Assembly: GCF_030503435.1 (NCBI RefSeq)
Contig: NZ_JAUKPO010000018.1
Location: 1 to 64,000, forward strand
Reading direction: 5' to 3'
Length of the DNA stretch: 64,000 bases
Source: Rhodocytophaga aerolata
GTDB lineage: Bacteria > Bacteroidota > Bacteroidia > Cytophagales > 172606-1
Positions 1 to 64,000 of this stretch are shown piece by piece (position 1 is the first letter of the stretch; each line of letters opens with the position of its first letter). Below the pieces are notes generated by a model, which ran no database searches, was not told the DNA's origin, and worked only from the letters and a program-made list of their open reading frames with translations. Position numbers and translations under genes: made by a program.

Positions 1-33
1 CCTTACTTAACGATGAATCCTCCTACTTTTCAC

Positions 34-840
34 CTAATCTGACGCTGAACCAACATACTCCGGATTCTCCAGCTTGTCTCTCTTCATGGCATGGAATGCT
101 TGTACGAATTCTTCGGCGGCTGAAAAGGTTCTGCCACTTGTTAGTACTACTACAGGTTTAATAAATGCTTTTTTATCATGGGCAGGCCAACTACCTGTGC
201 CCTGACTTTCATAAACTATCTCTTCTCCCCTGGCACGCCGCAAGGGGCTATATAACTTGGAAGCGTAAGAACCAGTTTAGAAAGAGGAGTCTGTTAGATA
301 GGCTAGATATCCCATCCATAATTACTGTGCCTACCTCCATTAAGCCGAAGGTCCAAAATAAGTGCACGACAAGAAGCAATCGAGTCAAATTTTTCTATGA
401 ATCCTTTTTTTGATGCTTCACTTTCAAAATCATTTAGCTGCACATAGGCAATATCACCGGCTAAAATGCGAAATCGGAAGGAAGCCGGCCATTTCAAATT
501 ACTATATCCCGAACGCGGTAGTAGCCGGTGGAAAGTTTTGCCTTTGGCATCTTTGAAGGTTAACCGGATAGATTGAGTTTTTGGCCCTTTCAGCAACTTA
601 TAGCTAAAGGCGGCCACATCCAGATACTGACTCGTAGAGCTACTTTGATAAAGCCTTACCTGCCTTGTGGCATATTCATGGACAGGTAGTTGATCTATAT
701 GGGTCAGTTCTAATCCCGGATATATACCTGTTTTTGTAAGGCTATCACTGAAAATTTCACCGATCATAACCTTGTCTTCTACCAAATAGGTACTAAAAGG
801 AGGACTGCCACTCTCATAGCTAAATGATTCAAGTTGCTAG
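34..840 (-). pseudogene. S41-family (C-terminal processing-like) peptidase, broken
   Basis: Remnant of a secreted S41 serine peptidase. Reading leftward from 840, a PDZ-like part is followed by a conserved segment ending in DLRLNGG, where the active family has DLRxNGGG. The frame is then lost near 310 and hits a stop. The next frame resumes with YLAYLTDSSF, meets a TAA at 277-279, and continues into a segment containing TSGRTFSAAEEF, the catalytic-serine region (normally GxxTFSAAE). So there is one frameshift plus one in-frame stop, and no signal peptide or N-terminal half is present: the frame starts just after a stop at 838-840. Seen: the breaks and motifs. Inferred: a dead gene, most likely decaying since its 5' end was lost. 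Confidence 0.8.
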
Positions 841-848
841 TTAGTAAC

Positions 849-929
849 AGTGTTATCGTAAGGAGCAATGGGGTAAGTTTGAAATCGCCAAACCTCAAAT
901 CTTATCCTTGTATGCTCTACGATAACACT
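849..929. repeat. Imperfect inverted repeat between the dead peptidase and the IS
   Basis: A 12-base arm AGTGTTATCGTA at 849-860 is matched exactly by its reverse complement at 918-929. A shorter nested match (gagca/tgctc) lies just inside. The intervening sequence also pairs partly with itself. It lies outside the IS3 termini and could be an end remnant of another small element or an old terminator; there is no T-tract. Confidence 0.6.
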
Positions 930-1028
930 ATTGCAATATACATTCTGCTAGATGATATTTTTGGACTTGCTACCTTTGACTGGAGGGAAAAAGATAGGCA
1001 GATTTAATAATGTATTAGATTTGACACT

Positions 1029-1328
1029 ATGAAAAGACAAGTATTTGATGAGGCATTTAAACAAATGGCTGTAGAGTTATCCTATGCAAAAGGATCAGTC
1101 AAACTAGCAGCAGCAGAATTAGGGATAGATCCAGGTAGATTAAGTAAGTGGAGACAAAATCAGCAGGATAGCCGTGTTGTTTCTAATGAAAAACCTGGGT
1201 TCACTGCAGAACAACTAGAAATCAAACGCTTACAAAAGGAGTTGAAGGAGGCTCAGTTAGAGCGCGACATTTTAAAAAAGGCGGTCAGCATCTTCTCCAG
1301 GAACGACGGGAAATATTCAGGTTTATAA
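1029..1328 (+). CDS. IS3-family transposase OrfA (helix-turn-helix)
   Basis: A 99-residue OrfA of the IS3 group, the DNA-binding part of the transposase. The N-terminal 50 residues carry the HTH_Tnp_1 type helix-turn-helix (KRQVFDEAFKQMAVEL... LGIDPGRLSKWRQ). Residues 60-90 form a leucine/charge-patterned coiled coil ending in ERDILKKAVSIFSR, typical of this protein. It is intact from ATG to TAA. A slippery heptamer at 1274-1280 lies in the coiled-coil codons, so ribosomes would normally shift -1 to make the OrfAB fusion. With orfB wrecked, only the OrfA product can be made, which in relatives acts as a regulator or inhibitor of transposition. Confidence 0.9.
   Translation: MKRQVFDEAFKQMAVELSYAKGSVKLAAAELGIDPGRLSKWRQNQQDSRVVSNEKPGFTAEQLEIKRLQKELKEAQLERDILKKAVSIFSRNDGKYSGL
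1274..1280 (+). promoter_or_regulatory. Programmed -1 frameshift heptamer A AAA AAG
   Basis: In the OrfA frame the codons read TTA AAA AAG, the canonical X XXY YYZ slippery site of IS3 elements. A -1 slip here enters the orfB frame, which is open through the end of orfA and on into the start of orfB (FINEHKDVFSVERM). This supports OrfAB being made by frameshifting in the ancestral copy. Confidence 0.8.
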
Positions 1329-1492
1329 ATGAGCATAAGGACGTATTTTCTGTTGAGAGGATGTGTAGAGTATTCAAAGTGAGTGTAAGCGGCTATTATT
1401 ACTGGCTCAAACACCCTGTTAGTTCCATATCTATCAAGGAAGAAAAATTATTAGTTGATATTTATAAGATATACGATAATAGCAAAAAACGC

Positions 1493-1522
1493 GGACCCGA
1501 TGCTCACGCTCGTGGCAGGTCC
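1493..1522. repeat. 30-base hairpin insert no. 1 in orfB
   Basis: The insert begins GGACC and ends GGTCC, exactly 30 bases. Inside it, a second helix of the CACG/CGTG type can form. It sits between codons for SKKR and the expected YGSPRI or HGSPRI motif, giving a net +29 frame disruption. Confidence 0.65.
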
Positions 1523-1736
1523 ATGGTAGTCCTAGAATTACAAGTGAACTAAGAGAACAGGGCATTCAAGTCTCACGTCCACGGGTGGCCAGACTGATGA
1601 AGAAAGCCAATATCAAAAGCATTATTAGAAAGAAATATCGAGTACAGACGACTGATTCTAACCATAAATATGCTGTAGCTGAAAATCATCTCAACAGAGA
1701 TTTCTCTGCACCAACGACAGGACAGAAATGGGTAAA

Positions 1737-1752
1737 GGATCATTCTCGATCC
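1737..1752. repeat. 16-base hairpin insert no. 2 in orfB
   Basis: GGATC, a six-base loop, then GATCC. It interrupts the family motif WV(x)DLTY just before the first catalytic Asp, giving a net shift of about +17 bases relative to a normal orfB. Confidence 0.6.
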
Positions 1753-1841
1753 GTGATCTGACTTATATCAGAACTGGAGAAGGATGGTTGTACATGACGG
1801 CTATATTAGACCTAGCTGACAGAAAAGTAGTAGGCTGGGCC

Positions 1842-1871
1842 GGACCTCAAATGAGATTTGATCTCAGGTCC
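1842..1871. repeat. 30-base hairpin insert no. 3 in orfB
   Basis: Again exactly 30 bases bounded by GGACCT and AGGTCC, with an internal GAGAT/ATCTC helix. The whole insert folds as an 11-bp stem with a five-base bulge and a TTG loop. It splits the family sequence VVGWA(L)SDTM, giving a net shift of about +28. Confidence 0.65.
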
Positions 1872-2282
1872 GAGTGATACTATGAAAGCTGCAGACACTA
1901 CGATAGCCGCTTGGAAAATGGCTATTAAAAACAGGCCTATAAAGCAGATTCTGTTGTTTCACTCTGACAGAGGTATACAATACGCCTGTACAGATTTTAG
2001 AGAACAGTTAAAAGGAATGCCCGTTTTGCAAAGCATGAGCAGGAAAGGGAACTGTTGGGACAATGCAATAGCTGAAAGCTTCTTCAAAACATTGAAAACA
2101 GAATTGGTTTATCATGTTAATTATGCTACAAAGCAGCAGGCGAAACTTTCTATTTTTGAATATATTGAAGGTTGGTATAATCGAAAGAGAAGACATTCTG
2201 CATTGGGTAACAGAAGTCCAGAACAATATCAATTCTATTTGGAAGAAAAAAGAATGGCTGCCTAAAAAAATCCTCCAGTAAA

Positions 2283-2483
2283 CTGTTGCAATTCCACAAT
2301 TCCTACGTAATCATTCACTAAACAGGCTTTGCCATAATCCGCTTCCTGAGCATCCATAAATCATCTGCCTCTTCCTCTTTCTTCATTAAATAGGAACTTC
2401 TTTTTAAAATGCCCCCTCCAGGATTCTATGATAATTTCCCCTAATAAAACAAATGGTCCACCAGCAGTTTCTATCCAATGCAA
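2283..2483 (-). pseudogene. Imm21-like immunity protein fragment, cut by the IS
   Basis: Reading leftward from a TTG at 2483, the frame encodes HWIETAGGPFVLLGE followed by ESWRG, then a TGA at 2361-2363, then DAQEADYGKACLVNDYVGIV, running straight into the right end of the IS. This matches from memory the layout of Imm21 immunity proteins (a W-(I/V)-E-x-x-GGP start, a WxG motif and a later DYxxAC-x-x-D-x-x-G motif). The C-terminal half, expected past the IS, was not recognised on the other side. It is likely a leftover of a polymorphic-toxin immunity locus. The in-frame stop and IS insertion make it non-functional. Confidence 0.65.
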
Positions 2484-2538
2484 TTTTTTCTTAACCTAAT
2501 TTTTCTGTAGCAACTACTAATAAAACTTGAGTAAATGA

Positions 2539-2940
2539 TTAGGGTATATTATGCTGCTGTTTATTAAATATTTTTTTAAAAGGTACGCTAAAAAATAAAG
2601 CCACTATACCGCTGAAAGGTATTCCAATAGGTATGACAATTGGAATACCATCAATAACAGAATGTTTATTTCCAACAAAACTCGTTATATGTTCTATTAC
2701 CAAAGGCAAAGCAATTCCTACTAAAATCAGATACGTGATATAGCCTAAGATAAATGACTTTAAAAAAGTAAGATTGCCCTTATGCCATCGCTTGTAGAGT
2801 AGGTTTCCTAGCAATACAAAACTTAAAACAGTAAAATCCACCATAAAGAATACATGTTCATCCTGTTCCTTTACTTCAGGCACTATCACAAAGTACAGGA
2901 ACAAAGCTCCTAAAATACCTGCTACGATAGAGGAAGGCAA
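2539..2940 (-). CDS. Hypothetical membrane protein with four hydrophobic segments
   Basis: A 133-residue protein not recognised as a known family. Four hydrophobic stretches (about residues 4-20, 32-50, 60-85 and 92-116) suggest an inner-membrane protein with a short basic C-terminus (FKKIFNKQQHN). The start is uncertain: the listed one is TTG, and the frame stays open upstream through SDKIKLFKPSI, which looks coding but has no ATG. It stands alone, about 130 bases from the next minus-strand gene upstream and next to the decayed Imm21/IS region. Function unknown. Confidence 0.5.
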   Translation of the reverse strand: MPSSIVAGILGALFLYFVIVPEVKEQDEHVFFMVDFTVLSFVLLGNLLYKRWHKGNLTFLKSFILGYITYLILVGIALPLVIEHITSFVGNKHSVIDGIPIVIPIGIPFSGIVALFFSVPFKKIFNKQQHNIP

Positions 2941-3071
2941 TATGCTTGGTTTAAATAGCTTTATTTTGTCACTTATAAAAAAGGAACATATAAAGTGTCG
3001 TAACCTATTTTAATTGTTAATCATGGTCTATGCTAGCTACTTCCACCATGGCACACGGGTTATAGAAACAG

Positions 3072-3257
3072 TTATGTATTTCGTTTTTTTTCAATCAGCC
3101 CATCTATCTCTCCCATTCTAGTTTGCCAAACCTCAGCCAATACCTGAAAGTACTTCTTATTTTTAACCGTATAATTTTCGGCTCTTGTCGTATAACTATC
3201 AACTTGCTCTAGGCAATACTGCCTGGCGGCTACTAATTCTGAATAGGTTGGTTCCAT
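3072..3257 (-). CDS. Small hypothetical protein, 61 aa
   Basis: An ATG-started 61-residue ORF, polar and mostly helical in character (SELVAARQYCLEQVDSYTTR, then a lysine-rich middle and a C-terminal EIDGLIEKKR). No signal peptide or membrane segment. Composition and a proper start make it plausible, but no family is recognised and it has no close operon partner. It could be a small cytoplasmic helical-bundle protein. Confidence 0.45.
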   Translation of the reverse strand: MEPTYSELVAARQYCLEQVDSYTTRAENYTVKNKKYFQVLAEVWQTRMGEIDGLIEKKRNT

Positions 3258-3663
3258 GAGATGATGAAGTTAAGTTGAATTTGGCTACAAAGTACTACTC
3301 TTCTTATGGAATCTACTATTCTGGCCAAACTTTAATTATGACGCCTTTTGCATGACACGCCTGTGTTTCGAATAAAAATAACAAGCAGTTTAAATTCAGG
3401 TTGTCTTCTGGCCTTATCTTAGGTTCTTCTACAGCGGCACCCAATACGTGAGAACAGCAAAGATCACTTTTGTACTTGGGTAACATTTTAAATTTTTCCC
3501 TACACTAAAAAAACACTCAACCTCTAAGCTATATAAACTTGATTAAAAATATTTATTGCAAAGAACTTTGCAATTCAAAGTTACTTTTGATACATTTAAC
3601 CCTGTAAAAAAATAAAACATACAGGTTCTTACACCAGCCATCTTATGGTATAATCAGAAAGCT
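3258..3663. other. Intergenic region, 406 bp, divergent promoters
   Basis: Lies between the minus-strand small gene and the plus-strand ABC operon. AT-rich in the last 150 bases, with a -7 type promoter motif near 3582. No additional ORF or RNA gene was recognised. Confidence 0.5.
3582..3589 (+). promoter_or_regulatory. Candidate Bacteroidota -7 box for the ABC operon
   Basis: TACTTTTG fits the TAnnTTTG consensus and lies 75 bases before the ATPase start. A TTG about 23 bases upstream could serve as the -33 element, though the spacing is slightly long. Confidence 0.35.
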
Positions 3664-4566
3664 ATGACACTCAAAATTACGAACATCTCCAAAACCTATC
3701 CGAATGGTGTGCAGGCGCTGAAAAACATAACCCTTACCATCCCTAATGGAATGTATGGCTTGCTCGGACCTAATGGTGCTGGTAAATCTACCCTGATGCG
3801 TATCCTGGCAACCTTGCAAGAACCTGATGAAGGAAGCGTTTACCTCGGAGATATAGATGTAGTAAACCAAAAGGACGAAGTTCGCAAAACGCTAGGCTAC
3901 CTGCCGCAAGAGTTTGGGGTGTATCCAAAGGTAAGTGCCGAAAGTCTGTTAGATTATTTTGCTATTCTGAAGGGCATTACAACACGCGGAGCCCGGAAGG
4001 AGATTGTTGAGGCGCTCCTCCGGCAAACCAACCTTTGGGATGTACGCAAACAAAAACTGGGTGGCTATTCGGGGGGTATGCGTCAGCGATTCGGTGTTGC
4101 CGTAGCGCTTTTAGGCAATCCTAAGCTGATGATTGTGGACGAACCCACAGCAGGACTGGACCCGGCTGAACGTGTACGCTTTCTGAACCTGTTAAGCGAG
4201 TTAGGTGAAAATAGCGTTGTCCTTCTTTCCACGCATATTGTCGAAGATGTCAGCGAGCTCTGCACGCACATGGCAATCATCAACAAGGGAGAGATTTTAC
4301 ACGAGGCTGAACCACTGAAGGCAATGGAAAAGCTAACCGGACGTATTTGGCGTAGGATCATCCAGAAAAGTGCCCTATCACAACTGGAACGCGAGCATAA
4401 GATTATTTCTACCAAACTGCTGGGAGGGCGCACGGTTATCCATGTGTATAGTGAAGAAGAGCCGGCCGGTTTTGACAAGGTGCAGCCTGATCTCGAAGAT
4501 GTGTACTTCACCACCATGGCCGGGTATTACCGGCAAGAAACTAAACAAGAGCCAAAGGAAAAATAA
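3664..4566 (+). CDS. ABC transporter ATP-binding protein
   Basis: A 300-residue cytoplasmic ATPase of the ABC-2 exporter type that would power the two membrane proteins downstream. The Walker A GPNGAGKS is at residues 35-42, the signature YSGGMRQR at 135-142, Walker B ends in D159-E160 (LMIVDEPTAGLD), and the switch histidine is H191 (STHIVED). A C-terminal extension of about 85 residues follows, as in many drug or lipid exporters of this class. It is the first gene of a compact operon: its stop is two bases before the next start. Having a single ATPase for two fused permeases suggests either a heterodimeric permease or use of the ATPase homodimer with both. The substrate is not predictable. 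Confidence 0.93.
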   Translation: MTLKITNISKTYPNGVQALKNITLTIPNGMYGLLGPNGAGKSTLMRILATLQEPDEGSVYLGDIDVVNQKDEVRKTLGYLPQEFGVYPKVSAESLLDYFAILKGITTRGARKEIVEALLRQTNLWDVRKQKLGGYSGGMRQRFGVAVALLGNPKLMIVDEPTAGLDPAERVRFLNLLSELGENSVVLLSTHIVEDVSELCTHMAIINKGEILHEAEPLKAMEKLTGRIWRRIIQKSALSQLEREHKIISTKLLGGRTVIHVYSEEEPAGFDKVQPDLEDVYFTTMAGYYRQETKQEPKEK

Positions 4567-4568
4567 CC

Positions 4569-7500
4569 ATGAAATTCCTGGAAATTTTTCGTTTTGAGTT
4601 CATCTATCAGGTACGCCGACCCTTTACATGGCTATTTGTTATCGTCCTGCTTGTCCTCTCTTTCCTGATGGCCAGAGACGGCTCGCTGTCTGAAGTTCTG
4701 TATGCAGACTTCTTTCTTAACTCCCCATTTGCTATTGCAAAAACCACTGTGTTTGGCAGCCTGATCTGGCTGGTAATGGCTGGAGCCATAGCCGGAGATG
4801 CGGCTGCGCGGGACAGAGGAACAGGAATGCATCCACTCACCTATACCGCACCCATTAGCAAGGCCACTTATCTCGGCGGGCGATTCCTGGCTGCTCTCAC
4901 GATGAACGCCTTGATTCTTCTGGCCGTACAGGCTGGCATTCTGCTGGGTGTCTACTTGCCTGGCGTAGATAAAGAACTGATTGGCCCATTCCGGCCGGCT
5001 GCATTTCTTACAGCCTATGCCTACATTGCCTTACCCAACGCCTTTGTAGCTACGGCGATCCAGTTCTTCATGGCCGTGAAGATGGGCCGGGGTATGGCAA
5101 GTTATGTTGGAAGTTTCCTATTGGTTTTCATGGGTTTCTTTGTCGCCTCACTTCTGCTATTCAACCGGGGCTTGGGAACACTGCTGGACCCCATCGGTAT
5201 TCGCTTCGTTGTAGAAGATATCGCACATCTGTGGACACCGATTGAGAAGAACCGGCGACTGCTGGAGCTGGAGGGCATTGTGCTCACAAACCGCCTCTTT
5301 TGGATTAGCATTGCTCTAGTAACCATCGCAATCACCTACCTCGGGTTTCGTTTTACACACCACACTGGAAACATAAATTTCTCACTTCACGCCTTAGGGG
5401 CAGGTTGGTGGAAGCGCATAACACCATTCTTCAATCCGTTCAGCAGAGGATACCAATCCTTGCCTGCCAATTTTTACGATATGAAGCCACACTCCCACCT
5501 GTCCGGGCATAGCATCACGGATAGCCAGCTGATTTCCCTCCCACAGTTTCCTAGGACGTTCGGATTTGCCACCCACACACGTCAAACTTTGGTTATCGCC
5601 TGGGCATCATTCCGGGCGATCACGGGAAGCTGGGCAGGTATTGCCCTGCTGATTGGCATCCCACTCCTGACAGTGCCTGTCATACTGGATCAGATGCAAT
5701 CCAACGGCGTTCCACTGCTCCCCACCACACCACTTGTCATTGCCGAATTGACAGCCCCTATGTCTGATGAATTGAGCCGCTGGGTGATAATCCCTTTTCT
5801 TATTGTTTTCTTCGCTGGTGAGCTAATCTGGCGGGAACGCGATGCCGGACTTGGAGAAATCACTGCCTCCATGCCCGGGTCAGAATGGGCTCCTTTGTTA
5901 GGGAAGTTCCTGGGCCTCACCCTCGTCCTCGTCCTTTTCATGGCAATGCAGGCAACAGCCGGAATTCTAGCTCAACTAATCATGGGCTATCAGAAGTTCG
6001 AAATAGGCCTGTATCTGAAAATTCTATTGGGTCTTCAATTGACTGATTATCTGCTTTTCGCACTCCTAGCCCTTGTAGTACATGTGGTGGCAGATCAGAA
6101 ATATACTGGGCACCTGGTGGCAATTATGACCTTTGTTTTCATCACCCTCTCCTCCCTATTTGGAGTCGAGCACAATTTGTTAGTCTATAGTGCCAGTCCA
6201 GGCTGGACGTACACGGAAATGCGAGGCTTCGGACCATCCATAGCGCCTTGGTTGTGGTTCAAGTTTTACTGGGCCGCATGGGCAGTACTTTTCGCAGTAA
6301 TAGCAAAGTTACTTTGGGTACGGGGCAAAGAGACTAGTCTACAGGATCGTTTTCAAATAGCAAGATATCGGCTCGGGCATTCCACACGGTGGGTTGCCGG
6401 AGTGGCATTGGTGTTCATTCTCTGGCTGGGTGGGTTTATCTTTTACAATACAAATATATTGAACGAATACCTCAACACCACTGAAACAAAAGAGCGGGCG
6501 GCTTCATACGAGCAGCGTTATGGACGGTATGCAACATATCCACAACCACACCTGACGGCTACCAAGCTGCTAATAGAAATTTATCCGGAGCAGCGAAGCC
6601 TGGGCATTCGAGGCACATACCGTTTGGTGAACCGCAGCGGCGTGGCGATCGACTCCATCCATATAGCGACTGTACCTGAGGTTGAAAATAGAGCCCTGAC
6701 GTTCGACAGGTCGTCCACTGGTGTGCTTACCGACAAGAAACTTCACCACCGGATTTATGTGCTGGAAAAACCACTGGCTCCCAACGACTCGCTGCAGCTC
6801 AACTTTCAAGTTCACATTGAGCCACAGGGATTCCGTGAGAATGGAATTGATGCCTCAGTAGTAGCAAACGGTACCTACTTCACGAATGGATGGTTACCTA
6901 CCATAGGCTACAAAAGCAGCCGTGAGTTGATCATCGCTAGCGACAGGCGTGAGCATGGCCTAGTGCCCCGACCCTTGATTGCCTCTCTTTATGATGTAGA
7001 AGCGCGAAAAGACCGTGGCCAAGGCAGCACCTTTGAAGCGGTAATTGGCACGGATAAGAATCAAGTAGTTGTTGCACCTGGGGCAATCCGCAGGACGTGG
7101 ACAGAAGAAGAGCGCCGGTACTTCCACTATTCTACGAATGGCCTGGTCGGAAACGAATATGCTTTTTTTTCAGCTAACTATGCGGTGCATGAAGTATCTT
7201 GGAAGAATCCTGATGTAGATGCTGTACCATCACTTGGAGACTCTCAGCTCACAGGAGAAGTGAAGATCCGGATTTTTCATCATCCTGCCCATACTGCGCA
7301 CCTGAACCGAATGGTTCAAAGCATCCGGGCATCTCTTGACTACTACACGGCACAATTTGGCCCCTACCGACGCAACTATCTGAGTGTGGTTGAAGGACCC
7401 GGGAATGGTACTGGAATGCATGCTGAGGCTGGAATGATCACGCATGCGGAAGGATTTACCTTCTGGAATCCGGAAGACGATCCGGAGAGCCATGATCACC

Positions 7501-8279
7501 CCTTTGCGATAGTGGCACATGAGATGGCTCACCAGTGGACGGTACCGTATGCAAACGTCGAAGGGGCCCCAGTGATGTCTGAAAGCCTGGCCTGGTATTA
7601 CGGAATGAAGGCAGTAGAACACGCCAGGGGGCGCAGGTACCTCCGGCATCTTCTGAATTTCATGCACCAGCCGCATCCCTACCCGGCAATCCGCCGGGGT
7701 GAACCGTTGCTGCGTGGACTAGATCCATACCTTTCTTACCGCAGGGGGCCCTTTGCCCTATTCGCATTGAGCGAATACGTAGGTGAGGAGCAGGTAAACC
7801 GTGCGTTGCGGCTCTTGTTAGAGAAGCATCGACAGAAAGAGGCTCCTCTGGCGACAACACTTGATTTATACCGTGAGCTCCAGGCCGTAACGCCAGATTC
7901 CCTCCACTACTTGCTCCACGATCTCTTCGAGGTAAATACATACTGGATGCTTGAAACCAAGCGAGCGACTACGAAGCAGACTTCCTCAGGCATCTGGGAG
8001 GTGGCACTGGATATTGAATCGCGCAAACTAGTGCATGATAGCACAGGGGTAGAGACCGAAGTGCCGATGGATGATTGGATAGAGGTTGGCGTATTTCCCC
8101 CAGCCAAAGAGGATGAGCCAGGGCCCCCGCTTTACCTTCAGAAGCACCGCATCCGTTCCGGCAAGCAGACAATCCTTCTTCAAGTGTCCGAAAAACCTGC
8201 ACGGGCCGGAATTGACCCGAATCAATTGCTGATCGATCTGGATTCAGATAATAACATCAGGCATGTAAAAATTGAATGA
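4569..8279 (+). CDS. ABC permease fused to M1-family zinc aminopeptidase, copy 1
   Basis: A 1236-residue inner-membrane protein. Two blocks of about six membrane segments each (about residues 20-260 and 345-640) resemble two ABC-2 permease halves. A final anchor near 620-640 is followed by a roughly 590-residue periplasmic M1-type metallopeptidase. The zinc motif HEMAH is at 984-988 with the third ligand probably E1005 (SESLAW), and GTGMHAEAG stands in the GxMEN position. The HExxH-to-Glu spacing is three residues shorter than in copy 2 because of a deletion after HQW, so peptidase activity is less certain. It probably exports something and cleaves or senses a peptide substrate. The stop overlaps the start of copy 2 by four bases (ATGA). 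Confidence 0.9.
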   Translation: MKFLEIFRFEFIYQVRRPFTWLFVIVLLVLSFLMARDGSLSEVLYADFFLNSPFAIAKTTVFGSLIWLVMAGAIAGDAAARDRGTGMHPLTYTAPISKATYLGGRFLAALTMNALILLAVQAGILLGVYLPGVDKELIGPFRPAAFLTAYAYIALPNAFVATAIQFFMAVKMGRGMASYVGSFLLVFMGFFVASLLLFNRGLGTLLDPIGIRFVVEDIAHLWTPIEKNRRLLELEGIVLTNRLFWISIALVTIAITYLGFRFTHHTGNINFSLHALGAGWWKRITPFFNPFSRGYQSLPANFYDMKPHSHLSGHSITDSQLISLPQFPRTFGFATHTRQTLVIAWASFRAITGSWAGIALLIGIPLLTVPVILDQMQSNGVPLLPTTPLVIAELTAPMSDELSRWVIIPFLIVFFAGELIWRERDAGLGEITASMPGSEWAPLLGKFLGLTLVLVLFMAMQATAGILAQLIMGYQKFEIGLYLKILLGLQLTDYLLFALLALVVHVVADQKYTGHLVAIMTFVFITLSSLFGVEHNLLVYSASPGWTYTEMRGFGPSIAPWLWFKFYWAAWAVLFAVIAKLLWVRGKETSLQDRFQIARYRLGHSTRWVAGVALVFILWLGGFIFYNTNILNEYLNTTETKERAASYEQRYGRYATYPQPHLTATKLLIEIYPEQRSLGIRGTYRLVNRSGVAIDSIHIATVPEVENRALTFDRSSTGVLTDKKLHHRIYVLEKPLAPNDSLQLNFQVHIEPQGFRENGIDASVVANGTYFTNGWLPTIGYKSSRELIIASDRREHGLVPRPLIASLYDVEARKDRGQGSTFEAVIGTDKNQVVVAPGAIRRTWTEEERRYFHYSTNGLVGNEYAFFSANYAVHEVSWKNPDVDAVPSLGDSQLTGEVKIRIFHHPAHTAHLNRMVQSIRASLDYYTAQFGPYRRNYLSVVEGPGNGTGMHAEAGMITHAEGFTFWNPEDDPESHDHPFAIVAHEMAHQWTVPYANVEGAPVMSESLAWYYGMKAVEHARGRRYLRHLLNFMHQPHPYPAIRRGEPLLRGLDPYLSYRRGPFALFALSEYVGEEQVNRALRLLLEKHRQKEAPLATTLDLYRELQAVTPDSLHYLLHDLFEVNTYWMLETKRATTKQTSSGIWEVALDIESRKLVHDSTGVETEVPMDDWIEVGVFPPAKEDEPGPPLYLQKHRIRSGKQTILLQVSEKPARAGIDPNQLLIDLDSDNNIRHVKIE
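8142..8192 (+). repeat. 51-base identical repeat, copy 1 (end of first fused gene)
   Basis: Identical in every base to 11834-11884. It encodes a KHRIRSGKQTILLQVSE stretch near the C-terminus. The surrounding DNA is much more diverged between the two paralogs, so this block has probably been homogenised by gene conversion or kept by recent exchange. Confidence 0.85.
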
Positions 8280-11200
8280 TGAGCAAACGTAACACGCAAC
8301 GTATGAAATTTATTAAAATCTTTCAATTTGAATTCAGGTACCAGTTACGCCATATTTCTACTTGGCTGCTGTTCATTGTATTTCTGCTATTTGGTTTTAT
8401 GATCCTGAGAATGGTCACCCTTACCGATGATACCTACCTAAATGCACCTGGCACAATTGCCTTCTTTACTATTTTTGGCACCGTGATATGGATGGTGATT
8501 GGAGGAGTCGTTGCCGGTGAGGCAGCAACACGCGACCGGCAGACATTAATGCATCCGCTTACCTACACCACGCCGGTGAGCAAGGGCAGCTACCTTGGTG
8601 CACGGTTCCTTGCTGCATTAGCATTAAATGTATTGATTCTGCTTATCCTTTATACCGGCATGTTCTTCTCCTTTTATGGCCCTGGTGCCAAAACGCAGTT
8701 TATCGGGCCTTTCCGGCTGGCGTCTTATCTGACAAATTTCGCTTTCATTGCCTTGCCTACGGCCATTGTCACTACATCCATCCAGTATGCTTTTGCTGTA
8801 GTAAGCGGCAGGGCTATTGCCAGCTATTTTGGAACCCTTGTTATCCTTATACTTTCCCATCTCATCGGCACTACGGTCCGGTTCAAGCTTGAATGGGTGT
8901 TTTTCGGCAGTATGTTAGACCTCCTGGGTATTACGATCATCCAGGATATGGAGGGCTGGACACCCATCGATAAAAATACCCGGCTTATCACCTTAGAAGG
9001 CACATGGCTCTGGAGCCGCATCCTATGGTTTTGTATAGCTGCAGGTGCACTTATGTACACTTACTCCCGGTTTCAATTGAGTCATATTACGCCGAACGCT
9101 AAAGGATTGAGACTTTTTAAGCGTCGATTACGGATTCGTAGCAGCACTCAGGTGTCATCCAGTTCATTAACCTATACTCGCGAGGATGTAATTACTCCCG
9201 TCAATGTTCCGAACATCACTCGTAATTTTAGTTTCTCGACCTATCTGCTACAGGCACTTACCATCGCCGGGACATCATTCTGGACAATTGCCAGAAGCCC
9301 AGCTGGGCTTACGCTGGTTGCCGTGCTGGCCATTGGCACTGGGTTGTTTGCGACGGAGTATATGGAGTGGTTTGGCGTTCCACTATTTGCCCGGACTGAG
9401 GAGGTATTAAGAGTCTTAACGCCTCCTTTAAACAGCTACCAAACACACTGGATTATTATTCCTTTACTCACCATTTTCTATGCCGGTGAACTCCTCTGGC
9501 GTGAGCGCGAAGCAGGACTACATGAGCTTTCAGACACTGCTCCAGTGCCCGAATGGGTTATGTTGGTTGGCAAATTCCTAGGACTTTCCCTCATCATCGG
9601 TGCATGGGTAACCTTGTTAATGCTGGCTGGACTCATTAACCAGCTGGTCATGGATTATCATCATTTTGAGATGGATGTATACCTGAAAGCACTTTTTGGA
9701 ATTCAACTGACGAACTACCTCCTGTTTGCAATCCTTGTTTTCGTGATCCATGTACTGGTAAATCAAAAATATATCGGTCACATGATGGCATTAGGGGTGT
9801 ATGGTTTCATACTCTTTGCTTCGCTAATCGGAATTGAGCATAAGTTACTCATCTACGCTTCCGATCTGGGCTGGTCGTACAGTGACATGCGGGGTTTTGG
9901 GCCATTCATCAAACCGTGGCTATGGTTTAAACTCTATTGGGTAGCTTGGGCATTGCTTCTGGCGGTACTAGCAATGCTGTTCTGGATGCGAAGCAAAGAA
10001 ACTGGACTAAAGATGCGGTTTCACCTGGCACAAGGCCGGTTAGCTACGTATAAAATGACTCTGGTCATAGCCCTTTTTTTGGTCATTGCATCTGGTGCTT
10101 TCATTTTCTATAACACGAATGTGCTGAATGTGTATAACAATAAGGAAGATAGAATGGAGATGCGCGCGGAATACGAGCGACGGTACGGGCAGTATGAAAA
10201 CAAAATACAACCACTACTTGCGCGTACCAATCTGCATGTCGAGATTTACCCGGATGAGCAAGCGGCCGACATCCGGTGCACCTATCATCTGGTGAACCGA
10301 AGCAAAGTAGCCATCGACTCCATTCATCTTTCTACTACTCCCTACTCAGGGGTTACTGCTGTTTCTTTTAACCGGGAATTTATTCCTGTCGTTCTTGATA
10401 CTGAGCTGGGTTACCATATTTATTCCATTAAAAATGCGCTTCAGCCTGGCGATTCTGTGCAAATGAGCTTCGAAGTGCATATCAAACCAAATGGCTTCCA
10501 TAATAGTGGTGTAGATGCCTCCGTCGTCGCCAATGGTTCGCACATTGACAGTGATGACTGGATGCCTATAATTGGTTACCATCAGGACCGGCGCCTTCGC
10601 AATGCACGTGACCGTTCAACGTATAGGCTTGCTCCACGTCCGGAGAGACGATCTCTCGATGATAGTACGGCACGCTATGATACACGTCATATGAATAAGA
10701 TAGATTTTGAAGCAGTGGTTGGCACAAGCAGAGACCAGATAGCTGTGGCACCGGGGGGGCTGCACCGCACCTGGGCAAAGGGAAATCGCCAGTATTTCCA
10801 CTACGTTACCCAAACGCCGATACTTAATGAGTATGCTTTTTTTTCAGCAAGGTATGCAGTCCGTGAAGCACAGTGGGTGCCAGGTTCGCCAAAATCAGGA
10901 AATGGCTCAATAGACCCGGTTCAAGAACTGGAAAAGACAGCAAAACCTGTGACCATCCAGATTTTTTATCATCCAACACATGAGGCTAATATAGAGCGCA
11001 TGGTGAGAAGTATACAAGCATCGCTAGACTATTACTCTCAGGAGTTCGGGCCTTACCCGTACAGTCACTTTCGTGTGCTGGAGCGGCCAGGGCCAGGCCG
11101 GGGGATGCATGCTGAGGCTATGACAATTGATTACCCGGAAGGCTATTCGCTGATGAATCCGAAACCCGGCGGCCTCGACCTCCCCTACCACATTATGGCA

Positions 11201-11971
11201 CATGAAGTAGCACACCAATGGTGGGGCATTACTTTTAATCCTGCTGCTGTAGAAGGAGCCGGATTACTTGTCGAAAGCCTGGCGACCTATTCAGCTATGC
11301 AAGTGGTAGAGGAAACACTAGGCTACGAGCATTTGCTAAAGTATTTGTCCCAGATGCGAGAGGAGTACGAGGTACCCCGTTCGCGTGCGGCTCCTCCATT
11401 GCTGCGGGCCAACAACGCATTTATGAATTACCGCAAGGGGCCTTTCGCCCTCTTTGCCTTAAGAAACTACATTGGAAAGAACCGGGTAAATGATGCACTG
11501 CGGCAAATGCTGCACGGCTATACAGCTGTTCCTCCCCTGCCAACCACACTCAATCTGTATCGCGAGTTGCAGGCAGTAACGCCAGACTCCCTTCACTATC
11601 TGGTGCATGATCTATTTGCAGCCAACACCTTTTGGGAGCTTGAAACCAAACAAGCCACTTCGAAACAAACCGGACAGGATAAATGGCAAGTAACTCTGGA
11701 AGTGGAAGCGAGCAAGGTGACAGTGGATAGCATGGGCATAGAAACGAACATCCCGATGAATGACTGGATAGAAATGGGGGTCTTCGCACCGCGTGCTCCA
11801 GGCGAGCCCTCCGCAAAAAAGCTCTACCTCCAAAAGCACCGCATCCGTTCCGGCAAGCAGACAATCCTTCTTCAAGTGTCCGAACAACCCGCACGGGCCA
11901 GAATTGATCCGAATAACCTGCTTATTGATTTGAATAGGGAGGATAATACTAGCCGGGTGAAGGCAGAATAA
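8276..11971 (+). CDS. ABC permease fused to M1-family zinc aminopeptidase, copy 2
   Basis: A 1231-residue paralog of the upstream protein with the same order: six membrane segments, a second six-segment block, then a periplasmic M1-like peptidase. Here the zinc site is complete: HEVAH at 976-980, followed by QWWG and a third ligand E1000 (VESLATY), with GRGMHAEA upstream as the substrate-binding loop. The ATG at 8276 overlaps the previous stop. An internal ATG at 8303 begins MKFIKIFQFEF, which aligns with the very start of copy 1, so translation may begin there. The pair arose by tandem duplication; translational coupling suggests equal amounts and possibly a heterodimer served by the ATPase at 3664. 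Confidence 0.9.
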   Translation: MMSKRNTQRMKFIKIFQFEFRYQLRHISTWLLFIVFLLFGFMILRMVTLTDDTYLNAPGTIAFFTIFGTVIWMVIGGVVAGEAATRDRQTLMHPLTYTTPVSKGSYLGARFLAALALNVLILLILYTGMFFSFYGPGAKTQFIGPFRLASYLTNFAFIALPTAIVTTSIQYAFAVVSGRAIASYFGTLVILILSHLIGTTVRFKLEWVFFGSMLDLLGITIIQDMEGWTPIDKNTRLITLEGTWLWSRILWFCIAAGALMYTYSRFQLSHITPNAKGLRLFKRRLRIRSSTQVSSSSLTYTREDVITPVNVPNITRNFSFSTYLLQALTIAGTSFWTIARSPAGLTLVAVLAIGTGLFATEYMEWFGVPLFARTEEVLRVLTPPLNSYQTHWIIIPLLTIFYAGELLWREREAGLHELSDTAPVPEWVMLVGKFLGLSLIIGAWVTLLMLAGLINQLVMDYHHFEMDVYLKALFGIQLTNYLLFAILVFVIHVLVNQKYIGHMMALGVYGFILFASLIGIEHKLLIYASDLGWSYSDMRGFGPFIKPWLWFKLYWVAWALLLAVLAMLFWMRSKETGLKMRFHLAQGRLATYKMTLVIALFLVIASGAFIFYNTNVLNVYNNKEDRMEMRAEYERRYGQYENKIQPLLARTNLHVEIYPDEQAADIRCTYHLVNRSKVAIDSIHLSTTPYSGVTAVSFNREFIPVVLDTELGYHIYSIKNALQPGDSVQMSFEVHIKPNGFHNSGVDASVVANGSHIDSDDWMPIIGYHQDRRLRNARDRSTYRLAPRPERRSLDDSTARYDTRHMNKIDFEAVVGTSRDQIAVAPGGLHRTWAKGNRQYFHYVTQTPILNEYAFFSARYAVREAQWVPGSPKSGNGSIDPVQELEKTAKPVTIQIFYHPTHEANIERMVRSIQASLDYYSQEFGPYPYSHFRVLERPGPGRGMHAEAMTIDYPEGYSLMNPKPGGLDLPYHIMAHEVAHQWWGITFNPAAVEGAGLLVESLATYSAMQVVEETLGYEHLLKYLSQMREEYEVPRSRAAPPLLRANNAFMNYRKGPFALFALRNYIGKNRVNDALRQMLHGYTAVPPLPTTLNLYRELQAVTPDSLHYLVHDLFAANTFWELETKQATSKQTGQDKWQVTLEVEASKVTVDSMGIETNIPMNDWIEMGVFAPRAPGEPSAKKLYLQKHRIRSGKQTILLQVSEQPARARIDPNNLLIDLNREDNTSRVKAE
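11834..11884 (+). repeat. 51-base identical repeat, copy 2 (end of second fused gene)
   Basis: Exact match to 8142-8192. See that entry; it marks the only long perfectly conserved DNA block noticed between the two tandem genes. Confidence 0.85.
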
Positions 11972-12019
11972 CTAATTAATGAACAGGTTTAGAAAGAAAA
12001 AAGCATGAAGCACAGTATC

Positions 12020-12409
12020 TTACTCTGACCAGTAATCCACCACCATAACCTCTGCTAGTAAGGGATCTGCTGTTTTGCTGAAGGCTTTATGATCTGGATG
12101 ATCGCCATAGATGGAAAGATCCTTTTCATTCTGAACAGTAACAATAAAGCAATGGGTAAATTGGCCTTTCTTTGCTTGGAAATGCACATCTGCCCCACCT
12201 TCAAAGGCCAGGATTTGTGGTATTTTTTGCTGAAGGGCATAAAAATCCTGCGTCACTTTTTGCTGCTGTTGTAAGCTAACCTCCGGTTTAAACTTAAAAG
12301 CCACTACATGGCGCAGTTTCTTGGCTTGTAAAGCCCTGGCATTTACATAATAAAAGCTACTCAAGATAAACACCAATGAGAGAGCAATCGAAATGGTAAC
12401 TTTGTTCAT
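12020..12409 (-). CDS. Exported Dabb (stress-responsive A/B barrel) protein
   Basis: A 129-residue protein: an N-terminal signal peptide (residues 1-26, hydrophobic core ISIALSLVFILSSF) and one dimeric alpha-beta barrel domain. Family marks are LRHVVAFKFK near residue 32, EGGAD, FTHCFIVTVQNEKDL and YGDHPDHKAF, with a closing VMVVDYW. Dabb proteins dimerise through their sheets; functions vary and are often unknown. It is convergent with the ABC operon, with 48 bases between stops, and divergent from the ThuA gene. Export to the periplasm is inferred from the signal peptide. Confidence 0.85.
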   Translation of the reverse strand: MNKVTISIALSLVFILSSFYYVNARALQAKKLRHVVAFKFKPEVSLQQQQKVTQDFYALQQKIPQILAFEGGADVHFQAKKGQFTHCFIVTVQNEKDLSIYGDHPDHKAFSKTADPLLAEVMVVDYWSE

Positions 12410-12756
12410 ATTTAAAAAATGAAGTGAAGATAGAATAATCTGATACTAGCTAAAGGTAAGCTTATTATTTATACCATATTGACCTATAGGATGTGTTTCT
12501 TGGATTATATTTTTTTATATCCCGAAGGGTGGACAGGAGTAGGAAGTTGTTGCTCACTCCGGGGAGAATTAAGCTGATTAGCAATAGTGTCTGCATTAGA
12601 AGGAAGTAAAGACTACATTTTATATCCCCTGGATTGTATCTTTTCGTGTACAGGGATATTTTAACTTGAGTTTGTTTCTGATTTCCCTAAAATTTATCTT
12701 ACCTTTTCCAGGTGTATGAACCAGATCCAGGCAATGTATTATTAAATAATGTACCC
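12410..12756. other. Divergent intergenic region, 347 bp
   Basis: Lies between the Dabb and ThuA genes and must hold both promoters. A near-match to the -7 box (TATCTTTT) occurs about 120 bases before the ThuA ATG. No ORF or RNA gene is evident. Confidence 0.4.
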
Positions 12757-13686
12757 ATGAACAAATCACTTTTAGTCCTTCTCACAATCATTTTTTTATC
12801 TACTCTCTCCGTAAAGGCACAAAATCAAATCCGGGTGATGATCCTGGATGGAGAGACCAACAAGTATCACCGGTGGGATGTGACCACACCCATCATTAAA
12901 AAGATATTAGACGAGCCCAACAAATTCAAGGTTGAAGTTGTAACAGCACCCTCCCAAGATGGCGATTTCAGCAAGTTTAAGCCAATGTTTAGTGAGTATC
13001 AGGTAGTGGTGCTCAATTATGATGTTCCTACCGAACGCTGGCCGGAGACATTGAAGAAATCATTTGAAGAGTATATGTCCAAGGGAGGTGGGTTGGTGAT
13101 TATCCACGGAGCCAACAACTCCTTTCCGGAATGGAAAGAATTTAATAAAATGATTGGTATAGGTGGCTGGAGAGACCGCACAGAGAAAAGCGGCCCCTAC
13201 TGGTACTATAAAGATAGTAAGCTGGTAGCTGACCCTAAACAGGGCAGTGCAGGTAGCCATGGAAACAGAATTCCCTTCCAGATGAAAATTGTTAATCCCA
13301 ATCACCCGATCACCAAAGGCCTGCCTGCGGTTTGGATGCATCATAATGATGAACTCTATGCCCAGCTTCGGGGTCCGGGTGAAAACATGGATGTGCTGGT
13401 AACTGCCTATTCGGATAAGAATAACAAAGGAACAGGCTATGACGAACCCCAAATAATGGCTCTAACATATGGCAAAGGAAGGATTTTCCATTCCACCCCA
13501 GGGCATGATGCAGTAGGCATGAGTTCGGTAGATTATGTAGTGTTGCTGCAACGTGGCACAGAGTGGGCAGCCACTGGCAAGGTTACACAAAAGGTACCTG
13601 CTGATTTTCCAACCGCCAACACAGTTTCGTACAGGGCAGATATTGCTGCTATGGTTCCTGCGCCTGAGGCGAAAGCAGGAAACTAG
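12757..13686 (+). CDS. ThuA domain-containing exported protein
   Basis: A 309-residue protein from the ATG at 12757. An upstream GTG at 12712 is in frame, but only the ATG places a proper signal peptide (NKSLLVLLTIIFLSTLSVKA) at the N-terminus. The rest is a single ThuA-like glutamine-amidotransferase fold: VMILDGE at the first strand, VVLNYD, GGGLVIIHGANNSF, HHNDELYAQLRGPG and GRIFHSTPGHD. ThuA-like proteins are tied to sugar metabolism (trehalose utilisation in rhizobia, keto-sugar conversion in Bacteroidota), with the actual chemistry often unknown. It stands alone, ended by a terminator at 13868. Confidence 0.88.
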   Translation: MNKSLLVLLTIIFLSTLSVKAQNQIRVMILDGETNKYHRWDVTTPIIKKILDEPNKFKVEVVTAPSQDGDFSKFKPMFSEYQVVVLNYDVPTERWPETLKKSFEEYMSKGGGLVIIHGANNSFPEWKEFNKMIGIGGWRDRTEKSGPYWYYKDSKLVADPKQGSAGSHGNRIPFQMKIVNPNHPITKGLPAVWMHHNDELYAQLRGPGENMDVLVTAYSDKNNKGTGYDEPQIMALTYGKGRIFHSTPGHDAVGMSSVDYVVLLQRGTEWAATGKVTQKVPADFPTANTVSYRADIAAMVPAPEAKAGN

Positions 13687-13867
13687 TGCCTTTGCTAGGT
13701 TTTAAGAAGGTAGTCAAAAAAACCAGAATAAGAATCAACCTGAGTAGCAAGGCGGGTATAGGCGTAACTTTGCGGGATATTTTGAACGGCAAAGAAATAA
13801 TTTTCAACATAACACTTCGCATAGGACTAAATAAGCTTGATTCCCAAGTAAAAAACTCCATGTGTTT

Positions 13868-13911
13868 TGGGCAAAAAGAGACAATAATATTTCCTCTTTT
13901 GCCCATTTTTT
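13868..13911. terminator. Rho-independent terminator
   Basis: Stem TGGGCAAAAAGAG / CTCTTTTGCCCA with a single bulged A, followed by a run of T. It lies between the ThuA gene and the convergent small gene at 13971-14246 and may serve both, since A-runs are present on the left side too. Confidence 0.75.
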
Positions 13912-13970
13912 ACAGGTTGGCCTAGCTTGTACAAGTTATCCGGCTATTCTCTGGTTGCACCTACGAATGA

Positions 13971-14246
13971 TCATTTTTTATGCACCAAATAATAGGAGAC
14001 AACCGTATCGTACTGCTGGTAATTTGTGTGAGCAGCCGAAAAGAAGACAATATCATCAATTTTGCGTAACTCTTTCAGAAACTCATCTCCTACATTGGCT
14101 TCAATATCCTTGGTAGAGAAGCTCAGAATATCTCCTTTCCGTAAAATAATTCCATTACTGGCCAGAAGTTCTAAGTTAGCAATGGTATCGGTGGCATATT
14201 CAATTTTCTGTTCACCTAAGTGAATCAAAACTTTAATTCGTATCAT
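13971..14246 (-). CDS. Small hypothetical protein, 91 aa
   Basis: An ATG-started, cytoplasmic-looking protein of mixed alpha/beta character (IRIKVLIHLGEQKIEYATDT, then a glycine-containing turn NGIILRKGDILSFSTKDI and an acidic helix). No signal peptide. The alternating hydrophobic pattern and the GDILSF strand resemble small beta-rich domains, but I do not recognise a family. It is monocistronic and convergent with the ThuA gene. Confidence 0.55.
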   Translation of the reverse strand: MIRIKVLIHLGEQKIEYATDTIANLELLASNGIILRKGDILSFSTKDIEANVGDEFLKELRKIDDIVFFSAAHTNYQQYDTVVSYYLVHKK

Positions 14247-14639
14247 AGAAATAGGTTAAGTACGTGCATACGGAATTTGCGAAAGTATGGCGAAAATTTC
14301 CTTCCATTTATCTTGTATTTTCTTTTGCCTGTATACAGGCCATATACCCCATCTGTTTCTTAGGTGTAGCGAATGCCGATTGTTTCATACTTAACAATTA
14401 GCCGGCGGACTCAATAAATTTGATACTCTTTGTGGTAAACATCCACTGGACCCGGATGAATGAATTCTTGTTTTTACAAATGCGCTTACTAATGGCAGAA
14501 GCTATAGATGTAGCGTAAAGATTTTTCAATAGCATAAATGCATTTGGAAATAATTATTGGGATATGTTTTTAAAGAAGTAAATATTTTTTATAATTCATC
14601 CTGTTTTGTAACAGAATACTTCTATTTTCTAAAGTTCCG
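14247..14639. other. Divergent intergenic region, 393 bp, with a 14-bp palindrome
   Basis: Contains a perfect 14-base palindrome GCCTGTATACAGGC at 14327-14340, which could be an operator for either flanking gene. The rest is AT-rich without an obvious gene. Confidence 0.45.
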
Positions 14640-15359
14640 ATGTTAAAACAAGCCGCCTTGTTGATTGTTTTTTTACATGCTCTTTCCATCCGGCTAGTTG
14701 GCCAGATGCAGGAGGCAGTACCCCAGCCTTCAGAAGCCGGAATAGTTATTTCAGATGAGGCTGCGAGCAACCACCTGCATTTATACAAGGGGATTGAGTA
14801 TGTAAGTTATGAAGATCAGGCAGCGGGTTATCCGTTTTTTGAGTCAGAAGTGTTAGAAAAAGGGAGTCTTGTATATGATGGAATTCTGTATGAGCAGGTA
14901 CCCATGTTGTACGATATTGTGAAAGACGAAGTAGTGATTGAGCACTTTCATAACTATTTCAAAATACGGTTAATTCCTGAAAAAATCGCTGCCTTCTCTC
15001 TGTTGAATCATTCGTTTATCAGAATTGAAGCAGATAGCCTGCCGGGTTCGGGTATTAGCAGTGGTTTTTATGAAAAGTTATTCGATGGAAAAGTAAAGGC
15101 ATTGGCTAAACGCATAAAAATCACGGAAGAAGAAATTGCTTATCAACAGCTGAAGAGAAGATTTGTGCAAAAGGACCGATACTATATCTTCAAAGAGGCA
15201 CATTATCTTCAGGTGAAAGGACAGCCGGGAGTTATCCGTGTGTTCAAAGACCGTAAAAAGGAAATCAAGAAATATATACGGGAAAATACCTTCACTTTCA
15301 AAAACAACCCTGAAGCCGCCATAATCAGCATCTGCCGGTTTTATGATACGCTGCAATAA
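14640..15359 (+). CDS. Hypothetical exported protein, first gene of the receptor cluster
   Basis: A 239-residue protein with a short signal peptide (residues 1-22, cleavage near VGQMQ). The body alternates strands and lysine-rich helices; near the C-terminus is a segment KDRYYIFKEAHYLQVKGQPG with a basic tract after it. No lipobox, no known catalytic motif. It ends two bases before the TonB-dependent receptor start, so the two are surely cotranscribed. In other Bacteroidota, similar small exported proteins precede STN-type receptors, but I cannot name the family. It may be a periplasmic partner of the receptor's STN domain or of its cargo. Confidence 0.75.
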   Translation: MLKQAALLIVFLHALSIRLVGQMQEAVPQPSEAGIVISDEAASNHLHLYKGIEYVSYEDQAAGYPFFESEVLEKGSLVYDGILYEQVPMLYDIVKDEVVIEHFHNYFKIRLIPEKIAAFSLLNHSFIRIEADSLPGSGISSGFYEKLFDGKVKALAKRIKITEEEIAYQQLKRRFVQKDRYYIFKEAHYLQVKGQPGVIRVFKDRKKEIKKYIRENTFTFKNNPEAAIISICRFYDTLQ

Positions 15360-15361
15360 GA

Positions 15362-18142
15362 ATGATTAATTTTATAACCAGCTTCTTTCTTTTACTAATT
15401 ACCTTAATTGCAGGGTTTTCTCCCCTCTCTGCGCAAGATTCCCAGCATAAGCTGATTAGTGGAGCTTATGAAAACACATCGTTCGAAAAGGTTGTTACCG
15501 ATATTGAATCCAGGACAAGTTACCGTTTTTTCTTTGATATAACCCAGGTAGACACCGTAACAGTGACTCTACAGTTTCAGGATAAAACCCTGCCGTATAT
15601 TCTGGCCAAAATCTTCGCCGGTACCGATTTCAGGTTTGCCATCGACCGGCATCAGCGGGTATTTATTACCAAAGACCGGTCAATTCTTACCAGAATTCTC
15701 ACTGACTCCCTGGCACCTGCCGCACCAACAGAAAATCAACCGACAGTCAATGCTCCGTTTGCCCTGGATGAAGCAAACTCAGCAGTTCATACAGCTGCTG
15801 AAAACAAGTTGTATGAGCTAGGAAATAAAACTGCTGACATAGGTTCGGGTAAGGCTATACTAACCGGAACCGTAAAAGACAGTAAAACCGGAGAGCCAGT
15901 CATTGGAGCTGTTGTATACATTGAAAACCCCCGAATTGGCGTAAGCACCAATCAGTTTGGTTATTACTCTATTTCGTTGCCCAAAGGACGCCATGAACTA
16001 ATGATCAAATCGCTGGGTATGCGGGATACTAAACGGCAGATTATGCTTTATTCGGATGCAAAGCTCGATGTAGAAATGCAGGACCAGGTCATCGGGTTAA
16101 AGGAGGTGGTAGTTGAAGCAGAGAAGTCAGTAAATGTAACCAGCATGCAGATGGGGGTAGAACGGCTGACTATTAAAACCATTAAACAAACGCCCACGGT
16201 ATTTGGAGAAGCGGATATTTTACGGGTGGTACTTACCTTGCCTGGCGTGAAAACAGTCGGAGAAGCCAGCACCGGATTTAATGTACGCGGCGGCTCTACA
16301 GATCAGAACTTAATTTTGTATAACGATGCCACCATCTATAATCCTTCGCATCTATTTGGCTTTTTTTCTGCATTTAATCCGGATTTGGTAAAAAACGTGG
16401 AGCTGTATAAAAGCGGTATTCCGGCAAAATATGGTGGCCGGCTTTCATCGGTGCTGGAAATTACCTCCCGCGACGGAAACAAGAAAACGTTTGGTGGTTC
16501 AGGAGGAATTGGATTGCTTACCGGCAGACTGACCCTGGAAGGCCCCATCATCAAAGATAAAACCTCTTTTATTCTGGGTGGAAGGTCTACGTATTCCAGC
16601 TGGTTGCTGGGTCAGTTGAAAAATACAGCCTATTCTAATAGTAAAGCCTCTTTTTATGATCTAAACCTACAACTTACCCATGAGTTCAATGAGAAGAACA
16701 GCCTGTATGTTACCGGATACCTGAGCCGGGACCGGTTTAAGTTCAACACCGATACGCTGTATGGCTACCAGAACCAGATAGCCAGCCTGAAATGGAAACA
16801 TGTGTTTAGCAATAAATTGTATGGTGTGCTCACCACCGGGGTCAGTAACTATCAGTACTCCGTAGAAAGCGATAAAAATCCGGTGAATGCATTTAACCTG
16901 GCTTTCGATCTGGCACAAACGAACGTCAAAGCAGATTTCAGCTATTTGTTAGGTGACCGCCACACCCTGGATTTTGGTGCCGGATCTATACTTTACAAGA
17001 TCCATCCTGGTTCCTACACGCCTCAAGGCGATGGATCGTTCGTTGTTCCTGAAACCATACAAGCAGAACAAGCCCTGGAAAGTGCATTTTACCTGTCCGA
17101 CCAGTTTGAAATTACCCCAAAACTCTCAGTGAATGTAGGACTGCGGTATTCCTTGTTTCATTTTCTGGGAGCCAACGATGTACTCAGGTATGCACCAGGC
17201 TTACCTAAATCGGAAGCTACTGTCATAGATACTGTATCCTATTCCTCAGGCAAAACCATTCAAACGTACCAGGGACCAGAGTACAGGCTTTCGGCCAGAT
17301 ATGTTCTTACAGATAATGCATCGGTAAAACTAAGTTACAATACGTTGCGGCAATATATCCACATGCTCTCCAATACAACAGCCATCTCTCCTACCGACAT
17401 CTGGAAACTAAGTGATCCGCACAGTAAACCCCAACTCGGCGACCAGATTTCACTTGGCTGGTATAAAAACTTCCAGAATAATACGATAGAAACCTCTGTT
17501 GAGCTTTACCATAAGAATATCAAAAATTTTCTGGATTATAAAAGTGGTGCCAGGCTTATTTTGAATCCGCATATTGAAACAGATGTGATGGGTACGGAAG
17601 GAAAGGCATATGGCATAGAAGTATTATTCAAGAAATCAACCGGAAAGCTGAATGGCTGGGTTTCCTATACCTATGCCCGCACACTGCTCAGAGTAATTGA
17701 TGCCAATGCTGGCGAATTAATCAACGATGGGGAATGGTACCCGGCCAATTTCGACAAGCCACACGATTTCACCCTGATTGGAAATTACAGGTTTTCTCAC
17801 CGGTTCAGTACCTCGCTGAATGTTACTTATAGTACAGGCCGGCCAGTAACGCTGCCATTATCCTACTTCGACATGGGAGGGTCTACCAGAACCTATTATT
17901 CAGAGCGGAATGAATACCGGATACCCGACTATTTTCGGGTTGATTTCTCGATGAATATTGAAGGAAACCATAAGATAAAAAAACTGGCTCATAGTTCCTG
18001 GACGCTGGCAGTATATAATCTTACTGGCAGAAAAAATGTATACTCGGTGTATTTTAAATCGGAGAACGGCCGGGTAAACGGATATAAGCTATCTATTTTT
18101 GGTCAGCCCATTCCTACGGTTACCTATAACTTTAGATTTTAG
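15362..18142 (+). CDS. TonB-dependent outer-membrane receptor with STN domain
   Basis: A 926-residue outer-membrane transporter. Order: signal peptide (1-25, ending SAQ), STN secretin/TonB N-terminal domain (about 35-105), a linker of about 60 residues, a carboxypeptidase-regulatory-like beta-sandwich (about 168-245, TGTVKDSKTGEPVIGAVVYI), a plug (about 255-370, including RGGSTDQNLILYNDATIYNP), and a 22-strand-type barrel ending in the aromatic YNFRF. An STN domain usually means signalling to an anti-sigma factor, but no FecR or ECF sigma gene is nearby, so here it may only interact with the upstream exported protein. The DUF4249 lipoprotein follows at seven bases. The substrate is not clear; this set-up differs from SusC/SusD. 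Confidence 0.93.
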   Translation: MINFITSFFLLLITLIAGFSPLSAQDSQHKLISGAYENTSFEKVVTDIESRTSYRFFFDITQVDTVTVTLQFQDKTLPYILAKIFAGTDFRFAIDRHQRVFITKDRSILTRILTDSLAPAAPTENQPTVNAPFALDEANSAVHTAAENKLYELGNKTADIGSGKAILTGTVKDSKTGEPVIGAVVYIENPRIGVSTNQFGYYSISLPKGRHELMIKSLGMRDTKRQIMLYSDAKLDVEMQDQVIGLKEVVVEAEKSVNVTSMQMGVERLTIKTIKQTPTVFGEADILRVVLTLPGVKTVGEASTGFNVRGGSTDQNLILYNDATIYNPSHLFGFFSAFNPDLVKNVELYKSGIPAKYGGRLSSVLEITSRDGNKKTFGGSGGIGLLTGRLTLEGPIIKDKTSFILGGRSTYSSWLLGQLKNTAYSNSKASFYDLNLQLTHEFNEKNSLYVTGYLSRDRFKFNTDTLYGYQNQIASLKWKHVFSNKLYGVLTTGVSNYQYSVESDKNPVNAFNLAFDLAQTNVKADFSYLLGDRHTLDFGAGSILYKIHPGSYTPQGDGSFVVPETIQAEQALESAFYLSDQFEITPKLSVNVGLRYSLFHFLGANDVLRYAPGLPKSEATVIDTVSYSSGKTIQTYQGPEYRLSARYVLTDNASVKLSYNTLRQYIHMLSNTTAISPTDIWKLSDPHSKPQLGDQISLGWYKNFQNNTIETSVELYHKNIKNFLDYKSGARLILNPHIETDVMGTEGKAYGIEVLFKKSTGKLNGWVSYTYARTLLRVIDANAGELINDGEWYPANFDKPHDFTLIGNYRFSHRFSTSLNVTYSTGRPVTLPLSYFDMGGSTRTYYSERNEYRIPDYFRVDFSMNIEGNHKIKKLAHSSWTLAVYNLTGRKNVYSVYFKSENGRVNGYKLSIFGQPIPTVTYNFRF

Positions 18143-18148
18143 TACCTT

Positions 18149-19297
18149 ATGAAACAGTACCGTAATGCTATCTATATTGGCTGTCTGCTGGCAATGCTTA
18201 CCGGATCGTGCGTAGACCCCTACAATCCGCCGGCTATTGCTGCTGCCGAAAGTTATCTGGTGGTAGAAGGCTTTATTAACAGCGGCTCAGATCCTTCGGT
18301 ATTTACCCTATCCAGAACCAGGAAACAGGCAAATGCGGGTAATTTTATACCAGAGGTAGATGCCCAGGTTTCTATTGAAGGTGAAAACGGGGAAAGATAC
18401 ACCCTGGCCGAACAAACAGAAGGCACCTACGCCAGCAGTTCACTTACGTTGAACCCTACTACCAGATACAGAATTCACATCCTGACTCAGCGGAAAGAAT
18501 ATGCTTCTGACTATGTACCAGTAAAAAGTACACCTCCTATTGACTCCGTTACCTGGACACTGGCACAAGACGGAATACAACTCTTCGTAACAACGCATGA
18601 TCCGGAAAATAACACCCGTTATTACCGATGGGATGCAGAAGAAACATGGGAATATGTGTCTGCCTTTTTCTCCAATTACCAATACAAGGACAAGCAGATG
18701 TTCGTCAGGTATGACGACGATCTGATTTTTACCTGCTGGCGTTCAGACCAGACCAAGCAAATTTACCTGGGTTCTTCGGCTAGATTAACAGATGATGTCA
18801 TTTATAAGCAGCCCATCATGTTTACCCCGGTAGCCACCGGCAAATTGATGGAAAAATACAGTATCCTGGTAAAGCAATATGCATTAAGTCAGCAAGGATT
18901 TGAATACTGGCAAATTCTTGAAAAGAACACCGAAAGCACAGGTTCTATATTTGATGCCCAACCTTCCCAACTACAGGGAAATATTCATTGCCTTACCAAT
19001 CCGCAGGAACCTGTTATAGGTTTTGTAGATGCTTCTTCCATACAGCAGAAAAGAATATTTATCGTAGGCCGTTCTTTACCCTTCCGTACGATAAATATAG
19101 GCTACGAGACCTGCGATCTGGATACAGTTCCCAACACTCCCCAACACCTGGAAGATAAATTTGGAGACGGCTATTTTGTCCCGGTTAATCCTATTGGAAG
19201 TTCTTCAGGCATAATTGCTTATACTTATTCAATAAACCAGTGCGTGGATTGCCGTGAAAAAGGAGGAACCACAAGTAAACCAGATTTCTGGCAATAA
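18149..19297 (+). CDS. DUF4249 outer-membrane lipoprotein
   Basis: A 382-residue lipoprotein. The lipobox LTGSC places the lipidated cysteine near residue 21, followed by VDPYNPP, and residues 35-130 contain the family's first beta-sandwich (VVEGFINSGSDPSVFTLSRT). The C-terminus is cysteine-containing (NQCVDCREKGG), as in this family. DUF4249 proteins occur next to TonB-dependent receptors in Bacteroidota and probably act as surface or periplasmic partners in the way SusD does for SusC, though their ligand is unknown. It is tightly spaced after the receptor. The next gene follows after 82 bases. Confidence 0.9.
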   Translation: MKQYRNAIYIGCLLAMLTGSCVDPYNPPAIAAAESYLVVEGFINSGSDPSVFTLSRTRKQANAGNFIPEVDAQVSIEGENGERYTLAEQTEGTYASSSLTLNPTTRYRIHILTQRKEYASDYVPVKSTPPIDSVTWTLAQDGIQLFVTTHDPENNTRYYRWDAEETWEYVSAFFSNYQYKDKQMFVRYDDDLIFTCWRSDQTKQIYLGSSARLTDDVIYKQPIMFTPVATGKLMEKYSILVKQYALSQQGFEYWQILEKNTESTGSIFDAQPSQLQGNIHCLTNPQEPVIGFVDASSIQQKRIFIVGRSLPFRTINIGYETCDLDTVPNTPQHLEDKFGDGYFVPVNPIGSSSGIIAYTYSINQCVDCREKGGTTSKPDFWQ

Positions 19298-19379
19298 TCA
19301 CGAAGAAGAAGTAGATACAAGCCTTTTAAAAGGATATCTATTAATTTAACAACAAAGTCAGTAGCCATCATTTGTTCTC

Positions 19380-21788
19380 ATGAACTGCTTGTTTAATTCT
19401 TTAAAAATTCTGCTTTCCGGATCACTATTTCTACTAAGCAGCTATGTTGATGGCTACAGCCAGGAGGCCCGGCTGGCTAATATCGTGAGTTCCTTTGAGA
19501 GCTATACCAAAACAACCTCCCAGGAAAAAATATTTGTGCACACTGATAAGGATTTTTATGTGGCTGGAGAAATTATCTGGTTCAAAATATACTGTATGGA
19601 TGCTGCTTCTCATAAGCCTGTTGTTCTCACGAAAGTAGCCTACCTGGAGATTATTAGTGAATCACATAAACCGGTAGGGCAAGCCAAAATCTCTCTTAGC
19701 CTTGGCACTGGTCATGGATCATTGTCTCTTCCTTTTACACTTACGTCGGGCAAGTATAAAATACGGGCATACACCAGATGGATGAAAAACTTCAGTCCAG
19801 AGTTTCACTTCGAAAAAAACATAACCATCGTAAATTCCCTAGTCAATCTGGATATAAACAGTGCTAAACGCCTGCCAGTATACAGTATTCATTTTTTTCC
19901 GGAGGGAGGCAATCTGGTAGAAGGCATTCAGAGCAAAGTGGCCTTTAAAATAACAGACCAGTTTGGCCAGGGCGTGGAAGGCAAGGGTGTCATTCTGAAT
20001 CAGAACAATGATACACTGGCACAGGTGGAGCCGTTCAAATTTGGAATGGGCTATTTCTTTTTGAAGCCAGAGCCGGGTGATGACTACAACGTTCAGCTTC
20101 AAACCAATGATGGAAAAACAATACGCGGTGCCCTACCCGACGTGTATTCGCAGGGGTATGTACTAACCTTGGAAAATACAGATGCAAACACCATCAGTAT
20201 TTCTGTCTGGTCGAATGTTCCGGCGGCAGGCAACTCACCCGTTTATCTTCTGGCACACACCAGGCAAGTGATACAGGTAGCGCAAGCTCAAAACCTTCGG
20301 GAAGGAAAAGCCCTGTTCAGGATAGATAAAAGCAAGCTAGGAGAAGGAATTTCGCATATTACTATTTTTGATAAAAACGGGATTGCCCTGTGTGAACGCT
20401 TATATTGTAAACTTCCTGAACAAAAACTGCTGATAGAGGCAAGCACCAACCAACCCCAATACCATATACGCCAGAAAGTAATTGTAGATATCCTGACCAG
20501 CACCTCCGGTCGCAAGCCGGAAAGTACAACTATGTCCTTGTCTGTATTCAGGCTAGATTCCTTGCAGCAACCGGAGCCTTCTACTATTCAAAGGTATGTA
20601 TGGCTGGGCTCTGATTTGACAGGAACCATAGAACATCCGGATTACTATTTTTCACATTCTAATGAGGAAGCAGAACAAGCCCTCGACAATCTGATGCTAA
20701 CCCAGGGATGGCGCAGGTTCCGCTGGGAAGAAATCCTGCAGAACAATACCCCTTCTTTTGATTTTGTGCCGGAGCATGAAGGACACATCATATCCGGCAG
20801 CATAACTGATAAGCGTACTGGTTTGCCTGCCAGTGCTACTACCTATCTTTCTATCCCCGGCAAGCGGATTCAGCTATACGGGGCCATTAGTGACCAGAAT
20901 GGAAAGCTTGTATTTAACACCAAAGACCTATATGGAGAAAATAAGCTAGTGCTCCAAACCCAATCACAGCAAGACAGCATACTGCATATCACGATAGACA
21001 GCCCATTTTCCAGCCAGTTTTCTACCAGGGCTTTTCCGGAGTTTTTGCCTTCTCCCCTGCACCTGGGGTTACTTGCCGACCAGAGCGTAGCCATGCAGGT
21101 ACAACACATTTTTGCAGCTAATAAGGGGAACGAGTTTAGTTACCCACCAGTAGATAGCACACCTTTTTACCATACACCTGAGAAAACCTACCGGCTGGAT
21201 GATTTTACCCGCTTCCCTACCATGGAAGAAGTAATCAGGGAATATGTACAGGAAGCAGGAGTCAGAAAGAGGCAGGGGAAATTACACTTCCAGGTGGTAG
21301 ACCGCTCAAATGAAACGTTCTTTACAAAAGATCCACTGGTTTTACTGGATGGCCTTCCGGTAATTAATACTGATAAATTCTTTGCAATGGACCCACGTAA
21401 AATTGAAAAACTGGAGGTGATCCCACGGAGGTACTTCTGGGGCCCGTTAATTGCCGAAGGGATACTCAGCTTTACCACCTATACCCATAACTTGTCTGGG
21501 TACGAACTTGACCCGCATGCATTGATAGTAGACTATGATGGGCTTCAACAGAAACGGGAGTTTTACCAGCCTGCATATGAACACGAAAGCCAACAAAAAA
21601 GCCGCTTACCAGATCTGCGGAATGTATTAGTATGGTCTCCTGAATGTAACACAGGTGCAAGCGGAAAAAAGCAACTGAGCTTTTATACCTCTGACCAGAC
21701 AGGGAAATTTATAGGCGTTATACAGGGAATTACAAGAAATGGAGAAGTTGCCAGCCATACGTTCACCTTTGAGGTTCTAGGTGAGTAG
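19380..21788 (+). CDS. Exported MG2-domain protein with a TonB plug-like domain
   Basis: An 802-residue secreted protein with a signal peptide (1-28). Residues 50-145 form an alpha-2-macroglobulin MG2-like domain (EKIFVHTDKDFYVAGEIIWF). Several beta-sandwich domains follow, and a carboxypeptidase-regulatory-like repeat lies around 465-540. Residues 640-700 look like a TonB receptor plug (VLLDGLPVINTDKF, then KIEKLEVIPRRYFWGPL and GILSFTTY), but no barrel follows. The combination is recurrent beside STN/DUF4249 receptors in Bacteroidota and may form a cell-surface scaffold or a capping partner. Likely part of the same operon. The exact role is unknown. Confidence 0.85.
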   Translation: MNCLFNSLKILLSGSLFLLSSYVDGYSQEARLANIVSSFESYTKTTSQEKIFVHTDKDFYVAGEIIWFKIYCMDAASHKPVVLTKVAYLEIISESHKPVGQAKISLSLGTGHGSLSLPFTLTSGKYKIRAYTRWMKNFSPEFHFEKNITIVNSLVNLDINSAKRLPVYSIHFFPEGGNLVEGIQSKVAFKITDQFGQGVEGKGVILNQNNDTLAQVEPFKFGMGYFFLKPEPGDDYNVQLQTNDGKTIRGALPDVYSQGYVLTLENTDANTISISVWSNVPAAGNSPVYLLAHTRQVIQVAQAQNLREGKALFRIDKSKLGEGISHITIFDKNGIALCERLYCKLPEQKLLIEASTNQPQYHIRQKVIVDILTSTSGRKPESTTMSLSVFRLDSLQQPEPSTIQRYVWLGSDLTGTIEHPDYYFSHSNEEAEQALDNLMLTQGWRRFRWEEILQNNTPSFDFVPEHEGHIISGSITDKRTGLPASATTYLSIPGKRIQLYGAISDQNGKLVFNTKDLYGENKLVLQTQSQQDSILHITIDSPFSSQFSTRAFPEFLPSPLHLGLLADQSVAMQVQHIFAANKGNEFSYPPVDSTPFYHTPEKTYRLDDFTRFPTMEEVIREYVQEAGVRKRQGKLHFQVVDRSNETFFTKDPLVLLDGLPVINTDKFFAMDPRKIEKLEVIPRRYFWGPLIAEGILSFTTYTHNLSGYELDPHALIVDYDGLQQKREFYQPAYEHESQQKSRLPDLRNVLVWSPECNTGASGKKQLSFYTSDQTGKFIGVIQGITRNGEVASHTFTFEVLGE

Positions 21789-22140
21789 CAAATGCGTAGA
21801 AAAAGCTTCAGCTAGCAAGTCAGCAACCCGTATTCCTGGTATGAGTATGCAGGGAAAAATGCTGCTATGCATACATTACAAAAATTACAAAATATGAAGA
21901 AAACGTAAAATTTTGTAATATAGAGAGTAATTATTTACTTACAGTTCTGGAAGTTTACTACCTGGAGCGCGATACAAGCAGGAAATAGAAAAGCTTACAG
22001 AATACGCACGCAAAACCGTAAATGATGATAATTATTTTTACTGACTATAACAAATCATGAGCTACACCCGTTAATTGATTATCAAGCTTTTAACAACAAG
22101 TAACATGAAGTTAAAACAAATTTTTGCCCTTAACTAAAAA
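21789..22140. other. Intergenic region, 352 bp, upstream of the toxin-antitoxin pair
   Basis: AT-rich. It holds a 10-bp inverted repeat at 21884-21919 and a short open stretch (SSGSLLPGARYKQEIEKLTE) around 21941-22040 that could be a gene remnant, but it has no start and no recognised family. Confidence 0.4.
21884..21919. repeat. Inverted repeat ATTACAAAAT / ATTTTGTAAT
   Basis: Two perfect 10-base arms separated by 16 bases, about 220 bases before the toxin gene. Type II antitoxins bind such repeats, so it could be an autoregulatory operator, but the distance is long for that. Confidence 0.4.
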
Positions 22141-22473
22141 ATGATTGTATTCCCAAACAGAGAGAAGATAGCAAAAAAGAATGAGTACCCAGAATCTATC
22201 TTACATACACTTGATGCATTTTATAAAATCGCCTATGCCGCACACTGGCAAACACCCTCAGCCGTCAAACAAATTTTTCCTGAAGCCGAAATACTAAAAG
22301 ATGGAAGAATCATCATTGACATTGCTAACCAGTACCACCTGATTGTTAAAATTAATCCTCAATTTGGGGCGGTTCATGTGCAATTTTTTGAGTCTTATGG
22401 AAAACTTTCAGAAATATTGTCAAGTAGTTCGTATCTTAAAAAGCTCGAACCCCTTGATAAGACTACCTCATGA
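22141..22473 (+). CDS. higB: HigB-like toxin (RelE-type mRNA interferase), divergent
   Basis: A 110-residue protein related to the HigB_toxin family, predicted to cleave mRNA at the ribosome. Seen: AAHWQTPSAVKQIFPEAEIL (normally WxxPxxVKxxFPxAxxL), then DGRIIIDIANQYHLIVKINP, the core strands of the family (normally RVVFNIKGNxYRLIVxI), then HVQFFESYGKLSEIL. The last part departs from the usual RxxGTHAEYDxID, so the histidine and tyrosine usually found at the active site are missing or moved. It either uses different residues or is weakened. The stop overlaps the antitoxin start by four bases, in toxin-first order, as in higBA loci. Confidence 0.75.
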   Translation: MIVFPNREKIAKKNEYPESILHTLDAFYKIAYAAHWQTPSAVKQIFPEAEILKDGRIIIDIANQYHLIVKINPQFGAVHVQFFESYGKLSEILSSSSYLKKLEPLDKTTS

Positions 22474-22826
22474 CCACTATTGCTTTACGTGTCATAAAAA
22501 ATAAAACGGATTATGATGCAGTAGTAACACGCATTAACCAACTATTTAATGCAAGCCCAGGAACTACGGAGGGCTATGAACTTGAACTGTTACTACTCTT
22601 GGTAGATAATTACCAACGGAAAAACCTTTGGCTACCAGATGTAGAGCCAGTGGAAGTAATAAAGTTTGTGATGACACAACGGGGCTTAACTCTCCAAGAC
22701 ATAGCCAATTACCTGGGTGGAGAAGATATAGCCCATCAAATTATGAGCGGCAAAAAAACGCTGACTCCTCAGATGATTAAAGCCCTCTCTACCTATTTGC
22801 ATATACCTGTGGAAGCCCTTCTTTGA
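22470..22826 (+). CDS. higA: HigA-like antitoxin with XRE helix-turn-helix
   Basis: A 118-residue antitoxin. The N-terminal half (about 1-65) is the HigA-type wrapping region (IKNKTDYDAVVTRINQLFNA... YELELLLLLVDNY). Residues 68-118 form an XRE helix-turn-helix (EVIKFVMTQRGLTLQDIANYLGG, recognition region SGKKTLTPQMIKALSTYL). It should bind and neutralise the toxin encoded just upstream and repress their promoter. It is translationally coupled to the toxin and followed within 25 bases by a terminator, so the pair is a self-contained two-gene module. Confidence 0.85.
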   Translation: MTTIALRVIKNKTDYDAVVTRINQLFNASPGTTEGYELELLLLLVDNYQRKNLWLPDVEPVEVIKFVMTQRGLTLQDIANYLGGEDIAHQIMSGKKTLTPQMIKALSTYLHIPVEALL

Positions 22827-22850
22827 GCGTTCCATTTTAAAAAAATGAAA

Positions 22851-22879
22851 AGCCCCAGCCATACCTGGGTCTTTTTTTT
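22851..22879 (+). terminator. Terminator after the toxin-antitoxin pair
   Basis: CCCAG / CTGGG stem with a six-base loop, extended by AG/CT across one mismatch, then a run of eight T. Ends the higBA transcript. Confidence 0.7.
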
Positions 22880-23414
22880 GGTAGTATCTAACTATTCAAC
22901 CCGTACTTTTCACTCACTAGCCGCCTATAGTTTAGTTTCGAATATTTAGTTTCATGTAACTACATTATTCAAGTCTTCAGTATTCTCCTGCTGCATAAAA
23001 TTCCTTTAAAAGTACTGCAGGTAATGGTACAACTATTTTCTGCTTTCCATATTGATTTTTTATTTCTTTCACCATGCTTTTCCTAGGCTGAACCCTGCCA
23101 GATCCGATCATAGATTTCTTGCAGAAAAGTAGAGAAACCCACAAACCCAGGCAATCACCAAATATCTAATAACCTTCTCAACAATCACCTTTTACCAACA
23201 AACCTCTATAGGACGCCTGCCATCTGGCTACCCTATCAATTTCAGTAACCATAAAAGTTAATGAAGCAAACAGTAGTAATTTTTCGGGTATAGGCATGTT
23301 CAGTATAGAAGTATTTTGCTAATTTTTGTTAAATTTCTTGTTAATTGGCCCTGCTTTTTATAAGTGCCTTTTTCCGTACTGTTTTCTTCTTGCACCTAGT
23401 ATAAAACCATATTC
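22880..23414. other. Intergenic region, about 535 bp
   Basis: No convincing ORF, RNA gene or promoter consensus seen. It is AT-rich near 23300-23360, where the promoter for the hydrolase operon probably lies. Confidence 0.4.
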
Positions 23415-24659
23415 ATGAAAAAGATAGCCATTACACTTGGTTATATAGTACTGTTATTTTTTGATCTGCCTTACAAATCAGCCCTTACGCAACCTGTATC
23501 ACGGGTCAGCAGTCAAGCACCCACTACACCCTTTGAGCTGACTACGAATGACAGAGTAGTTTTTTTAGGAAACTCACTTTTTGAAAATGACCTGCAATAT
23601 GGGTACCTGGAGTTAGTGTTAACCACTAGGTGGCCAGACCGGAATATAACTTTCCGTAACCTCGGATGGTCGGGAGATACTGTTTGGGGCGATGCCCGCA
23701 AGTATATCTCCCCTCCTAGCGGCTACCATTTATTGCTTGAACAACTAACCAAAGCCCAACCTACAGTTGTTATTATCGGGTATGGAGCTATTGAATCCGA
23801 GGAAGGCGAGCAAGGCATTGCCCATTTTAGCGAAGGGTTGAATAAACTTATTGATAAAATAGACCAGCTGGGTGCCAGAACTATTCTGTTGTCGCCGCAG
23901 CCAGTTATGCCCACAGCCTCTGGCCAGGATCTGGGTAGCCGAAATGTCATCTTAGAAATGTATACTTCGGCTATTGCTAAAACAGCCACAGATCGGGGCA
24001 AACCTTTTATTGATATTTTCCATCCCCTACTGGAGCAAAGCAAAACAGTGGCATTATCAGACAATGGCTTTCACCTGAATGAAAATGGCTATTATTATTT
24101 AGCCGCTACTATTGAGAAAGAACTTGGCTTAGTGTCACCAAATGCATCCGTGTATCTGGATGCTTCTAGGAAAACGGTAGAGGGAAAATTGAAAAGTAAA
24201 GTTCTGGAGTGGAACAAAAACAATGACCATATCCAATTTTCTATTGACGAAAACTACCTCCCCCTCCCCTTGCCTCAACCCGTGGATATACCAAAAGCAA
24301 ATACGCAAACAGTAACAGTTAAGGGACTAAAAAAAGGTATATACACACTTTCCATAGACAATAGCCAGGCAGCTACTGCTTCTGCCAGTCAATGGGCAGC
24401 AGGGGTAGAAATCAAACAAGGGACAGCCTTTGATCAGGCAAAGCAGCTACAGGAGTTGATTGTCAAAAAGAATGAATTATTTTTCCATCAGTACCGGCCG
24501 CAGAATAAAACCTATATTCTTGGATTCCGCTCTCACGAACAAGGCAGGCATACAAAAGGACTGGAGGAATTACAGATTCTTATTACCTGGCTCGAAGGAC
24601 AAATCGCCATCAAGCGTATGCCAAAGACGAGCGTTTATGAACTTACCCGCGTTAACTAG
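23415..24659 (+). CDS. Exported SGNH/GDSL-type hydrolase
   Basis: A 414-residue exported esterase-like protein. Signal-like hydrophobic N-terminus (residues 5-20). The nucleophile block is FLGNSLFEND with Ser54. RNLGWSGDTVWGDAR supplies the block II glycine, GYGAIES stands at the block III position, and the Asp/His block is DNGFHLNENGY (D216, H220). The C-terminal 180 residues are a separate helical and beta part. In Planctomycetes and Bacteroidota such SGNH proteins often precede the PVC-type CxxCH protein, as here, with one base between stop and the next ATG. It may deacylate carbohydrates or lipids before oxidation by the neighbour. Confidence 0.88.
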   Translation: MKKIAITLGYIVLLFFDLPYKSALTQPVSRVSSQAPTTPFELTTNDRVVFLGNSLFENDLQYGYLELVLTTRWPDRNITFRNLGWSGDTVWGDARKYISPPSGYHLLLEQLTKAQPTVVIIGYGAIESEEGEQGIAHFSEGLNKLIDKIDQLGARTILLSPQPVMPTASGQDLGSRNVILEMYTSAIAKTATDRGKPFIDIFHPLLEQSKTVALSDNGFHLNENGYYYLAATIEKELGLVSPNASVYLDASRKTVEGKLKSKVLEWNKNNDHIQFSIDENYLPLPLPQPVDIPKANTQTVTVKGLKKGIYTLSIDNSQAATASASQWAAGVEIKQGTAFDQAKQLQELIVKKNELFFHQYRPQNKTYILGFRSHEQGRHTKGLEELQILITWLEGQIAIKRMPKTSVYELTRVN

Positions 24660-24660
24660 C

Positions 24661-27600
24661 ATGAAAGAAAATAAACATAGTAAACCTGCAACCCAGTCTG
24701 GGTTCATTATTTCAGGCATAGAACCCAACAGAGGGTATATTGCCAGAAAATTCACTTCCGGCTTGCTTGTAAAAATTTACAGCAGAATCCTTTTCATCAC
24801 CAGTAGCATACTTTTCACTTCCATGATAACCCAGGATAACCGGAAAGACAACCCAGATCCGGCAGATGAACTGGCATCTTTTCATGTAGCGGAAGGATTT
24901 GAGGTAACGCTGTTTGCTGCTGAACCGATGGTAGTAAAACCTATTCAGATGAACTGGGATGCAGACGGCCGGTTATGGGTAGTAAGCAGCACAGCCTATC
25001 CGCATCTGAAGACCGGGGAGCAGGCCAATGATAAGATTTATGTACTCGAAGATACCGATGGAGATGGAAAAGCAGATAAATCAACCATTTTTGCTGAAGG
25101 TTTGCTCACGCCTACTGGTATACTACCCGGTGATGGCGGCGTTTATGTGGCCAACTCCACGGAAATTTTACATTTTTCAGATACCGATGGAGATGGAAAA
25201 GCCGACAAGAAACGAGTTATATTAACTGGGTTTGGTACAGCCGATACCCATCATCTCATTCACACATTCCGTTGGGGGCCGGAAGGGCATCTGTATTTTA
25301 ACCAATCCATTTACATTTACAGCCATGTAGAAACACCCTCCGGTGTAAAAAGGCTGGAAGGGGGCGGCGTTTGGCAATTGCAGCCCAAAACACTGGATTT
25401 AACCATTTATGCCAAAGGATTAATTAATCCCTGGGGACTACAGTTTGACCGCTGGGGGCAATCCTTTCTCACGGATGGAGCAGGCAACGAAGGAATAAAT
25501 TATGCTTTTCCCGGAGCAACTTTTGTAACCTCCCCAGGAGCTGAACGGATCATCAGAGGCTTAAATCCAGGGCAACCCAAACATAGTGGACTGGAAATGG
25601 TCTCCGGGCGCCACCTGCCAGATTCGTGGCAGGGAAGTTTACTCACCAACGATTTTAGGGCAAACCGGATCAACCGCTTTACGCTGGAGCAACAAGGCAG
25701 CGGGTATGCCTCTAAGCAAGCTGAGGACGTATTATGGACCGACCATGTGGCTTTCCGCCCCGTAGATGTGTTGGTAGGACCCGATGGAGCCGTTTATGTA
25801 GCGGACTGGTACAATCCCATTATTCAACATGGAGAAGTAGATTTTCATGACCCGCGCCGCGATCAGCAGCATGGCCGTATCTGGCGGATTGTAGCCAAGG
25901 ACCGGCCATTGGTTAAGAAGCCACAGCTAAGTAACGCACCGGGAGAAGAACTATTGGAAGCATTGACATTCCCGGAAGATTGGACACGCGCTCAGGCCAG
26001 ACAACTATTGAAGGAACGCGGCACGAAAGAAGTAATGCCTGCCCTGGAAAAGTGGATAAGTAATCTGGATAAGAAAAGTGCCGATTATGAGCATCATTTA
26101 CTGGAAGCCCTTTGGGTACATCAATCGCTGGATGTGGTAAACGAGCCTTTGCTGCTAAGCTTGTTAACTGCCCAACGCCACCAGGCGAGGGCCGCCGGTC
26201 TCAGAGCCTTACAGCTTTGGCATACCAAGATTAAAAATGTACCCTCTTTGCTGGCAAAGGCTGTAAAAGATACCCATCCTCAAGTACGTCTGGAAGCAGT
26301 GATTGCCCTCCGCCTTGTGAAAACGCCTGAGTCGGCACGGACCGCGTTAACAGTATTAGATTATCCAATGGATGAGTTTTTAGAGTACTCGTTGTGGTAC
26401 ACCCTGCGCGAACTGGAACCGTTGGTGATGGATCGGTTGAAAACTGAACCGGCTTTTTTAGGTAACGCCCGCCAGACAGCTTTTGCCCTTAAATCCATGA
26501 ACAATCCGGAAGTAATTAGCCCGCTTTTAAAGCTGTATGAGAGCAATGAAATTCCGGAAGAATATCAACCTGATGTACTTCATTCCCTTGCCAAGTGGGG
26601 AAAGACAGCTCAGCTAAATACTCTTTTTGATATGGCTGTTACAGGGTATGCCAACCAAAACAAACAGGTTCCTGCCTTGCTAGGTACTTTAGTAGAAGCA
26701 GCCCGCCAGAGGGATGTCAGACCAGATAAAGACTTACATAGGATAGCCAGGTTTATCGGCAGTGATGACGAAACTACCGTAATTCATGCCTTACATTTAA
26801 CCGGGTATTGGCATCTGGAAGAAATGCGGGAACAGTTGATTAGCCTGCTTCCTAAGAAAGATAGAAACGTCCAACGGGCTATCTTAGCTGCATTGGTGAG
26901 TCTGGACAAGACCAAGGCAGAAAAGTTATTGATCGGACTGGCTAGTAGTAAACAGTCTGTAGATTTAAGGCTTCTAGCTGCTGCTCAACTGGTACCGTTA
27001 AATGTCCCGGAAGCGGCACGTATAACGGCAGAGCTGTTACGTACGATGCCGGCAGAAACAGAGTCTGCTGAACTTTTCAGGGCTTTTTTAGCTCATCCGC
27101 AGGGAACTCAACTACTCGCGGAAGAACTGATCGCCAAAAAGATTCCCACAAATGTTGCGAAAGCTGTGAGGCCGGTTTTTCAACAGCAAATACCCTGGGG
27201 AAGGCATAAGAATGAAGATGTACAAAAAATGATACAGGCCTTAGAAGCATCCGGGGGCTTTCTTCCGGCAGAACGGATGCCTCAACAATTGAGTAGCCAG
27301 GAAATTAACCGGCTGGCCATTGACATACGCGGTGGGGCTAACTATGCCTTAGGCGAAGCAATGTTCCGGAAAAGTAATTGTGTAAGCTGCCATGCTATTG
27401 GAGGGGCCGGCGGTCTGATAGGCCCTGACCTGAGCAGCCTTGGTACCAGTTCACCAGTCGAAACAATTATTAACTCCATCCTTTTTCCTTCTAATTCAAT
27501 TAAGGAAGGCTATGAATTACAGCGGGTTGCTAAAAAAGACGGCAGTCAACTAATGGGATACCTGGTAAGCAATGGCAACTCAGAAATCGTAATGCGGGAT

Positions 27601-28224
27601 GCAGCAGGAAAACGGATTACCATTCCTAAAAGCCAGATTACGGCTCTCGAAAAAATACCAGGTTCTTTGATGCCCGCCGGGTTAACGGCCGGATTAGAAA
27701 AGGAAGAGTTTGTTAATCTGATTGGTTTTCTGTCCAGGCTTGGTGAGCCGGGAGATTACCGGGTGCCCAATACACGTTTTGTTAGAAGATGGACAACTAT
27801 TGCAGCCAGTAAAGAACTTGCTGAAAAGACAAATGATGAAGGAGTAGCCTATGTGGTTAAACAAGCAGCCAGAATCCCTTCAACTCCAGCGTATAGCAAC
27901 GTAGCCGGAAACTTACCCATCGAAGAATTACCTGTACTGGAGGTGTCAACGAATAAAAAATACAGTGTAGCCAGCTTTGAGATTGAGGTGCTGAACAAAG
28001 GTCAGGTACATTTGCTGATTAATTCAATTGCCGGAATCACAGCCTGGGTAGGTCAACAGCCCCTTACACTCACCGACCAGGGCGTACGTACAGAATTACC
28101 ACAAGGCATCCACCAAATCACCCTGGTGTTAGACCGGAACATACGACCTAAAGGACCGCTTGGTATTCAATTACAAGAGGCTGCAGGTTCAGGGGCTCAA
28201 ACCAGGTTAGTTATGGGGCAATAA
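24661..28224 (+). CDS. PVC-type CxxCH heme protein: beta-propeller, HEAT repeats, cytochrome c
   Basis: A 1187-residue exported protein from the ATG at 24661; an upstream in-frame start at 24460 would lie inside the hydrolase gene and is rejected. Order: hydrophobic N-terminus (about 35-55), a membrane-bound-dehydrogenase-type beta-propeller (about 75-430) with two DxDGDG calcium-loop motifs (DTDGDGKADK, at 25051 and 25180), HEAT-like helical repeats (about 440-850), a cytochrome c domain with C907-V-S-C910-H911 and AIGGAGGLIGPDL, and a C-terminal beta region. Probably a periplasmic heme electron carrier joined to a sugar-oxidising or binding module. It is coupled to the SGNH hydrolase. The substrate is not known. 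Confidence 0.9.
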   Translation: MKENKHSKPATQSGFIISGIEPNRGYIARKFTSGLLVKIYSRILFITSSILFTSMITQDNRKDNPDPADELASFHVAEGFEVTLFAAEPMVVKPIQMNWDADGRLWVVSSTAYPHLKTGEQANDKIYVLEDTDGDGKADKSTIFAEGLLTPTGILPGDGGVYVANSTEILHFSDTDGDGKADKKRVILTGFGTADTHHLIHTFRWGPEGHLYFNQSIYIYSHVETPSGVKRLEGGGVWQLQPKTLDLTIYAKGLINPWGLQFDRWGQSFLTDGAGNEGINYAFPGATFVTSPGAERIIRGLNPGQPKHSGLEMVSGRHLPDSWQGSLLTNDFRANRINRFTLEQQGSGYASKQAEDVLWTDHVAFRPVDVLVGPDGAVYVADWYNPIIQHGEVDFHDPRRDQQHGRIWRIVAKDRPLVKKPQLSNAPGEELLEALTFPEDWTRAQARQLLKERGTKEVMPALEKWISNLDKKSADYEHHLLEALWVHQSLDVVNEPLLLSLLTAQRHQARAAGLRALQLWHTKIKNVPSLLAKAVKDTHPQVRLEAVIALRLVKTPESARTALTVLDYPMDEFLEYSLWYTLRELEPLVMDRLKTEPAFLGNARQTAFALKSMNNPEVISPLLKLYESNEIPEEYQPDVLHSLAKWGKTAQLNTLFDMAVTGYANQNKQVPALLGTLVEAARQRDVRPDKDLHRIARFIGSDDETTVIHALHLTGYWHLEEMREQLISLLPKKDRNVQRAILAALVSLDKTKAEKLLIGLASSKQSVDLRLLAAAQLVPLNVPEAARITAELLRTMPAETESAELFRAFLAHPQGTQLLAEELIAKKIPTNVAKAVRPVFQQQIPWGRHKNEDVQKMIQALEASGGFLPAERMPQQLSSQEINRLAIDIRGGANYALGEAMFRKSNCVSCHAIGGAGGLIGPDLSSLGTSSPVETIINSILFPSNSIKEGYELQRVAKKDGSQLMGYLVSNGNSEIVMRDAAGKRITIPKSQITALEKIPGSLMPAGLTAGLEKEEFVNLIGFLSRLGEPGDYRVPNTRFVRRWTTIAASKELAEKTNDEGVAYVVKQAARIPSTPAYSNVAGNLPIEELPVLEVSTNKKYSVASFEIEVLNKGQVHLLINSIAGITAWVGQQPLTLTDQGVRTELPQGIHQITLVLDRNIRPKGPLGIQLQEAAGSGAQTRLVMGQ

Positions 28225-28289
28225 AGAATGATAAACGTAAAACGTGTTGAAAGAAAGCTAATCTGGTGTTTCCATGTTTTGGTAAAAGA

Positions 28290-28308
28290 GGTTATTTAGC
28301 AAATAACC
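28290..28308. terminator. Weak hairpin between convergent genes
   Basis: GGTTATTT and AAATAACC form a perfect 8-bp stem with a three-base loop. No clear T-run follows on either strand, so termination is uncertain. Confidence 0.3.
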
Positions 28309-28424
28309 GAAGTATATTGAGCAAGGAATAGCCAATGATGAAGGAGTTTACCCCCATAATCGAAACTCATTGTACGACCTTTAATCATATAATAACTTCA
28401 TTTATCGATAGTATAAGCGGGTTA

Positions 28425-31001
28425 TTACTTCTTCCTAAACATCCGGTTGGTTAATAATTTTATGAGCTCAATACCCAGGATACACAAACCAGTAACAGCT
28501 AAAATCATCCGCATGGCATTCCAGTCCAAGGCATTCGTTTTAAATACAGATTCTGTAAAAGGCAGATACACAATAATGAGTTGTAGCACTACCGTCAGTA
28601 CAATGGCTCCCCACATACCGATGTTGGCAAATAGCTTTGAACTGAACATGGTATGATACGCAGACCGAACGGAAAGGGCATTCCCTAACTGAATGAAACA
28701 AAGCAGGGTAAAAACAATTGTTTGCTGCGTTTGCACCACATATCCCTGGTTGGCAGCCCATGCCTGAGTTAAAATAACGGCAACCGCCATTAATACGCCA
28801 GTGAATAGGATTTTAGGAATTAAGCCACCGGCAAACAGATTTTCTTTCGGGGGCCTGGGAGGCAGTTGCATAATATCTTTTTCTGCGGGCTCTGCCGTAA
28901 GGGCAAGGCCAGGTAAGCCATCTGTTACCAGGTTGATCCAGAGAATATGAATGGGAAGCAAAGGAATAGCCAGGCCAAACAGCGGTGCAAAGAAAATAGT
29001 TAAAATTTCCGCCAGATTACAGGCCAGTACGTATAAAATGAATTTTCTGATGTTCTCATAAATGCGCCTGCCCTCTTTTACGGCTTTAACAATGGTGGCA
29101 AAATTATCGTCAAGCAAGATCATGTCGGCGGCTTCTTTGGATACATCCGTACCGGTAATCCCCATGGCTACGCCGATATCTGCCTGCTTCAGCGAAGGGG
29201 CATCATTCACACCATCACCGGTCATGGCTACAAATTCGCCATTGTTTTGCAATGCTTTTACTATGTTTAATTTTTGCTCCGGAGATACCCTGGCATAGAC
29301 AAAAATATTTTTTACTTCGCGGCTGAATTCTTCTTCGGTTAGTTTGGCCAGATCGGCACCGGTTCTGGTATTTTTGGAACCTTCCTTTACCATTTGCAAT
29401 CGTTCAGCAATAGCATAGGCCGTCAGGGGTTGATCACCGGTAATCATAACGGTTTTAATACCTGCGGTTTTGCATTCCTTTATGGCTTCTATCACTTCTT
29501 CTCTGGGCGGATCAATCATGGCGGCCATTCCCAGAAAATCCAGGTCTTTCTCTATTTCTTCCGTAATAACGGCAGGTTTCTGTTCAAACTCCTTGTAGGC
29601 AAAGAATAATACCCGCAACCCATCTGCTGCCCAGGCCCGGTTTACATCCAGCCATTTGGGAACCTGGTCTTTGTATTTACCGGCTAATACTTCCACTACT
29701 CTGGCCGGGGCACCCTTCACAAACAATATCCATTTATCCTGAGCCTGATGCAGGGTGCTCATACGCATGCGTACTGAATCGAAAGGTAATTTGTCAACCA
29801 GTGGTAATTGCTGTTCTGCTTCTTGTTTCGTATGGCCTTTCTCCAGCGCATAGGTAACCAGAGCAGTTTCTGTAGAATCGCCCAGGATAGTGCCATCCTC
29901 TGAAAACCGTACTTCATTGTTCAGGAGCATGGCTTGTTGTAACAACTCATCCCGTTCCGGAACAGCCCGGAACTTCTCTACCGTCATGATGTTTTGGGTG
30001 AGCGTACCGGTTTTGTCGCTACAGATGTAGGTAACAGAGCCTAAGGTTTCCACAGCAGGTAACACCCTGATTAAGGCTTTCTGTTTCACCATTCTCCGCG
30101 CACCATTGGCAAGGGCGATGGTGATTACCGCAGGCAAGGCTTCAGGCAAGGCAGCCACTGCTAAAGAAAGAGCCGTCAGGAACATCAGGAAAGCCGGTTC
30201 GCCCCGCCACAAGCCAAAACCAAACACTATGGCACATATAATTACTACGATTACGGCAAGCTGCTTGCTGAAAACGGCCAGGCGTTTTTGCAGCGGTGTT
30301 TGTTGTTCGCCTACTTCCAGCAATCCGGCAATCTTGCCAATTTCCGTATGCATGCCTGTAGACGTAACAATGGCTTTGGCCGATCCGTTGCTGATGATTG
30401 TTCCTTTAAAGACCATATTCAGCTGGTCGCCAGGGCCCAGTTGTTCTTTTGCAATAGCATCGGTTATTTTTTCTACCGAATGGCTCTCCCCGGTTAAGGC
30501 GGCCTCTTCCGTTTTAAGTGCACTAACCTCCAATAACCTGGCATCGGCCGGTACAATATCTCCTGCTTCCAGGAGGATAACATCCCCAGGCACCAGTTCT
30601 TTTGCTTCAATTTTAGTAGGATTATTATCCCGGATCACGAGGGCATATTGTGCTGCCATCTGCTGGAGCATCCGCATAGATTCTTCTGCATTATTTTCCT
30701 GCGCATAGCCTATCCAGGCATTTCCAATGATGATGGCCAGAATGACATAGGCATCCGTATGCTCCCCTACCACAAAGGAGATTATGGCTGCTATAATCAG
30801 AATAACAATCATTACATCTTTAAACTGGGCAAACAGGATGGCTAATTTACTTTTCTGCTTGGCCTCTTTTAAGGTATTTTTTCCATGCTGTTGTTGCAGT
30901 GAAGGAATTAATTCTTTTTTTAGCCCTGAGGTAGAAGATTGCAATTTCTTAACAACTTCCTCAGCCGGTAGCTGATACCATGTATCCATATGTGTAGGCA
31001 A
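28425..31001 (-). CDS. Calcium-type P-type ATPase (P2A-like)
   Basis: An 858-residue inner-membrane cation pump. The actuator loop LTGES is near residue 170, the phosphorylated aspartate is D329 in DKTGTLT, and ITGDQ and GDGVNDAP mark the nucleotide and hinge sites. Ligand residues of calcium pumps are present: PEALPAVIT in membrane helix 4, LACNLAEI in helix 5 and NLVTDGLPGLAL in helix 6. About ten membrane segments in the usual 2+2+6 plan, and a length normal for bacterial Ca2+ ATPases. It is third in an apparent minus-strand operon behind a bestrophin channel and a carbonic anhydrase (93 bases after the latter). It likely exports Ca2+; the link with bicarbonate enzymes is suggestive of Ca2+/carbonate or pH handling. 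Confidence 0.92.
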   Translation of the reverse strand: MPTHMDTWYQLPAEEVVKKLQSSTSGLKKELIPSLQQQHGKNTLKEAKQKSKLAILFAQFKDVMIVILIIAAIISFVVGEHTDAYVILAIIIGNAWIGYAQENNAEESMRMLQQMAAQYALVIRDNNPTKIEAKELVPGDVILLEAGDIVPADARLLEVSALKTEEAALTGESHSVEKITDAIAKEQLGPGDQLNMVFKGTIISNGSAKAIVTSTGMHTEIGKIAGLLEVGEQQTPLQKRLAVFSKQLAVIVVIICAIVFGFGLWRGEPAFLMFLTALSLAVAALPEALPAVITIALANGARRMVKQKALIRVLPAVETLGSVTYICSDKTGTLTQNIMTVEKFRAVPERDELLQQAMLLNNEVRFSEDGTILGDSTETALVTYALEKGHTKQEAEQQLPLVDKLPFDSVRMRMSTLHQAQDKWILFVKGAPARVVEVLAGKYKDQVPKWLDVNRAWAADGLRVLFFAYKEFEQKPAVITEEIEKDLDFLGMAAMIDPPREEVIEAIKECKTAGIKTVMITGDQPLTAYAIAERLQMVKEGSKNTRTGADLAKLTEEEFSREVKNIFVYARVSPEQKLNIVKALQNNGEFVAMTGDGVNDAPSLKQADIGVAMGITGTDVSKEAADMILLDDNFATIVKAVKEGRRIYENIRKFILYVLACNLAEILTIFFAPLFGLAIPLLPIHILWINLVTDGLPGLALTAEPAEKDIMQLPPRPPKENLFAGGLIPKILFTGVLMAVAVILTQAWAANQGYVVQTQQTIVFTLLCFIQLGNALSVRSAYHTMFSSKLFANIGMWGAIVLTVVLQLIIVYLPFTESVFKTNALDWNAMRMILAVTGLCILGIELIKLLTNRMFRKK

Positions 31002-31094
31002 TTAGGTGTAGTGAAATGAGAATGGCTGACTTTATGCCATCCATAGAATTACTTTAAATAACCGCTGTGACAAAAAAGACTGTCTGCTAAACCT

Positions 31095-31733
31095 TTATGA
31101 ATCGGTCAGGTTATAAATATCTTTTATGTCTTTAAGAATATGTTCAAAGTCAATGTTTAAATCTACTATCCGCCCTGTCCTGATGTCAAACACCCAGCCG
31201 TGTACCTGCGGATACCCTTCGGCCAGATAACTTTGTTGCAGGGCTGCCGTCTTGATGATGTTGATACATTGCTCCTGCACATTGAGCTCGGCTAATCGGT
31301 CGTAGCGTTTCTCTACGTCGGCTATCGCCTGGAGTTCTGTTTTGTGAATGCGGTAAACATCCCGGATGTTGCGTAACCAGGGATTCAGGATGCCCATATC
31401 TTTGGCAATCATGGCGGCTTTAATGCCTCCGCAGTTATAATGTCCGCAAACGATAACTTGCTTTACTTTCAGATGTCTGATAGCATAGTTGATCACCGAC
31501 ATCACACTCAGATCTACACTGTTTACCAGATTGGCAATATTGCGGTGCACAAACACTTCGCCAGGGCCTACGCCCATCAATTCTTCGGCGGTTACCCGGC
31601 TGTCGCTGCAACCAATGTATAAATAATCCGGGTTTTGCTCTTTAGCTAATTGAGCAAAAAAGTCTTTATCCGTGCCGGTTTTTTGTGCAATCCATTTGCG
31701 GTTATTTTCAAATATTTCTTCGTAGGTAGTCAT
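31095..31733 (-). CDS. Beta-class carbonic anhydrase (operon 1)
   Basis: A 212-residue cytoplasmic zinc enzyme interconverting CO2 and bicarbonate. Zinc ligands C42, H98 and C101 and the catalytic dyad D44/R46 are visible (CSDSR, HYNCGG). VGPGEVFVHRNIAN and the following helix are family standard. It lies 28 bases behind the bestrophin gene and before the Ca2+ ATPase. Pairing with a bestrophin anion channel suggests bicarbonate made or consumed by this enzyme is exchanged across the membrane next to it. Confidence 0.93.
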   Translation of the reverse strand: MTTYEEIFENNRKWIAQKTGTDKDFFAQLAKEQNPDYLYIGCSDSRVTAEELMGVGPGEVFVHRNIANLVNSVDLSVMSVINYAIRHLKVKQVIVCGHYNCGGIKAAMIAKDMGILNPWLRNIRDVYRIHKTELQAIADVEKRYDRLAELNVQEQCINIIKTAALQQSYLAEGYPQVHGWVFDIRTGRIVDLNIDFEHILKDIKDIYNLTDS

Positions 31734-31761
31734 AGCAATAGTTTAGTATATGGTGTATGCA

Positions 31762-32673
31762 TTACAAGTAATACTCTTGATTAATGGGTTGAACAGGAGG
31801 TGGAATGTCTTTTTCACCCAGCATTTGTAACAGGTTAATCTCAATCGTCCGGCAAATCTGGTTAAGCGGAATACCAGTGGAAATTTCATCAAACGGGTCC
31901 ATCAGCCCCATGCCATTCTGGTGCGTTACATGGAAAATAAAGCCAATAATCCATCCGATTACGATGGACCATCCGCCCACGGCATCGGCCAGAATTAAGG
32001 TAAGAAAGATAACAAAAGCCCAGATAAACAGCCTGGTAAAATAGATATATGAGGTAGGGAAAACCGTATTCCGGATACGTTCGCTTCTGCCCATATGGTC
32101 TGTTAAGGCACTAATCAATGTATTGAATTGTACAAACCGGAACTCATCAATGGCATGCGCTTGCGATAATTGTTGCAGGTCAATGGCATGCAGGGATAAA
32201 ATGGCATTGGCCGTATTGCTTTCTTTATTTACTTGTTCCAGGTCTGTTTCACTCAGGAATTGCTTATAATATCCCTCCGCATTTCTCCGCAAACTCTCTT
32301 TTAAGGCATATATAAAAGCTATCTGCCGGAAAATTATTCGTTTTTTTAAAGCCGCTAATTCATCAATGGTTAACTCCCCGGGAACCGTATAATACAAAAT
32401 ATTGCGGGTCCAGCTGCGGCTATCATTTACAATGGCTCCCCAGATGGTTCTGGCTTCCCACCACCGGCTGTATGCCTGATTATTATTAAAACCTACAAAA
32501 AAGGCAATGGCTGTACCTAACAAAGTTGCCAGGGTAGCAGGTATCTGTATGGCTCTCGACACAATGTATTCATGCAGATAATAGGTAGCTACACAGGTGA
32601 AAATCATCATTAGGTCTACTTTCCAGGTGGACCGCAGAATCCGTACTAAGCTTAAATTCTGAGTAATTAACAT
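31762..32673 (-). CDS. Bestrophin-family anion channel (operon 1)
   Basis: A 303-residue inner-membrane channel of the bestrophin/UPF0187 family. Seen: NNQAYSRWWEARTIWGAIVN near residues 65-85, the family signature, about four membrane segments, and a proline-containing C-terminus. Prokaryotic bestrophins form pentameric ion channels; several eukaryotic ones carry bicarbonate. It is probably the first gene of the operon, since a terminator separates it from the AEC gene upstream. A paralog lies at 40170. Confidence 0.9.
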   Translation of the reverse strand: MLITQNLSLVRILRSTWKVDLMMIFTCVATYYLHEYIVSRAIQIPATLATLLGTAIAFFVGFNNNQAYSRWWEARTIWGAIVNDSRSWTRNILYYTVPGELTIDELAALKKRIIFRQIAFIYALKESLRRNAEGYYKQFLSETDLEQVNKESNTANAILSLHAIDLQQLSQAHAIDEFRFVQFNTLISALTDHMGRSERIRNTVFPTSYIYFTRLFIWAFVIFLTLILADAVGGWSIVIGWIIGFIFHVTHQNGMGLMDPFDEISTGIPLNQICRTIEINLLQMLGEKDIPPPVQPINQEYYL

Positions 32674-32834
32674 GGGTAATAGTAAGGTGCCTTTCTCAAG
32701 TCAAGTAAAACCGTAATAGTATACCAACAATATGAATCAAATTTCTAACTCAATCAAGTTATCTGGATAATTCCGGCTATTTACCTTTCAGGAAGGAATG
32801 GGGATTAGCCTCTGGTCAGCAAGTAGAAAACAAA

Positions 32835-32862
32835 AAAGCCCTCTGGTTAGAAGGGCTTTCCG
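32835..32862 (-). terminator. Terminator downstream of the AEC transporter
   Basis: AAAGCCCT / AGGGCTTT stem with a nine-base loop, flanked by A-runs on its left side, which are T-runs on the minus strand. It ends the AEC transcript before the bestrophin promoter. Confidence 0.75.
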
Positions 32863-32924
32863 TTGTACAACTTTGGAGTAAGTATAGGGAGCATGTAAGT
32901 AACTAAACTACTAAAGCAGGTTCT

Positions 32925-33854
32925 CTACATACTCCCTCCAAATAAGATTACACACACAATAGGTACCAGAAGCAAGGATATAATGGAAGATAAGGACACC
33001 AGCAGCGAAGCATTCTCCGATTCTGTTTCCAGGAAAGAAGCAAACACTACCAGGTTAGCCGCAATAGGAAAAGCCGGAATCAGCAAAAGCAATTTTTGTT
33101 CATCGGGCTTGAGCTGTCCCATAACCGCCATTTCCAGCAAAACCAGCCCACCCATCAGCAAAGCAGCCGCCACATAGCGGATACCCAATAGTTTACTGAA
33201 TTTCTTATACGCTACTTTTTTCAGGTTTACGGAAGTTAGCCCGATGCCTATGATCACCATCCCCAGGGCCGATAGTATCCAGCTCAGTCCTTCCATAACA
33301 GGAGCCAGAGATTCCGGAACCTTGAACCCCAGTGCATTGGCAACAATGGCTGCAACAGAGGCATATACGGCGGGTATTTTCACTACATTCAGTACGGCTT
33401 TTTTAATCGGCAAATCTTTACTGCGGGAAACCAGATAGTAGCCTATGGTATCTCCATAAAACACATTACCCATATACGCACTGATAATCAGCGGCATCTG
33501 TTGTTCGCCGAACAGAGCCAATACCACCGGAATACCAAACCAGCCAATGTTGAAATACGAATACGAACAGAATAACAAATATTTATTCATATCCTTTGCC
33601 ACATACCGGTGAGTGATCCAGGCAGGCAGGTTCATGAGCAAGCCTAGCACAAACACCATCAGTGAAACAGTCAGCAGTTGAGACAATTCTGCCTTTGCCA
33701 GGTTATCGAAAATGACTACCGGAATTAAAAAATACAGCAGAATTTTAGAGACCGGCTTACTCTTTAAGCCGAACCACCGGCTGGCTGCATAACCGGCTGC
33801 AATAAACAGATAGAGAGGCAGTACATGAGAAAACAGTTTACCTAGTACGTCCAT
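32925..33854 (-). CDS. AEC-family transporter
   Basis: A 309-residue inner-membrane carrier of the auxin-efflux-carrier family, with about ten hydrophobic segments. Family marks: YFLIPVVIFDNLAKAELSQL near residues 40-62 and YSYFNIGWFGIPVVLALFG in the middle, with glycine/asparagine breaks typical of the crossed helices. Bacterial members export small organic acids such as malate or act as efflux carriers. The start overlaps the end of the FAD/NAD(P)-binding gene by 17 bases, so the two are coexpressed and may handle the same metabolite. A terminator follows. Confidence 0.88.
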   Translation of the reverse strand: MDVLGKLFSHVLPLYLFIAAGYAASRWFGLKSKPVSKILLYFLIPVVIFDNLAKAELSQLLTVSLMVFVLGLLMNLPAWITHRYVAKDMNKYLLFCSYSYFNIGWFGIPVVLALFGEQQMPLIISAYMGNVFYGDTIGYYLVSRSKDLPIKKAVLNVVKIPAVYASVAAIVANALGFKVPESLAPVMEGLSWILSALGMVIIGIGLTSVNLKKVAYKKFSKLLGIRYVAAALLMGGLVLLEMAVMGQLKPDEQKLLLLIPAFPIAANLVVFASFLETESENASLLVSLSSIISLLLVPIVCVILFGGSM

Positions 33855-35361
33855 GGCATATCCGGTTAGTTATAGCACTGGCCATCCGGTCAATACAGGT
33901 TACATTGAACCATACTGCATTGGTGTCGAAAAGTTCGCCTACCAGCAACTGCCCGGTTCCATACAAAGGCGCATCCGGATGTCCGGGTACGTGTACTTGT
34001 AAGGTATAAGTATCGGCCCGTATGCCTCCTGGCTTATATGGAATAAGCAGGTTTTTCTTCAACAGTTGCTCCAGCAAGGGAATACGCATATAGGTAATAT
34101 CCCGTGCGGTACCAGTTGCATTCACGAGATAAGGCACTTTATCAGTCTTTCCATTAGCCATTCTCAGCTGGAACAGTTGTTCTTTAGCCTCCCACTCTAC
34201 TTTTTCTGAATGGCCTTTTACCGTAAGTTGCCCGGATTCCAGCAGCCTGATTAGTTTACGGCCATTTTCCGGAGGTATACAATGCCTGTTAATGTCGAAG
34301 TAATGACCAACCCATTTGGAGAACAGAATTTTCTGATCGGTAGGCAACAATTTCCATATTTCAAAAGAAAGGTACCGTGTAGCGTAAAGGATATTCTGAA
34401 ATTCACTTTTTCCTTCCAAGGCTACTTCCAGATCGTATTTGAGTAATGCCAGCGGGTCCTTGCCTATTCTGTCAAACTTTTTCCAGTCTGTTTGTTTGCC
34501 CATTACCCGTTCAGCTTCTGCCCGGAACAAACGGATCAAGTCTTTAGCCCGCAGGGTACGTTTTTGCTCCCGGATTATTTTGCGGATGTTTTCCATGGTC
34601 AGGATTTTGCGTTCAAAATCTACATCAAAAGGTGTTTGTATCCGGGGCAACAATCCGTGTCTGGAATATAAGGTGAGCTTGCCGGTATGCCCGTTATCCA
34701 TAAACGTCATCAGCGTGTCGATAGCCGTAAGACTTGTGCCCAGAATAGCTACTGGCGCATCGGCAGGAATATCCCTGATCAGCCGGCTGGAGGGCCAGGG
34801 AAAATCAACGTACGCAGGTGAAGCTTCTAAATGCCGGAAGTTATTGGGTTTTGGTGTGCCAGTTGCCAGAATGGTTACATCCGTTTCAAGTGTCTCTCCG
34901 GATTTCAGAAAAAGATCCACCTTCCCTTCCCGTATTTCTGCATCCACCACTTCATCATGGCATAGTTCTACCTGGATGTTATGCCGGCTGGCTAACTGGG
35001 TATATTCGGCGACAACATCTTTCAGGTATTGGCCATACAATTGGCGGGGCAAATACGCATCCGGATGAATCACAGCCTGCGGGTATTGTTGCTGCACGTT
35101 GCTTTTATGCGTTTGAAGCCACTCTACAAAATGCATGGGTTCGAAGGCAAAAATACCCATTAAACCAGCAGAGGTGTTCAGCAAATGGCCCTTCTGAGAG
35201 GTATCATAGGCAAGGCCGGGGCCAACCTCTTCTTTCTTTTCAAACAGGGTAATAGAAACTGGCGTAGGGGCCGGTTCAATAAGTAATTTTAATACAAGGT
35301 GGACAAGTGAAGCAACACCATTTGCCCCTCCTCCGACGATAGCTAGTGTGGTTGATTTCAT
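33838..35361 (-). CDS. FAD/NAD(P)-binding oxidoreductase-like protein
   Basis: A 507-residue flavoprotein of the FAD-NAD(P)-binding (HI0933/lysine monooxygenase-like) type. N-terminal nucleotide motif VGGGANGVAS at residues 9-18, then EVGPGLAYDTSQKGHLLNTSAGLM, typical of this group. A second dinucleotide site is VAILGTSLTAIDTL near 205-218. The C-terminal LVNATGTARD closes the flavin domain. No membrane segment or signal. Relatives include SidA/ornithine-hydroxylase-like proteins, but the substrate here is unknown. It overlaps the AEC transporter and diverges from the Gre-like gene. Confidence 0.85.
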   Translation of the reverse strand: MKSTTLAIVGGGANGVASLVHLVLKLLIEPAPTPVSITLFEKKEEVGPGLAYDTSQKGHLLNTSAGLMGIFAFEPMHFVEWLQTHKSNVQQQYPQAVIHPDAYLPRQLYGQYLKDVVAEYTQLASRHNIQVELCHDEVVDAEIREGKVDLFLKSGETLETDVTILATGTPKPNNFRHLEASPAYVDFPWPSSRLIRDIPADAPVAILGTSLTAIDTLMTFMDNGHTGKLTLYSRHGLLPRIQTPFDVDFERKILTMENIRKIIREQKRTLRAKDLIRLFRAEAERVMGKQTDWKKFDRIGKDPLALLKYDLEVALEGKSEFQNILYATRYLSFEIWKLLPTDQKILFSKWVGHYFDINRHCIPPENGRKLIRLLESGQLTVKGHSEKVEWEAKEQLFQLRMANGKTDKVPYLVNATGTARDITYMRIPLLEQLLKKNLLIPYKPGGIRADTYTLQVHVPGHPDAPLYGTGQLLVGELFDTNAVWFNVTCIDRMASAITNRICHGRTR

Positions 35362-35547
35362 TAAAAATGCCTATTCATATGTTTCTTCCAACTACGGGCT
35401 TTGTTGTTTTGTTTAGAAACGGATGATAAAAAGGAAATAACCTACATTCAACGAATAGGCAACCCGGCAAATCAATAGTGCTGTAACAACAAGAAACAAT
35501 CCATCCGGAGAAGAAACTTGCATCCACCGGCTACGTTAAGGAAACGT

Positions 35548-36066
35548 ATGAGCAGAGCTTTTGTAAAAGAAGATGATTCCGGCGAACCGCCTATTATTCC
35601 ACCAAGGGCTGCCCTGCCTCCAGGTACGCCCAATTATGTAACGCCGCAGGGCTTGCAAATGCTTCGGGCAGAAGTAGGCCAGTTAGAAATGGAACGGACC
35701 GCCATTGAAGCCAACCGCCAGGATGAACCCGAGCGGAGAAGGCAGTTGTTAATCATTAATGGCCGCTTGAGTGCCCTCACCGAGCGGTTGGCAAGCGCCA
35801 GGCTGGTAGAGCCCCTCAGTGAATCAGCAGACCAGGTGCGTTTTGGCGTTACGGTAACCTTACGCACCAAATCCGGAGGCAAACCCGGCACCATCCGTCA
35901 GTTCACTATTGTGGGAGTAGATGAAGCCTCGGTACCCGATGGTCGTATCTCGTTTGTTTCGCCACTGGCAAGAAGTATCATGGGCGCTACCTTAGGCCAG
36001 AATATAGCCCTGCGCATGGGGCCGGTAACCGAAACTGTGGAAATTGCTGATATTTGCTATTCTTAA
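35548..36066 (+). CDS. GreA/GreB-like transcription elongation factor
   Basis: A 172-residue protein from the ATG at 35548; an earlier TTG at 35518 is not needed. It begins SRAFVKEDD, followed by a proline-rich bridge, then TPQGLQMLRAEVGQL opening the antiparallel coiled coil (about 45-105) and a C-terminal FKBP-like domain (FTIVGVDEA, GRISFVSPLARSIMG). Gre factors insert the coil into the RNA polymerase channel and stimulate RNA cleavage with acidic residues at the coil tip. Here the tip is ANRQDEPERRR in place of the usual DLSENAEY, so cleavage activity may be altered. It diverges from the oxidoreductase gene. Confidence 0.85.
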   Translation: MSRAFVKEDDSGEPPIIPPRAALPPGTPNYVTPQGLQMLRAEVGQLEMERTAIEANRQDEPERRRQLLIINGRLSALTERLASARLVEPLSESADQVRFGVTVTLRTKSGGKPGTIRQFTIVGVDEASVPDGRISFVSPLARSIMGATLGQNIALRMGPVTETVEIADICYS

Positions 36067-36068
36067 TC

Positions 36069-36076
36069 TACCTTTG
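36069..36076 (+). promoter_or_regulatory. Candidate -7 box for the 82-aa gene
   Basis: TACCTTTG matches TAnnTTTG and lies 26 bases before the ATG at 36102. A TTG at 36044-36046 gives a -33 element at 22 bases, inside the end of the Gre-like gene. Confidence 0.45.
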
Positions 36077-36101
36077 CAAACTCATATAGTATACGTTATT
36101 A

Positions 36102-36350
36102 ATGGACGATTCATTTGAAATTCCCGTACTCTACAAAGGACAAGACCTGCACTTTACCTCCCGATTGCTTGTCTCTGGTTACACGCATAAAATCGAGGTA
36201 GATGTAAATGGCACGCCTGTTCAGTTTGAACCTGATGAAGAACGCAACTACCGGGCTATTGTAGATGCTGAAAAAGTAATTTCTACCCACAAAATAGACG
36301 CAGCCTTGCTAAAAGCTATAGCTCAGGCAATTGAGTCTATTGTGAAGTAA
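36102..36350 (+). CDS. Conserved hypothetical protein, 82 aa
   Basis: A small cytoplasmic protein with a beta-rich first half (FEIPVLYKGQDLHFTSRLLV, then HKIEVDVNGTPVQFEPDEE) and a C-terminal helix (DAALLKAIAQAIESI). It looks like short proteins common in Bacteroidota that I cannot name. The acidic patch FEPDEERNYR is notable. It follows the Gre-like gene by 35 bases but has its own promoter candidate. Confidence 0.7.
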   Translation: MDDSFEIPVLYKGQDLHFTSRLLVSGYTHKIEVDVNGTPVQFEPDEERNYRAIVDAEKVISTHKIDAALLKAIAQAIESIVK

Positions 36351-36730
36351 TAATTGTATACCTGATGAGAGAAAACCCACTACTTTCATCCAGTAAACTT
36401 CGAGTTAACTTAGTATTCTTTTTTCTGTGAATTGCTCACAAAAGCAAACGATTTGCTATCTGTCTATCAGGAATAGACATGAATCGTGGCCGGGCTTCCT
36501 TAAAGAACGGCAAGCAGGTTAGGCACACCTTCTGCTACCCTCATCAGCCCTACCATTACCTGCTTACCGGATGGATGAGAATATCCGCCAAGCCTCAGAT
36601 CATAACTTCCACGACCTCCTGTCTTGCATAAAAACAACTTTACTCCTGTATCGCCGTATCGGCTTGAGAGTTTGGAGAAGTTGCTTTGCGGCTTATTTCG
36701 GCATATAAACAGTTTTTAACTTAGGTAGCA
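36351..36730. other. Intergenic region, 380 bp
   Basis: On the minus strand 36500-36715 is open for 71 codons and includes SSRYGDTGVKLFLCK and GGYSHPSGKQVMVGLMRVAE, but no ATG or recognised family is present. It may be a decayed or unannotated small gene. Otherwise nothing was seen. Confidence 0.35.
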
Positions 36731-37465
36731 ATGAATTTATCTGGAAATACAGTGCTGATTACCGGTGGTGCTTCAGGCATAGGCCTGGCTCTGGCCGAAC
36801 GTTTTTTGAAGGCAAAAAGTGAGGTAATTATCTGCGGAAGGCGGCAAGACAAACTGCAGGAAGCCAAACAAAAATTCCCTGCGCTACATACAAAGGTCTG
36901 TGATGTAGCCAATGCCAATGAACGTGTTGCATTACTAGAATGGATAGAAACCGAATTTCCAGAAACAAATGTACTGGTTAACAATGCCGGTATTCAGCAC
37001 CGGGTAAATTTAGATGCAGGAACAGCCGGCTGGGAACATTACCGGCAAGAGTTACTTATTAACCTGGAAGCTCCTGTTCATTTATGTATCCTGTTCATTC
37101 CTCACCTGAAAAAGGTAAATCCTTCGGCAATTATAAATGTTAGTTCGGGCTTGGCTTTTTCACCCGGGGCATTTGCTCCGGTGTATAGTGCCACCAAAGC
37201 CGGGCTTCACTCCTTTACTTTATCGCTACGGCATCAGTTAAGCAAGACTTCTATTGAAGTGATTGAAATTGTGCCTCCGGCTGTTAACACTGATTTGGGT
37301 GGCCCGGGTTTGCATACCTTTGGTGTTCCGGTGAATGAATTTGCCGATTCTGTTATGAACCGCCTAGCCAATGGAGAACAGGAAGTAGGCTATGGCACCT
37401 CTGAAAAAAACCGGCTGGCAAGCCGTCAGGAACTGGACGAAATTTTCAAACGGATGAATGGCTAA
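36731..37465 (+). CDS. SDR-family oxidoreductase (DltE-like)
   Basis: A 244-residue short-chain dehydrogenase/reductase. The dinucleotide loop TGGASGIG is at 11-18, NNAG near 92-95, and the catalytic Y152-x-x-x-K156 in YSATKAG with serines about 13 residues before. The arginine in GRRQDK suggests NADP(H) preference. The C-terminal end (ASRQELDEIFKRMNG) fits the DltE/KR-like subset. It is monocistronic, 172 bases ahead of the exported isomerase-like gene. Substrate unknown. Confidence 0.9.
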   Translation: MNLSGNTVLITGGASGIGLALAERFLKAKSEVIICGRRQDKLQEAKQKFPALHTKVCDVANANERVALLEWIETEFPETNVLVNNAGIQHRVNLDAGTAGWEHYRQELLINLEAPVHLCILFIPHLKKVNPSAIINVSSGLAFSPGAFAPVYSATKAGLHSFTLSLRHQLSKTSIEVIEIVPPAVNTDLGGPGLHTFGVPVNEFADSVMNRLANGEQEVGYGTSEKNRLASRQELDEIFKRMNG

Positions 37466-37637
37466 TCTTCCTCTCATTAATACTTCCTACTTGATTCTAC
37501 TTTACTGGGAACAGAACCAATACTGAAAATAATTTTCATCCCAGCACATAGATTTTTTGTGCATTTTATTGGATATTAGGCCATACTGGTAAAACAACTG
37601 CTTATCAGTCACTATACCTTCTTAAAGGCCTTAACTT

Positions 37638-38765
37638 ATGAAAGATTCCCGACGAGATTTTCTGAAGAAAAGCAGTTCCTTAGCTGCTTTATCCCTCAGT
37701 GGCCTAGATGCCCGAAAAGCCATGTCCGTTCCTTCTGTCAGAGAAGTGGTGAAAGATGCCGGCATGCAGCTATGTCTGGCGTACTTCTGGGGAATAGAAC
37801 CCAGGAGAGTAGCACTGGCCAGGCAAATGAATGTCCTGGGGGCTGTTGGAGGAATTAACCCTGGTATGGCCGGACTGAAAAATATACCTGCCTGGGACGA
37901 AAAAGCCGTCAGGGGCGTGAAAGAAGCCTGGGAAAAAGAAGGCTTACAACTCCGGGTGGTGGAAGGTCCCCCTTCTCTCGGTACGTTAACAAAACTAGGA
38001 TTGCTAGGCAGAGATCAGGAGATTGAGAATTTTATTACCTTAATGAAGAACCTGGCCAAAGTAGGCATTGATACCATTTGTTATAACTGGATGCCAGTTA
38101 TTAGCTGGGCCCGTACTACACTCGACCGGCCTAGCCGCGGAGGTGCACTGGTTAGTGCATTTGATGTGGAAGACATAAAAGATCAAACTCCGTTTACCGA
38201 ATATGGACCCTTGACTCATGCGGGTATGTGGAAAAACCTGGAATACTTCCTGAAAGCCGTTATCCCAGAAGCTGAAAGAACAGGCATAAAACTAGCCCTC
38301 CACCCGGATGATCCACCTGTAGATCAGATCCGGGGTATTCCCCGAATTATGACTTCAGTAAATGCCTTTAAACGGCTGTTAGACTTGTATCCTAGCTCCA
38401 GCAACGGCCTTACCTTATGCCAGGGAAGTTTTGCCTCCATGGGCGAAAAAGATAAAGGCGAAGATATTATTGGTGCCATCGAATATTTTGGCAAACGGAA
38501 GGCAATTCATTTTGTACACTTCCGCGATGTTAGAGGCAACAAAAATAACTTTGAAGAAACCTTCCATGACGATGGCAAAACGGATATGTTCCGGGCCATG
38601 CAAACGTATTACAACACTGGCTTCCGGGGGCCGATCCGCCCCGACCATGTGCCTACCATGGCCGACGACAGCAATGAACATCCTGGTTACAGCACCATTG
38701 GGGCTTTGTTTGCCATAGGCTATATGCGCGGACTAATGGAAGGGGTCAGTAAAAGCAGTAGGTAA
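37638..38765 (+). CDS. Exported mannonate dehydratase (UxuA-like) homolog
   Basis: A 375-residue TIM-barrel protein resembling mannonate dehydratase. Seen: YNWMPVISWARTTLDRPSRG, LALHPDDPP, TLCQGSFASMG, AIHFVHFRDVRG, FHDDGKTDM and GPIRPDHVPTM, which in UxuA carry metal and substrate ligands (His and Cys in a row of this kind). The N-terminus is a Tat signal, SRRDFLKKSS followed by a short hydrophobic stretch, whereas normal UxuA is cytoplasmic. So it is probably a periplasmic enzyme on a uronate-derived or related sugar acid. No uxuB or kinase neighbour is present. A gene-symbol assignment is not justified. Confidence 0.85.
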   Translation: MKDSRRDFLKKSSSLAALSLSGLDARKAMSVPSVREVVKDAGMQLCLAYFWGIEPRRVALARQMNVLGAVGGINPGMAGLKNIPAWDEKAVRGVKEAWEKEGLQLRVVEGPPSLGTLTKLGLLGRDQEIENFITLMKNLAKVGIDTICYNWMPVISWARTTLDRPSRGGALVSAFDVEDIKDQTPFTEYGPLTHAGMWKNLEYFLKAVIPEAERTGIKLALHPDDPPVDQIRGIPRIMTSVNAFKRLLDLYPSSSNGLTLCQGSFASMGEKDKGEDIIGAIEYFGKRKAIHFVHFRDVRGNKNNFEETFHDDGKTDMFRAMQTYYNTGFRGPIRPDHVPTMADDSNEHPGYSTIGALFAIGYMRGLMEGVSKSSR

Positions 38766-39043
38766 TGTTATATTTCCAGCTTGATCGGAAATACAACTAC
38801 CTTCCACTTAGCTGAAACAGGACTATAACTAGTGTGTCAGAAGTAAGACAAATTAGCCTAAACAAGTTTATCACCCTGGCACTGGTGAGCAGTGAGTCAG
38901 TAACTTTCGTACAACACCAGGCGCCGGAAAACTAAGAAAGGTTTCTGACGGCTAGTTTATTTTCCGAACAACTATACCCGTACAGAAACCTTAGTACCAG
39001 TTTTCTTTTGCCAGTAAGTATTCTCTACATTCTATATATGAAC
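38766..39043. other. Intergenic region with a 10-bp inverted repeat
   Basis: AAGGTTTCTG at 38938-38947 and CAGAAACCTT at 38983-38992 are perfect complements 35 bases apart. There is no T-run, so a terminator role is uncertain. No gene recognised. Confidence 0.4.
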
Positions 39044-39317
39044 CTGTTTAAACTTTTAAGAATAATTATTAGAAAGTGCGTTGGCCCGGAAAAACAGCGG
39101 GGTGTGCGTAAGCCTTGAGCGCAGAAACATAGTCAACTGCGTTGGTTCCTTTCGCATTCGCATGCTTGGGAATCCTAGACTTTTTTTGTTACTCAAGGCA
39201 CTGGGCTGGCTCAAAACGTGCGTTTTGCCCTGTGGCAATGACAAAAAAGTAAGAAGGTATGGTCAAAATTATATGCTTTAGGACACACTTAATTGATAGT
39301 TTAATAAGTTTAAACAG
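39044..39317. mobile_element. Candidate MITE, 274 bp
   Basis: Perfect 12-base terminal inverted repeats CTGTTTAAACTT (39044-39055) and its complement (39306-39317). The match extends outward as GA..CTGT / ACAG..TC with two mismatches, and both flanks then carry TATAT, a possible target duplication. The interior has no convincing gene: short ORFs read through it on both strands. It contains a strong hairpin CAAAACG/CGTTTTG at 39212-39227. A non-autonomous element moved by a transposase elsewhere is the best explanation. Confidence 0.5.
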
Positions 39318-39330
39318 CCTCTATATCAAT

Positions 39331-39999
39331 TTACACACTTTGCAGATGTGGTTTAGTACTTGTTTCCTGTATAATGGTCCCTACTTCTTCTATCCGCAAG
39401 AACTGTTTCTGCTCAAAGTTATACGCATAAACACTGCCGGTTTCAATATGATACACCCAGCCATGCAAGGTAATTTTACCCATAGCCAGCCCGGCAGCCA
39501 CACTTGGGTGCGTCCGCAGATTTGCCAGTTGAACCAGTACGTTTTCTTTTACGGTGGCAAGCAGTTTTTCCTCAGCTGTTAAATCCGGATATTTTTCCTC
39601 CACAATCCGGCGGGTTGCGTCTGCATGCTGCAACCAGCTGACTACACTGGGCATGGAGGTAAGTTTGTCCTGGTGTAATAACCCATGCATGGCGCCACAA
39701 TGCGAATGTCCGCAGACAATAATATCCCGGATACCAAGCGCCGTAACCGCATATTCCAGCGTAGCTCCTTCTCCCCCATTTGCTGCCCCAAATGTTGGAA
39801 TAATGTTGCCGGCATTCCGCATAATAAACAGTTCACCTGGCTTTGTCTGGGTGAGCAGGTTGGGATTGATGCGTGAATCGGAGCAGGTAATAAAGAGCGC
39901 CTCCGGTTGCTGACCACCAGCCAGCCGCTGAAAAAGTTCGCGGTGGGAGCTGAAAATCGTATTTTGAAAGTGATGAATTCCGCGGATGATTTTTTCCAT
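39331..39999 (-). CDS. Beta-class carbonic anhydrase (pair 2)
   Basis: A 222-residue zinc enzyme. Zinc ligands C39, H98 and C101 and the dyad D41/R43 are present (CSDSR, HSHCG), with MRNAGNIIPTFGAANGGEGA as in the plant-type clade. It differs in sequence and clade from the carbonic anhydrase at 31095, so the two were not made by a recent duplication. It follows the second bestrophin gene by 170 bases on the same strand and lies next to the candidate MITE. Converts CO2 and bicarbonate in the cytoplasm. Confidence 0.93.
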   Translation of the reverse strand: MEKIIRGIHHFQNTIFSSHRELFQRLAGGQQPEALFITCSDSRINPNLLTQTKPGELFIMRNAGNIIPTFGAANGGEGATLEYAVTALGIRDIIVCGHSHCGAMHGLLHQDKLTSMPSVVSWLQHADATRRIVEEKYPDLTAEEKLLATVKENVLVQLANLRTHPSVAAGLAMGKITLHGWVYHIETGSVYAYNFEQKQFLRIEEVGTIIQETSTKPHLQSV

Positions 40000-40169
40000 A
40001 AGGCGTTGTTGTTGAGAGGAGTTAGGCGAAGGTAAGTAATATACACACGTTATGGATATAATCCAATCTTTACAGAATTTACCTTATACCGTGTAGTGAA
40101 AAAAGAAAAAGAAGGACTAGGGCCAGTTACACTTCCTAAAGGGAAATACGAACTGGCCAGTCCATTCTA

Positions 40170-41105
40170 TTATAATATAAAGTACTCTGATTTGCTATTC
40201 TTTTCAGTTCTTTCCATACGTTTACTATCATCAGCCAGGTGGCTTTCTTTAAGCATTTGCCTTAAATCACGTTCTATGGTCCTGGCAATGCTGGTTACAG
40301 GCGTATCGGTTGGCTTATTTTCAAAGGGGTCTTGCAAATGAATAGCCATTTTCTCAATTAATGAAAGGGAGACCACAATAGCGATCACTAATGGAATCTC
40401 GGCTAGTCCAAAAAACTCAATAAGGCCAAAAGGGAGTAAGGCAATAAACAAGACCAGGGCGAAATGGATGTACAAACTGTACGTTACCGGAAATACCGTA
40501 TTCTTGATCCGCTCACAGCCTCCCATGGCGTCGCAGAGTTTGGTTAAGGTTTGCTCCATGTGTACTTGCTGATATTCGTTGATCCATCCTTTTTTTAAGG
40601 CGATCCGCAGGTCATCAGCATGTAATTCCAGCAGGGCTACGGGCTTGTTTGTGTACCGTCTGGCAAAATCGAGTTCCTCTTTGGTTAACAATTGTTCTGT
40701 TCCAGCCAGGGGTGAGAGCTTGCGTAAGGATTGCCCTAAAGAATACGCCCAGGCTACCTGCCTTTTAATAAACCGCTCGCGGAAATACTCAACCTCGGAG
40801 GCCTGATAGGGATCTTCTACAAATGCCAGCACTTGCCTGGCTAAGGTACGCGAGTCGTTTACAATAGCTCCCCACAAGGTACGCGCTTCCCACCAGCGGT
40901 CGTAAGCCTGGTTAGAGCGGAACGCCAGTAACAAAGACAAAATAGTGCCCATTATTGCAGGCACTGAAATAGGTATAGAAATGCGAGTAAAATGAAAGGT
41001 GTTGTATACCACGGCTACCACAATAGCATAGATACTTACCACAATCACTTCTGTTTTTATTTTGCCCAGTACATATTTTACCGGAATATTCTCTTTTAAT
41101 AACAT
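40170..41105 (-). CDS. Bestrophin-family anion channel (pair 2)
   Basis: A 311-residue paralog of the channel at 31762, with the family signature SNQAYDRWWEARTLWGAIVN, about four membrane segments and the conserved IKNTVFPVTYSLYIHF. The C-terminal end is charged (KRMERTEKNSKS). It lies between the UspA-like gene and carbonic anhydrase 2 on the minus strand, a repeat of the bestrophin-carbonic anhydrase pairing of operon 1 but without the calcium pump. Probably passes chloride or bicarbonate. Confidence 0.9.
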   Translation of the reverse strand: MLLKENIPVKYVLGKIKTEVIVVSIYAIVVAVVYNTFHFTRISIPISVPAIMGTILSLLLAFRSNQAYDRWWEARTLWGAIVNDSRTLARQVLAFVEDPYQASEVEYFRERFIKRQVAWAYSLGQSLRKLSPLAGTEQLLTKEELDFARRYTNKPVALLELHADDLRIALKKGWINEYQQVHMEQTLTKLCDAMGGCERIKNTVFPVTYSLYIHFALVLFIALLPFGLIEFFGLAEIPLVIAIVVSLSLIEKMAIHLQDPFENKPTDTPVTSIARTIERDLRQMLKESHLADDSKRMERTEKNSKSEYFIL

Positions 41106-41214
41106 ATAGGCAGTTATCTAAGCGTCAATCAAAAAATTAGTTATTAGGTGGCCTTCCCAATGAGGAAAGGCTTATTGTTACTCTCATTCTTCAAGCCTGC
41201 CTTCTTTAAAGAAA

Positions 41215-41709
41215 TTAATTTAACGACCATTGATAGGTCATATTTTTAACCCAGGCATATGGACTTATAGGCTTTTGTTTTTTCTCTTTCTGTAGAATCA
41301 ACACTTCTTTTCCACTTTTGGCAATTAGCTTGGCAGGGTCGAAACTTTCTTTGCTTAACTGCTGAAAATGATACTGTTGCGGGTATACAATTAAATCTAT
41401 CTTATGGCTTTCCAGGTAGTTTTTAAAAACAGCTACGGTGCTGCCATAGAAACAATCTACTTTAATGGAGTTAATCTGCTGCCAGTATCTGCTTTCCAGC
41501 CGCTTACAGTTACTCCAGAATTCATCACTGATATAGCTATACTCTTTGCGTCTGCGGGATAGCAGCATCAGATCGACCACCGAATTTGACAGCAAAAACA
41601 CGTGTACAAATACAATATTGAGTTGCTCGGAGCGGAATTTATGTACCAGGTCTTCTATGCAAGCCAGCGATTGCAGACTAAAGTCGCTCGGGATTAAAAT
41701 GTTCTTCAT
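41215..41709 (-). CDS. UspA-like universal stress protein
   Basis: A 164-residue cytoplasmic protein of UspA character: it begins MKNILIPSDFS, with VFVHVF as the second strand and IDLIVYPQQ as the fourth. The usual ATP-binding G-x2-G-x9-G(S/T) is not clear: around residues 115-140 there is KESFDPAKLIAKSGKEVLILQ. So it may not bind ATP. It precedes the bestrophin gene by 109 bases and may be coexpressed. Function uncertain. Confidence 0.7.
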   Translation of the reverse strand: MKNILIPSDFSLQSLACIEDLVHKFRSEQLNIVFVHVFLLSNSVVDLMLLSRRRKEYSYISDEFWSNCKRLESRYWQQINSIKVDCFYGSTVAVFKNYLESHKIDLIVYPQQYHFQQLSKESFDPAKLIAKSGKEVLILQKEKKQKPISPYAWVKNMTYQWSLN

Positions 41710-41917
41710 AGGCTAGTTGGTTATTTGTTTCAATGACACAAAACTAGCTTTCAGTTATTAAGAACTTTTAAGAAACTTATTAAAATCTGATTAGAATTAT
41801 GATGGGTGCCGTTGTATAACTACCTGTAGCTTTTCCTGCACAAATGCCTGTTAAGCCTGCTGTATGCTGGCGCAAGGCTGAAAATACGAAACAAAAAATC
41901 TGTGAAAACTGCCTGTG

Positions 41918-43336
41918 CTAAGAACGTTGTGAAACAGGTATTTCCTGCGCGGCAACCTGGTTAATAACGTGTGGCTCTGCTACTGGCAGGACAATACTGA
42001 TATCGGTTCCTTTGCCTTCTTTGGTATTAATTTGTATGCTGCCTTTGTGCAGCCGGATAATATTCATAGACAAGGGCAGACCAATGCCATGGCCTTCAAA
42101 ATCACTGGTATTGGAAGCCCGGAAAAAAGGTTCAAAAACGTATCGGAGTTCCTGTGCCGGTATACCGATGCCCATGTCTTTTACCTGAACTACTACTTGT
42201 TTGTCTGTACTTTGCAGGCTGATAATTACCTGCTGATTATAGGAATATTTGCACGCATTGGCTACAATATTACTGATTGCCAGTTTAAGCAGCGTGGCAT
42301 TGCCATGTACTTTCAGTTCATCTTCCTCGGGCGGTAACTTACTAAAATCTACCTGTATCTTGTTTTGCGGGTATAACTGATCTACCGACTCTTTTACCTG
42401 CCAGATCAACTCATCTGTCCGGATAGCTTCCCAGTTTTGTTTTTTGCCATCAAAGCCGGTTTGGGCCAGTCCCAGCAAGCCGGTAATCATTTGATTCAAC
42501 TTTTCTGATTCCCGGTGAATGACCTCTAACGAATACAAATGTGCTTCCGTTAAGCCTGGTTGCCGAAGCGCCAGTTCAGCTTCTCCTTTAATAACCGTGA
42601 GGGGCGTACGCAACTCGTGAGAAGCATTGCTTACAAAATTGTTTTGTATTTCAAAGGCTGTTTCCAGGCGGGTAAGCATATCGTTGAATGTGTGCCCAAG
42701 CATATTCACCTCATCTTTGCCCCCATTGGTTTCCAGGCGCAAATGCAGGTTCTGAGCCGTAATATTCTGTACATTGTGGATCATCTCCCGGATAGGTTTA
42801 AACGTCTGATAAGAAAACACTTTTCCTACCCAATACACCACCAGAATAGAAATACCAAACCCCAGAATGAGGATGTTTTTTAAATGATTCATCTCCTGAA
42901 AGCCATACGGATCGGTAGCCGATACTACCACCAGGGTGAGTTCTGTAGGACTGCGGTAGAGGGTGCCGGCAAAAAATTTATTATCCTGGCGGTACCGTGC
43001 TTTCTGGTTTGTACGCAGGTCTGCTAAGAATTCTTTGGGTAGTTCCTCCGGAAGGGACGTCATAAGTTGCTCCCCGGAAGGGATGGGTAAATAATATTCT
43101 TTCTCGGAGGGAAGTTTTTCCAGGTATTGCTGGCGTATATTTTGCACTACCCGGCTGCTGTCTGAGTTTTTATTAGAATAAATAGACCGCACAATCTGAA
43201 CCCTGGTTTCCAGGCGTTTGTAAAAATCTTCGAAGGCATAGTGGTTAGCAAACAAAAAGATAAACCCATTGAGGAACAAAATGACCATGGAGGTCAGAAA
43301 GAAAAACAGTATGGTAACTTTTGTTTGTATATTCAT
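41918..43336 (-). CDS. OmpR-type sensor histidine kinase
   Basis: A 472-residue membrane kinase. Membrane segment 1 at about 10-32, a periplasmic sensor of about 130 residues, segment 2 near 158-178, a HAMP linker, a phosphoacceptor H240 in SNASHELRTPL, and a HATPase domain with NIVANACKYS, DMGIGIP and GHGIGLPLS boxes. It shares an operon with the response regulator upstream (8 bases apart). The signal is unknown. The HAMP/HisKA layout is of the EnvZ/PhoR kind. Confidence 0.93.
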   Translation of the reverse strand: MNIQTKVTILFFFLTSMVILFLNGFIFLFANHYAFEDFYKRLETRVQIVRSIYSNKNSDSSRVVQNIRQQYLEKLPSEKEYYLPIPSGEQLMTSLPEELPKEFLADLRTNQKARYRQDNKFFAGTLYRSPTELTLVVVSATDPYGFQEMNHLKNILILGFGISILVVYWVGKVFSYQTFKPIREMIHNVQNITAQNLHLRLETNGGKDEVNMLGHTFNDMLTRLETAFEIQNNFVSNASHELRTPLTVIKGEAELALRQPGLTEAHLYSLEVIHRESEKLNQMITGLLGLAQTGFDGKKQNWEAIRTDELIWQVKESVDQLYPQNKIQVDFSKLPPEEDELKVHGNATLLKLAISNIVANACKYSYNQQVIISLQSTDKQVVVQVKDMGIGIPAQELRYVFEPFFRASNTSDFEGHGIGLPLSMNIIRLHKGSIQINTKEGKGTDISIVLPVAEPHVINQVAAQEIPVSQRS

Positions 43337-43344
43337 CTTAAAAA

Positions 43345-44028
43345 TCAGGGTTCTTTCAACATGTAACCCATGCCGAAAACTGTTTGAATGAGTTTGGGTT
43401 CGAAGTCTTTGTCGAGTTTCTTGCGCAGGTAATTGATATATACGTCTACAACATTGGTGCCCAGGTCAAAATTTATATCCCAAACGTGTTCCAGAATCTC
43501 AATTCTGGAAAGTACCCGTTTCCGGTTAGTAGCCATAAACTCCAGCAGCCGGAATTCAGTAGAGGTTAAAGTAATGGGCTGATTATTACGGGTTACACTT
43601 TTGGCGGCCAAATCGATGGCTAAATCAGCAATTTTGATGATATGGTGTGCTGCTATGCCTCTGTTTCTGCGGATAAGCGTCCGTATGCGAGCATTCAACA
43701 CATCAAAATTAAAAGGCTTTACCAGATAATCGTCGGCACCGGTATCTAGGCCGGTGACAATATTCTCGGGCGTACTTAACGCAGTTAAAATCAGAATAGG
43801 TACCTGGCTGTTTTTTACCCGTATATTCCGGCAAAGCTCAAGACCTGCCATACCTGGAAGCATCAGATCTAATAAGATGAGATCGAACTCATAATTGATG
43901 GCTAGTTTGAGCCCGGAATGTCCATCCATCGCAGCACTTACCTGATACCCTTCGTGGGTGAGCCCCCGCTGAATCATGGTCACCAGGCTGGCTTCGTCTT
44001 CAATTAATAGTATTTTTAATGCTTCCAT
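43345..44028 (-). CDS. OmpR/PhoB-type response regulator
   Basis: A 227-residue regulator from the ATG at 44028 (MEALKILLIEDE). The frame extends 24 codons upstream but that sequence is not receiver-like. The phosphoacceptor is D54 (LLDLMLPG), with E10/D11 in the acidic pocket and a conserved K in DYLVKPF. The C-terminal winged helix includes PITLTSTEFRLLEFMATN and VVDVYINYLRKKLD. It regulates genes together with the downstream kinase. Confidence 0.93.
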   Translation of the reverse strand: MEALKILLIEDEASLVTMIQRGLTHEGYQVSAAMDGHSGLKLAINYEFDLILLDLMLPGMAGLELCRNIRVKNSQVPILILTALSTPENIVTGLDTGADDYLVKPFNFDVLNARIRTLIRRNRGIAAHHIIKIADLAIDLAAKSVTRNNQPITLTSTEFRLLEFMATNRKRVLSRIEILEHVWDINFDLGTNVVDVYINYLRKKLDKDFEPKLIQTVFGMGYMLKEP

Positions 44029-44348
44029 GTTACAGCAACTAGCAACAGCGCAGAATGTTTTACCGGGAATACTCCTGATACCTTTGCTTAAATAAACCAA
44101 TGAGATATAGCTGAGTGTATGAGCGAGCCTACAAACCTACCCTTGAAGAAAACCAGGATTTTATTCGGAAATTGGCAAGTTAGCATGCACTTCTGGTACA
44201 GCTAAACCTTTTATACGTTCCTGTTATCCATGAGTTTTACTAATGCGCTTCTTCTTTGTATAAAGAATTATTTCCAGTATAAAAAGCAGCGGGCAGACAC
44301 CTGATGGTAGTATCTGCCCGCTGCTTGCTGTTTTGGAAGGGGAACCTG
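44029..44348. other. Intergenic region, 320 bp
   Basis: Lies upstream of the response regulator (minus strand) and downstream of the ArsR-AHSA1 operon. It holds the terminator at 44284-44326; no gene or clear -7 box was seen in the rest. Confidence 0.45.
44284..44326 (-). terminator. Strong terminator of the ArsR-AHSA1 operon
   Basis: Two perfect 14-base arms AAGCAGCGGGCAGA / TCTGCCCGCTGCTT with a 15-base loop, followed on the minus strand by a T-run. It lies 23 bases after the AHSA1-type gene. Confidence 0.85.
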
Positions 44349-44846
44349 TTAGGTAGTCTGAAGTAATTCGTCTAAATTTTCGAGAGCTGAACTAAAGCCT
44401 TCTTTAAAGCCCATTTCCAGTATTTTTTCAAGATCGGCTAAGCTATCAAAAGTAAGTTCGATCAGTACCAGGGTAGCTTCTGCGGCTTGATTAAATCTTG
44501 TATGCCACTTATTTTGAGGCAGTTCTTGAGTAATTACTCCTTGTGAATCACAAAAACCTTCCATTGCTGTAAACTCCTTTAATGCTTTAATCGATTGATA
44601 ATCCATTCTTGCCCAATGGGTTTCCCCCTCCGGCCCGACCATTGCATAGAGCCAATATCCTCCTTCGGTAAAATTCATCAGTTTAGTTTTGGCTTTCCAG
44701 GGCTTTGGCGCCCACCACTGGTCGAGTAAGTCACTTCTTGTCCATGCTGCCCACACTTGAGAAAGGGAGGCGGCAAATTCTCTTTCAACGGTAATTTTTC
44801 TGTTTTTCTTGTCTACAGAAAAATTCATGGATAAACTACTGTTCAT
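44349..44846 (-). CDS. AHSA1/SRPBCC-type protein
   Basis: A 165-residue cytoplasmic START-like domain, marked by [28 protein letters not shown] and a C-terminal helix with [17 protein letters not shown]. Such proteins bind hydrophobic ligands and in this gene pair are often called ATPase activators or polyketide cyclase-like; the ligand is unknown. Its start overlaps the ArsR stop by 11 bases, the usual ArsR-AHSA1 pairing, so the ArsR protein probably controls it and may respond to the same ligand. Confidence 0.9.
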
Positions 44847-45162
44847 GTTGGGTAGATTTTAGGTTTGTCAATAATTGATCAAGTTGAGTAAAACGGTTTT
44901 CCCAAAGGGTTTTAAACTGTTCGAGCCAGACATACATTTCTTTCAACTTACTGGGCGCTAACTGGTAGTATATTTCCCTGCCTATCTTTTCTTGTTTTAC
45001 TAATTCACATTGCGAGAGCACTTTAATATGTTTAGACACAGCCTGTCGGGTAGAATTAAAATTATCGGCCAGGGCATTGGGAGTCATGGCTTGCGTTGCC
45101 AGAAGCAGCAATATGGCCCTTCGGGTTGGGTCTGCTATGGCTTGAAAGACGTCTCGTTTCAT
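44836..45162 (-). CDS. ArsR-family repressor
   Basis: A 108-residue winged-helix repressor from the ATG at 45162 ([20 protein letters not shown]). The frame extends to 45237, but that part would run across the palindromic operator and promoter, so the internal ATG is chosen. Family marks: [23 protein letters not shown] as recognition helix and [12 protein letters not shown] as wing. No metal-binding CxC is present, in line with the AHSA1-linked, non-metal branch. It likely represses itself and the AHSA1 gene at the palindrome. Confidence 0.93.
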
Positions 45163-45178
45163 AAATAAATTATCATCA

Positions 45179-45224
45179 TTTGCAACCAAGTAGTTGCAAA
45201 TATACGCAACTACTTGGTTGCAAA
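45179..45224 (-). promoter_or_regulatory. Palindromic operator overlapping the ArsR-AHSA1 promoter
   Basis: Two perfect 19-base arms: TTTGCAACCAAGTAGTTGC at 45179-45197 and its complement at 45206-45224, with eight bases between them. In the centre, on the minus strand, TATATTTG (45197-45204) is an exact -7 box. The palindrome therefore blocks the promoter when a repressor binds. It lies 17-62 bases upstream of the repressor's ATG. Each arm contains a smaller near-palindrome CAAC...GTTG. Confidence 0.9.
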
Positions 45225-45477
45225 AAATATTTTTCACTATTTATTTAATATTTCACTCTCCTAGTCAGGTAGAACACCAATAATGGATCAACAAAAAACA
45301 CTTATATAATTTATTACTTTCCTTACCATATAGGATTTTCAGGTTTGTTTTTAGCCATCCGAAGCTGCATAATAATAAGTAAAAAATTGCCGCAAATGCC
45401 CTGCAAGAATGCCTTAATCACACACGATAAAAATCTTCTGTATACACGTACTTTGTACTAATCAAACACACAAAGCT

Positions 45478-45918
45478 ATGACCTCACGTAATATCACCAA
45501 AGGTATTTTTTGGACCACTACCACCCTCCTCTTTCTATTTGAAGGAGTAATGCCTGCCCTTACCTCTCATACAGAAGTAGCAGTAGAAGGTATCAGGCAC
45601 CTAGGCTATCCGGATTACTTCCGGGTTCTGTTAACTGTTTTTAAGGTGGCAGGCGCCCTTGCATTACTGATGCCCTTTGTTAAAGGACGGGTGAAGGAAT
45701 GGGCCTATGCAGGTTTCGCCTTCACGTTTATCAGTGCCATTGTTAGCCACTGGATGGTAGATGGATTGCATGTACAAACCTTTTTCCCGCTATTCATTTT
45801 AGCTATTCTGATCACCTCCTATCTATCGTACCATAAACTCCTGAAACAGAAACATCCGGTGACTACATCTGCCCAGTCACTGCCGTATACCAATCCAAGG
45901 CTTGTATCTTCTCATTAA
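45478..45918 (+). CDS. DoxX-like membrane protein
   Basis: A 146-residue protein with four membrane segments, DoxX/DoxX-like family: FWTTTTLLFLFEGVMPALTS, then HLGYPDYFRVLLTVFKVAG, a third segment with AYAGFAFTFISAIVSHWM and a fourth with FPLFILAILIT. It diverges from the ArsR operon with 240 bases to the operator. A TACTTTG close to a -7 box lies about 30 bases upstream. Function unknown; often found with oxidative stress genes. Confidence 0.85.
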   Translation: MTSRNITKGIFWTTTTLLFLFEGVMPALTSHTEVAVEGIRHLGYPDYFRVLLTVFKVAGALALLMPFVKGRVKEWAYAGFAFTFISAIVSHWMVDGLHVQTFFPLFILAILITSYLSYHKLLKQKHPVTTSAQSLPYTNPRLVSSH

Positions 45919-46042
45919 TTCTACGCTGGTTTCTTGCTTTCGTAACCTACTAATTTGCTAGACGGAAGAAATGGCCTTATTGCAGAGTGCACGCCATGAA
46001 AAAGGTTTTAAAAGAGGCCGGAAAACCGCCTACCCACTACCT

Positions 46043-46531
46043 ATGAAAAATTTATTGCTTACACAATTTGATCTACACCACCGCTTGTATATGAATGTGC
46101 TGGATGGTTATTCCGATGAAGAAACAAACAAGCGGCTGCAGGGCCATCCGCAAATAAATCATGTAAAGTATCTGGCTGGCCACCTGTTGAATTCACAATA
46201 TGGCCTGGCTTCCATGGCAGGTATGCATCCGGAAATTAAGTGGAATGATTTATTTGCCGTTATGGGCCAGTCGAAAGCCAAAGATAATTTTCCATATCCT
46301 ACGATTGAAGAAATTAAAGCTGAATGGAATGGCCTGTACCAACCGTTAAGAGAATGCCTCAAAAAGTTAACACCGGATGGGCTGGCACAAAAACCAGTGG
46401 CTCCTTTTGATGAAGTAGCTTCCTCTTGTGGGGAATTGTGGGCCTTTATTAATCACCATATGGCCTATCATATCGGTCAGATTGCCCTGCTGCGTAAAGG
46501 ATTCGGAAAGAGCCCCATGAGTTACGAGTAG
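46043..46531 (+). CDS. DinB-superfamily protein
   Basis: A 162-residue four-helix-bundle protein of the DinB/YfiT-like fold, from the ATG at 46043 (MKNLLLTQFDLHHRLYMNVL). An earlier in-frame start at 45971 would add 24 non-family residues. Metal ligands: His in the VKYLAGHLL helix and HHMAYHIGQIALLRK at the C-terminus, giving the usual three-histidine site. Such proteins are probable thiol- or metal-dependent transferases. Nothing links it to the neighbours. Confidence 0.8.
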   Translation: MKNLLLTQFDLHHRLYMNVLDGYSDEETNKRLQGHPQINHVKYLAGHLLNSQYGLASMAGMHPEIKWNDLFAVMGQSKAKDNFPYPTIEEIKAEWNGLYQPLRECLKKLTPDGLAQKPVAPFDEVASSCGELWAFINHHMAYHIGQIALLRKGFGKSPMSYE

Positions 46532-46758
46532 ATGCGTCTATAAAAGCTGCAGGAATTTGGTATACGGCTATTTTGAAAAATAAGTGGGAAGGAAAGAACG
46601 TATCTTCCCTTTCCGCTTTGTTTTTTCTAGCTAACACTAATAGGTTTGTCCGTTTTCAAATAGAGTAGTTCAATCGTTACCAGGTGTTTTCAACAATTAT
46701 TCAAAGGAAAAATCAGTAGGGTATACAGGTGGCTAAATTTCAGTGTTAAAAACAGGTA

Positions 46759-47484
46759 TCACGCCGGATTAGTTTTCAGGGTAACTTCATAGATATACCC
46801 ATTCGTATACCAGGTATCTCCCTGCTTGAACACTCGTATAATTCCTTGTTCATTCAATGTTAGATAATAGGCTAAGTTTTGCTGTACAAATTCTTTAGCT
46901 GGCAACTGCGCAAGGGCTAGTAGTTTAACATTGTATGAGCTAATGGCTGTTTGCAGTACCTGATGATAGTCTGTTAATGTATGTACTGGTAGATAGAGTC
47001 TGCTTTTGGCATGCATATACGTTTTTGCTTTATCTAACAGTTCTAAGATAAACCGGTTTCCACTTTCTCCACCATCAAAGGTATCTGCTAACTGTTGGCC
47101 TAGCTGGTGGGCGTATACTGGCGGAACAATTTCATTGGGTAAATTAGCTATAATAACCTCAAAGGGCCCATCAAAATCTCCAAACAAAGAACCAAGTCTT
47201 ACCTCTACCGGTACTCCATTCAATTGCGCATTCCGCCGGGCTAGTTCAACGGCTGGCACTTCTATATCTGTAGCCGAGACAATAGCTCCTTTTTTTGCCG
47301 CGTAAATAGCCAGTACCCCTGAACCTGTACCAATATCGATGACCCGTTCCTGAGGGTAAATGCCGAGTGTATTCGCATAAAAAGACCCGTTGGGGGAAGG
47401 AGCAAACACAAATTGATTCAGCTCAAGTGTTATATTCTGCTCTTGAACTGTTACGTGACGTATTTCATTCTCTTGAGCAAACAT
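46759..47484 (-). CDS. Class I SAM-dependent methyltransferase
   Basis: A 241-residue methyltransferase from the ATG at 47484 (MFAQENEIRH); the frame also allows a TTG at 47538. Motif I is VIDIGTGSGVLAIYA, followed by SATDIE (acidic residue for SAM ribose) and IIANLPNE, resembling the N-P-P motif of the HemK/RlmA-like N-methyltransferases with Leu in place of one Pro. The C-terminal third is beta-rich and not family-typical. No signal peptide; a soluble enzyme, substrate unknown. Its start is 122 bases after the SGNH gene on the same strand. Confidence 0.85.
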   Translation of the reverse strand: MFAQENEIRHVTVQEQNITLELNQFVFAPSPNGSFYANTLGIYPQERVIDIGTGSGVLAIYAAKKGAIVSATDIEVPAVELARRNAQLNGVPVEVRLGSLFGDFDGPFEVIIANLPNEIVPPVYAHQLGQQLADTFDGGESGNRFILELLDKAKTYMHAKSRLYLPVHTLTDYHQVLQTAISSYNVKLLALAQLPAKEFVQQNLAYYLTLNEQGIIRVFKQGDTWYTNGYIYEVTLKTNPA

Positions 47485-47606
47485 TGACTTTCCTTTTACA
47501 AGTTGTGGGTACAAGTGTTGCGATGCTATACTTTCCAAAGGGATGAGGTTGCTGCCAGCTACCTTATTGCAGTTTGGTATGGCCCAGCTCTCCGTAGGGA
47601 GAAAGT

Positions 47607-49427
47607 TTATTTTTTACGTTTTCCGGTTTGTTGTGCTGGTTTCATAGGTGAACTAAGCTTTTCGGCCAGTTTGCGGTACCCTTCCGCATTCGGGTGTAAG
47701 CCATCTGTAAAGAGTGTTTCATCAATTTTGCCTTCTGATGTCAGCAGCACCCTGCCAGGCTCAGCATACGTTACATTTAACTCCCCAGATGCCTGGGCAA
47801 TGCCTTCATTCAGGCGGGAAATCCGTTGCTCTTCTTGGCGGCGAGGAAGTATCCCTAGTAACAAAATAGCTGCCTTTGGCTGGCGGATTTTAATGGCTTG
47901 TACCAACCATTTCAGTCCTTCGACTATTTCTCTATCTGAATTGAGGTGCAAATTATTTGTACCCATCAGAATAATAACCTGGTTGGCTGTGTACCCGTCT
48001 AGTTCCTCATGATACACCCGCCACAGTACATTTTCAATCCGGTCCCAACCATAGCCTAAATTCTGCGTTTTTGAGGAGGCAAACAAGCTATTCCACGAAT
48101 CTTTTCCCCGGCTGATAGGTGCTTCCGGTTGTCCTGCCCAGTAATGAGTAATAGAGTTTCCTATAAATATAATTTCAGGTGGGCTAGTTTTAGTCAGGGC
48201 TAGTATGTCCCTGTGCCTGGTTTCCCAATCATAAATCTTAGCATCTCTCGATTGAGTGCAAGGCTGCATAGTCGTATAGGTGCCGATGGGTTCTTGTAAA
48301 ATAACCCGGATTCTCTTTTCGTAAGCATCGGCATACTGTTGCATGCCTAAATCCGAGGGATGTGTACCATCCACCATAGCATCCAGACTCAGATTAATTT
48401 CTGACTGGGGAAGCAAATAGAGTTGCTCTACGGATTCCATCTTCAACTGGGCGAAGGCCTCCCGCATCAGCGCATTTACCTCCTGATATAGTTTGCGTCT
48501 TTCCGGATTAATTAGTCCTTCTGTATAACCGGCGTGTTCCACTAACAGGATGGACGTAGTTGGGCGTTTTTGCCGCAGTATTTTCACCGATTCTATGATG
48601 CGTTGCTTTATTTCCTGAGGAGAAATTCCTACGCTAGCCACTAAATTGGGTAAGCAATCCAGTATGTATAGTTTAGCGTCAATATGTGCTAGCAAGCTTA
48701 CTACTTCTTTTTCTAACCGGCCATTGCCCGAAAAGCCCAGGTTAATCAGGGGACGGTCCAGTTTACGGCCGACAATAGCCGGCCAGGCCATACCCGGCCT
48801 GGAAGCACAGGCACCCTGGGCAATAGAAGTTCCATACACTACAATTGGTTTATCTACCCGCACTGGCAGTGGGGTAAAACTTGCACCTTGCGGCACCCCT
48901 ATTTGCATCCACTTCACAGAATTATACAATGGCAGGTATAGCCGGTATTCGCGTCCTTTTGGGTGGTAGGTATCATTGGGTTGCAGGCCGGTAAAACTGT
49001 ATTGAATAGTATCGCCGAATGTATATTTTCCGGCACACCAAAGATAGCCTCCATCACTGGAAACTGCATATAAATCCACTCCACTTACGCCAGTAGCCGG
49101 CATATGTGGTAACGCATGTTTCCCCTCCACCATATACTTTATAATTACCTGGTCGGTACTGGCCCGGAACCGGATAAGCAGCCCAGCCGACTGGCGCGAC
49201 AAATTCCATACTTCTTTTCTGACAGTTTGCTGGGCTGATGCTGGGAGCCGGTCGTAAGGATGTTCTAGTTGGTTAGGCCAGGCTTGCCCTTCAATTACCG
49301 GAAAATCGTGTTGAGCAGGGTTCCACCACACATAGTTTGCAGGAGCCTGAGAAAAGGCAGCCAGGCTTTGCAGAAAGGTGGCCAGCAATAAAAGCGTTTT
49401 CTGTATAGATCGGGAGTAAGTGAACAT
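47607..49427 (-). CDS. Exported protein with two SGNH hydrolase domains
   Basis: A 606-residue protein from the ATG at 49427, with a signal peptide over residues 8-26 (LLLLATFLQSLAAFS). The first part (about 30-180) is a beta-sandwich with VWNLSRQSAGLLIRF. SGNH domain 1 has IVVYGTSIAQGAC, LGFSGNGRLE and VDGTHPSDLGM. SGNH domain 2 has IIFIGNSITHYWAG, LGYGWDRIENVLWRVYH, LMGTNNLH and TDGLHPNAEGY. Both carry a complete Ser/Asp/His set, so it may be bifunctional. Domain 2 resembles platelet-activating-factor acetylhydrolase beta subunits. It likely deacetylates polysaccharide. Confidence 0.88.
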   Translation of the reverse strand: MFTYSRSIQKTLLLLATFLQSLAAFSQAPANYVWWNPAQHDFPVIEGQAWPNQLEHPYDRLPASAQQTVRKEVWNLSRQSAGLLIRFRASTDQVIIKYMVEGKHALPHMPATGVSGVDLYAVSSDGGYLWCAGKYTFGDTIQYSFTGLQPNDTYHPKGREYRLYLPLYNSVKWMQIGVPQGASFTPLPVRVDKPIVVYGTSIAQGACASRPGMAWPAIVGRKLDRPLINLGFSGNGRLEKEVVSLLAHIDAKLYILDCLPNLVASVGISPQEIKQRIIESVKILRQKRPTTSILLVEHAGYTEGLINPERRKLYQEVNALMREAFAQLKMESVEQLYLLPQSEINLSLDAMVDGTHPSDLGMQQYADAYEKRIRVILQEPIGTYTTMQPCTQSRDAKIYDWETRHRDILALTKTSPPEIIFIGNSITHYWAGQPEAPISRGKDSWNSLFASSKTQNLGYGWDRIENVLWRVYHEELDGYTANQVIILMGTNNLHLNSDREIVEGLKWLVQAIKIRQPKAAILLLGILPRRQEEQRISRLNEGIAQASGELNVTYAEPGRVLLTSEGKIDETLFTDGLHPNAEGYRKLAEKLSSPMKPAQQTGKRKK

Positions 49428-49653
49428 GTGATGCCAATTTACTCCAAAGTAAAGGGATACTGCCGGATTAGCAAATAGCAAGTTAGTTAAAAGATGCGTC
49501 CAATGAATCTTCTCTTTTTATTCTTGCTGATTACAAAAATCAAATCTGTGCAATAAGCCTTAAAACTGACTAGTAGTAGTTGAAAGGATTAGCTTCTACT
49601 AGCGAATAGTTGAACTGAGCTAGTAACCCGTCTATTGATAGGCTGCGCGTTTA

Positions 49654-51975
49654 CTAACCGGCGGCTTTATTGGGAAGATGAATGCTAAAACTGGTGCCTT
49701 TGTTAATTTTACTTTCCAGGGTAATGCTGCCTTGCAAAACCGTAACAGCTTGTTTTACGATATACAGCCCCAAGCCCGAACCTTCCGACTGGTCGGTAGC
49801 CCGGAAAAACATACTAAATATACGATCCTGGTAAGCCTGCTCTATGCCTACTCCGTTATCGGTAAACACAATTTCTGCCTGACCCGGCGAAAGGGTGATA
49901 TGAATGTGTAAATAACTGTCGGGTTTGGCAAAGTCCTGATACTTAATGGCATTAGAAATGAGGTTGGAGAAAATGATTTTCAAGCGGAACGGATCTGAAT
50001 TAATGTTTTCTCCGGTAATCTGGGTAGCAATTTGCAGCCGGTCGAAATGTTTCAGGCTTGCCAGTTCCTGTAAACATTCTTCCATCAAAGCCGGAAAGTG
50101 AATACTAGCTGATCGAACTGGTGTTCTGGTGTTGCGGGAATAGTCCAGCATCGATTTAATAAAGGTATCTAACTTCTGTACTCTTCCTTCAATTAAATCC
50201 ACATACTGCATTTTGGTGCTTTCTTCGGCTTCCCCCCGGATAATGGTCACTAATCCCAAAATAGTTGTCAGCGGAGCCCTCAGATCATGAGATGTTTTGT
50301 AAACGAACTGGTCTAATTCAAAATTTTTCTCATGCAGTTCGGCCAGGGTATTTTCCAGCATTTTCTGCGTTTGCTTTTGCTCTTCAATGTCGGTACCTAC
50401 CCCAAACCACTCCAGCAGGTTGCCTTCTGAGTCAAATACGGGCACAGTTCGCCCCAAATGCCAGCGGTACGTACCATCTTCCCTTTGCAAGCGGTATTGT
50501 GCTTGCCAGATTGATTGGCTCCGTTGTGCCTCCTGCCAACTGCTATATACAGCTGGCCTATCTTCGGGGTGGATAAGCTCGTAGGTGTTTACTTTTTCTC
50601 CTACCGGGATTCCACAGTAAGAATACCAGTGAGAGTTGTAGTAAGTAGTGTTTCCTTGTACATCCGTTGTCCAGGCCATGGCTGGAATCCCTTCTAAAAT
50701 ACTCCTTATCCGGGAGCGGCTTTCTTCGATTTTTTTCCGGGCGTTTACCTGTTCACTCACATCATGGCCAAAAATCAGCACACCGTTCCTGCCGCCCGTC
50801 TTGTTGCGTATCGCCTGAAACAGCAAATTATGATAGGCATCGGGTGGGCCTTGCCGCCCGGTAAGCTGGATAGGCATTTCAATAATTGCCCTTGTTTCCC
50901 CAGTCTGGTATACCTGTTGAATCATTTCAAAGAAATACCCGGCTGGCAAGCCTTCCAGGCAATTTGCCAGGGGAACCCCTACCTGTAGAATATTACCTAA
51001 GAGTTTTTCCAGATGCGGGTTAAAAAATTCGACTATGTGCTCAGGGCCCCTGACAATTGCAATAGGACTGGGAATAGCCATCAGCAGTGAATAAAAATAG
51101 TTCAACTGATCTTCCGTTTCCGTTTTGGCTTGTCTTACCTCTTCAATATCGGTACAGGTACCAAACCATTTGATGATTGTGCCATGCTTATCTTTGTAGG
51201 GGACGGCATCCACTTGAAACCAGCGGTAAACCCCATCGTGCCGGAGCAAGCGGTGTTGGATTTGGTAATTAATACCCTGTTGAACAGACGTATACCAGGT
51301 CTGTAAGGTGAGTTCTCTATCCAATGGGTGAATAGCCTTTGTCCATCCATCGCCTACTATCTGCTTCATCGCTGACCCAGTATATTGTAGCCACTGCTTA
51401 TTTACGAAATCGGCATGTCCATCTGGTTGCGTACTAAAGACCAGGGAAGGGATTTCATCCAGTAAAAACGCATACTCGTTTGATAACTCTTCCCGGGCAA
51501 GTTCAGATTCTTTTTGCTTGGAAACATCCTGCAAGGTGCCTATCATACGCACTGGTTTGTTCTGGGCAGCATATACGATATACCCCCGCTCCAGCACATA
51601 CGCATAGGAACCATCTTTTCGGCGGAAGCGGTATTGCTCTACCCACTGCGTACCGCCTTGTTGAAATAGTGCCTGCAGACTTTCCTGAACTCTTTCATAA
51701 TCTTGCGGATGCAGGTGAGCAGACCAGAAATGAATGGTATGCTCAATGGCTTGTTGCTCACAGCCAATCAGGTGAAGAAAGCCTTCATTCCAGGAGAGAT
51801 ACCCCGACAGCAAATCCCACTCATATACGGCATCATTGGTTGCCTGCAGGATCAATTCTGTCCGCTCTTTTGCCAGAGCCAAGGCTTGTTTTAAGTGAAG
51901 AACTTCCTGTATAAGATCTTCCCGGCTAAGGTCCTCCAGCGAATGGCTGGATGAACTATCTTCTTGGAAAAGCAT
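49654..51975 (-). CDS. Multi-PAS sensor histidine kinase, soluble
   Basis: A 773-residue cytoplasmic kinase from the ATG at 51975 (MLFQEDSSSSH); the frame begins 50 codons earlier but that stretch looks non-coding. A leading coiled coil (about 20-50) is followed by four PAS domains (about 50-170, 175-300, 305-425 and 430-550), each with an FYLWEG-like or HP-x-D motif such as HPQDY, HPLDR and HPEDR. H563 lies in YKTSHDLRAPL, and the HATPase domain has NLISNAIKYQ and GSGLGLYIV. No membrane segment, so it senses an internal signal. No cognate regulator is adjacent. Confidence 0.92.
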   Translation of the reverse strand: MLFQEDSSSSHSLEDLSREDLIQEVLHLKQALALAKERTELILQATNDAVYEWDLLSGYLSWNEGFLHLIGCEQQAIEHTIHFWSAHLHPQDYERVQESLQALFQQGGTQWVEQYRFRRKDGSYAYVLERGYIVYAAQNKPVRMIGTLQDVSKQKESELAREELSNEYAFLLDEIPSLVFSTQPDGHADFVNKQWLQYTGSAMKQIVGDGWTKAIHPLDRELTLQTWYTSVQQGINYQIQHRLLRHDGVYRWFQVDAVPYKDKHGTIIKWFGTCTDIEEVRQAKTETEDQLNYFYSLLMAIPSPIAIVRGPEHIVEFFNPHLEKLLGNILQVGVPLANCLEGLPAGYFFEMIQQVYQTGETRAIIEMPIQLTGRQGPPDAYHNLLFQAIRNKTGGRNGVLIFGHDVSEQVNARKKIEESRSRIRSILEGIPAMAWTTDVQGNTTYYNSHWYSYCGIPVGEKVNTYELIHPEDRPAVYSSWQEAQRSQSIWQAQYRLQREDGTYRWHLGRTVPVFDSEGNLLEWFGVGTDIEEQKQTQKMLENTLAELHEKNFELDQFVYKTSHDLRAPLTTILGLVTIIRGEAEESTKMQYVDLIEGRVQKLDTFIKSMLDYSRNTRTPVRSASIHFPALMEECLQELASLKHFDRLQIATQITGENINSDPFRLKIIFSNLISNAIKYQDFAKPDSYLHIHITLSPGQAEIVFTDNGVGIEQAYQDRIFSMFFRATDQSEGSGLGLYIVKQAVTVLQGSITLESKINKGTSFSIHLPNKAAG

Positions 51976-52498
51976 ATAGTGCGTTGTTAAAAGTTGTACT
52001 ACTAACGTAAACGTATCCTGGAAATGTATCCCACTTACTGGGAGAATTCCCTGTTGGTTTATACGGGTCTTACTGATTTTGTTTAGTAATCCGGTAGCTT
52101 TCATGCTTTCCGGCAGGTATACCATGATGGTGTGCTATATCCGGATCAGGTACCTAGCCACATCCTTGTACGTGCTCTCAAGCGGCAACTTTCCTTTGAA
52201 ATTCCGAGGAATACTTTCAATATACTGTTCCCTGGCAATGCCTTGTTTTCATCTTTGTGTACACCCAAAAAGTTGTAGATACTAGGCGTATCCAGCAACA
52301 CCCGATCCCCCACTTTATCAAAGCCTACTTATACGGGTATACAGAAAGGGAAAAAGCAGCAGACTCAAGGTATAGCTTACCTTTACTAGTTAAGAGTGAT
52401 TCTTTGCCAGTAACTGAATGCTACAAAAAGTTTGAGCCTAACGTACGTTCTTTTGTAAACTGATACACAGGAAAGTCAGCATGAGTACGTATTCCATG
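51976..52498. other. Intergenic region, 523 bp, with a possible gene remnant
   Basis: On the minus strand around 52135-52330, two frames give protein-like text: LLDTPSIYNFLGVHKDENKA, then after a shift AREQYIESIPRNFKGK and YKDVARYLIRI before a TAG at 52135-52137. Together these look like a frameshifted fragment of an unknown gene. No start or family recognised; the rest of the interval is plain. Confidence 0.35.
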
Positions 52499-53527
52499 CT
52501 AAAACCTGATAACCAGTTTACCGATTGTACTTCCTGACTCTAGCTGCTTATGGGCTTGTTTAAAATTGTCGGCTGTCAATCCTTCCAGCGTTTGTGTTAA
52601 GGTAGGTTGTAATACTCCCTGATCCAGCAAATCGGCTACCCGGTTCAAGATAATATGTTGCTCTATCATGTCTTCTGTTTGAAAGGTAGAACGGGTGAAC
52701 ATTAATTCCCAGGAAAAGCTCACACTTTTACTCTTCAATTTATTCAGCAACACAGGCGTTGGACTGCCAGTGATGGAAGCAATGTGGCCTTGTGGTTTAA
52801 TTAGTTCTGCCATGGCATCCCAGTACAAGTTGGTATCCACAAAGTCTACTATGTAGTCTACCTGCTGATACCCTGCTTTCCGGACCTCCTCTATCAGATT
52901 CCGGTGGTTGACTACTACATCGGCTCCCATTTTTTTACACCATTCAATGGTTTCAGAACGGGAAGCAGTAGCAATTACTTTCATACCTAGTAGTTTTTTG
53001 GCAAGTTGTATGGCTATGGAGCCTACCCCTCCTGCCCCACCAATAATCAGCAGTGTTTTATTTTGATCTCTTTCGGCGGATAAACGCATTCTGTCGAAGA
53101 AAATTTCCCAGGCAGTTAAGGCAGTTAAAGGGATGGCCGCGGCTTCTTCAATGGTTAATGAAACCGGTTTTTTGCCTACTATCCGCTCATCAATCACCTG
53201 ATAAGCTGCGTTGCTGCCTTGCTTGGTAATATCCCCTGCATAATAGACTTCATCTCCCTTATTAAATAAAGTTACGGCCTCACCAACGGCTTCTACTGTA
53301 CCTACAGCATCCCAACCAATAATTTTAGGTTGTGCTAACACTGTGTTTTTGGCTGAATTTTGCCTGATCTTATAATCAACCGGGTTTACGGAGATGGCTT
53401 TTACTTTCACCAATAATTCATGCCCGGATGGGGTGGGTTTTTCGGTTTCAACTTCTATAAAACTTTCTGGTTCCGAAATTGGGAGGGATGTTTTAAATCC
53501 GACAGCTTTCATTTTGTTATGTTCCAT
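52499..53527 (-). CDS. Zinc-type alcohol dehydrogenase-like / quinone oxidoreductase
   Basis: A 342-residue MDR-family enzyme from the ATG at 53527 (MEHNKMKAVGF); a TTG six codons earlier is in frame. The catalytic domain shows SVNPVDYKIRQ and IIGWDAVGTVEAVGE; the Rossmann domain has IIGGAGGVGSIAIQLAKK near 155-172 and VIATASRSETIEW. No structural zinc cysteine cluster is visible, so the annotation zinc-binding is by family name only. NAD(P)H-dependent reduction of quinones or enals is likely. It is monocistronic and divergent from the PAS kinase at 53869. Confidence 0.9.
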   Translation of the reverse strand: MEHNKMKAVGFKTSLPISEPESFIEVETEKPTPSGHELLVKVKAISVNPVDYKIRQNSAKNTVLAQPKIIGWDAVGTVEAVGEAVTLFNKGDEVYYAGDITKQGSNAAYQVIDERIVGKKPVSLTIEEAAAIPLTALTAWEIFFDRMRLSAERDQNKTLLIIGGAGGVGSIAIQLAKKLLGMKVIATASRSETIEWCKKMGADVVVNHRNLIEEVRKAGYQQVDYIVDFVDTNLYWDAMAELIKPQGHIASITGSPTPVLLNKLKSKSVSFSWELMFTRSTFQTEDMIEQHIILNRVADLLDQGVLQPTLTQTLEGLTADNFKQAHKQLESGSTIGKLVIRF

Positions 53528-53868
53528 TTGTGCTAATTCTGTCAATTAAATATACTTGGTACCTATAATTCTGTAAAGTAAGGAAAAAGGCTGTGTTCCT
53601 GAAATAAGTTGACCTGTTAAAATAAATGATTCCTACAAAAGCTCAACCAAGCGAACGGCCACAATCCCTTTTGTAGGGCAAGCAACGAAAAGAAACGGTA
53701 GCCTTTTGTTTGCTATTGGAGAGGAGAATGCAGCCTACTCCAACAATTAGCAAGTGATGTCGTAGAATAGATACCCTACTTACAGTTGGTGTACATGTAT
53801 ATGACTGATAGAGTAACGTGTATTGCGTTATATAATTTTTAGCTTCTATTTTTTATCGACCTTTACCA
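53528..53868. other. Divergent intergenic region, 341 bp
   Basis: Holds the promoters of the dehydrogenase and the PAS kinase. A TATAATTTTT near 53834 is only a loose match to the -7 box. No other gene seen. Confidence 0.4.
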
Positions 53869-55437
53869 ATGAGTAAACCACTATTGCTATTAGAATCACC
53901 CTGGGCTGGCATCACGCTGTTATCTACCTCTAAAAACAAGGATGGAGACCTGGTAGACCTGGTGATCGAACAAATAAATACAACGGCACAAAAGCAGTTG
54001 GGCTATCTGGGCATAGCAGAAGGAAAAAAATATTCGCAGGTGTTTCCGCTCAGCCCGGAACTTCTTGCTTTATACCACACAGTACTGGACACACGAACGC
54101 CTGTAGAATATCAGCTTTGTTTACCCTTTGAGGGCAAGGATATATGGTGGCGCAACCGCTGTTTTATGTACAATAACGACTGGCTAGTAGTGATTAGTGA
54201 AAATGTGACCGCAGTAAAAAAAATGGAAGCGGATATTCAGGAGAAGAACAACTTATTGCAAGCCATGAACGAGGAACTGCAAGCAGTGAATGAGGAATTG
54301 CAAAGTGCGAATGAAGAACTGCAAGCACAAATTGAGGAGTTAAAAGCAAAAGATAAGGTTATTCTGGCCTATAAAGAGTTTGAACGCCTGCTGGAAACAC
54401 TGCCCCAGCTGGTATGGACCACCAATCCGTATATGACAGCAGGAAAAAGTATGTATATCAACCATCGGTGGTATGCGTATACTGGCCTGCCAGCTGATAA
54501 GGATTTTACTGATATTTACAGAGAATGTGTACCGGTAGCGCAACAAGAAGCTTTGCAGGAACACTGGCAACATTGTATGGCCACCCATGAAGATTTTGAA
54601 AGAGAAATCTTGCTTAGACGGCATGATGGGGAGTACCGGTGGCACATAAGCAAAGCTATTTACGCCCCAGACACCAATCATTGGGTTGGCACCTTTACAG
54701 ATATTCATGAACGAAAAAGAGCGGCCCAGGAACTTTCAGAAAAAAACAAACAACTTCTGCTGATTAATACCGATCTGGATAATTTTATTTATACCGCTTC
54801 TCATGATCTGAAATCTCCCATTGTGAACATAGAAGGATTGGTAATTGCCCTTACAAAAAGATTAACCGCTAACTATTCCCTGGATGACGAACAGAACAGA
54901 ATACTCTCTATGATTGCCGCTTCCATCAACAGATTAAAAGCTACCATCACCAACCTGACTGAAATTGCTAAAATCCAGAAAGAAGACACACCCAAAGAAA
55001 TCATCTCCGTAAGTAACCTACTCGAAGAAGTAACAACTGACTTAGCCAAACTTATGGAAGATAAGCAGGTAGTGTTGCACAAAAAACTGGCGGCAGATAA
55101 AATTGCGCTAGCCCCTAAAAATATGCGCTCTATCATCTATAACCTGCTATCGAATGCCATCAAGTACCACTCTCCAGAAAGGCAGCCTGTAGTAGTTATT
55201 GAAACCAGAAGGGAGGAAAATTTTATGTTGATGAGTGTAACAGATAATGGCATTGGTATGGCGCCACAGCACGTAAAGAAACTCTTCACAATGTTCAAAC
55301 GCTTTCACACGCACGTAGAAGGCACCGGGATAGGACTATATATTGTTAAAAGAATTGTAGAAAATGCCGGAGGTAAAATAGAGGTAGAAAGCACCCTGGA
55401 TGTAGGCACTAAATTTATAGTGTATCTACCTTATTAA
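53869..55437 (+). CDS. PAS-domain sensor histidine kinase with coiled coil
   Basis: A 522-residue soluble kinase. An N-terminal PAS-like domain (about 10-115) leads into a regular glutamate/leucine coiled coil (about 125-165, repeating NEELQ), then a second PAS (about 165-285, with RHDGEYRWHISK). H312 lies in TASHDLKSP and the C-terminal HATPase has NLLSNAIKYHS, DNGIGM and GTGIGLYIV. The coil resembles signal-transmitting linkers of CheB/CheR-associated kinases. The lone receiver protein at 55834 is the only nearby candidate partner. Confidence 0.9.
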   Translation: MSKPLLLLESPWAGITLLSTSKNKDGDLVDLVIEQINTTAQKQLGYLGIAEGKKYSQVFPLSPELLALYHTVLDTRTPVEYQLCLPFEGKDIWWRNRCFMYNNDWLVVISENVTAVKKMEADIQEKNNLLQAMNEELQAVNEELQSANEELQAQIEELKAKDKVILAYKEFERLLETLPQLVWTTNPYMTAGKSMYINHRWYAYTGLPADKDFTDIYRECVPVAQQEALQEHWQHCMATHEDFEREILLRRHDGEYRWHISKAIYAPDTNHWVGTFTDIHERKRAAQELSEKNKQLLLINTDLDNFIYTASHDLKSPIVNIEGLVIALTKRLTANYSLDDEQNRILSMIAASINRLKATITNLTEIAKIQKEDTPKEIISVSNLLEEVTTDLAKLMEDKQVVLHKKLAADKIALAPKNMRSIIYNLLSNAIKYHSPERQPVVVIETRREENFMLMSVTDNGIGMAPQHVKKLFTMFKRFHTHVEGTGIGLYIVKRIVENAGGKIEVESTLDVGTKFIVYLPY

Positions 55438-55833
55438 GAGTACAAGCAAGCCAGAGTTACGCGGCTTTACTTATCTGGAAAGATACTTCCAATAAATGCA
55501 TTTTCCAGGGCATATTGAGTCATAAAACCTGCGGCCAATAGCTGCAAAATCTTTTGTTCTTCTGGAAGAACGAGAAAGAATTACTTGGCCATTTGTGTTT
55601 CAGCCCTGCTATAACTGTTAGCAAAATGATATTTCTGTAAAAACAACTGATTAGTAGGTTATTACCGATAATAAGGGTATATTCACATAAATAGCTGCTT
55701 ACGGCTTGCTTTGTCTAACGTCAGTTACTCTTTGCCTCAATACGCAAACTTTTCTGTTTTTAGCCTCACTCCGGATTTGTTTTTCTGCTGCTGAATACCG
55801 TTTATTTTTATCATACTTCTTACCTTCCTTTTT
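55438..55833. other. Intergenic region, 396 bp
   Basis: Between the PAS kinase and the receiver gene. A 37-codon open stretch on the minus strand (55467-55580, with LPEEQKILQLLAAGFMTQYA) looks protein-like but has no start. Nothing else recognised. Confidence 0.35.
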
Positions 55834-56223
55834 ATGTTATCCAGATTTATTTACGTAATTGAAACAAATGCCATCGACCGCTACATGACAAGTGCATGCC
55901 TGATCGACACCTTCCCCTTGTGCAGGATTTTCCCTTTCAACACCGTTGATAGTGCCATTCATTCCCTGCAGCATGCCAGCGAATATCCATCACTTATTTT
56001 AGTAGATCAATACATGCCAGATAAAGACGGATGGGATTTTCTGGAGGAGTATATTTCATTAGATACCTACGTATTGGATAAATGCAAAGTAGTTATGCTT
56101 TCCTCTACGTCTAATCCTTTTGATGCTGTAAGAGCGAAAAAGTATGAATGTGTGGTAGACTTTATCAAAAAACCGGTAACCGACAGTTTTGTGGCGAACC
56201 ATGTAAAAGCACATTTAAACTAA
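55834..56223 (+). CDS. Single-domain response regulator with altered acidic pocket
   Basis: A 129-residue receiver domain alone. The phosphoacceptor D58 (ILVDQYMPDKDG), the Ser/Thr after strand 4 (VVMLSSTSN) and the conserved Lys (DFIKKPV) are all present. The two acids that bind Mg2+ near the N-terminus are reduced to E10-T11-N12 (YVIETNAIDR in place of the usual IDDD). So phosphorylation may be slower or need another metal site. It follows the PAS kinase at 53869 by 396 bases and may be its partner. Confidence 0.85.
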   Translation: MLSRFIYVIETNAIDRYMTSACLIDTFPLCRIFPFNTVDSAIHSLQHASEYPSLILVDQYMPDKDGWDFLEEYISLDTYVLDKCKVVMLSSTSNPFDAVRAKKYECVVDFIKKPVTDSFVANHVKAHLN

Positions 56224-56429
56224 AAGAACGTTGCCTGCAAACAAGGTATACTAGAGCCTGTATTATTTCACTACCCTGGAGCTATGGGAAGTCCACGATA
56301 CAAATCTCTAAGGACATGGGTATGACTGCTTTTTTATAGGAATCTCCATAAGGGAAGTTACCAGCTGAATGTTTTAGCCCTGGCATATGTTACCAACGGA
56401 TACAAACCACTGCTTCTAACATTTATCCT

Positions 56430-57299
56430 ATGCGGATTGCTATCCATCATCACACCCATTACGAATATGACCGCCCGGTGCTCCTTTCTACCCATTTTCT
56501 CCGGCTTAAGCCTGCTGCTCATACACGTACACCTATTGAATCGTATACGCTTCAAATTCATCCGCAAACCTACCTTATCCACTGGCAGCAAGATCCGTTT
56601 GGTAATTTTGTATCCCGCATAGATTTTGAAGAGTTCATGAAAGAAGTGTCTATCGAAGTGGCTATTGTTGCAGATATCAGCCGCATAAATCCGTTTGATT
56701 TTTTTATAGATGCATATGCCCAGTATTTTCCTTTTCAGTATGAGGCTCAGTTAAAAAAAGACCTTGGTCCATATCTGGAAATTTCGGAAAATGGCACGCA
56801 GTTACAGCAATGGATAGCTGCTATAGACTATTCCCAAAAGGGGATTATTGACTTCCTGGTTATGCTCAATGAGAAGGTGTTTAAGCAAATTAGCTATACT
56901 GTCCGGATGGAACCAGGGGTGCAAACCTGCGAACAAACCCTTCACTATGCATCCGGCTCCTGCCGCGACTCTGCCTGGCTGCTTGTGCAACTACTCAGGC
57001 ACATCGGGCTAGCAGCACGTTTTGTATCAGGCTATCTGGTGCAACTGGCAGAGACTGCCCCACATGGCCACTCATTAACAGGCACCGAAGAAGATTTTGC
57101 TGCGTTGCATGCCTGGGCGGAAGTTTATATTCCTGGTGCTGGCTGGATCGGCCTGGATGCTACCTCGGGCTTAGTTGCCGGGGAAGGACATATACCTCTC
57201 GCCTGCACACCCGAACCGGCAGGGGCTGCTCCTATTACCGGTACAGCAGAAAAGGCCGAAACCCGCTTCACCTATGCTACCACCCTGGTTCGTTTATGA
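56430..57299 (+). CDS. Transglutaminase-like protein, short form
   Basis: A 289-residue protein. The N-terminal Bact_transglu_N beta domain (IAIHHHTHYEYDRPVLLSTH to about 90) is followed by the transglutaminase core with C178 (SGSCRDSAW), H227 (LHAWAEVYIPGAGW) and D243 (LDATSG), a complete catalytic triad. In many bacteria a segment resembling the end of this gene (TPEPAGAAPITGTAEKAET) is followed by a large DUF2126 domain; here it stops shortly after, at a TGA. It may be the independent short type or a truncated long form. Probably cytoplasmic. Confidence 0.85.
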   Translation: MRIAIHHHTHYEYDRPVLLSTHFLRLKPAAHTRTPIESYTLQIHPQTYLIHWQQDPFGNFVSRIDFEEFMKEVSIEVAIVADISRINPFDFFIDAYAQYFPFQYEAQLKKDLGPYLEISENGTQLQQWIAAIDYSQKGIIDFLVMLNEKVFKQISYTVRMEPGVQTCEQTLHYASGSCRDSAWLLVQLLRHIGLAARFVSGYLVQLAETAPHGHSLTGTEEDFAALHAWAEVYIPGAGWIGLDATSGLVAGEGHIPLACTPEPAGAAPITGTAEKAETRFTYATTLVRL

Positions 57300-57484
57300 T
57301 TGGCTGGATTCCACTTGGTAGTTTATGGCTGAGTCTATATTCATAGTCTATCAGTAAAGAATGGTACTTTTATCTATAGTCATTCTGTTGAAATAAAACC
57401 ATCTTCCGGTAGAATTCAGCAAGGGGGCATTTATCAAAAAGGTTCTGTGGACACGGCAAGCAAGGCCTGTTTTTTTGTGAGTAT

Positions 57485-58387
57485 TTATATCTTCTCAAAT
57501 ACAAACCGGAAGTGGTCCATTGTTTCTCTTTCAAAACAAACTTTATTGGGACTTACCTTAAACACGGCTACCTGGTGCCGGAACTCTTTATCTGTCAGGA
57601 ACCTGGGAATTAAGCAGGCATAGTAATAATATTTTTTTAGATGAAACTGCCTGAATTTTCTTCTCCAGCGTTTAATGGTTTCAATATAATCCAGCCGGCC
57701 GCTGCTTTTGGAAATGAGTTTAAAAAAGGGGCTGGCATTTTTAATAACCTGCCCATCGCCGTAAGGCAACCAGGAACCAGGAAATTCTTTTATCATTAAC
57801 GCCAGTACATACGAGTCTGAATTTTTACCGGCATCGACACTGATTTTCTCTAAAGGCAGCATATTTTTACTGAATACCATGGTCTGCATATAAAACCGTC
57901 CCCCAACCGGAAGCAGGTTACTTACAGACTGGAAAAAGTTGGTGTATATTTCATCTTGTTTACCTTGCTTATATTCTTCTACCGAACAAAAGTGTTCCAG
58001 TCCACCAATGCAGGTAACTGCATCAAACTCACCGAATGTTTCAGGGCTAATATACCGGCAGTCCATCACATGCACATCCAGGCCATTTTTTTTACAAGCG
58101 GCGGCTTGTCCGGTAGATAACGTTACGCCAGTACCAGTGGCTTTAAGCTTTCTGACATAGTTAAGAAAAGGTCCCCACCCACAAGCCATATCCAGTACTT
58201 TACTTCCCCGGTGAATATTTAATGATTCGGCAATAAATTGATGTTTGCGCAACTGGGCTTTTTCTAAACTCATTGAAAAATCGCCCTTAAAAAAGGCACC
58301 GCTATAGTCTCCCATTTCGCCAATAGATAAGCGGAATATTTGATCAATGGTGGTATAGGTAAAATCTAGGTCTGGTTTTGTAGCCAT
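57485..58387 (-). CDS. CFA-synthase-like SAM methyltransferase
   Basis: A 300-residue methyltransferase of the cyclopropane-fatty-acid synthase type: IGEMGDYSGAFFKGDFSMSL near the start, motif I VLDMACGWGPFL near 63, VTLSTGQ, AVTCIGGLEHF and the C-terminal FEIRMxxFR-like region. The usual bicarbonate-binding Cys/His/Glu set is not obvious beyond GGLEHF. It likely acts on a lipid or other hydrophobic acceptor. It is the last gene on this strand before the unknown 219-aa gene, with 91 bases between them. Confidence 0.82.
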   Translation of the reverse strand: MATKPDLDFTYTTIDQIFRLSIGEMGDYSGAFFKGDFSMSLEKAQLRKHQFIAESLNIHRGSKVLDMACGWGPFLNYVRKLKATGTGVTLSTGQAAACKKNGLDVHVMDCRYISPETFGEFDAVTCIGGLEHFCSVEEYKQGKQDEIYTNFFQSVSNLLPVGGRFYMQTMVFSKNMLPLEKISVDAGKNSDSYVLALMIKEFPGSWLPYGDGQVIKNASPFFKLISKSSGRLDYIETIKRWRRKFRQFHLKKYYYYACLIPRFLTDKEFRHQVAVFKVSPNKVCFERETMDHFRFVFEKI

Positions 58388-58478
58388 ATGAAAAGGGGGA
58401 GTTTCTCAAAAAAAAGTGTTAATAGTCCGCAAACAAAGGATGCGATGAATGCACGGATGCGTAGCTAGCTTCGCAGAA

Positions 58479-59138
58479 CTATACTTTGCATTTTTGCTCG
58501 TATAGTTTGGGAATCCAGTACGCTACAATCTGGTGTGTGTTGAAATAGGTAATGCCGGCTGAATAACTTAGTTCAAACCATACATCGTTTTCCCTGTTCT
58601 GCTGATCAAAACTAAAATTTGATTTTTCAACATCATTAAAGGTAAATTTTACTTTATAAGGAAAAGGCGTGCTGGCATTTTCGGCTAGTTGCACAAACAA
58701 TAAGTTTTTGTAAGCAGGACAAGATATAATCAGTTCAGAAGCTACGTGGTAGAACTTCAATACTGCATAATTCTTATTTATCATGTCAATTTTTTGCTGA
58801 AAATGCATGGCTAATTCGAAAAAAGCCTGGGCATAGGCATCATACGTTGTACCCTGCAGCTCATTTTTCACCGAAGTATGCTGCTTAATAATCGACGTTA
58901 TTTGTGCTGACACTATTTTCATATCGTCGGCATCCTCTTGTTGGATAGCTTTATATAACGATTGCGCCAGGGTGGATGGAATGACAGGCAATTTCAGGAT
59001 TACTTCGTAAAGCCTGCTGGCTTGTTCTACCGGATGGTTGGCAGCCAGCATTAGCCTTTGGGTTTGCAAAGCTAACTTCTCTTGCATGAGTAACTTACCA
59101 GTAAGCAGCGCATGCACGCTTTTGAATTTTTTGGGCAT
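58479..59138 (-). CDS. Hypothetical protein, 219 aa
   Basis: No family recognised. The first half is helical (KFKSVHALLTGKLLMQEKLAL; a second helix near ASRLYEVILKLPVIP); the second half is beta-rich with an aromatic end (NDVWFELSYSAGITYFNTHQ). No signal peptide, so cytoplasmic. It is upstream of the methyltransferase on the same strand with 91 bases between and could be cotranscribed. A four-helix start with a beta tail resembles small regulatory proteins, but this is only a shape argument. Confidence 0.6.
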   Translation of the reverse strand: MPKKFKSVHALLTGKLLMQEKLALQTQRLMLAANHPVEQASRLYEVILKLPVIPSTLAQSLYKAIQQEDADDMKIVSAQITSIIKQHTSVKNELQGTTYDAYAQAFFELAMHFQQKIDMINKNYAVLKFYHVASELIISCPAYKNLLFVQLAENASTPFPYKVKFTFNDVEKSNFSFDQQNRENDVWFELSYSAGITYFNTHQIVAYWIPKLYEQKCKV

Positions 59139-59301
59139 CTCAGTTTATTTCTAAAGTAGTAACCTGTTCCGGATTATCCGGCAGGCGTTTGGTAAACTAA
59201 GGTAGCCAGGCTGGAAGCAGCGCTAAGAAGCAGGAATGTTCACAGGCAACCCAGCAAACAGATGGGCAGAAGTGAGTGGCTATTACCCGGCTGTCTGCTT
59301 C

Positions 59302-59565
59302 TCAGACCATCTTACGGATAGCAGACATATGTTTTGCTTTACCTACGGTGAGAGGCTTATTATTCAGCCGAAAGTTATTCAAACCACCAATAGCTTGCAA
59401 TGCTTCCGTTTCATTGGGCATTGAAACATACCCAAATCCACTGGAAATGCCTGTATGCGGATTTTTCTGGATTCTTAACGAATGTATTTCTCCGTAAGCG
59501 CCAAAAAGCTCCAATAGCTCCTTTTCCGTTACCTTTGTATCAAAATTACCTATATGAATATCCAT
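59302..59565 (-). CDS. RNA-recognition-motif protein
   Basis: An 87-residue single RRM. RNP2 is MDIHIGNFD at the start and RNP1 is SGFGYVSM near 42-49, preceded by LFGAYGEIHSLRI, with a conserved ALQAIGGLNNFRLNNKPL at the end. Such small RRM proteins are common in Bacteroidota and cyanobacteria and bind single-stranded RNA, perhaps in cold or stress conditions. A basic KAKHMSAIRKM tail is present. It is monocistronic. Confidence 0.92.
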   Translation of the reverse strand: MDIHIGNFDTKVTEKELLELFGAYGEIHSLRIQKNPHTGISSGFGYVSMPNETEALQAIGGLNNFRLNNKPLTVGKAKHMSAIRKMV

Positions 59566-59857
59566 AACTCCAACATATTATCCCTGCAGGTTCAATCTTT
59601 TACTGATCAATGGACAACAAAGCGCTGGAATGTAGAAGGGGGTTACAAAGCAGATGCGTGTTTATACACAGTAGTCCTTGCTTTAAAGCTACACATTATA
59701 AACACGTAAAGCTACGCTTACCCCCTTTTTATTTCTTACCATTGCCCGGCACGGGCTGTTGCTGTTACAGTATTTCTATGCAGCAGCTCTGGCAATTTCT
59801 CGTATACGCCTGAAAAAGGTATGCATAAGTAGCCACTGAAGTTCCGGCTACACCCGC

Positions 59858-60466
59858 TTATTTCTTTACAATCTGGGCTTCTCTGAGCATCTGCCTGAAA
59901 GGTTTTCCTTTTACCCGTTTGGCCTCTTTTAAGCCCAAGGCCGTTTTTACTTCTTCAAAGTTTTCATAATTGATGGAAGCTTTCCGCCCATTCGGCGAAT
60001 CATCGGCAGGTACAATTACAATCCGGGCAACCACATCTGTAAACTCAGTCTGGGCATCCAAAGGGTAAGATGCTTCCAGGAAAATCCGGACATCTTCTGC
60101 GGAAAAATCAAAATTCATATTCAGGATGCCTTTCGAATTAAACTCAGTCACCGGCATCATCCGCCAGACATCTAAAGGCTCATTATCTGTTTCTATCTGA
60201 TCCCATAACACATATACCAGGGCTACATCTTCCAAGTAAATTTCATCTTCCTCCGGAAAAGTATAAATCATTTCCCACTTATTCTCTACATTCAAATCAA
60301 ACACCCGTTCATACATCAGTGCTACGGTTTGAGGGCCGGCCGGTCCACGGGGTCCGGTAGGTCCTGGCGCACCTGCAGGCCCAGGCAGGCCAGGCTCTCC
60401 TTTGCAACTCCATAAGATACCGGCCAGTAAGATCCATACAAATAATTTTAAGGAATATTTTTTCAT
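59858..60466 (-). CDS. Collagen-like lipoprotein
   Basis: A 202-residue lipoprotein. Signal peptide with lipobox LWSC (lipidated Cys near 21), then seven Gly-X-Y triplets (GEPGLPGPAGAPGPTGPRG, residues 23-43) rich in proline, as in short bacterial collagen-like stretches, then a globular beta-rich region with several acidic strands (YTFPEEDEIYLEDVALVYVL) and a basic C-terminus (KRVKGKPF). The triplets probably act as a short trimerising stem. Surface or periplasmic. Similar lipoproteins of this phylum are of unknown function. A -7 box candidate is at 60527. Confidence 0.88.
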   Translation of the reverse strand: MKKYSLKLFVWILLAGILWSCKGEPGLPGPAGAPGPTGPRGPAGPQTVALMYERVFDLNVENKWEMIYTFPEEDEIYLEDVALVYVLWDQIETDNEPLDVWRMMPVTEFNSKGILNMNFDFSAEDVRIFLEASYPLDAQTEFTDVVARIVIVPADDSPNGRKASINYENFEEVKTALGLKEAKRVKGKPFRQMLREAQIVKK

Positions 60467-60526
60467 AGAGTATCAAGCTTTTTGAGTGATAAGTTAGTTT
60501 ATCATAAGCCATATCAAAGAGAGAGC

Positions 60527-60534
60527 CAAAAGTA
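60527..60534 (-). promoter_or_regulatory. Candidate -7 box for the collagen-like gene
   Basis: TACTTTTG on the minus strand, matching TAnnTTTG, about 60 bases upstream of the lipoprotein's ATG. No good TTG was seen at the -33 distance. Confidence 0.35.
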
Positions 60535-60579
60535 ACAGGATAGCCTTACTCGGATGATTTTAAGTAAGTTTTTGCACCA

Positions 60580-60610
60580 TTGAATGCGCATGGAAATATG
60601 TTTATCTTTG
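60580..60610 (+). promoter_or_regulatory. Promoter candidate abutting the NarL-type kinase
   Basis: A TTG at 60580-60582 and TATCTTTG at 60603-60610 fit the -33/-7 pattern with 20 bases between. The -7 box ends only four bases before the GTG start at 60615, so the transcript would begin at or next to the start codon. Confidence 0.5.
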
Positions 60611-60614
60611 TTGA

Positions 60615-62471
60615 GTGAAGAATCTTTCCATTTTTCAAAAACTTCTGTTTTCCCATCTTTTTATCGGAATATGCACTTTGCTGCTGGTAGCTTATTTGTT
60701 CTACCACTCTTCCAAGGATGCATTGATCGAACGTACCGTAGCCCAACTGTCTTCCATCAATCATCTAAAAAAAATCTATATAGAAGATTATTTTGAAGGA
60801 ATGCAGCAGAGCACCCAATTGCTGGCTCGCAATTCGCCTCTGTTAGAACTAACGGTGGCCCCTCAAGCTTCCAGAGATACGGCTGCAACCAACCGGATGT
60901 TCTCTTTGCTTCAGCAGGAATTTGCCTACCAGGATTTGATTTTACTCGATACCAGCCTTCATCTGTTGTATCAGCAGACACAGTCATTTCAGTTTCCTGC
61001 TGATACTTCAGCCAAGTTTACAGAAATACGCCAATTAGTAACCAATACCCTGGCTAACTCGCATCCTGGCGAGATACTGGTAGATGGAGAATACTTACTG
61101 TTTACCTCTGCCCCGGTTAAAAATGCATCTGGGCAAACAACAGGTATCCTGTTAATGAGGCTTCCGGATGGGCCTATGGAATACGTCTTGCACCTTAGGG
61201 ATGGTATCGGACAAACCGGTGAATCGTATGTGGTAGGGGCAGACTTTCGCATGCGTTCCCACTCCAGATTCTTTCCAGAGGCCGCTCCCCATGACATGGA
61301 AGTACGTACATTGGCTACCCAGAATGCATTCACCAATCAGACGACAGACCATATTCTGGCAGATTACCGCGGTGTTCCAGTGCTGAGTGCCTACCAGCCG
61401 TTACAGATCCCTGGATTACCTTGGGTTATTATTTCGGAAATTGACCTGGAAGAAGCCATGCAGCCGGTTTTTCGGATGCGTACCATTATGGTTGGCATTG
61501 GCCTTGGCGTATGCGTTGTTATTGCCCTGCTTACCTGGTTTGTTTCTGTACCTTTATCTGCGCGTATCCGCGAACTTAGGCAGGTAGTCTTACAGCTTTC
61601 CAGAGGGATATGGCCCAAGGAACCCTTAATAATTACCAGTAAGGACGAAATTGGCCAGATGAAAGGCGCCATGAATCAGCTGATTCTTGGCCTGCAACGT
61701 ACGGCTGCTTTTGCCAGCGAAATAGGAAACGGGCAGTTAGCCTCAACTTATGAACCCTTAAGCAACGAAGACTACATGGGGAATGCGCTGCTACAGATGC
61801 GCGAAAAGCTGCAAAGCAGTCAGCAAAGAGAGTTAATTTTAAACCGGCAACGTACATCGGCCTTACTGGAAGGAGAAGAAAACGAACGGCGCCGCATTTC
61901 CAGAGAGTTACATGATGGAATCGGGCAACTGCTCACAGCCATACAATTCAAACTCAACACGCTTGATGGCCAGGAGAAAGTACGCAGTGAAATCAAAGCT
62001 ATTCTGGAGGAAACCATTGTGGAGGTACGGCGTATTTCACACAACCTTATGCCCAGCGTGCTGCAGGATTTTGGATTAGAGGCAGCCTTGAAATCTTTAT
62101 GCACCCGCACCGCCCAAGCTTCTAGACTGAAGGTGAATTTTAGTTTTGATACCCATCCTGATTCACCCCCCCTTTCCCAGGAAGTCAGTATTAGCCTCTA
62201 CCGGATTACCCAGGAAAGTATTCATAATGCAGTAAAATATGCCCAGGCCACCCAACTTGATATTATCGTAGATTGCGAACCGGATCAGGTACAATTGCGG
62301 ATTCGCGACAACGGAATTGGCTTTGACTGGGAAGCCTATCAACAACGCACGACACATGAAACACACGGAATCGGAAATATGCGTGAACGCACCTATTTGC
62401 TGGGAGGTACTTTTGGGTTAAACACCCGAGCAGGCGCTGGAACAACCATTACCGTATCAGTACCGCAGTAG
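60615..62471 (+). CDS. Sensor histidine kinase of the NarX/DegS type
   Basis: A 618-residue membrane kinase from a GTG at 60615; a TGA sits directly upstream in frame, and no ATG occurs before the first membrane segment. Order: membrane segment (about 10-30), an extracytoplasmic Cache-like sensor of about 250 residues, a second segment (about 290-315), a HAMP region, a coiled coil, HisKA_3 with H433 (RRRISRELHDGIGQLL), and a C-terminal HATPase (AVKYAQATQ, DNGIGF, GIGNMRER). It is followed by its NarL-type regulator after 64 bases. The start may be leaderless (see promoter entry). Confidence 0.93.
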   Translation: MKNLSIFQKLLFSHLFIGICTLLLVAYLFYHSSKDALIERTVAQLSSINHLKKIYIEDYFEGMQQSTQLLARNSPLLELTVAPQASRDTAATNRMFSLLQQEFAYQDLILLDTSLHLLYQQTQSFQFPADTSAKFTEIRQLVTNTLANSHPGEILVDGEYLLFTSAPVKNASGQTTGILLMRLPDGPMEYVLHLRDGIGQTGESYVVGADFRMRSHSRFFPEAAPHDMEVRTLATQNAFTNQTTDHILADYRGVPVLSAYQPLQIPGLPWVIISEIDLEEAMQPVFRMRTIMVGIGLGVCVVIALLTWFVSVPLSARIRELRQVVLQLSRGIWPKEPLIITSKDEIGQMKGAMNQLILGLQRTAAFASEIGNGQLASTYEPLSNEDYMGNALLQMREKLQSSQQRELILNRQRTSALLEGEENERRRISRELHDGIGQLLTAIQFKLNTLDGQEKVRSEIKAILEETIVEVRRISHNLMPSVLQDFGLEAALKSLCTRTAQASRLKVNFSFDTHPDSPPLSQEVSISLYRITQESIHNAVKYAQATQLDIIVDCEPDQVQLRIRDNGIGFDWEAYQQRTTHETHGIGNMRERTYLLGGTFGLNTRAGAGTTITVSVPQ

Positions 62472-62535
62472 CAATACCAATTACTTTGATTATAGGTTTA
62501 TAACTCACTATTTATTACTACTTAGTCCTCCACCT

Positions 62536-63174
62536 ATGACAGAAAACCCGATACGTATCATTATCGCCGATGACCATCCGCTGGTGAGAGATGGCCTGAA
62601 AACAGTACTCCATAAAATACCAGACTTTCAGGTAATAGCCGAAGCAGAAGACGGCCTGCAATTAATGAAGCTCATCGATCAACTTCACCCAACCCTGGCG
62701 CTTGTAGATATTTCTATGCCGCATCTCAATGGATTAGAGGCATTGAAAAAGCTTAGCGGGTTGTATCCCAACCTTAAATTAATTGTGCTGACCATGCACG
62801 AAGAGCCTGAATACATTTTAAAGAGTATGAACAGCGGAGCCCATGCTTATTTATTAAAAAATGTGGAGCCTCAGGAATTACAAAAAGCCATTATGACAGT
62901 GGTAAATGGAGGCAAATACTATACGCAAACCGTAGCGGGAATTATCATGGACAGCCTTTCTAAAACCGAGCCTGAGCAAGAAGCCCTCACTCCCCGGGAA
63001 CTGGAAGTGCTCAAGCTGATATGCCACGGCATGAGCAACAATCAGATTGCCAGTGAACTGTTCATCAGCATCCGCACTGTGGAAAAGCACCGGGTGAATG
63101 TGCTCAAGAAAATGCAGGCCGTCAATACAGCCGATCTGGTTAGGAAAGCGATAGATAAGGGACTACTAGAGTAG
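62536..63174 (+). CDS. NarL/LuxR-type response regulator
   Basis: A 212-residue regulator. The receiver has D12/D13, phosphoacceptor D58 (LALVDISMPHLNG) and a conserved Lys in AYLLKNVE. The C-terminal LuxR helix-turn-helix (LTPRELEVLKLICHGMSNNQ, then IRTVEKHRVNVLKKM) binds DNA. It is cotranscribed with the HisKA_3 kinase, a standard NarX/NarL-type pair. Confidence 0.95.
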   Translation: MTENPIRIIIADDHPLVRDGLKTVLHKIPDFQVIAEAEDGLQLMKLIDQLHPTLALVDISMPHLNGLEALKKLSGLYPNLKLIVLTMHEEPEYILKSMNSGAHAYLLKNVEPQELQKAIMTVVNGGKYYTQTVAGIIMDSLSKTEPEQEALTPRELEVLKLICHGMSNNQIASELFISIRTVEKHRVNVLKKMQAVNTADLVRKAIDKGLLE

Positions 63175-63268
63175 GCATATATAGGTAGAAATACCCATAG
63201 ACGTATACGTAGAAACCTCCATAAAAAAATACAAAAATATCGGTATTTACATTGGTATTTAGAGTAAG

Positions 63269-63276
63269 TATCTTTG
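63269..63276 (+). promoter_or_regulatory. Candidate -7 box for the NYKHP protein gene
   Basis: TATCTTTG, an exact TAnnTTTG, 37 bases before the ATG at 63314. The -33 region upstream is AT-rich (TTTACATTGG) but not ideal. Confidence 0.5.
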
Positions 63277-63313
63277 CATAGTTCAATTATGTAAAATACA
63301 AACCCGATATATC

Positions 63314-63664
63314 ATGAAACTTCAAGCATTTATAGTAGTACTTTTTTTGGTTTTTACCGCTCATACCATGCAGGCTCAGTCACCGGTGGTTTTTAAATAT
63401 AAGTATGATCCAAGTTATTCGGTTCACAATTATAAGCACCCGAATAAGGCAGCAATAGCCAAAAAGCATCAACTGGACCAACTGATTACTATTGAATACA
63501 TCAGGCCAATGCCGGCAATAGACAAAGTACAAAGAAACTATAAAATCCAGGGAGCCCCTATACAAAGGCAACCATCAGGTGCAGTAATACCAGTTACTCC
63601 CTACAAAGAGAAATTCAACAATATGAACTCACCTGCTAATTATAAGCATCCTTTTAGGCGGTAA
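63314..63664 (+). CDS. Small exported protein with NYKHP motifs
   Basis: A 116-residue exported protein with a clear signal peptide (1-21, hydrophobic IVVLFLVFTA, then MQAQS). The mature part is basic and proline-rich, without cysteines, and contains the sequence NYKHP twice (near residue 39 and at the C-terminus NYKHPFRR) and YIRPMP/NYKIQG in between. No known family. It has its own -7 box and terminator, so it is a separate transcription unit. It may be a wall- or polymer-binding peptide; unknown. Confidence 0.65.
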   Translation: MKLQAFIVVLFLVFTAHTMQAQSPVVFKYKYDPSYSVHNYKHPNKAAIAKKHQLDQLITIEYIRPMPAIDKVQRNYKIQGAPIQRQPSGAVIPVTPYKEKFNNMNSPANYKHPFRR

Positions 63665-63683
63665 GTTGCGCTTTTACCTTTCA

Positions 63684-63720
63684 ACCACTGGAATAGCATC
63701 ACATTCCAGTGGTTTTTTTA
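63684..63720 (+). terminator. Terminator of the NYKHP gene
   Basis: ACCACTGGAAT / ATTCCAGTGGT, an 11-bp perfect stem with an 8-base loop, followed by a T-run. It lies 20 bases after the stop. Confidence 0.85.
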
Positions 63721-63874
63721 TGCTAGAAACAGTCCGAACTAGAATCTTTTGTTTATCGCCAGGTTAGAAACACGCCAAAAATCAAAACTGCCACAATCAT
63801 TTGTTAGCTATTTTGAGGGTTCAAGGATATCGGCAAAAGGCAAAACATATGCGTATCCAGACTTTAAACCCGGA

Positions 63875-64000
63875 TCACTTTTGTGTCCTTAATTTGATAA
63901 TCTTCAATTGATTCAACAATTTCATCGCCAGATATCCGGCATCCACCTCAAACCACTTAACCGAGTTATTAGGGCGCGAAGGAAATTTATGGTGGTTATT
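63875..64000 (-). CDS. Acyl-CoA desaturase, C-terminal end (partial)
   Basis: The last 41 codons of a membrane fatty-acid desaturase, cut by the window edge. NNHHKFPSRPNNSV is the third histidine box region (usually HNNHH, the first His lies outside), and it ends VKWFEVDAGYLAMKLLNQLK, then IIKLRTQK and TGA at 63875-63877. The arrangement matches acyl-CoA delta-9 desaturases, di-iron enzymes that insert double bonds. The 5' part is outside the window. Confidence 0.85.
   Translation of the reverse strand, partial: NNHHKFPSRPNNSVKWFEVDAGYLAMKLLNQLKIIKLRTQK

Follow-up and report, generated by a model that had tools for sequence, protein, structure and literature searches.

The window, that is, the whole 64 kb stretch of Rhodocytophaga aerolata DNA that was analysed, carries near its start an insertion sequence (IS) whose rve and HTH_Tnp_1 domains provide the domain basis for its assignment to the IS3 type. 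The features of this locus are listed below, where net lengths are the surplus found by frame-aware protein alignment against insert-free copies.

About 962 to 2296, plus strand: IS3-type insertion sequence, its ends placed by eye from IS3-like terminal sequences.
1029 to 1328, plus strand: orfA (HTH_Tnp_1), without interruption.
1361 to 2265, plus strand: orfB, the transposase gene (integrase core), with an uncertain start codon and a frame broken at three inserts only.
1493 to 1522, minus strand: insert 1, a class A micro-element of 30 nt in reverse orientation (forward reading GGACC-TGC-loop-GCA-bulge-GGTCC), at reference codon 112 between KR and YGSPR, with one T missing beside it, a net length of 29 nt, and a covariance-model match.
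1737 to 1752, plus strand: insert 2, a 16-nt hairpin GGATC-N6-GATCC of the 16-18-nt class, near codon 184, net length 17 nt.
1842 to 1871, plus strand: insert 3, a class B micro-element of 30 nt (GGACC-x-y-x'-y'-GGTCC), at codon 213 between GWA and LS, net length 28 nt.

An earlier note on this DNA had placed three palindrome-bounded units in the orfB at these positions and had attributed every break of the frame to them, and both points are confirmed, orfB being otherwise open. It had also stated that deleting the units restores the frame. Deletion of exactly 30, 16, and 30 bases leaves the frame broken, whereas removal of the net 29, 17, and 28 nt opens a frame of 296 codons. The two 30-mers, described there as alike in length and ends with different interiors, are in fact representatives of distinct structural classes, namely class A (here reversed) and class B.

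The units are regarded as insertions because they are absent from other copies of the IS in the same genome (G000). Copy C199 lacks all three, and copies C137 and C123 lack inserts 2 and 3, insert 1 being not comparable in either; the alignment of a fourth fragment (C183) gave nothing useful. Identical interruptions in all copies, which the earlier note had named as evidence against independent events, were not found: the same three do not occur in other copies of the IS, yet many of the sites recur in other copies or genomes. The copy on C137 (7086-9973; L032, L034, L054) is decaying, has another IS inside, and holds further hairpin-like inserts with other ends (CAAACT..AGTTTG and TTGATC..GATCAA), together with an insert of about 70 nt.

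Taken by itself, the pattern GGACC-N10-40-GGTCC is not rare by chance in the window, with two matches found against 0.67 expected and 15 of 100 shuffles reaching two. As for folding, 10, 13, and 3 of 200 shuffles fold as well as inserts 1, 2, and 3, respectively (z -1.9 to -2.7). Decisive is the genome-wide recurrence of structured versions. The pattern has 35 matches in the genome as a whole, many of them structured relatives, and only the matches with inner structure, from these 35 and from the 60 of a second search, were taken further. The reversed control CCTGG-N10-40-CCAGG has 642 matches in the same genome, which means either that GGACC is avoided or that a CCTGG..CCAGG repeat is common.

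The three inserts are members of a large family of mobile, structure-forming micro-elements of about 16-32 nt. The suggestion of a very small mobile palindromic repeat family, made in the earlier note, finds support in the exact 30-mer GGACCTGAAATAAGATTTCATCTTAGGTCC, which is present, in either orientation, in three IS contexts and two genomes: at codon 100 of IS1182, at codon 275 of IS3, and in IS3-like genes on C117/C167. Four classes can be distinguished:

Class A, 28-32 nt: GGACC-TGC-loop-GCA-bulge-GGTCC.
Class B, 30-32 nt: GGACC-x-y-x'-y'-GGTCC.
Class C, 27 nt: hairpin with a two-base bulge.
Class D, 16-18 nt: hairpins.

A stem-loop census of 0.56 Mb of sequence adds an 18-nt class with the stem NNRAYC and a six-base loop, and the loop ATTCTC of insert 2 recurs elsewhere in TTGACC-ATTCTC-GGTCAA. 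In classes A and B, the bulge beside the outer stem is complementary to the hairpin loop. Loop and bulge covary in class A, as in the pairs CGA/TCG, CAGA/TCTG, and CAAA/TTTG, and none of 5000 re-pairings of 18 elements reached the observed pairing; in class B (10 elements), the x stem was reached by none of 5000 re-pairings and the y pairing by 5 of 5000. Since the overlapping pairs cannot all form simultaneously in a simple fold, these elements may be called "pseudoknot-like", a label that is not meant to claim a fold. Class A elements are present in both orientations, and insertions can be nested, as in copy L089 of genome G069, where one gene holds several units within one another.

Repeated 18-nt palindromes of the form NNGACC-N6-GGTCNN, and relatives of them, are also found on C115 of G000 (L047-L053), a mobile-looking contig of 136 kb, for example at 9877, 19134, 23694, 71355, and 71406. 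Several of them lie in frame within ORFs, two in an ORF of 2925 codons, giving motifs such as DQTRSN, and on this contig they seem to be translated. Similarly, a DDE transposase ORF of 421 codons in G069 (L219:250-1512) stays open through a class A element of 29 nt.

The sites of insertion have features in common. A pyrimidine precedes and a purine follows the element in 40 of 44 class A loci. The earlier note had proposed looking for target duplications; comparison with insert-free copies revealed none, and bases are missing instead, contrary to the target-site duplication of IS and MITEs. For the classes of about 30 nt, the sequence next to the element lacks one to three bases, usually T, that insert-free relatives have, for example a single T in IS256 (where the insert-free copy is 85% identical), in IS5, at codons 100 and 287 of IS1182, and at codons 112 and 275 of IS3. 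The 27-nt class leaves one or two extra bases instead. Expressed through the element length L, the net surplus varies by site and class among L-1, L-2, L-3, L+1, and L+2. At codons 100 and 287 of IS1182 the scar is constant (net equal to length minus 1), though the element length ranges from 28 to 62 nt. Exact excision with a constant scar was considered as a general rule and rejected: it fits only partly, at these two codons, at codons 112 and 275 of IS3, and in IS256 (one base missing), and it fails at codons 36 and 431 of IS1182, at codons 38, 135, and 213 of IS3, and for the 27-nt class. Because the net lengths vary, excision of a single fixed length would not suit every copy.

The distribution of class A was followed with a covariance model built from 9 sequences and run on 148 genomes of the order (8 of the family and 140 outside it), with at most 49 candidates scored per genome, so that the counts are lower bounds. 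At E<=0.5, the matches number at least 9 in G000, at least 47 in G004 (a complete genome of the same genus as the window), at least 14 in G055, and at least 34 in G069 (another genus of the same family); at E<=0.01, they number at least 9, 43, 11, and 22, respectively. Among the candidates scored in the other four genomes of the family (G024, G040, G082, and G096) there is no match, and outside the family the model gives four weak matches (E 0.17-0.48) in 3 of the 140 genomes. The element family is patchy at both the genus and the species level.

From the 85 class A matches at E<=0.01, 44 representatives were taken, and 33 of them fall within transposase genes that represent many IS types. The assignment is based on a transposase-type domain for 29 loci (Pfam, E<=0.05, in an ORF that overlaps the locus or lies at most 150 nt away, two of them only at 0.03-0.05) and on similarity to a named IS copy for four (L120, L215, L228, and L230); the Pfam input consisted of one to four ORFs near each locus, rather than all overlapping ORFs. 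By domain, the IS types are IS3, IS66, IS91, ISL3, IS256, IS630-like, IS5, and a DUF772 type that we take to be IS1182. The sole other domain near class A loci is a Sulfatase, in an ORF adjoining the IS5-like match on L228. The remaining 11 loci are without assignment: one each on L209, L218, L222, L224, L225, L212, L124, and L017, and one of the loci on each of L195, L203, and L215. None of the 44 was placed in a host gene or an intergenic region, and these 11 leave room for some. The end of the IS3 orfA is a hot spot of class A elements at an A-run in G000, G004, G055, and G069, for example at L205:1924, L209:1871, L223:2062, and, in reverse, on L105. IS3 elements usually shift frame at an A-run between orfA and orfB.

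The IS1182-type transposase is the case in which many copies can be compared. The window's own genome holds two intact, insert-free copies (C118a and C118b) and six interrupted ones; between them, the latter have 20 inserts (16-47 nt) but just three lesions of any other kind. Omega (NG86) among these eight copies is 0.05-0.18 over 28 pairs, at dS 0.5-2.3. Two copies of G069 (L087 and L089) share insert sites at codons 36, 100, 287, and 308/309, and these two insert-bearing copies give an omega of 0.06 at dS 3.3 over 216 codons. Other damage is present as well: a stop at codon 161 in L087, whose match ends after codon 324; two small frameshifts in L089 that lie outside its inserts; and, in a partial copy of G004 (L088), stops at codons 368 and 449.

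When the insert sites of G069 are compared with those of the first genus, 8 of 11 coincide within two codons, a result that random placement reached in none of 100,000 draws. The element type agrees at seven of the eight coincident sites (codons 100, 150, 235, 287, 309, 351, and 431/433), and at codons 245/247 there is no clear agreement between the genera. At codon 309, the two genera carry a nearly identical 21-mer; it has eight exact matches in three of the eight genomes of the family, always at codon 309 (five in G004, two in G069, and one in G000). Spread by gene conversion together with the flanks was considered and rejected: the mean excess identity is +0.06 and +0.04 at 3-10 codons from shared inserts, with none beyond, and control pairs without the insert give +0.03 and 0.00 by the same measure. 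The IS1182 pattern is what one would expect if the inserts were old and the genes had long worked despite them, the alternative being a recent wave of exactly site-specific insertion.

Insert-bearing copies of IS3, IS1182, IS256, and IS5 have multiplied recently in G004 and are mobile, with movement in cis as a candidate only. The IS3 group comprises eight copies that are 99.8-100% identical and carry two class A inserts apiece, besides an additional +1 shift near codon 211; among the 40 of 72 candidates scored, no insert-free near-identical copy was found in G004, the next full match being 68% identical. IS1182 is present as four full copies and one split by another IS, all with the same three inserts, and the full ones are without other lesion. 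The three IS256 copies carry one insert and a replaced conserved motif, and have an omega of 0.031 over 384 codons against the insert-free copy at 85%. In IS5, seven copies hold a 28-nt element that adjoins the conserved VERS/AWLN motif, the E of which is presumably catalytic. Here the reading frame runs on through the element without a stop, which leaves nothing that would have to be skipped. The two longer insert-free relatives in this case are damaged, one by an internal stop (L249) and the other by several lesions (L250).

Insert-free relatives with a long open frame are found in the same genome for IS1182 (70% identical), IS256 (85%), and IS3 (about 68%), and could supply transposase in trans. 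Because of the +1 shift in the former and the replaced motif in the latter, the IS3 eight-copy group and the IS256 group could be dead and moved in this way. The integrase-core genes of G004 form five near-identical or equal-scoring groups. Long open frames are present in four of them, with 2, 8, 5, and 7 copies; three of these four were checked at 99.9-100% identity, and the seven-copy group is equal in score only. The IS3 eight-copy group is the only known insert carrier. Two more equal-scoring integrase-core genes with class A elements beside them have only short identical pieces in common. In L105 near codon 211 and in L145 near codon 198, short stretches of conserved transposase motifs are replaced by sequence that itself looks like a tiny hairpin (GGC-TCTC-GCC and AGG-AAGCAG-CCT).

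From the low omega and the shared sites, we infer that the interrupted genes were long functional, and if they were, cells must as a rule disregard the element in making the transposase. The explanation that we narrowly favour over inactivation with mobilisation in trans, and that we hold at close to an even chance, is that the interrupted genes are expressed despite their inserts through shape-directed skipping, either at the ribosome or by removal from the mRNA. The RNA hairpin would be passed over in translation or cut out of the message, and its recognition would depend on shape and not on sequence, since it would have to be indifferent to element length (28 to 62 nt with a constant scar) and to orientation. 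The elements would spread along with their carrier IS and would now and then move into a fresh Y-T-R site of a different transposase. Bypassing of the byp type with matched codons, raised in the earlier note, receives no support: of 57 inserts, 33 have identical take-off and landing triplets when read in the true frame, and 37 and 35 do so in the two wrong frames, the test covering inserts of 13-70 nt that do not lie beside short aligned blocks. Counting against skipping are also the variable net lengths, the lesions outside the inserts, the candidate helpers, the integrase-core groups of G004 with long open frames, and an uneven presence of inserts among sister copies, for which losses or repeated gains would be required.

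That the elements are micro-transposons that inactivate the genes they enter is a serious possibility too, if somewhat short of even. They would have a strong site preference in transposase genes, or be carried between IS copies by recombination; the gene would usually be killed, and intact relatives would multiply the dead IS in trans. In that case, the low omega and the scarcity of other lesions would mean only that the kills are recent. Such an account agrees with most inserts breaking the frame or carrying a stop (of 57, 9 keep the frame and a single one of these is also stop-free), with the openness of the in-frame cases (IS5, the DDE ORF on L219, and the 18-mers in ORFs of C115), with the additional damage that the multi-copy groups of IS3 and IS256 and the IS1182 copies of G069 have suffered, and with the presence of intact candidate helpers in the same genome. 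It is harder to reconcile with exact sites, mostly of the same types, common to copies with saturated dS and to two genera, with no tract of raised identity extending beyond about 10 codons from shared inserts, and with the omega of 0.06 kept in the two long-diverged, insert-bearing copies of G069. Moreover, random insertion predicts many intergenic loci, whereas transposase genes hold 33 of the 44 class A loci and none was shown to be intergenic.

A reversible switch, in which precise excision and re-insertion toggle individual transposase genes, appears improbable. Fixed sites that are patchily occupied between sister copies, and empty sites that look precise, would suit it, but near-identical multi-copy groups all carry the same inserts, and the missing bases would need restoring. 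Products of replication slippage or template switching, also suggested in the earlier note, or chance palindromes in decaying pseudogenes are hardly credible, even though stems could be sharpened by palindromic repair and some copies (C137) are truly decaying, given the conserved sequences at unrelated sites, the covarying loop-bulge pairs of classes A and B, and the concentration in two genera among 148 genomes.

Several known systems share features with these elements. Byps, in the mitochondria of Magnusiomyces capitatus, have a hairpin structure and are mobile. According to a review (PMC5009743), they are short inserts that disrupt many still-functional coding genes, at 81 positions in 12 of 15 genes, with matched codons absent in several cases. 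An insert in an otherwise selected coding gene is likewise what is found in the IS1182-type copies. The present elements differ in being bacterial and mostly in transposases, in having bases missing at the site, and in that bypassing is only putative, with matched take-off and landing codons not above background. Byps are the closest known system in behaviour, and membership of the present elements among them is not claimed. The bypassing of T4 gene 60 also involves an mRNA hairpin within a coding sequence; as described in PMC5009743, it has one 50-nt gap, with GGA as the matched codon and a stop following take-off, an arrangement that was not found as a rule in the present elements.

REP sequences, associated with RAYT transposases, are multi-copy palindromes of 20-40 bp, some of them within genes, and PMC3733652 describes them as mainly extragenic and as having a GTAG or CGTC tag at one end. 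The elements described here are of the GGACC type and replace bases, inspection of their ends and 8-base flanks gave no consistent GTAG or CGTC tag, and their location, mostly in transposase genes (33 of 44 class A loci), does not follow the extragenic preference of REPs. The likeness to a further system lies in palindromes placed in coding genes, the present ones being 16-32 nt long and mostly frame-breaking. Rickettsia palindromic elements (RPE), by comparison, are palindromes of about 100-150 bp inserted in coding genes and kept in frame. Group I and II introns and IStrons are patchy at conserved sites and often found in mobile elements, and are hundreds of nucleotides long with catalytic cores; an Rfam search of positions 900-2400 of the window gave no match at E<=1. 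Among openly licensed PMC papers, no earlier description of such elements in transposases was found.

We tentatively propose, at rather less than even confidence, that two genera may possess a shape-directed system that ignores pseudoknot-like mRNA hairpins of 16-32 nt and that is exploited by tiny mobile intervening sequences in transposase genes. Such a system could work by ribosomal bypassing without codon matching, or by excision of the hairpin and re-joining. If the interrupted genes are expressed, the elements would be what byps are in mitochondria, now in bacteria, or else micro-introns of a new kind, and dozens of test constructs would already exist in nature. If the genes are not expressed, the elements would still stand out as mobile DNA of unusually small size that is concentrated in transposases and acts as a natural brake on insertion sequences.
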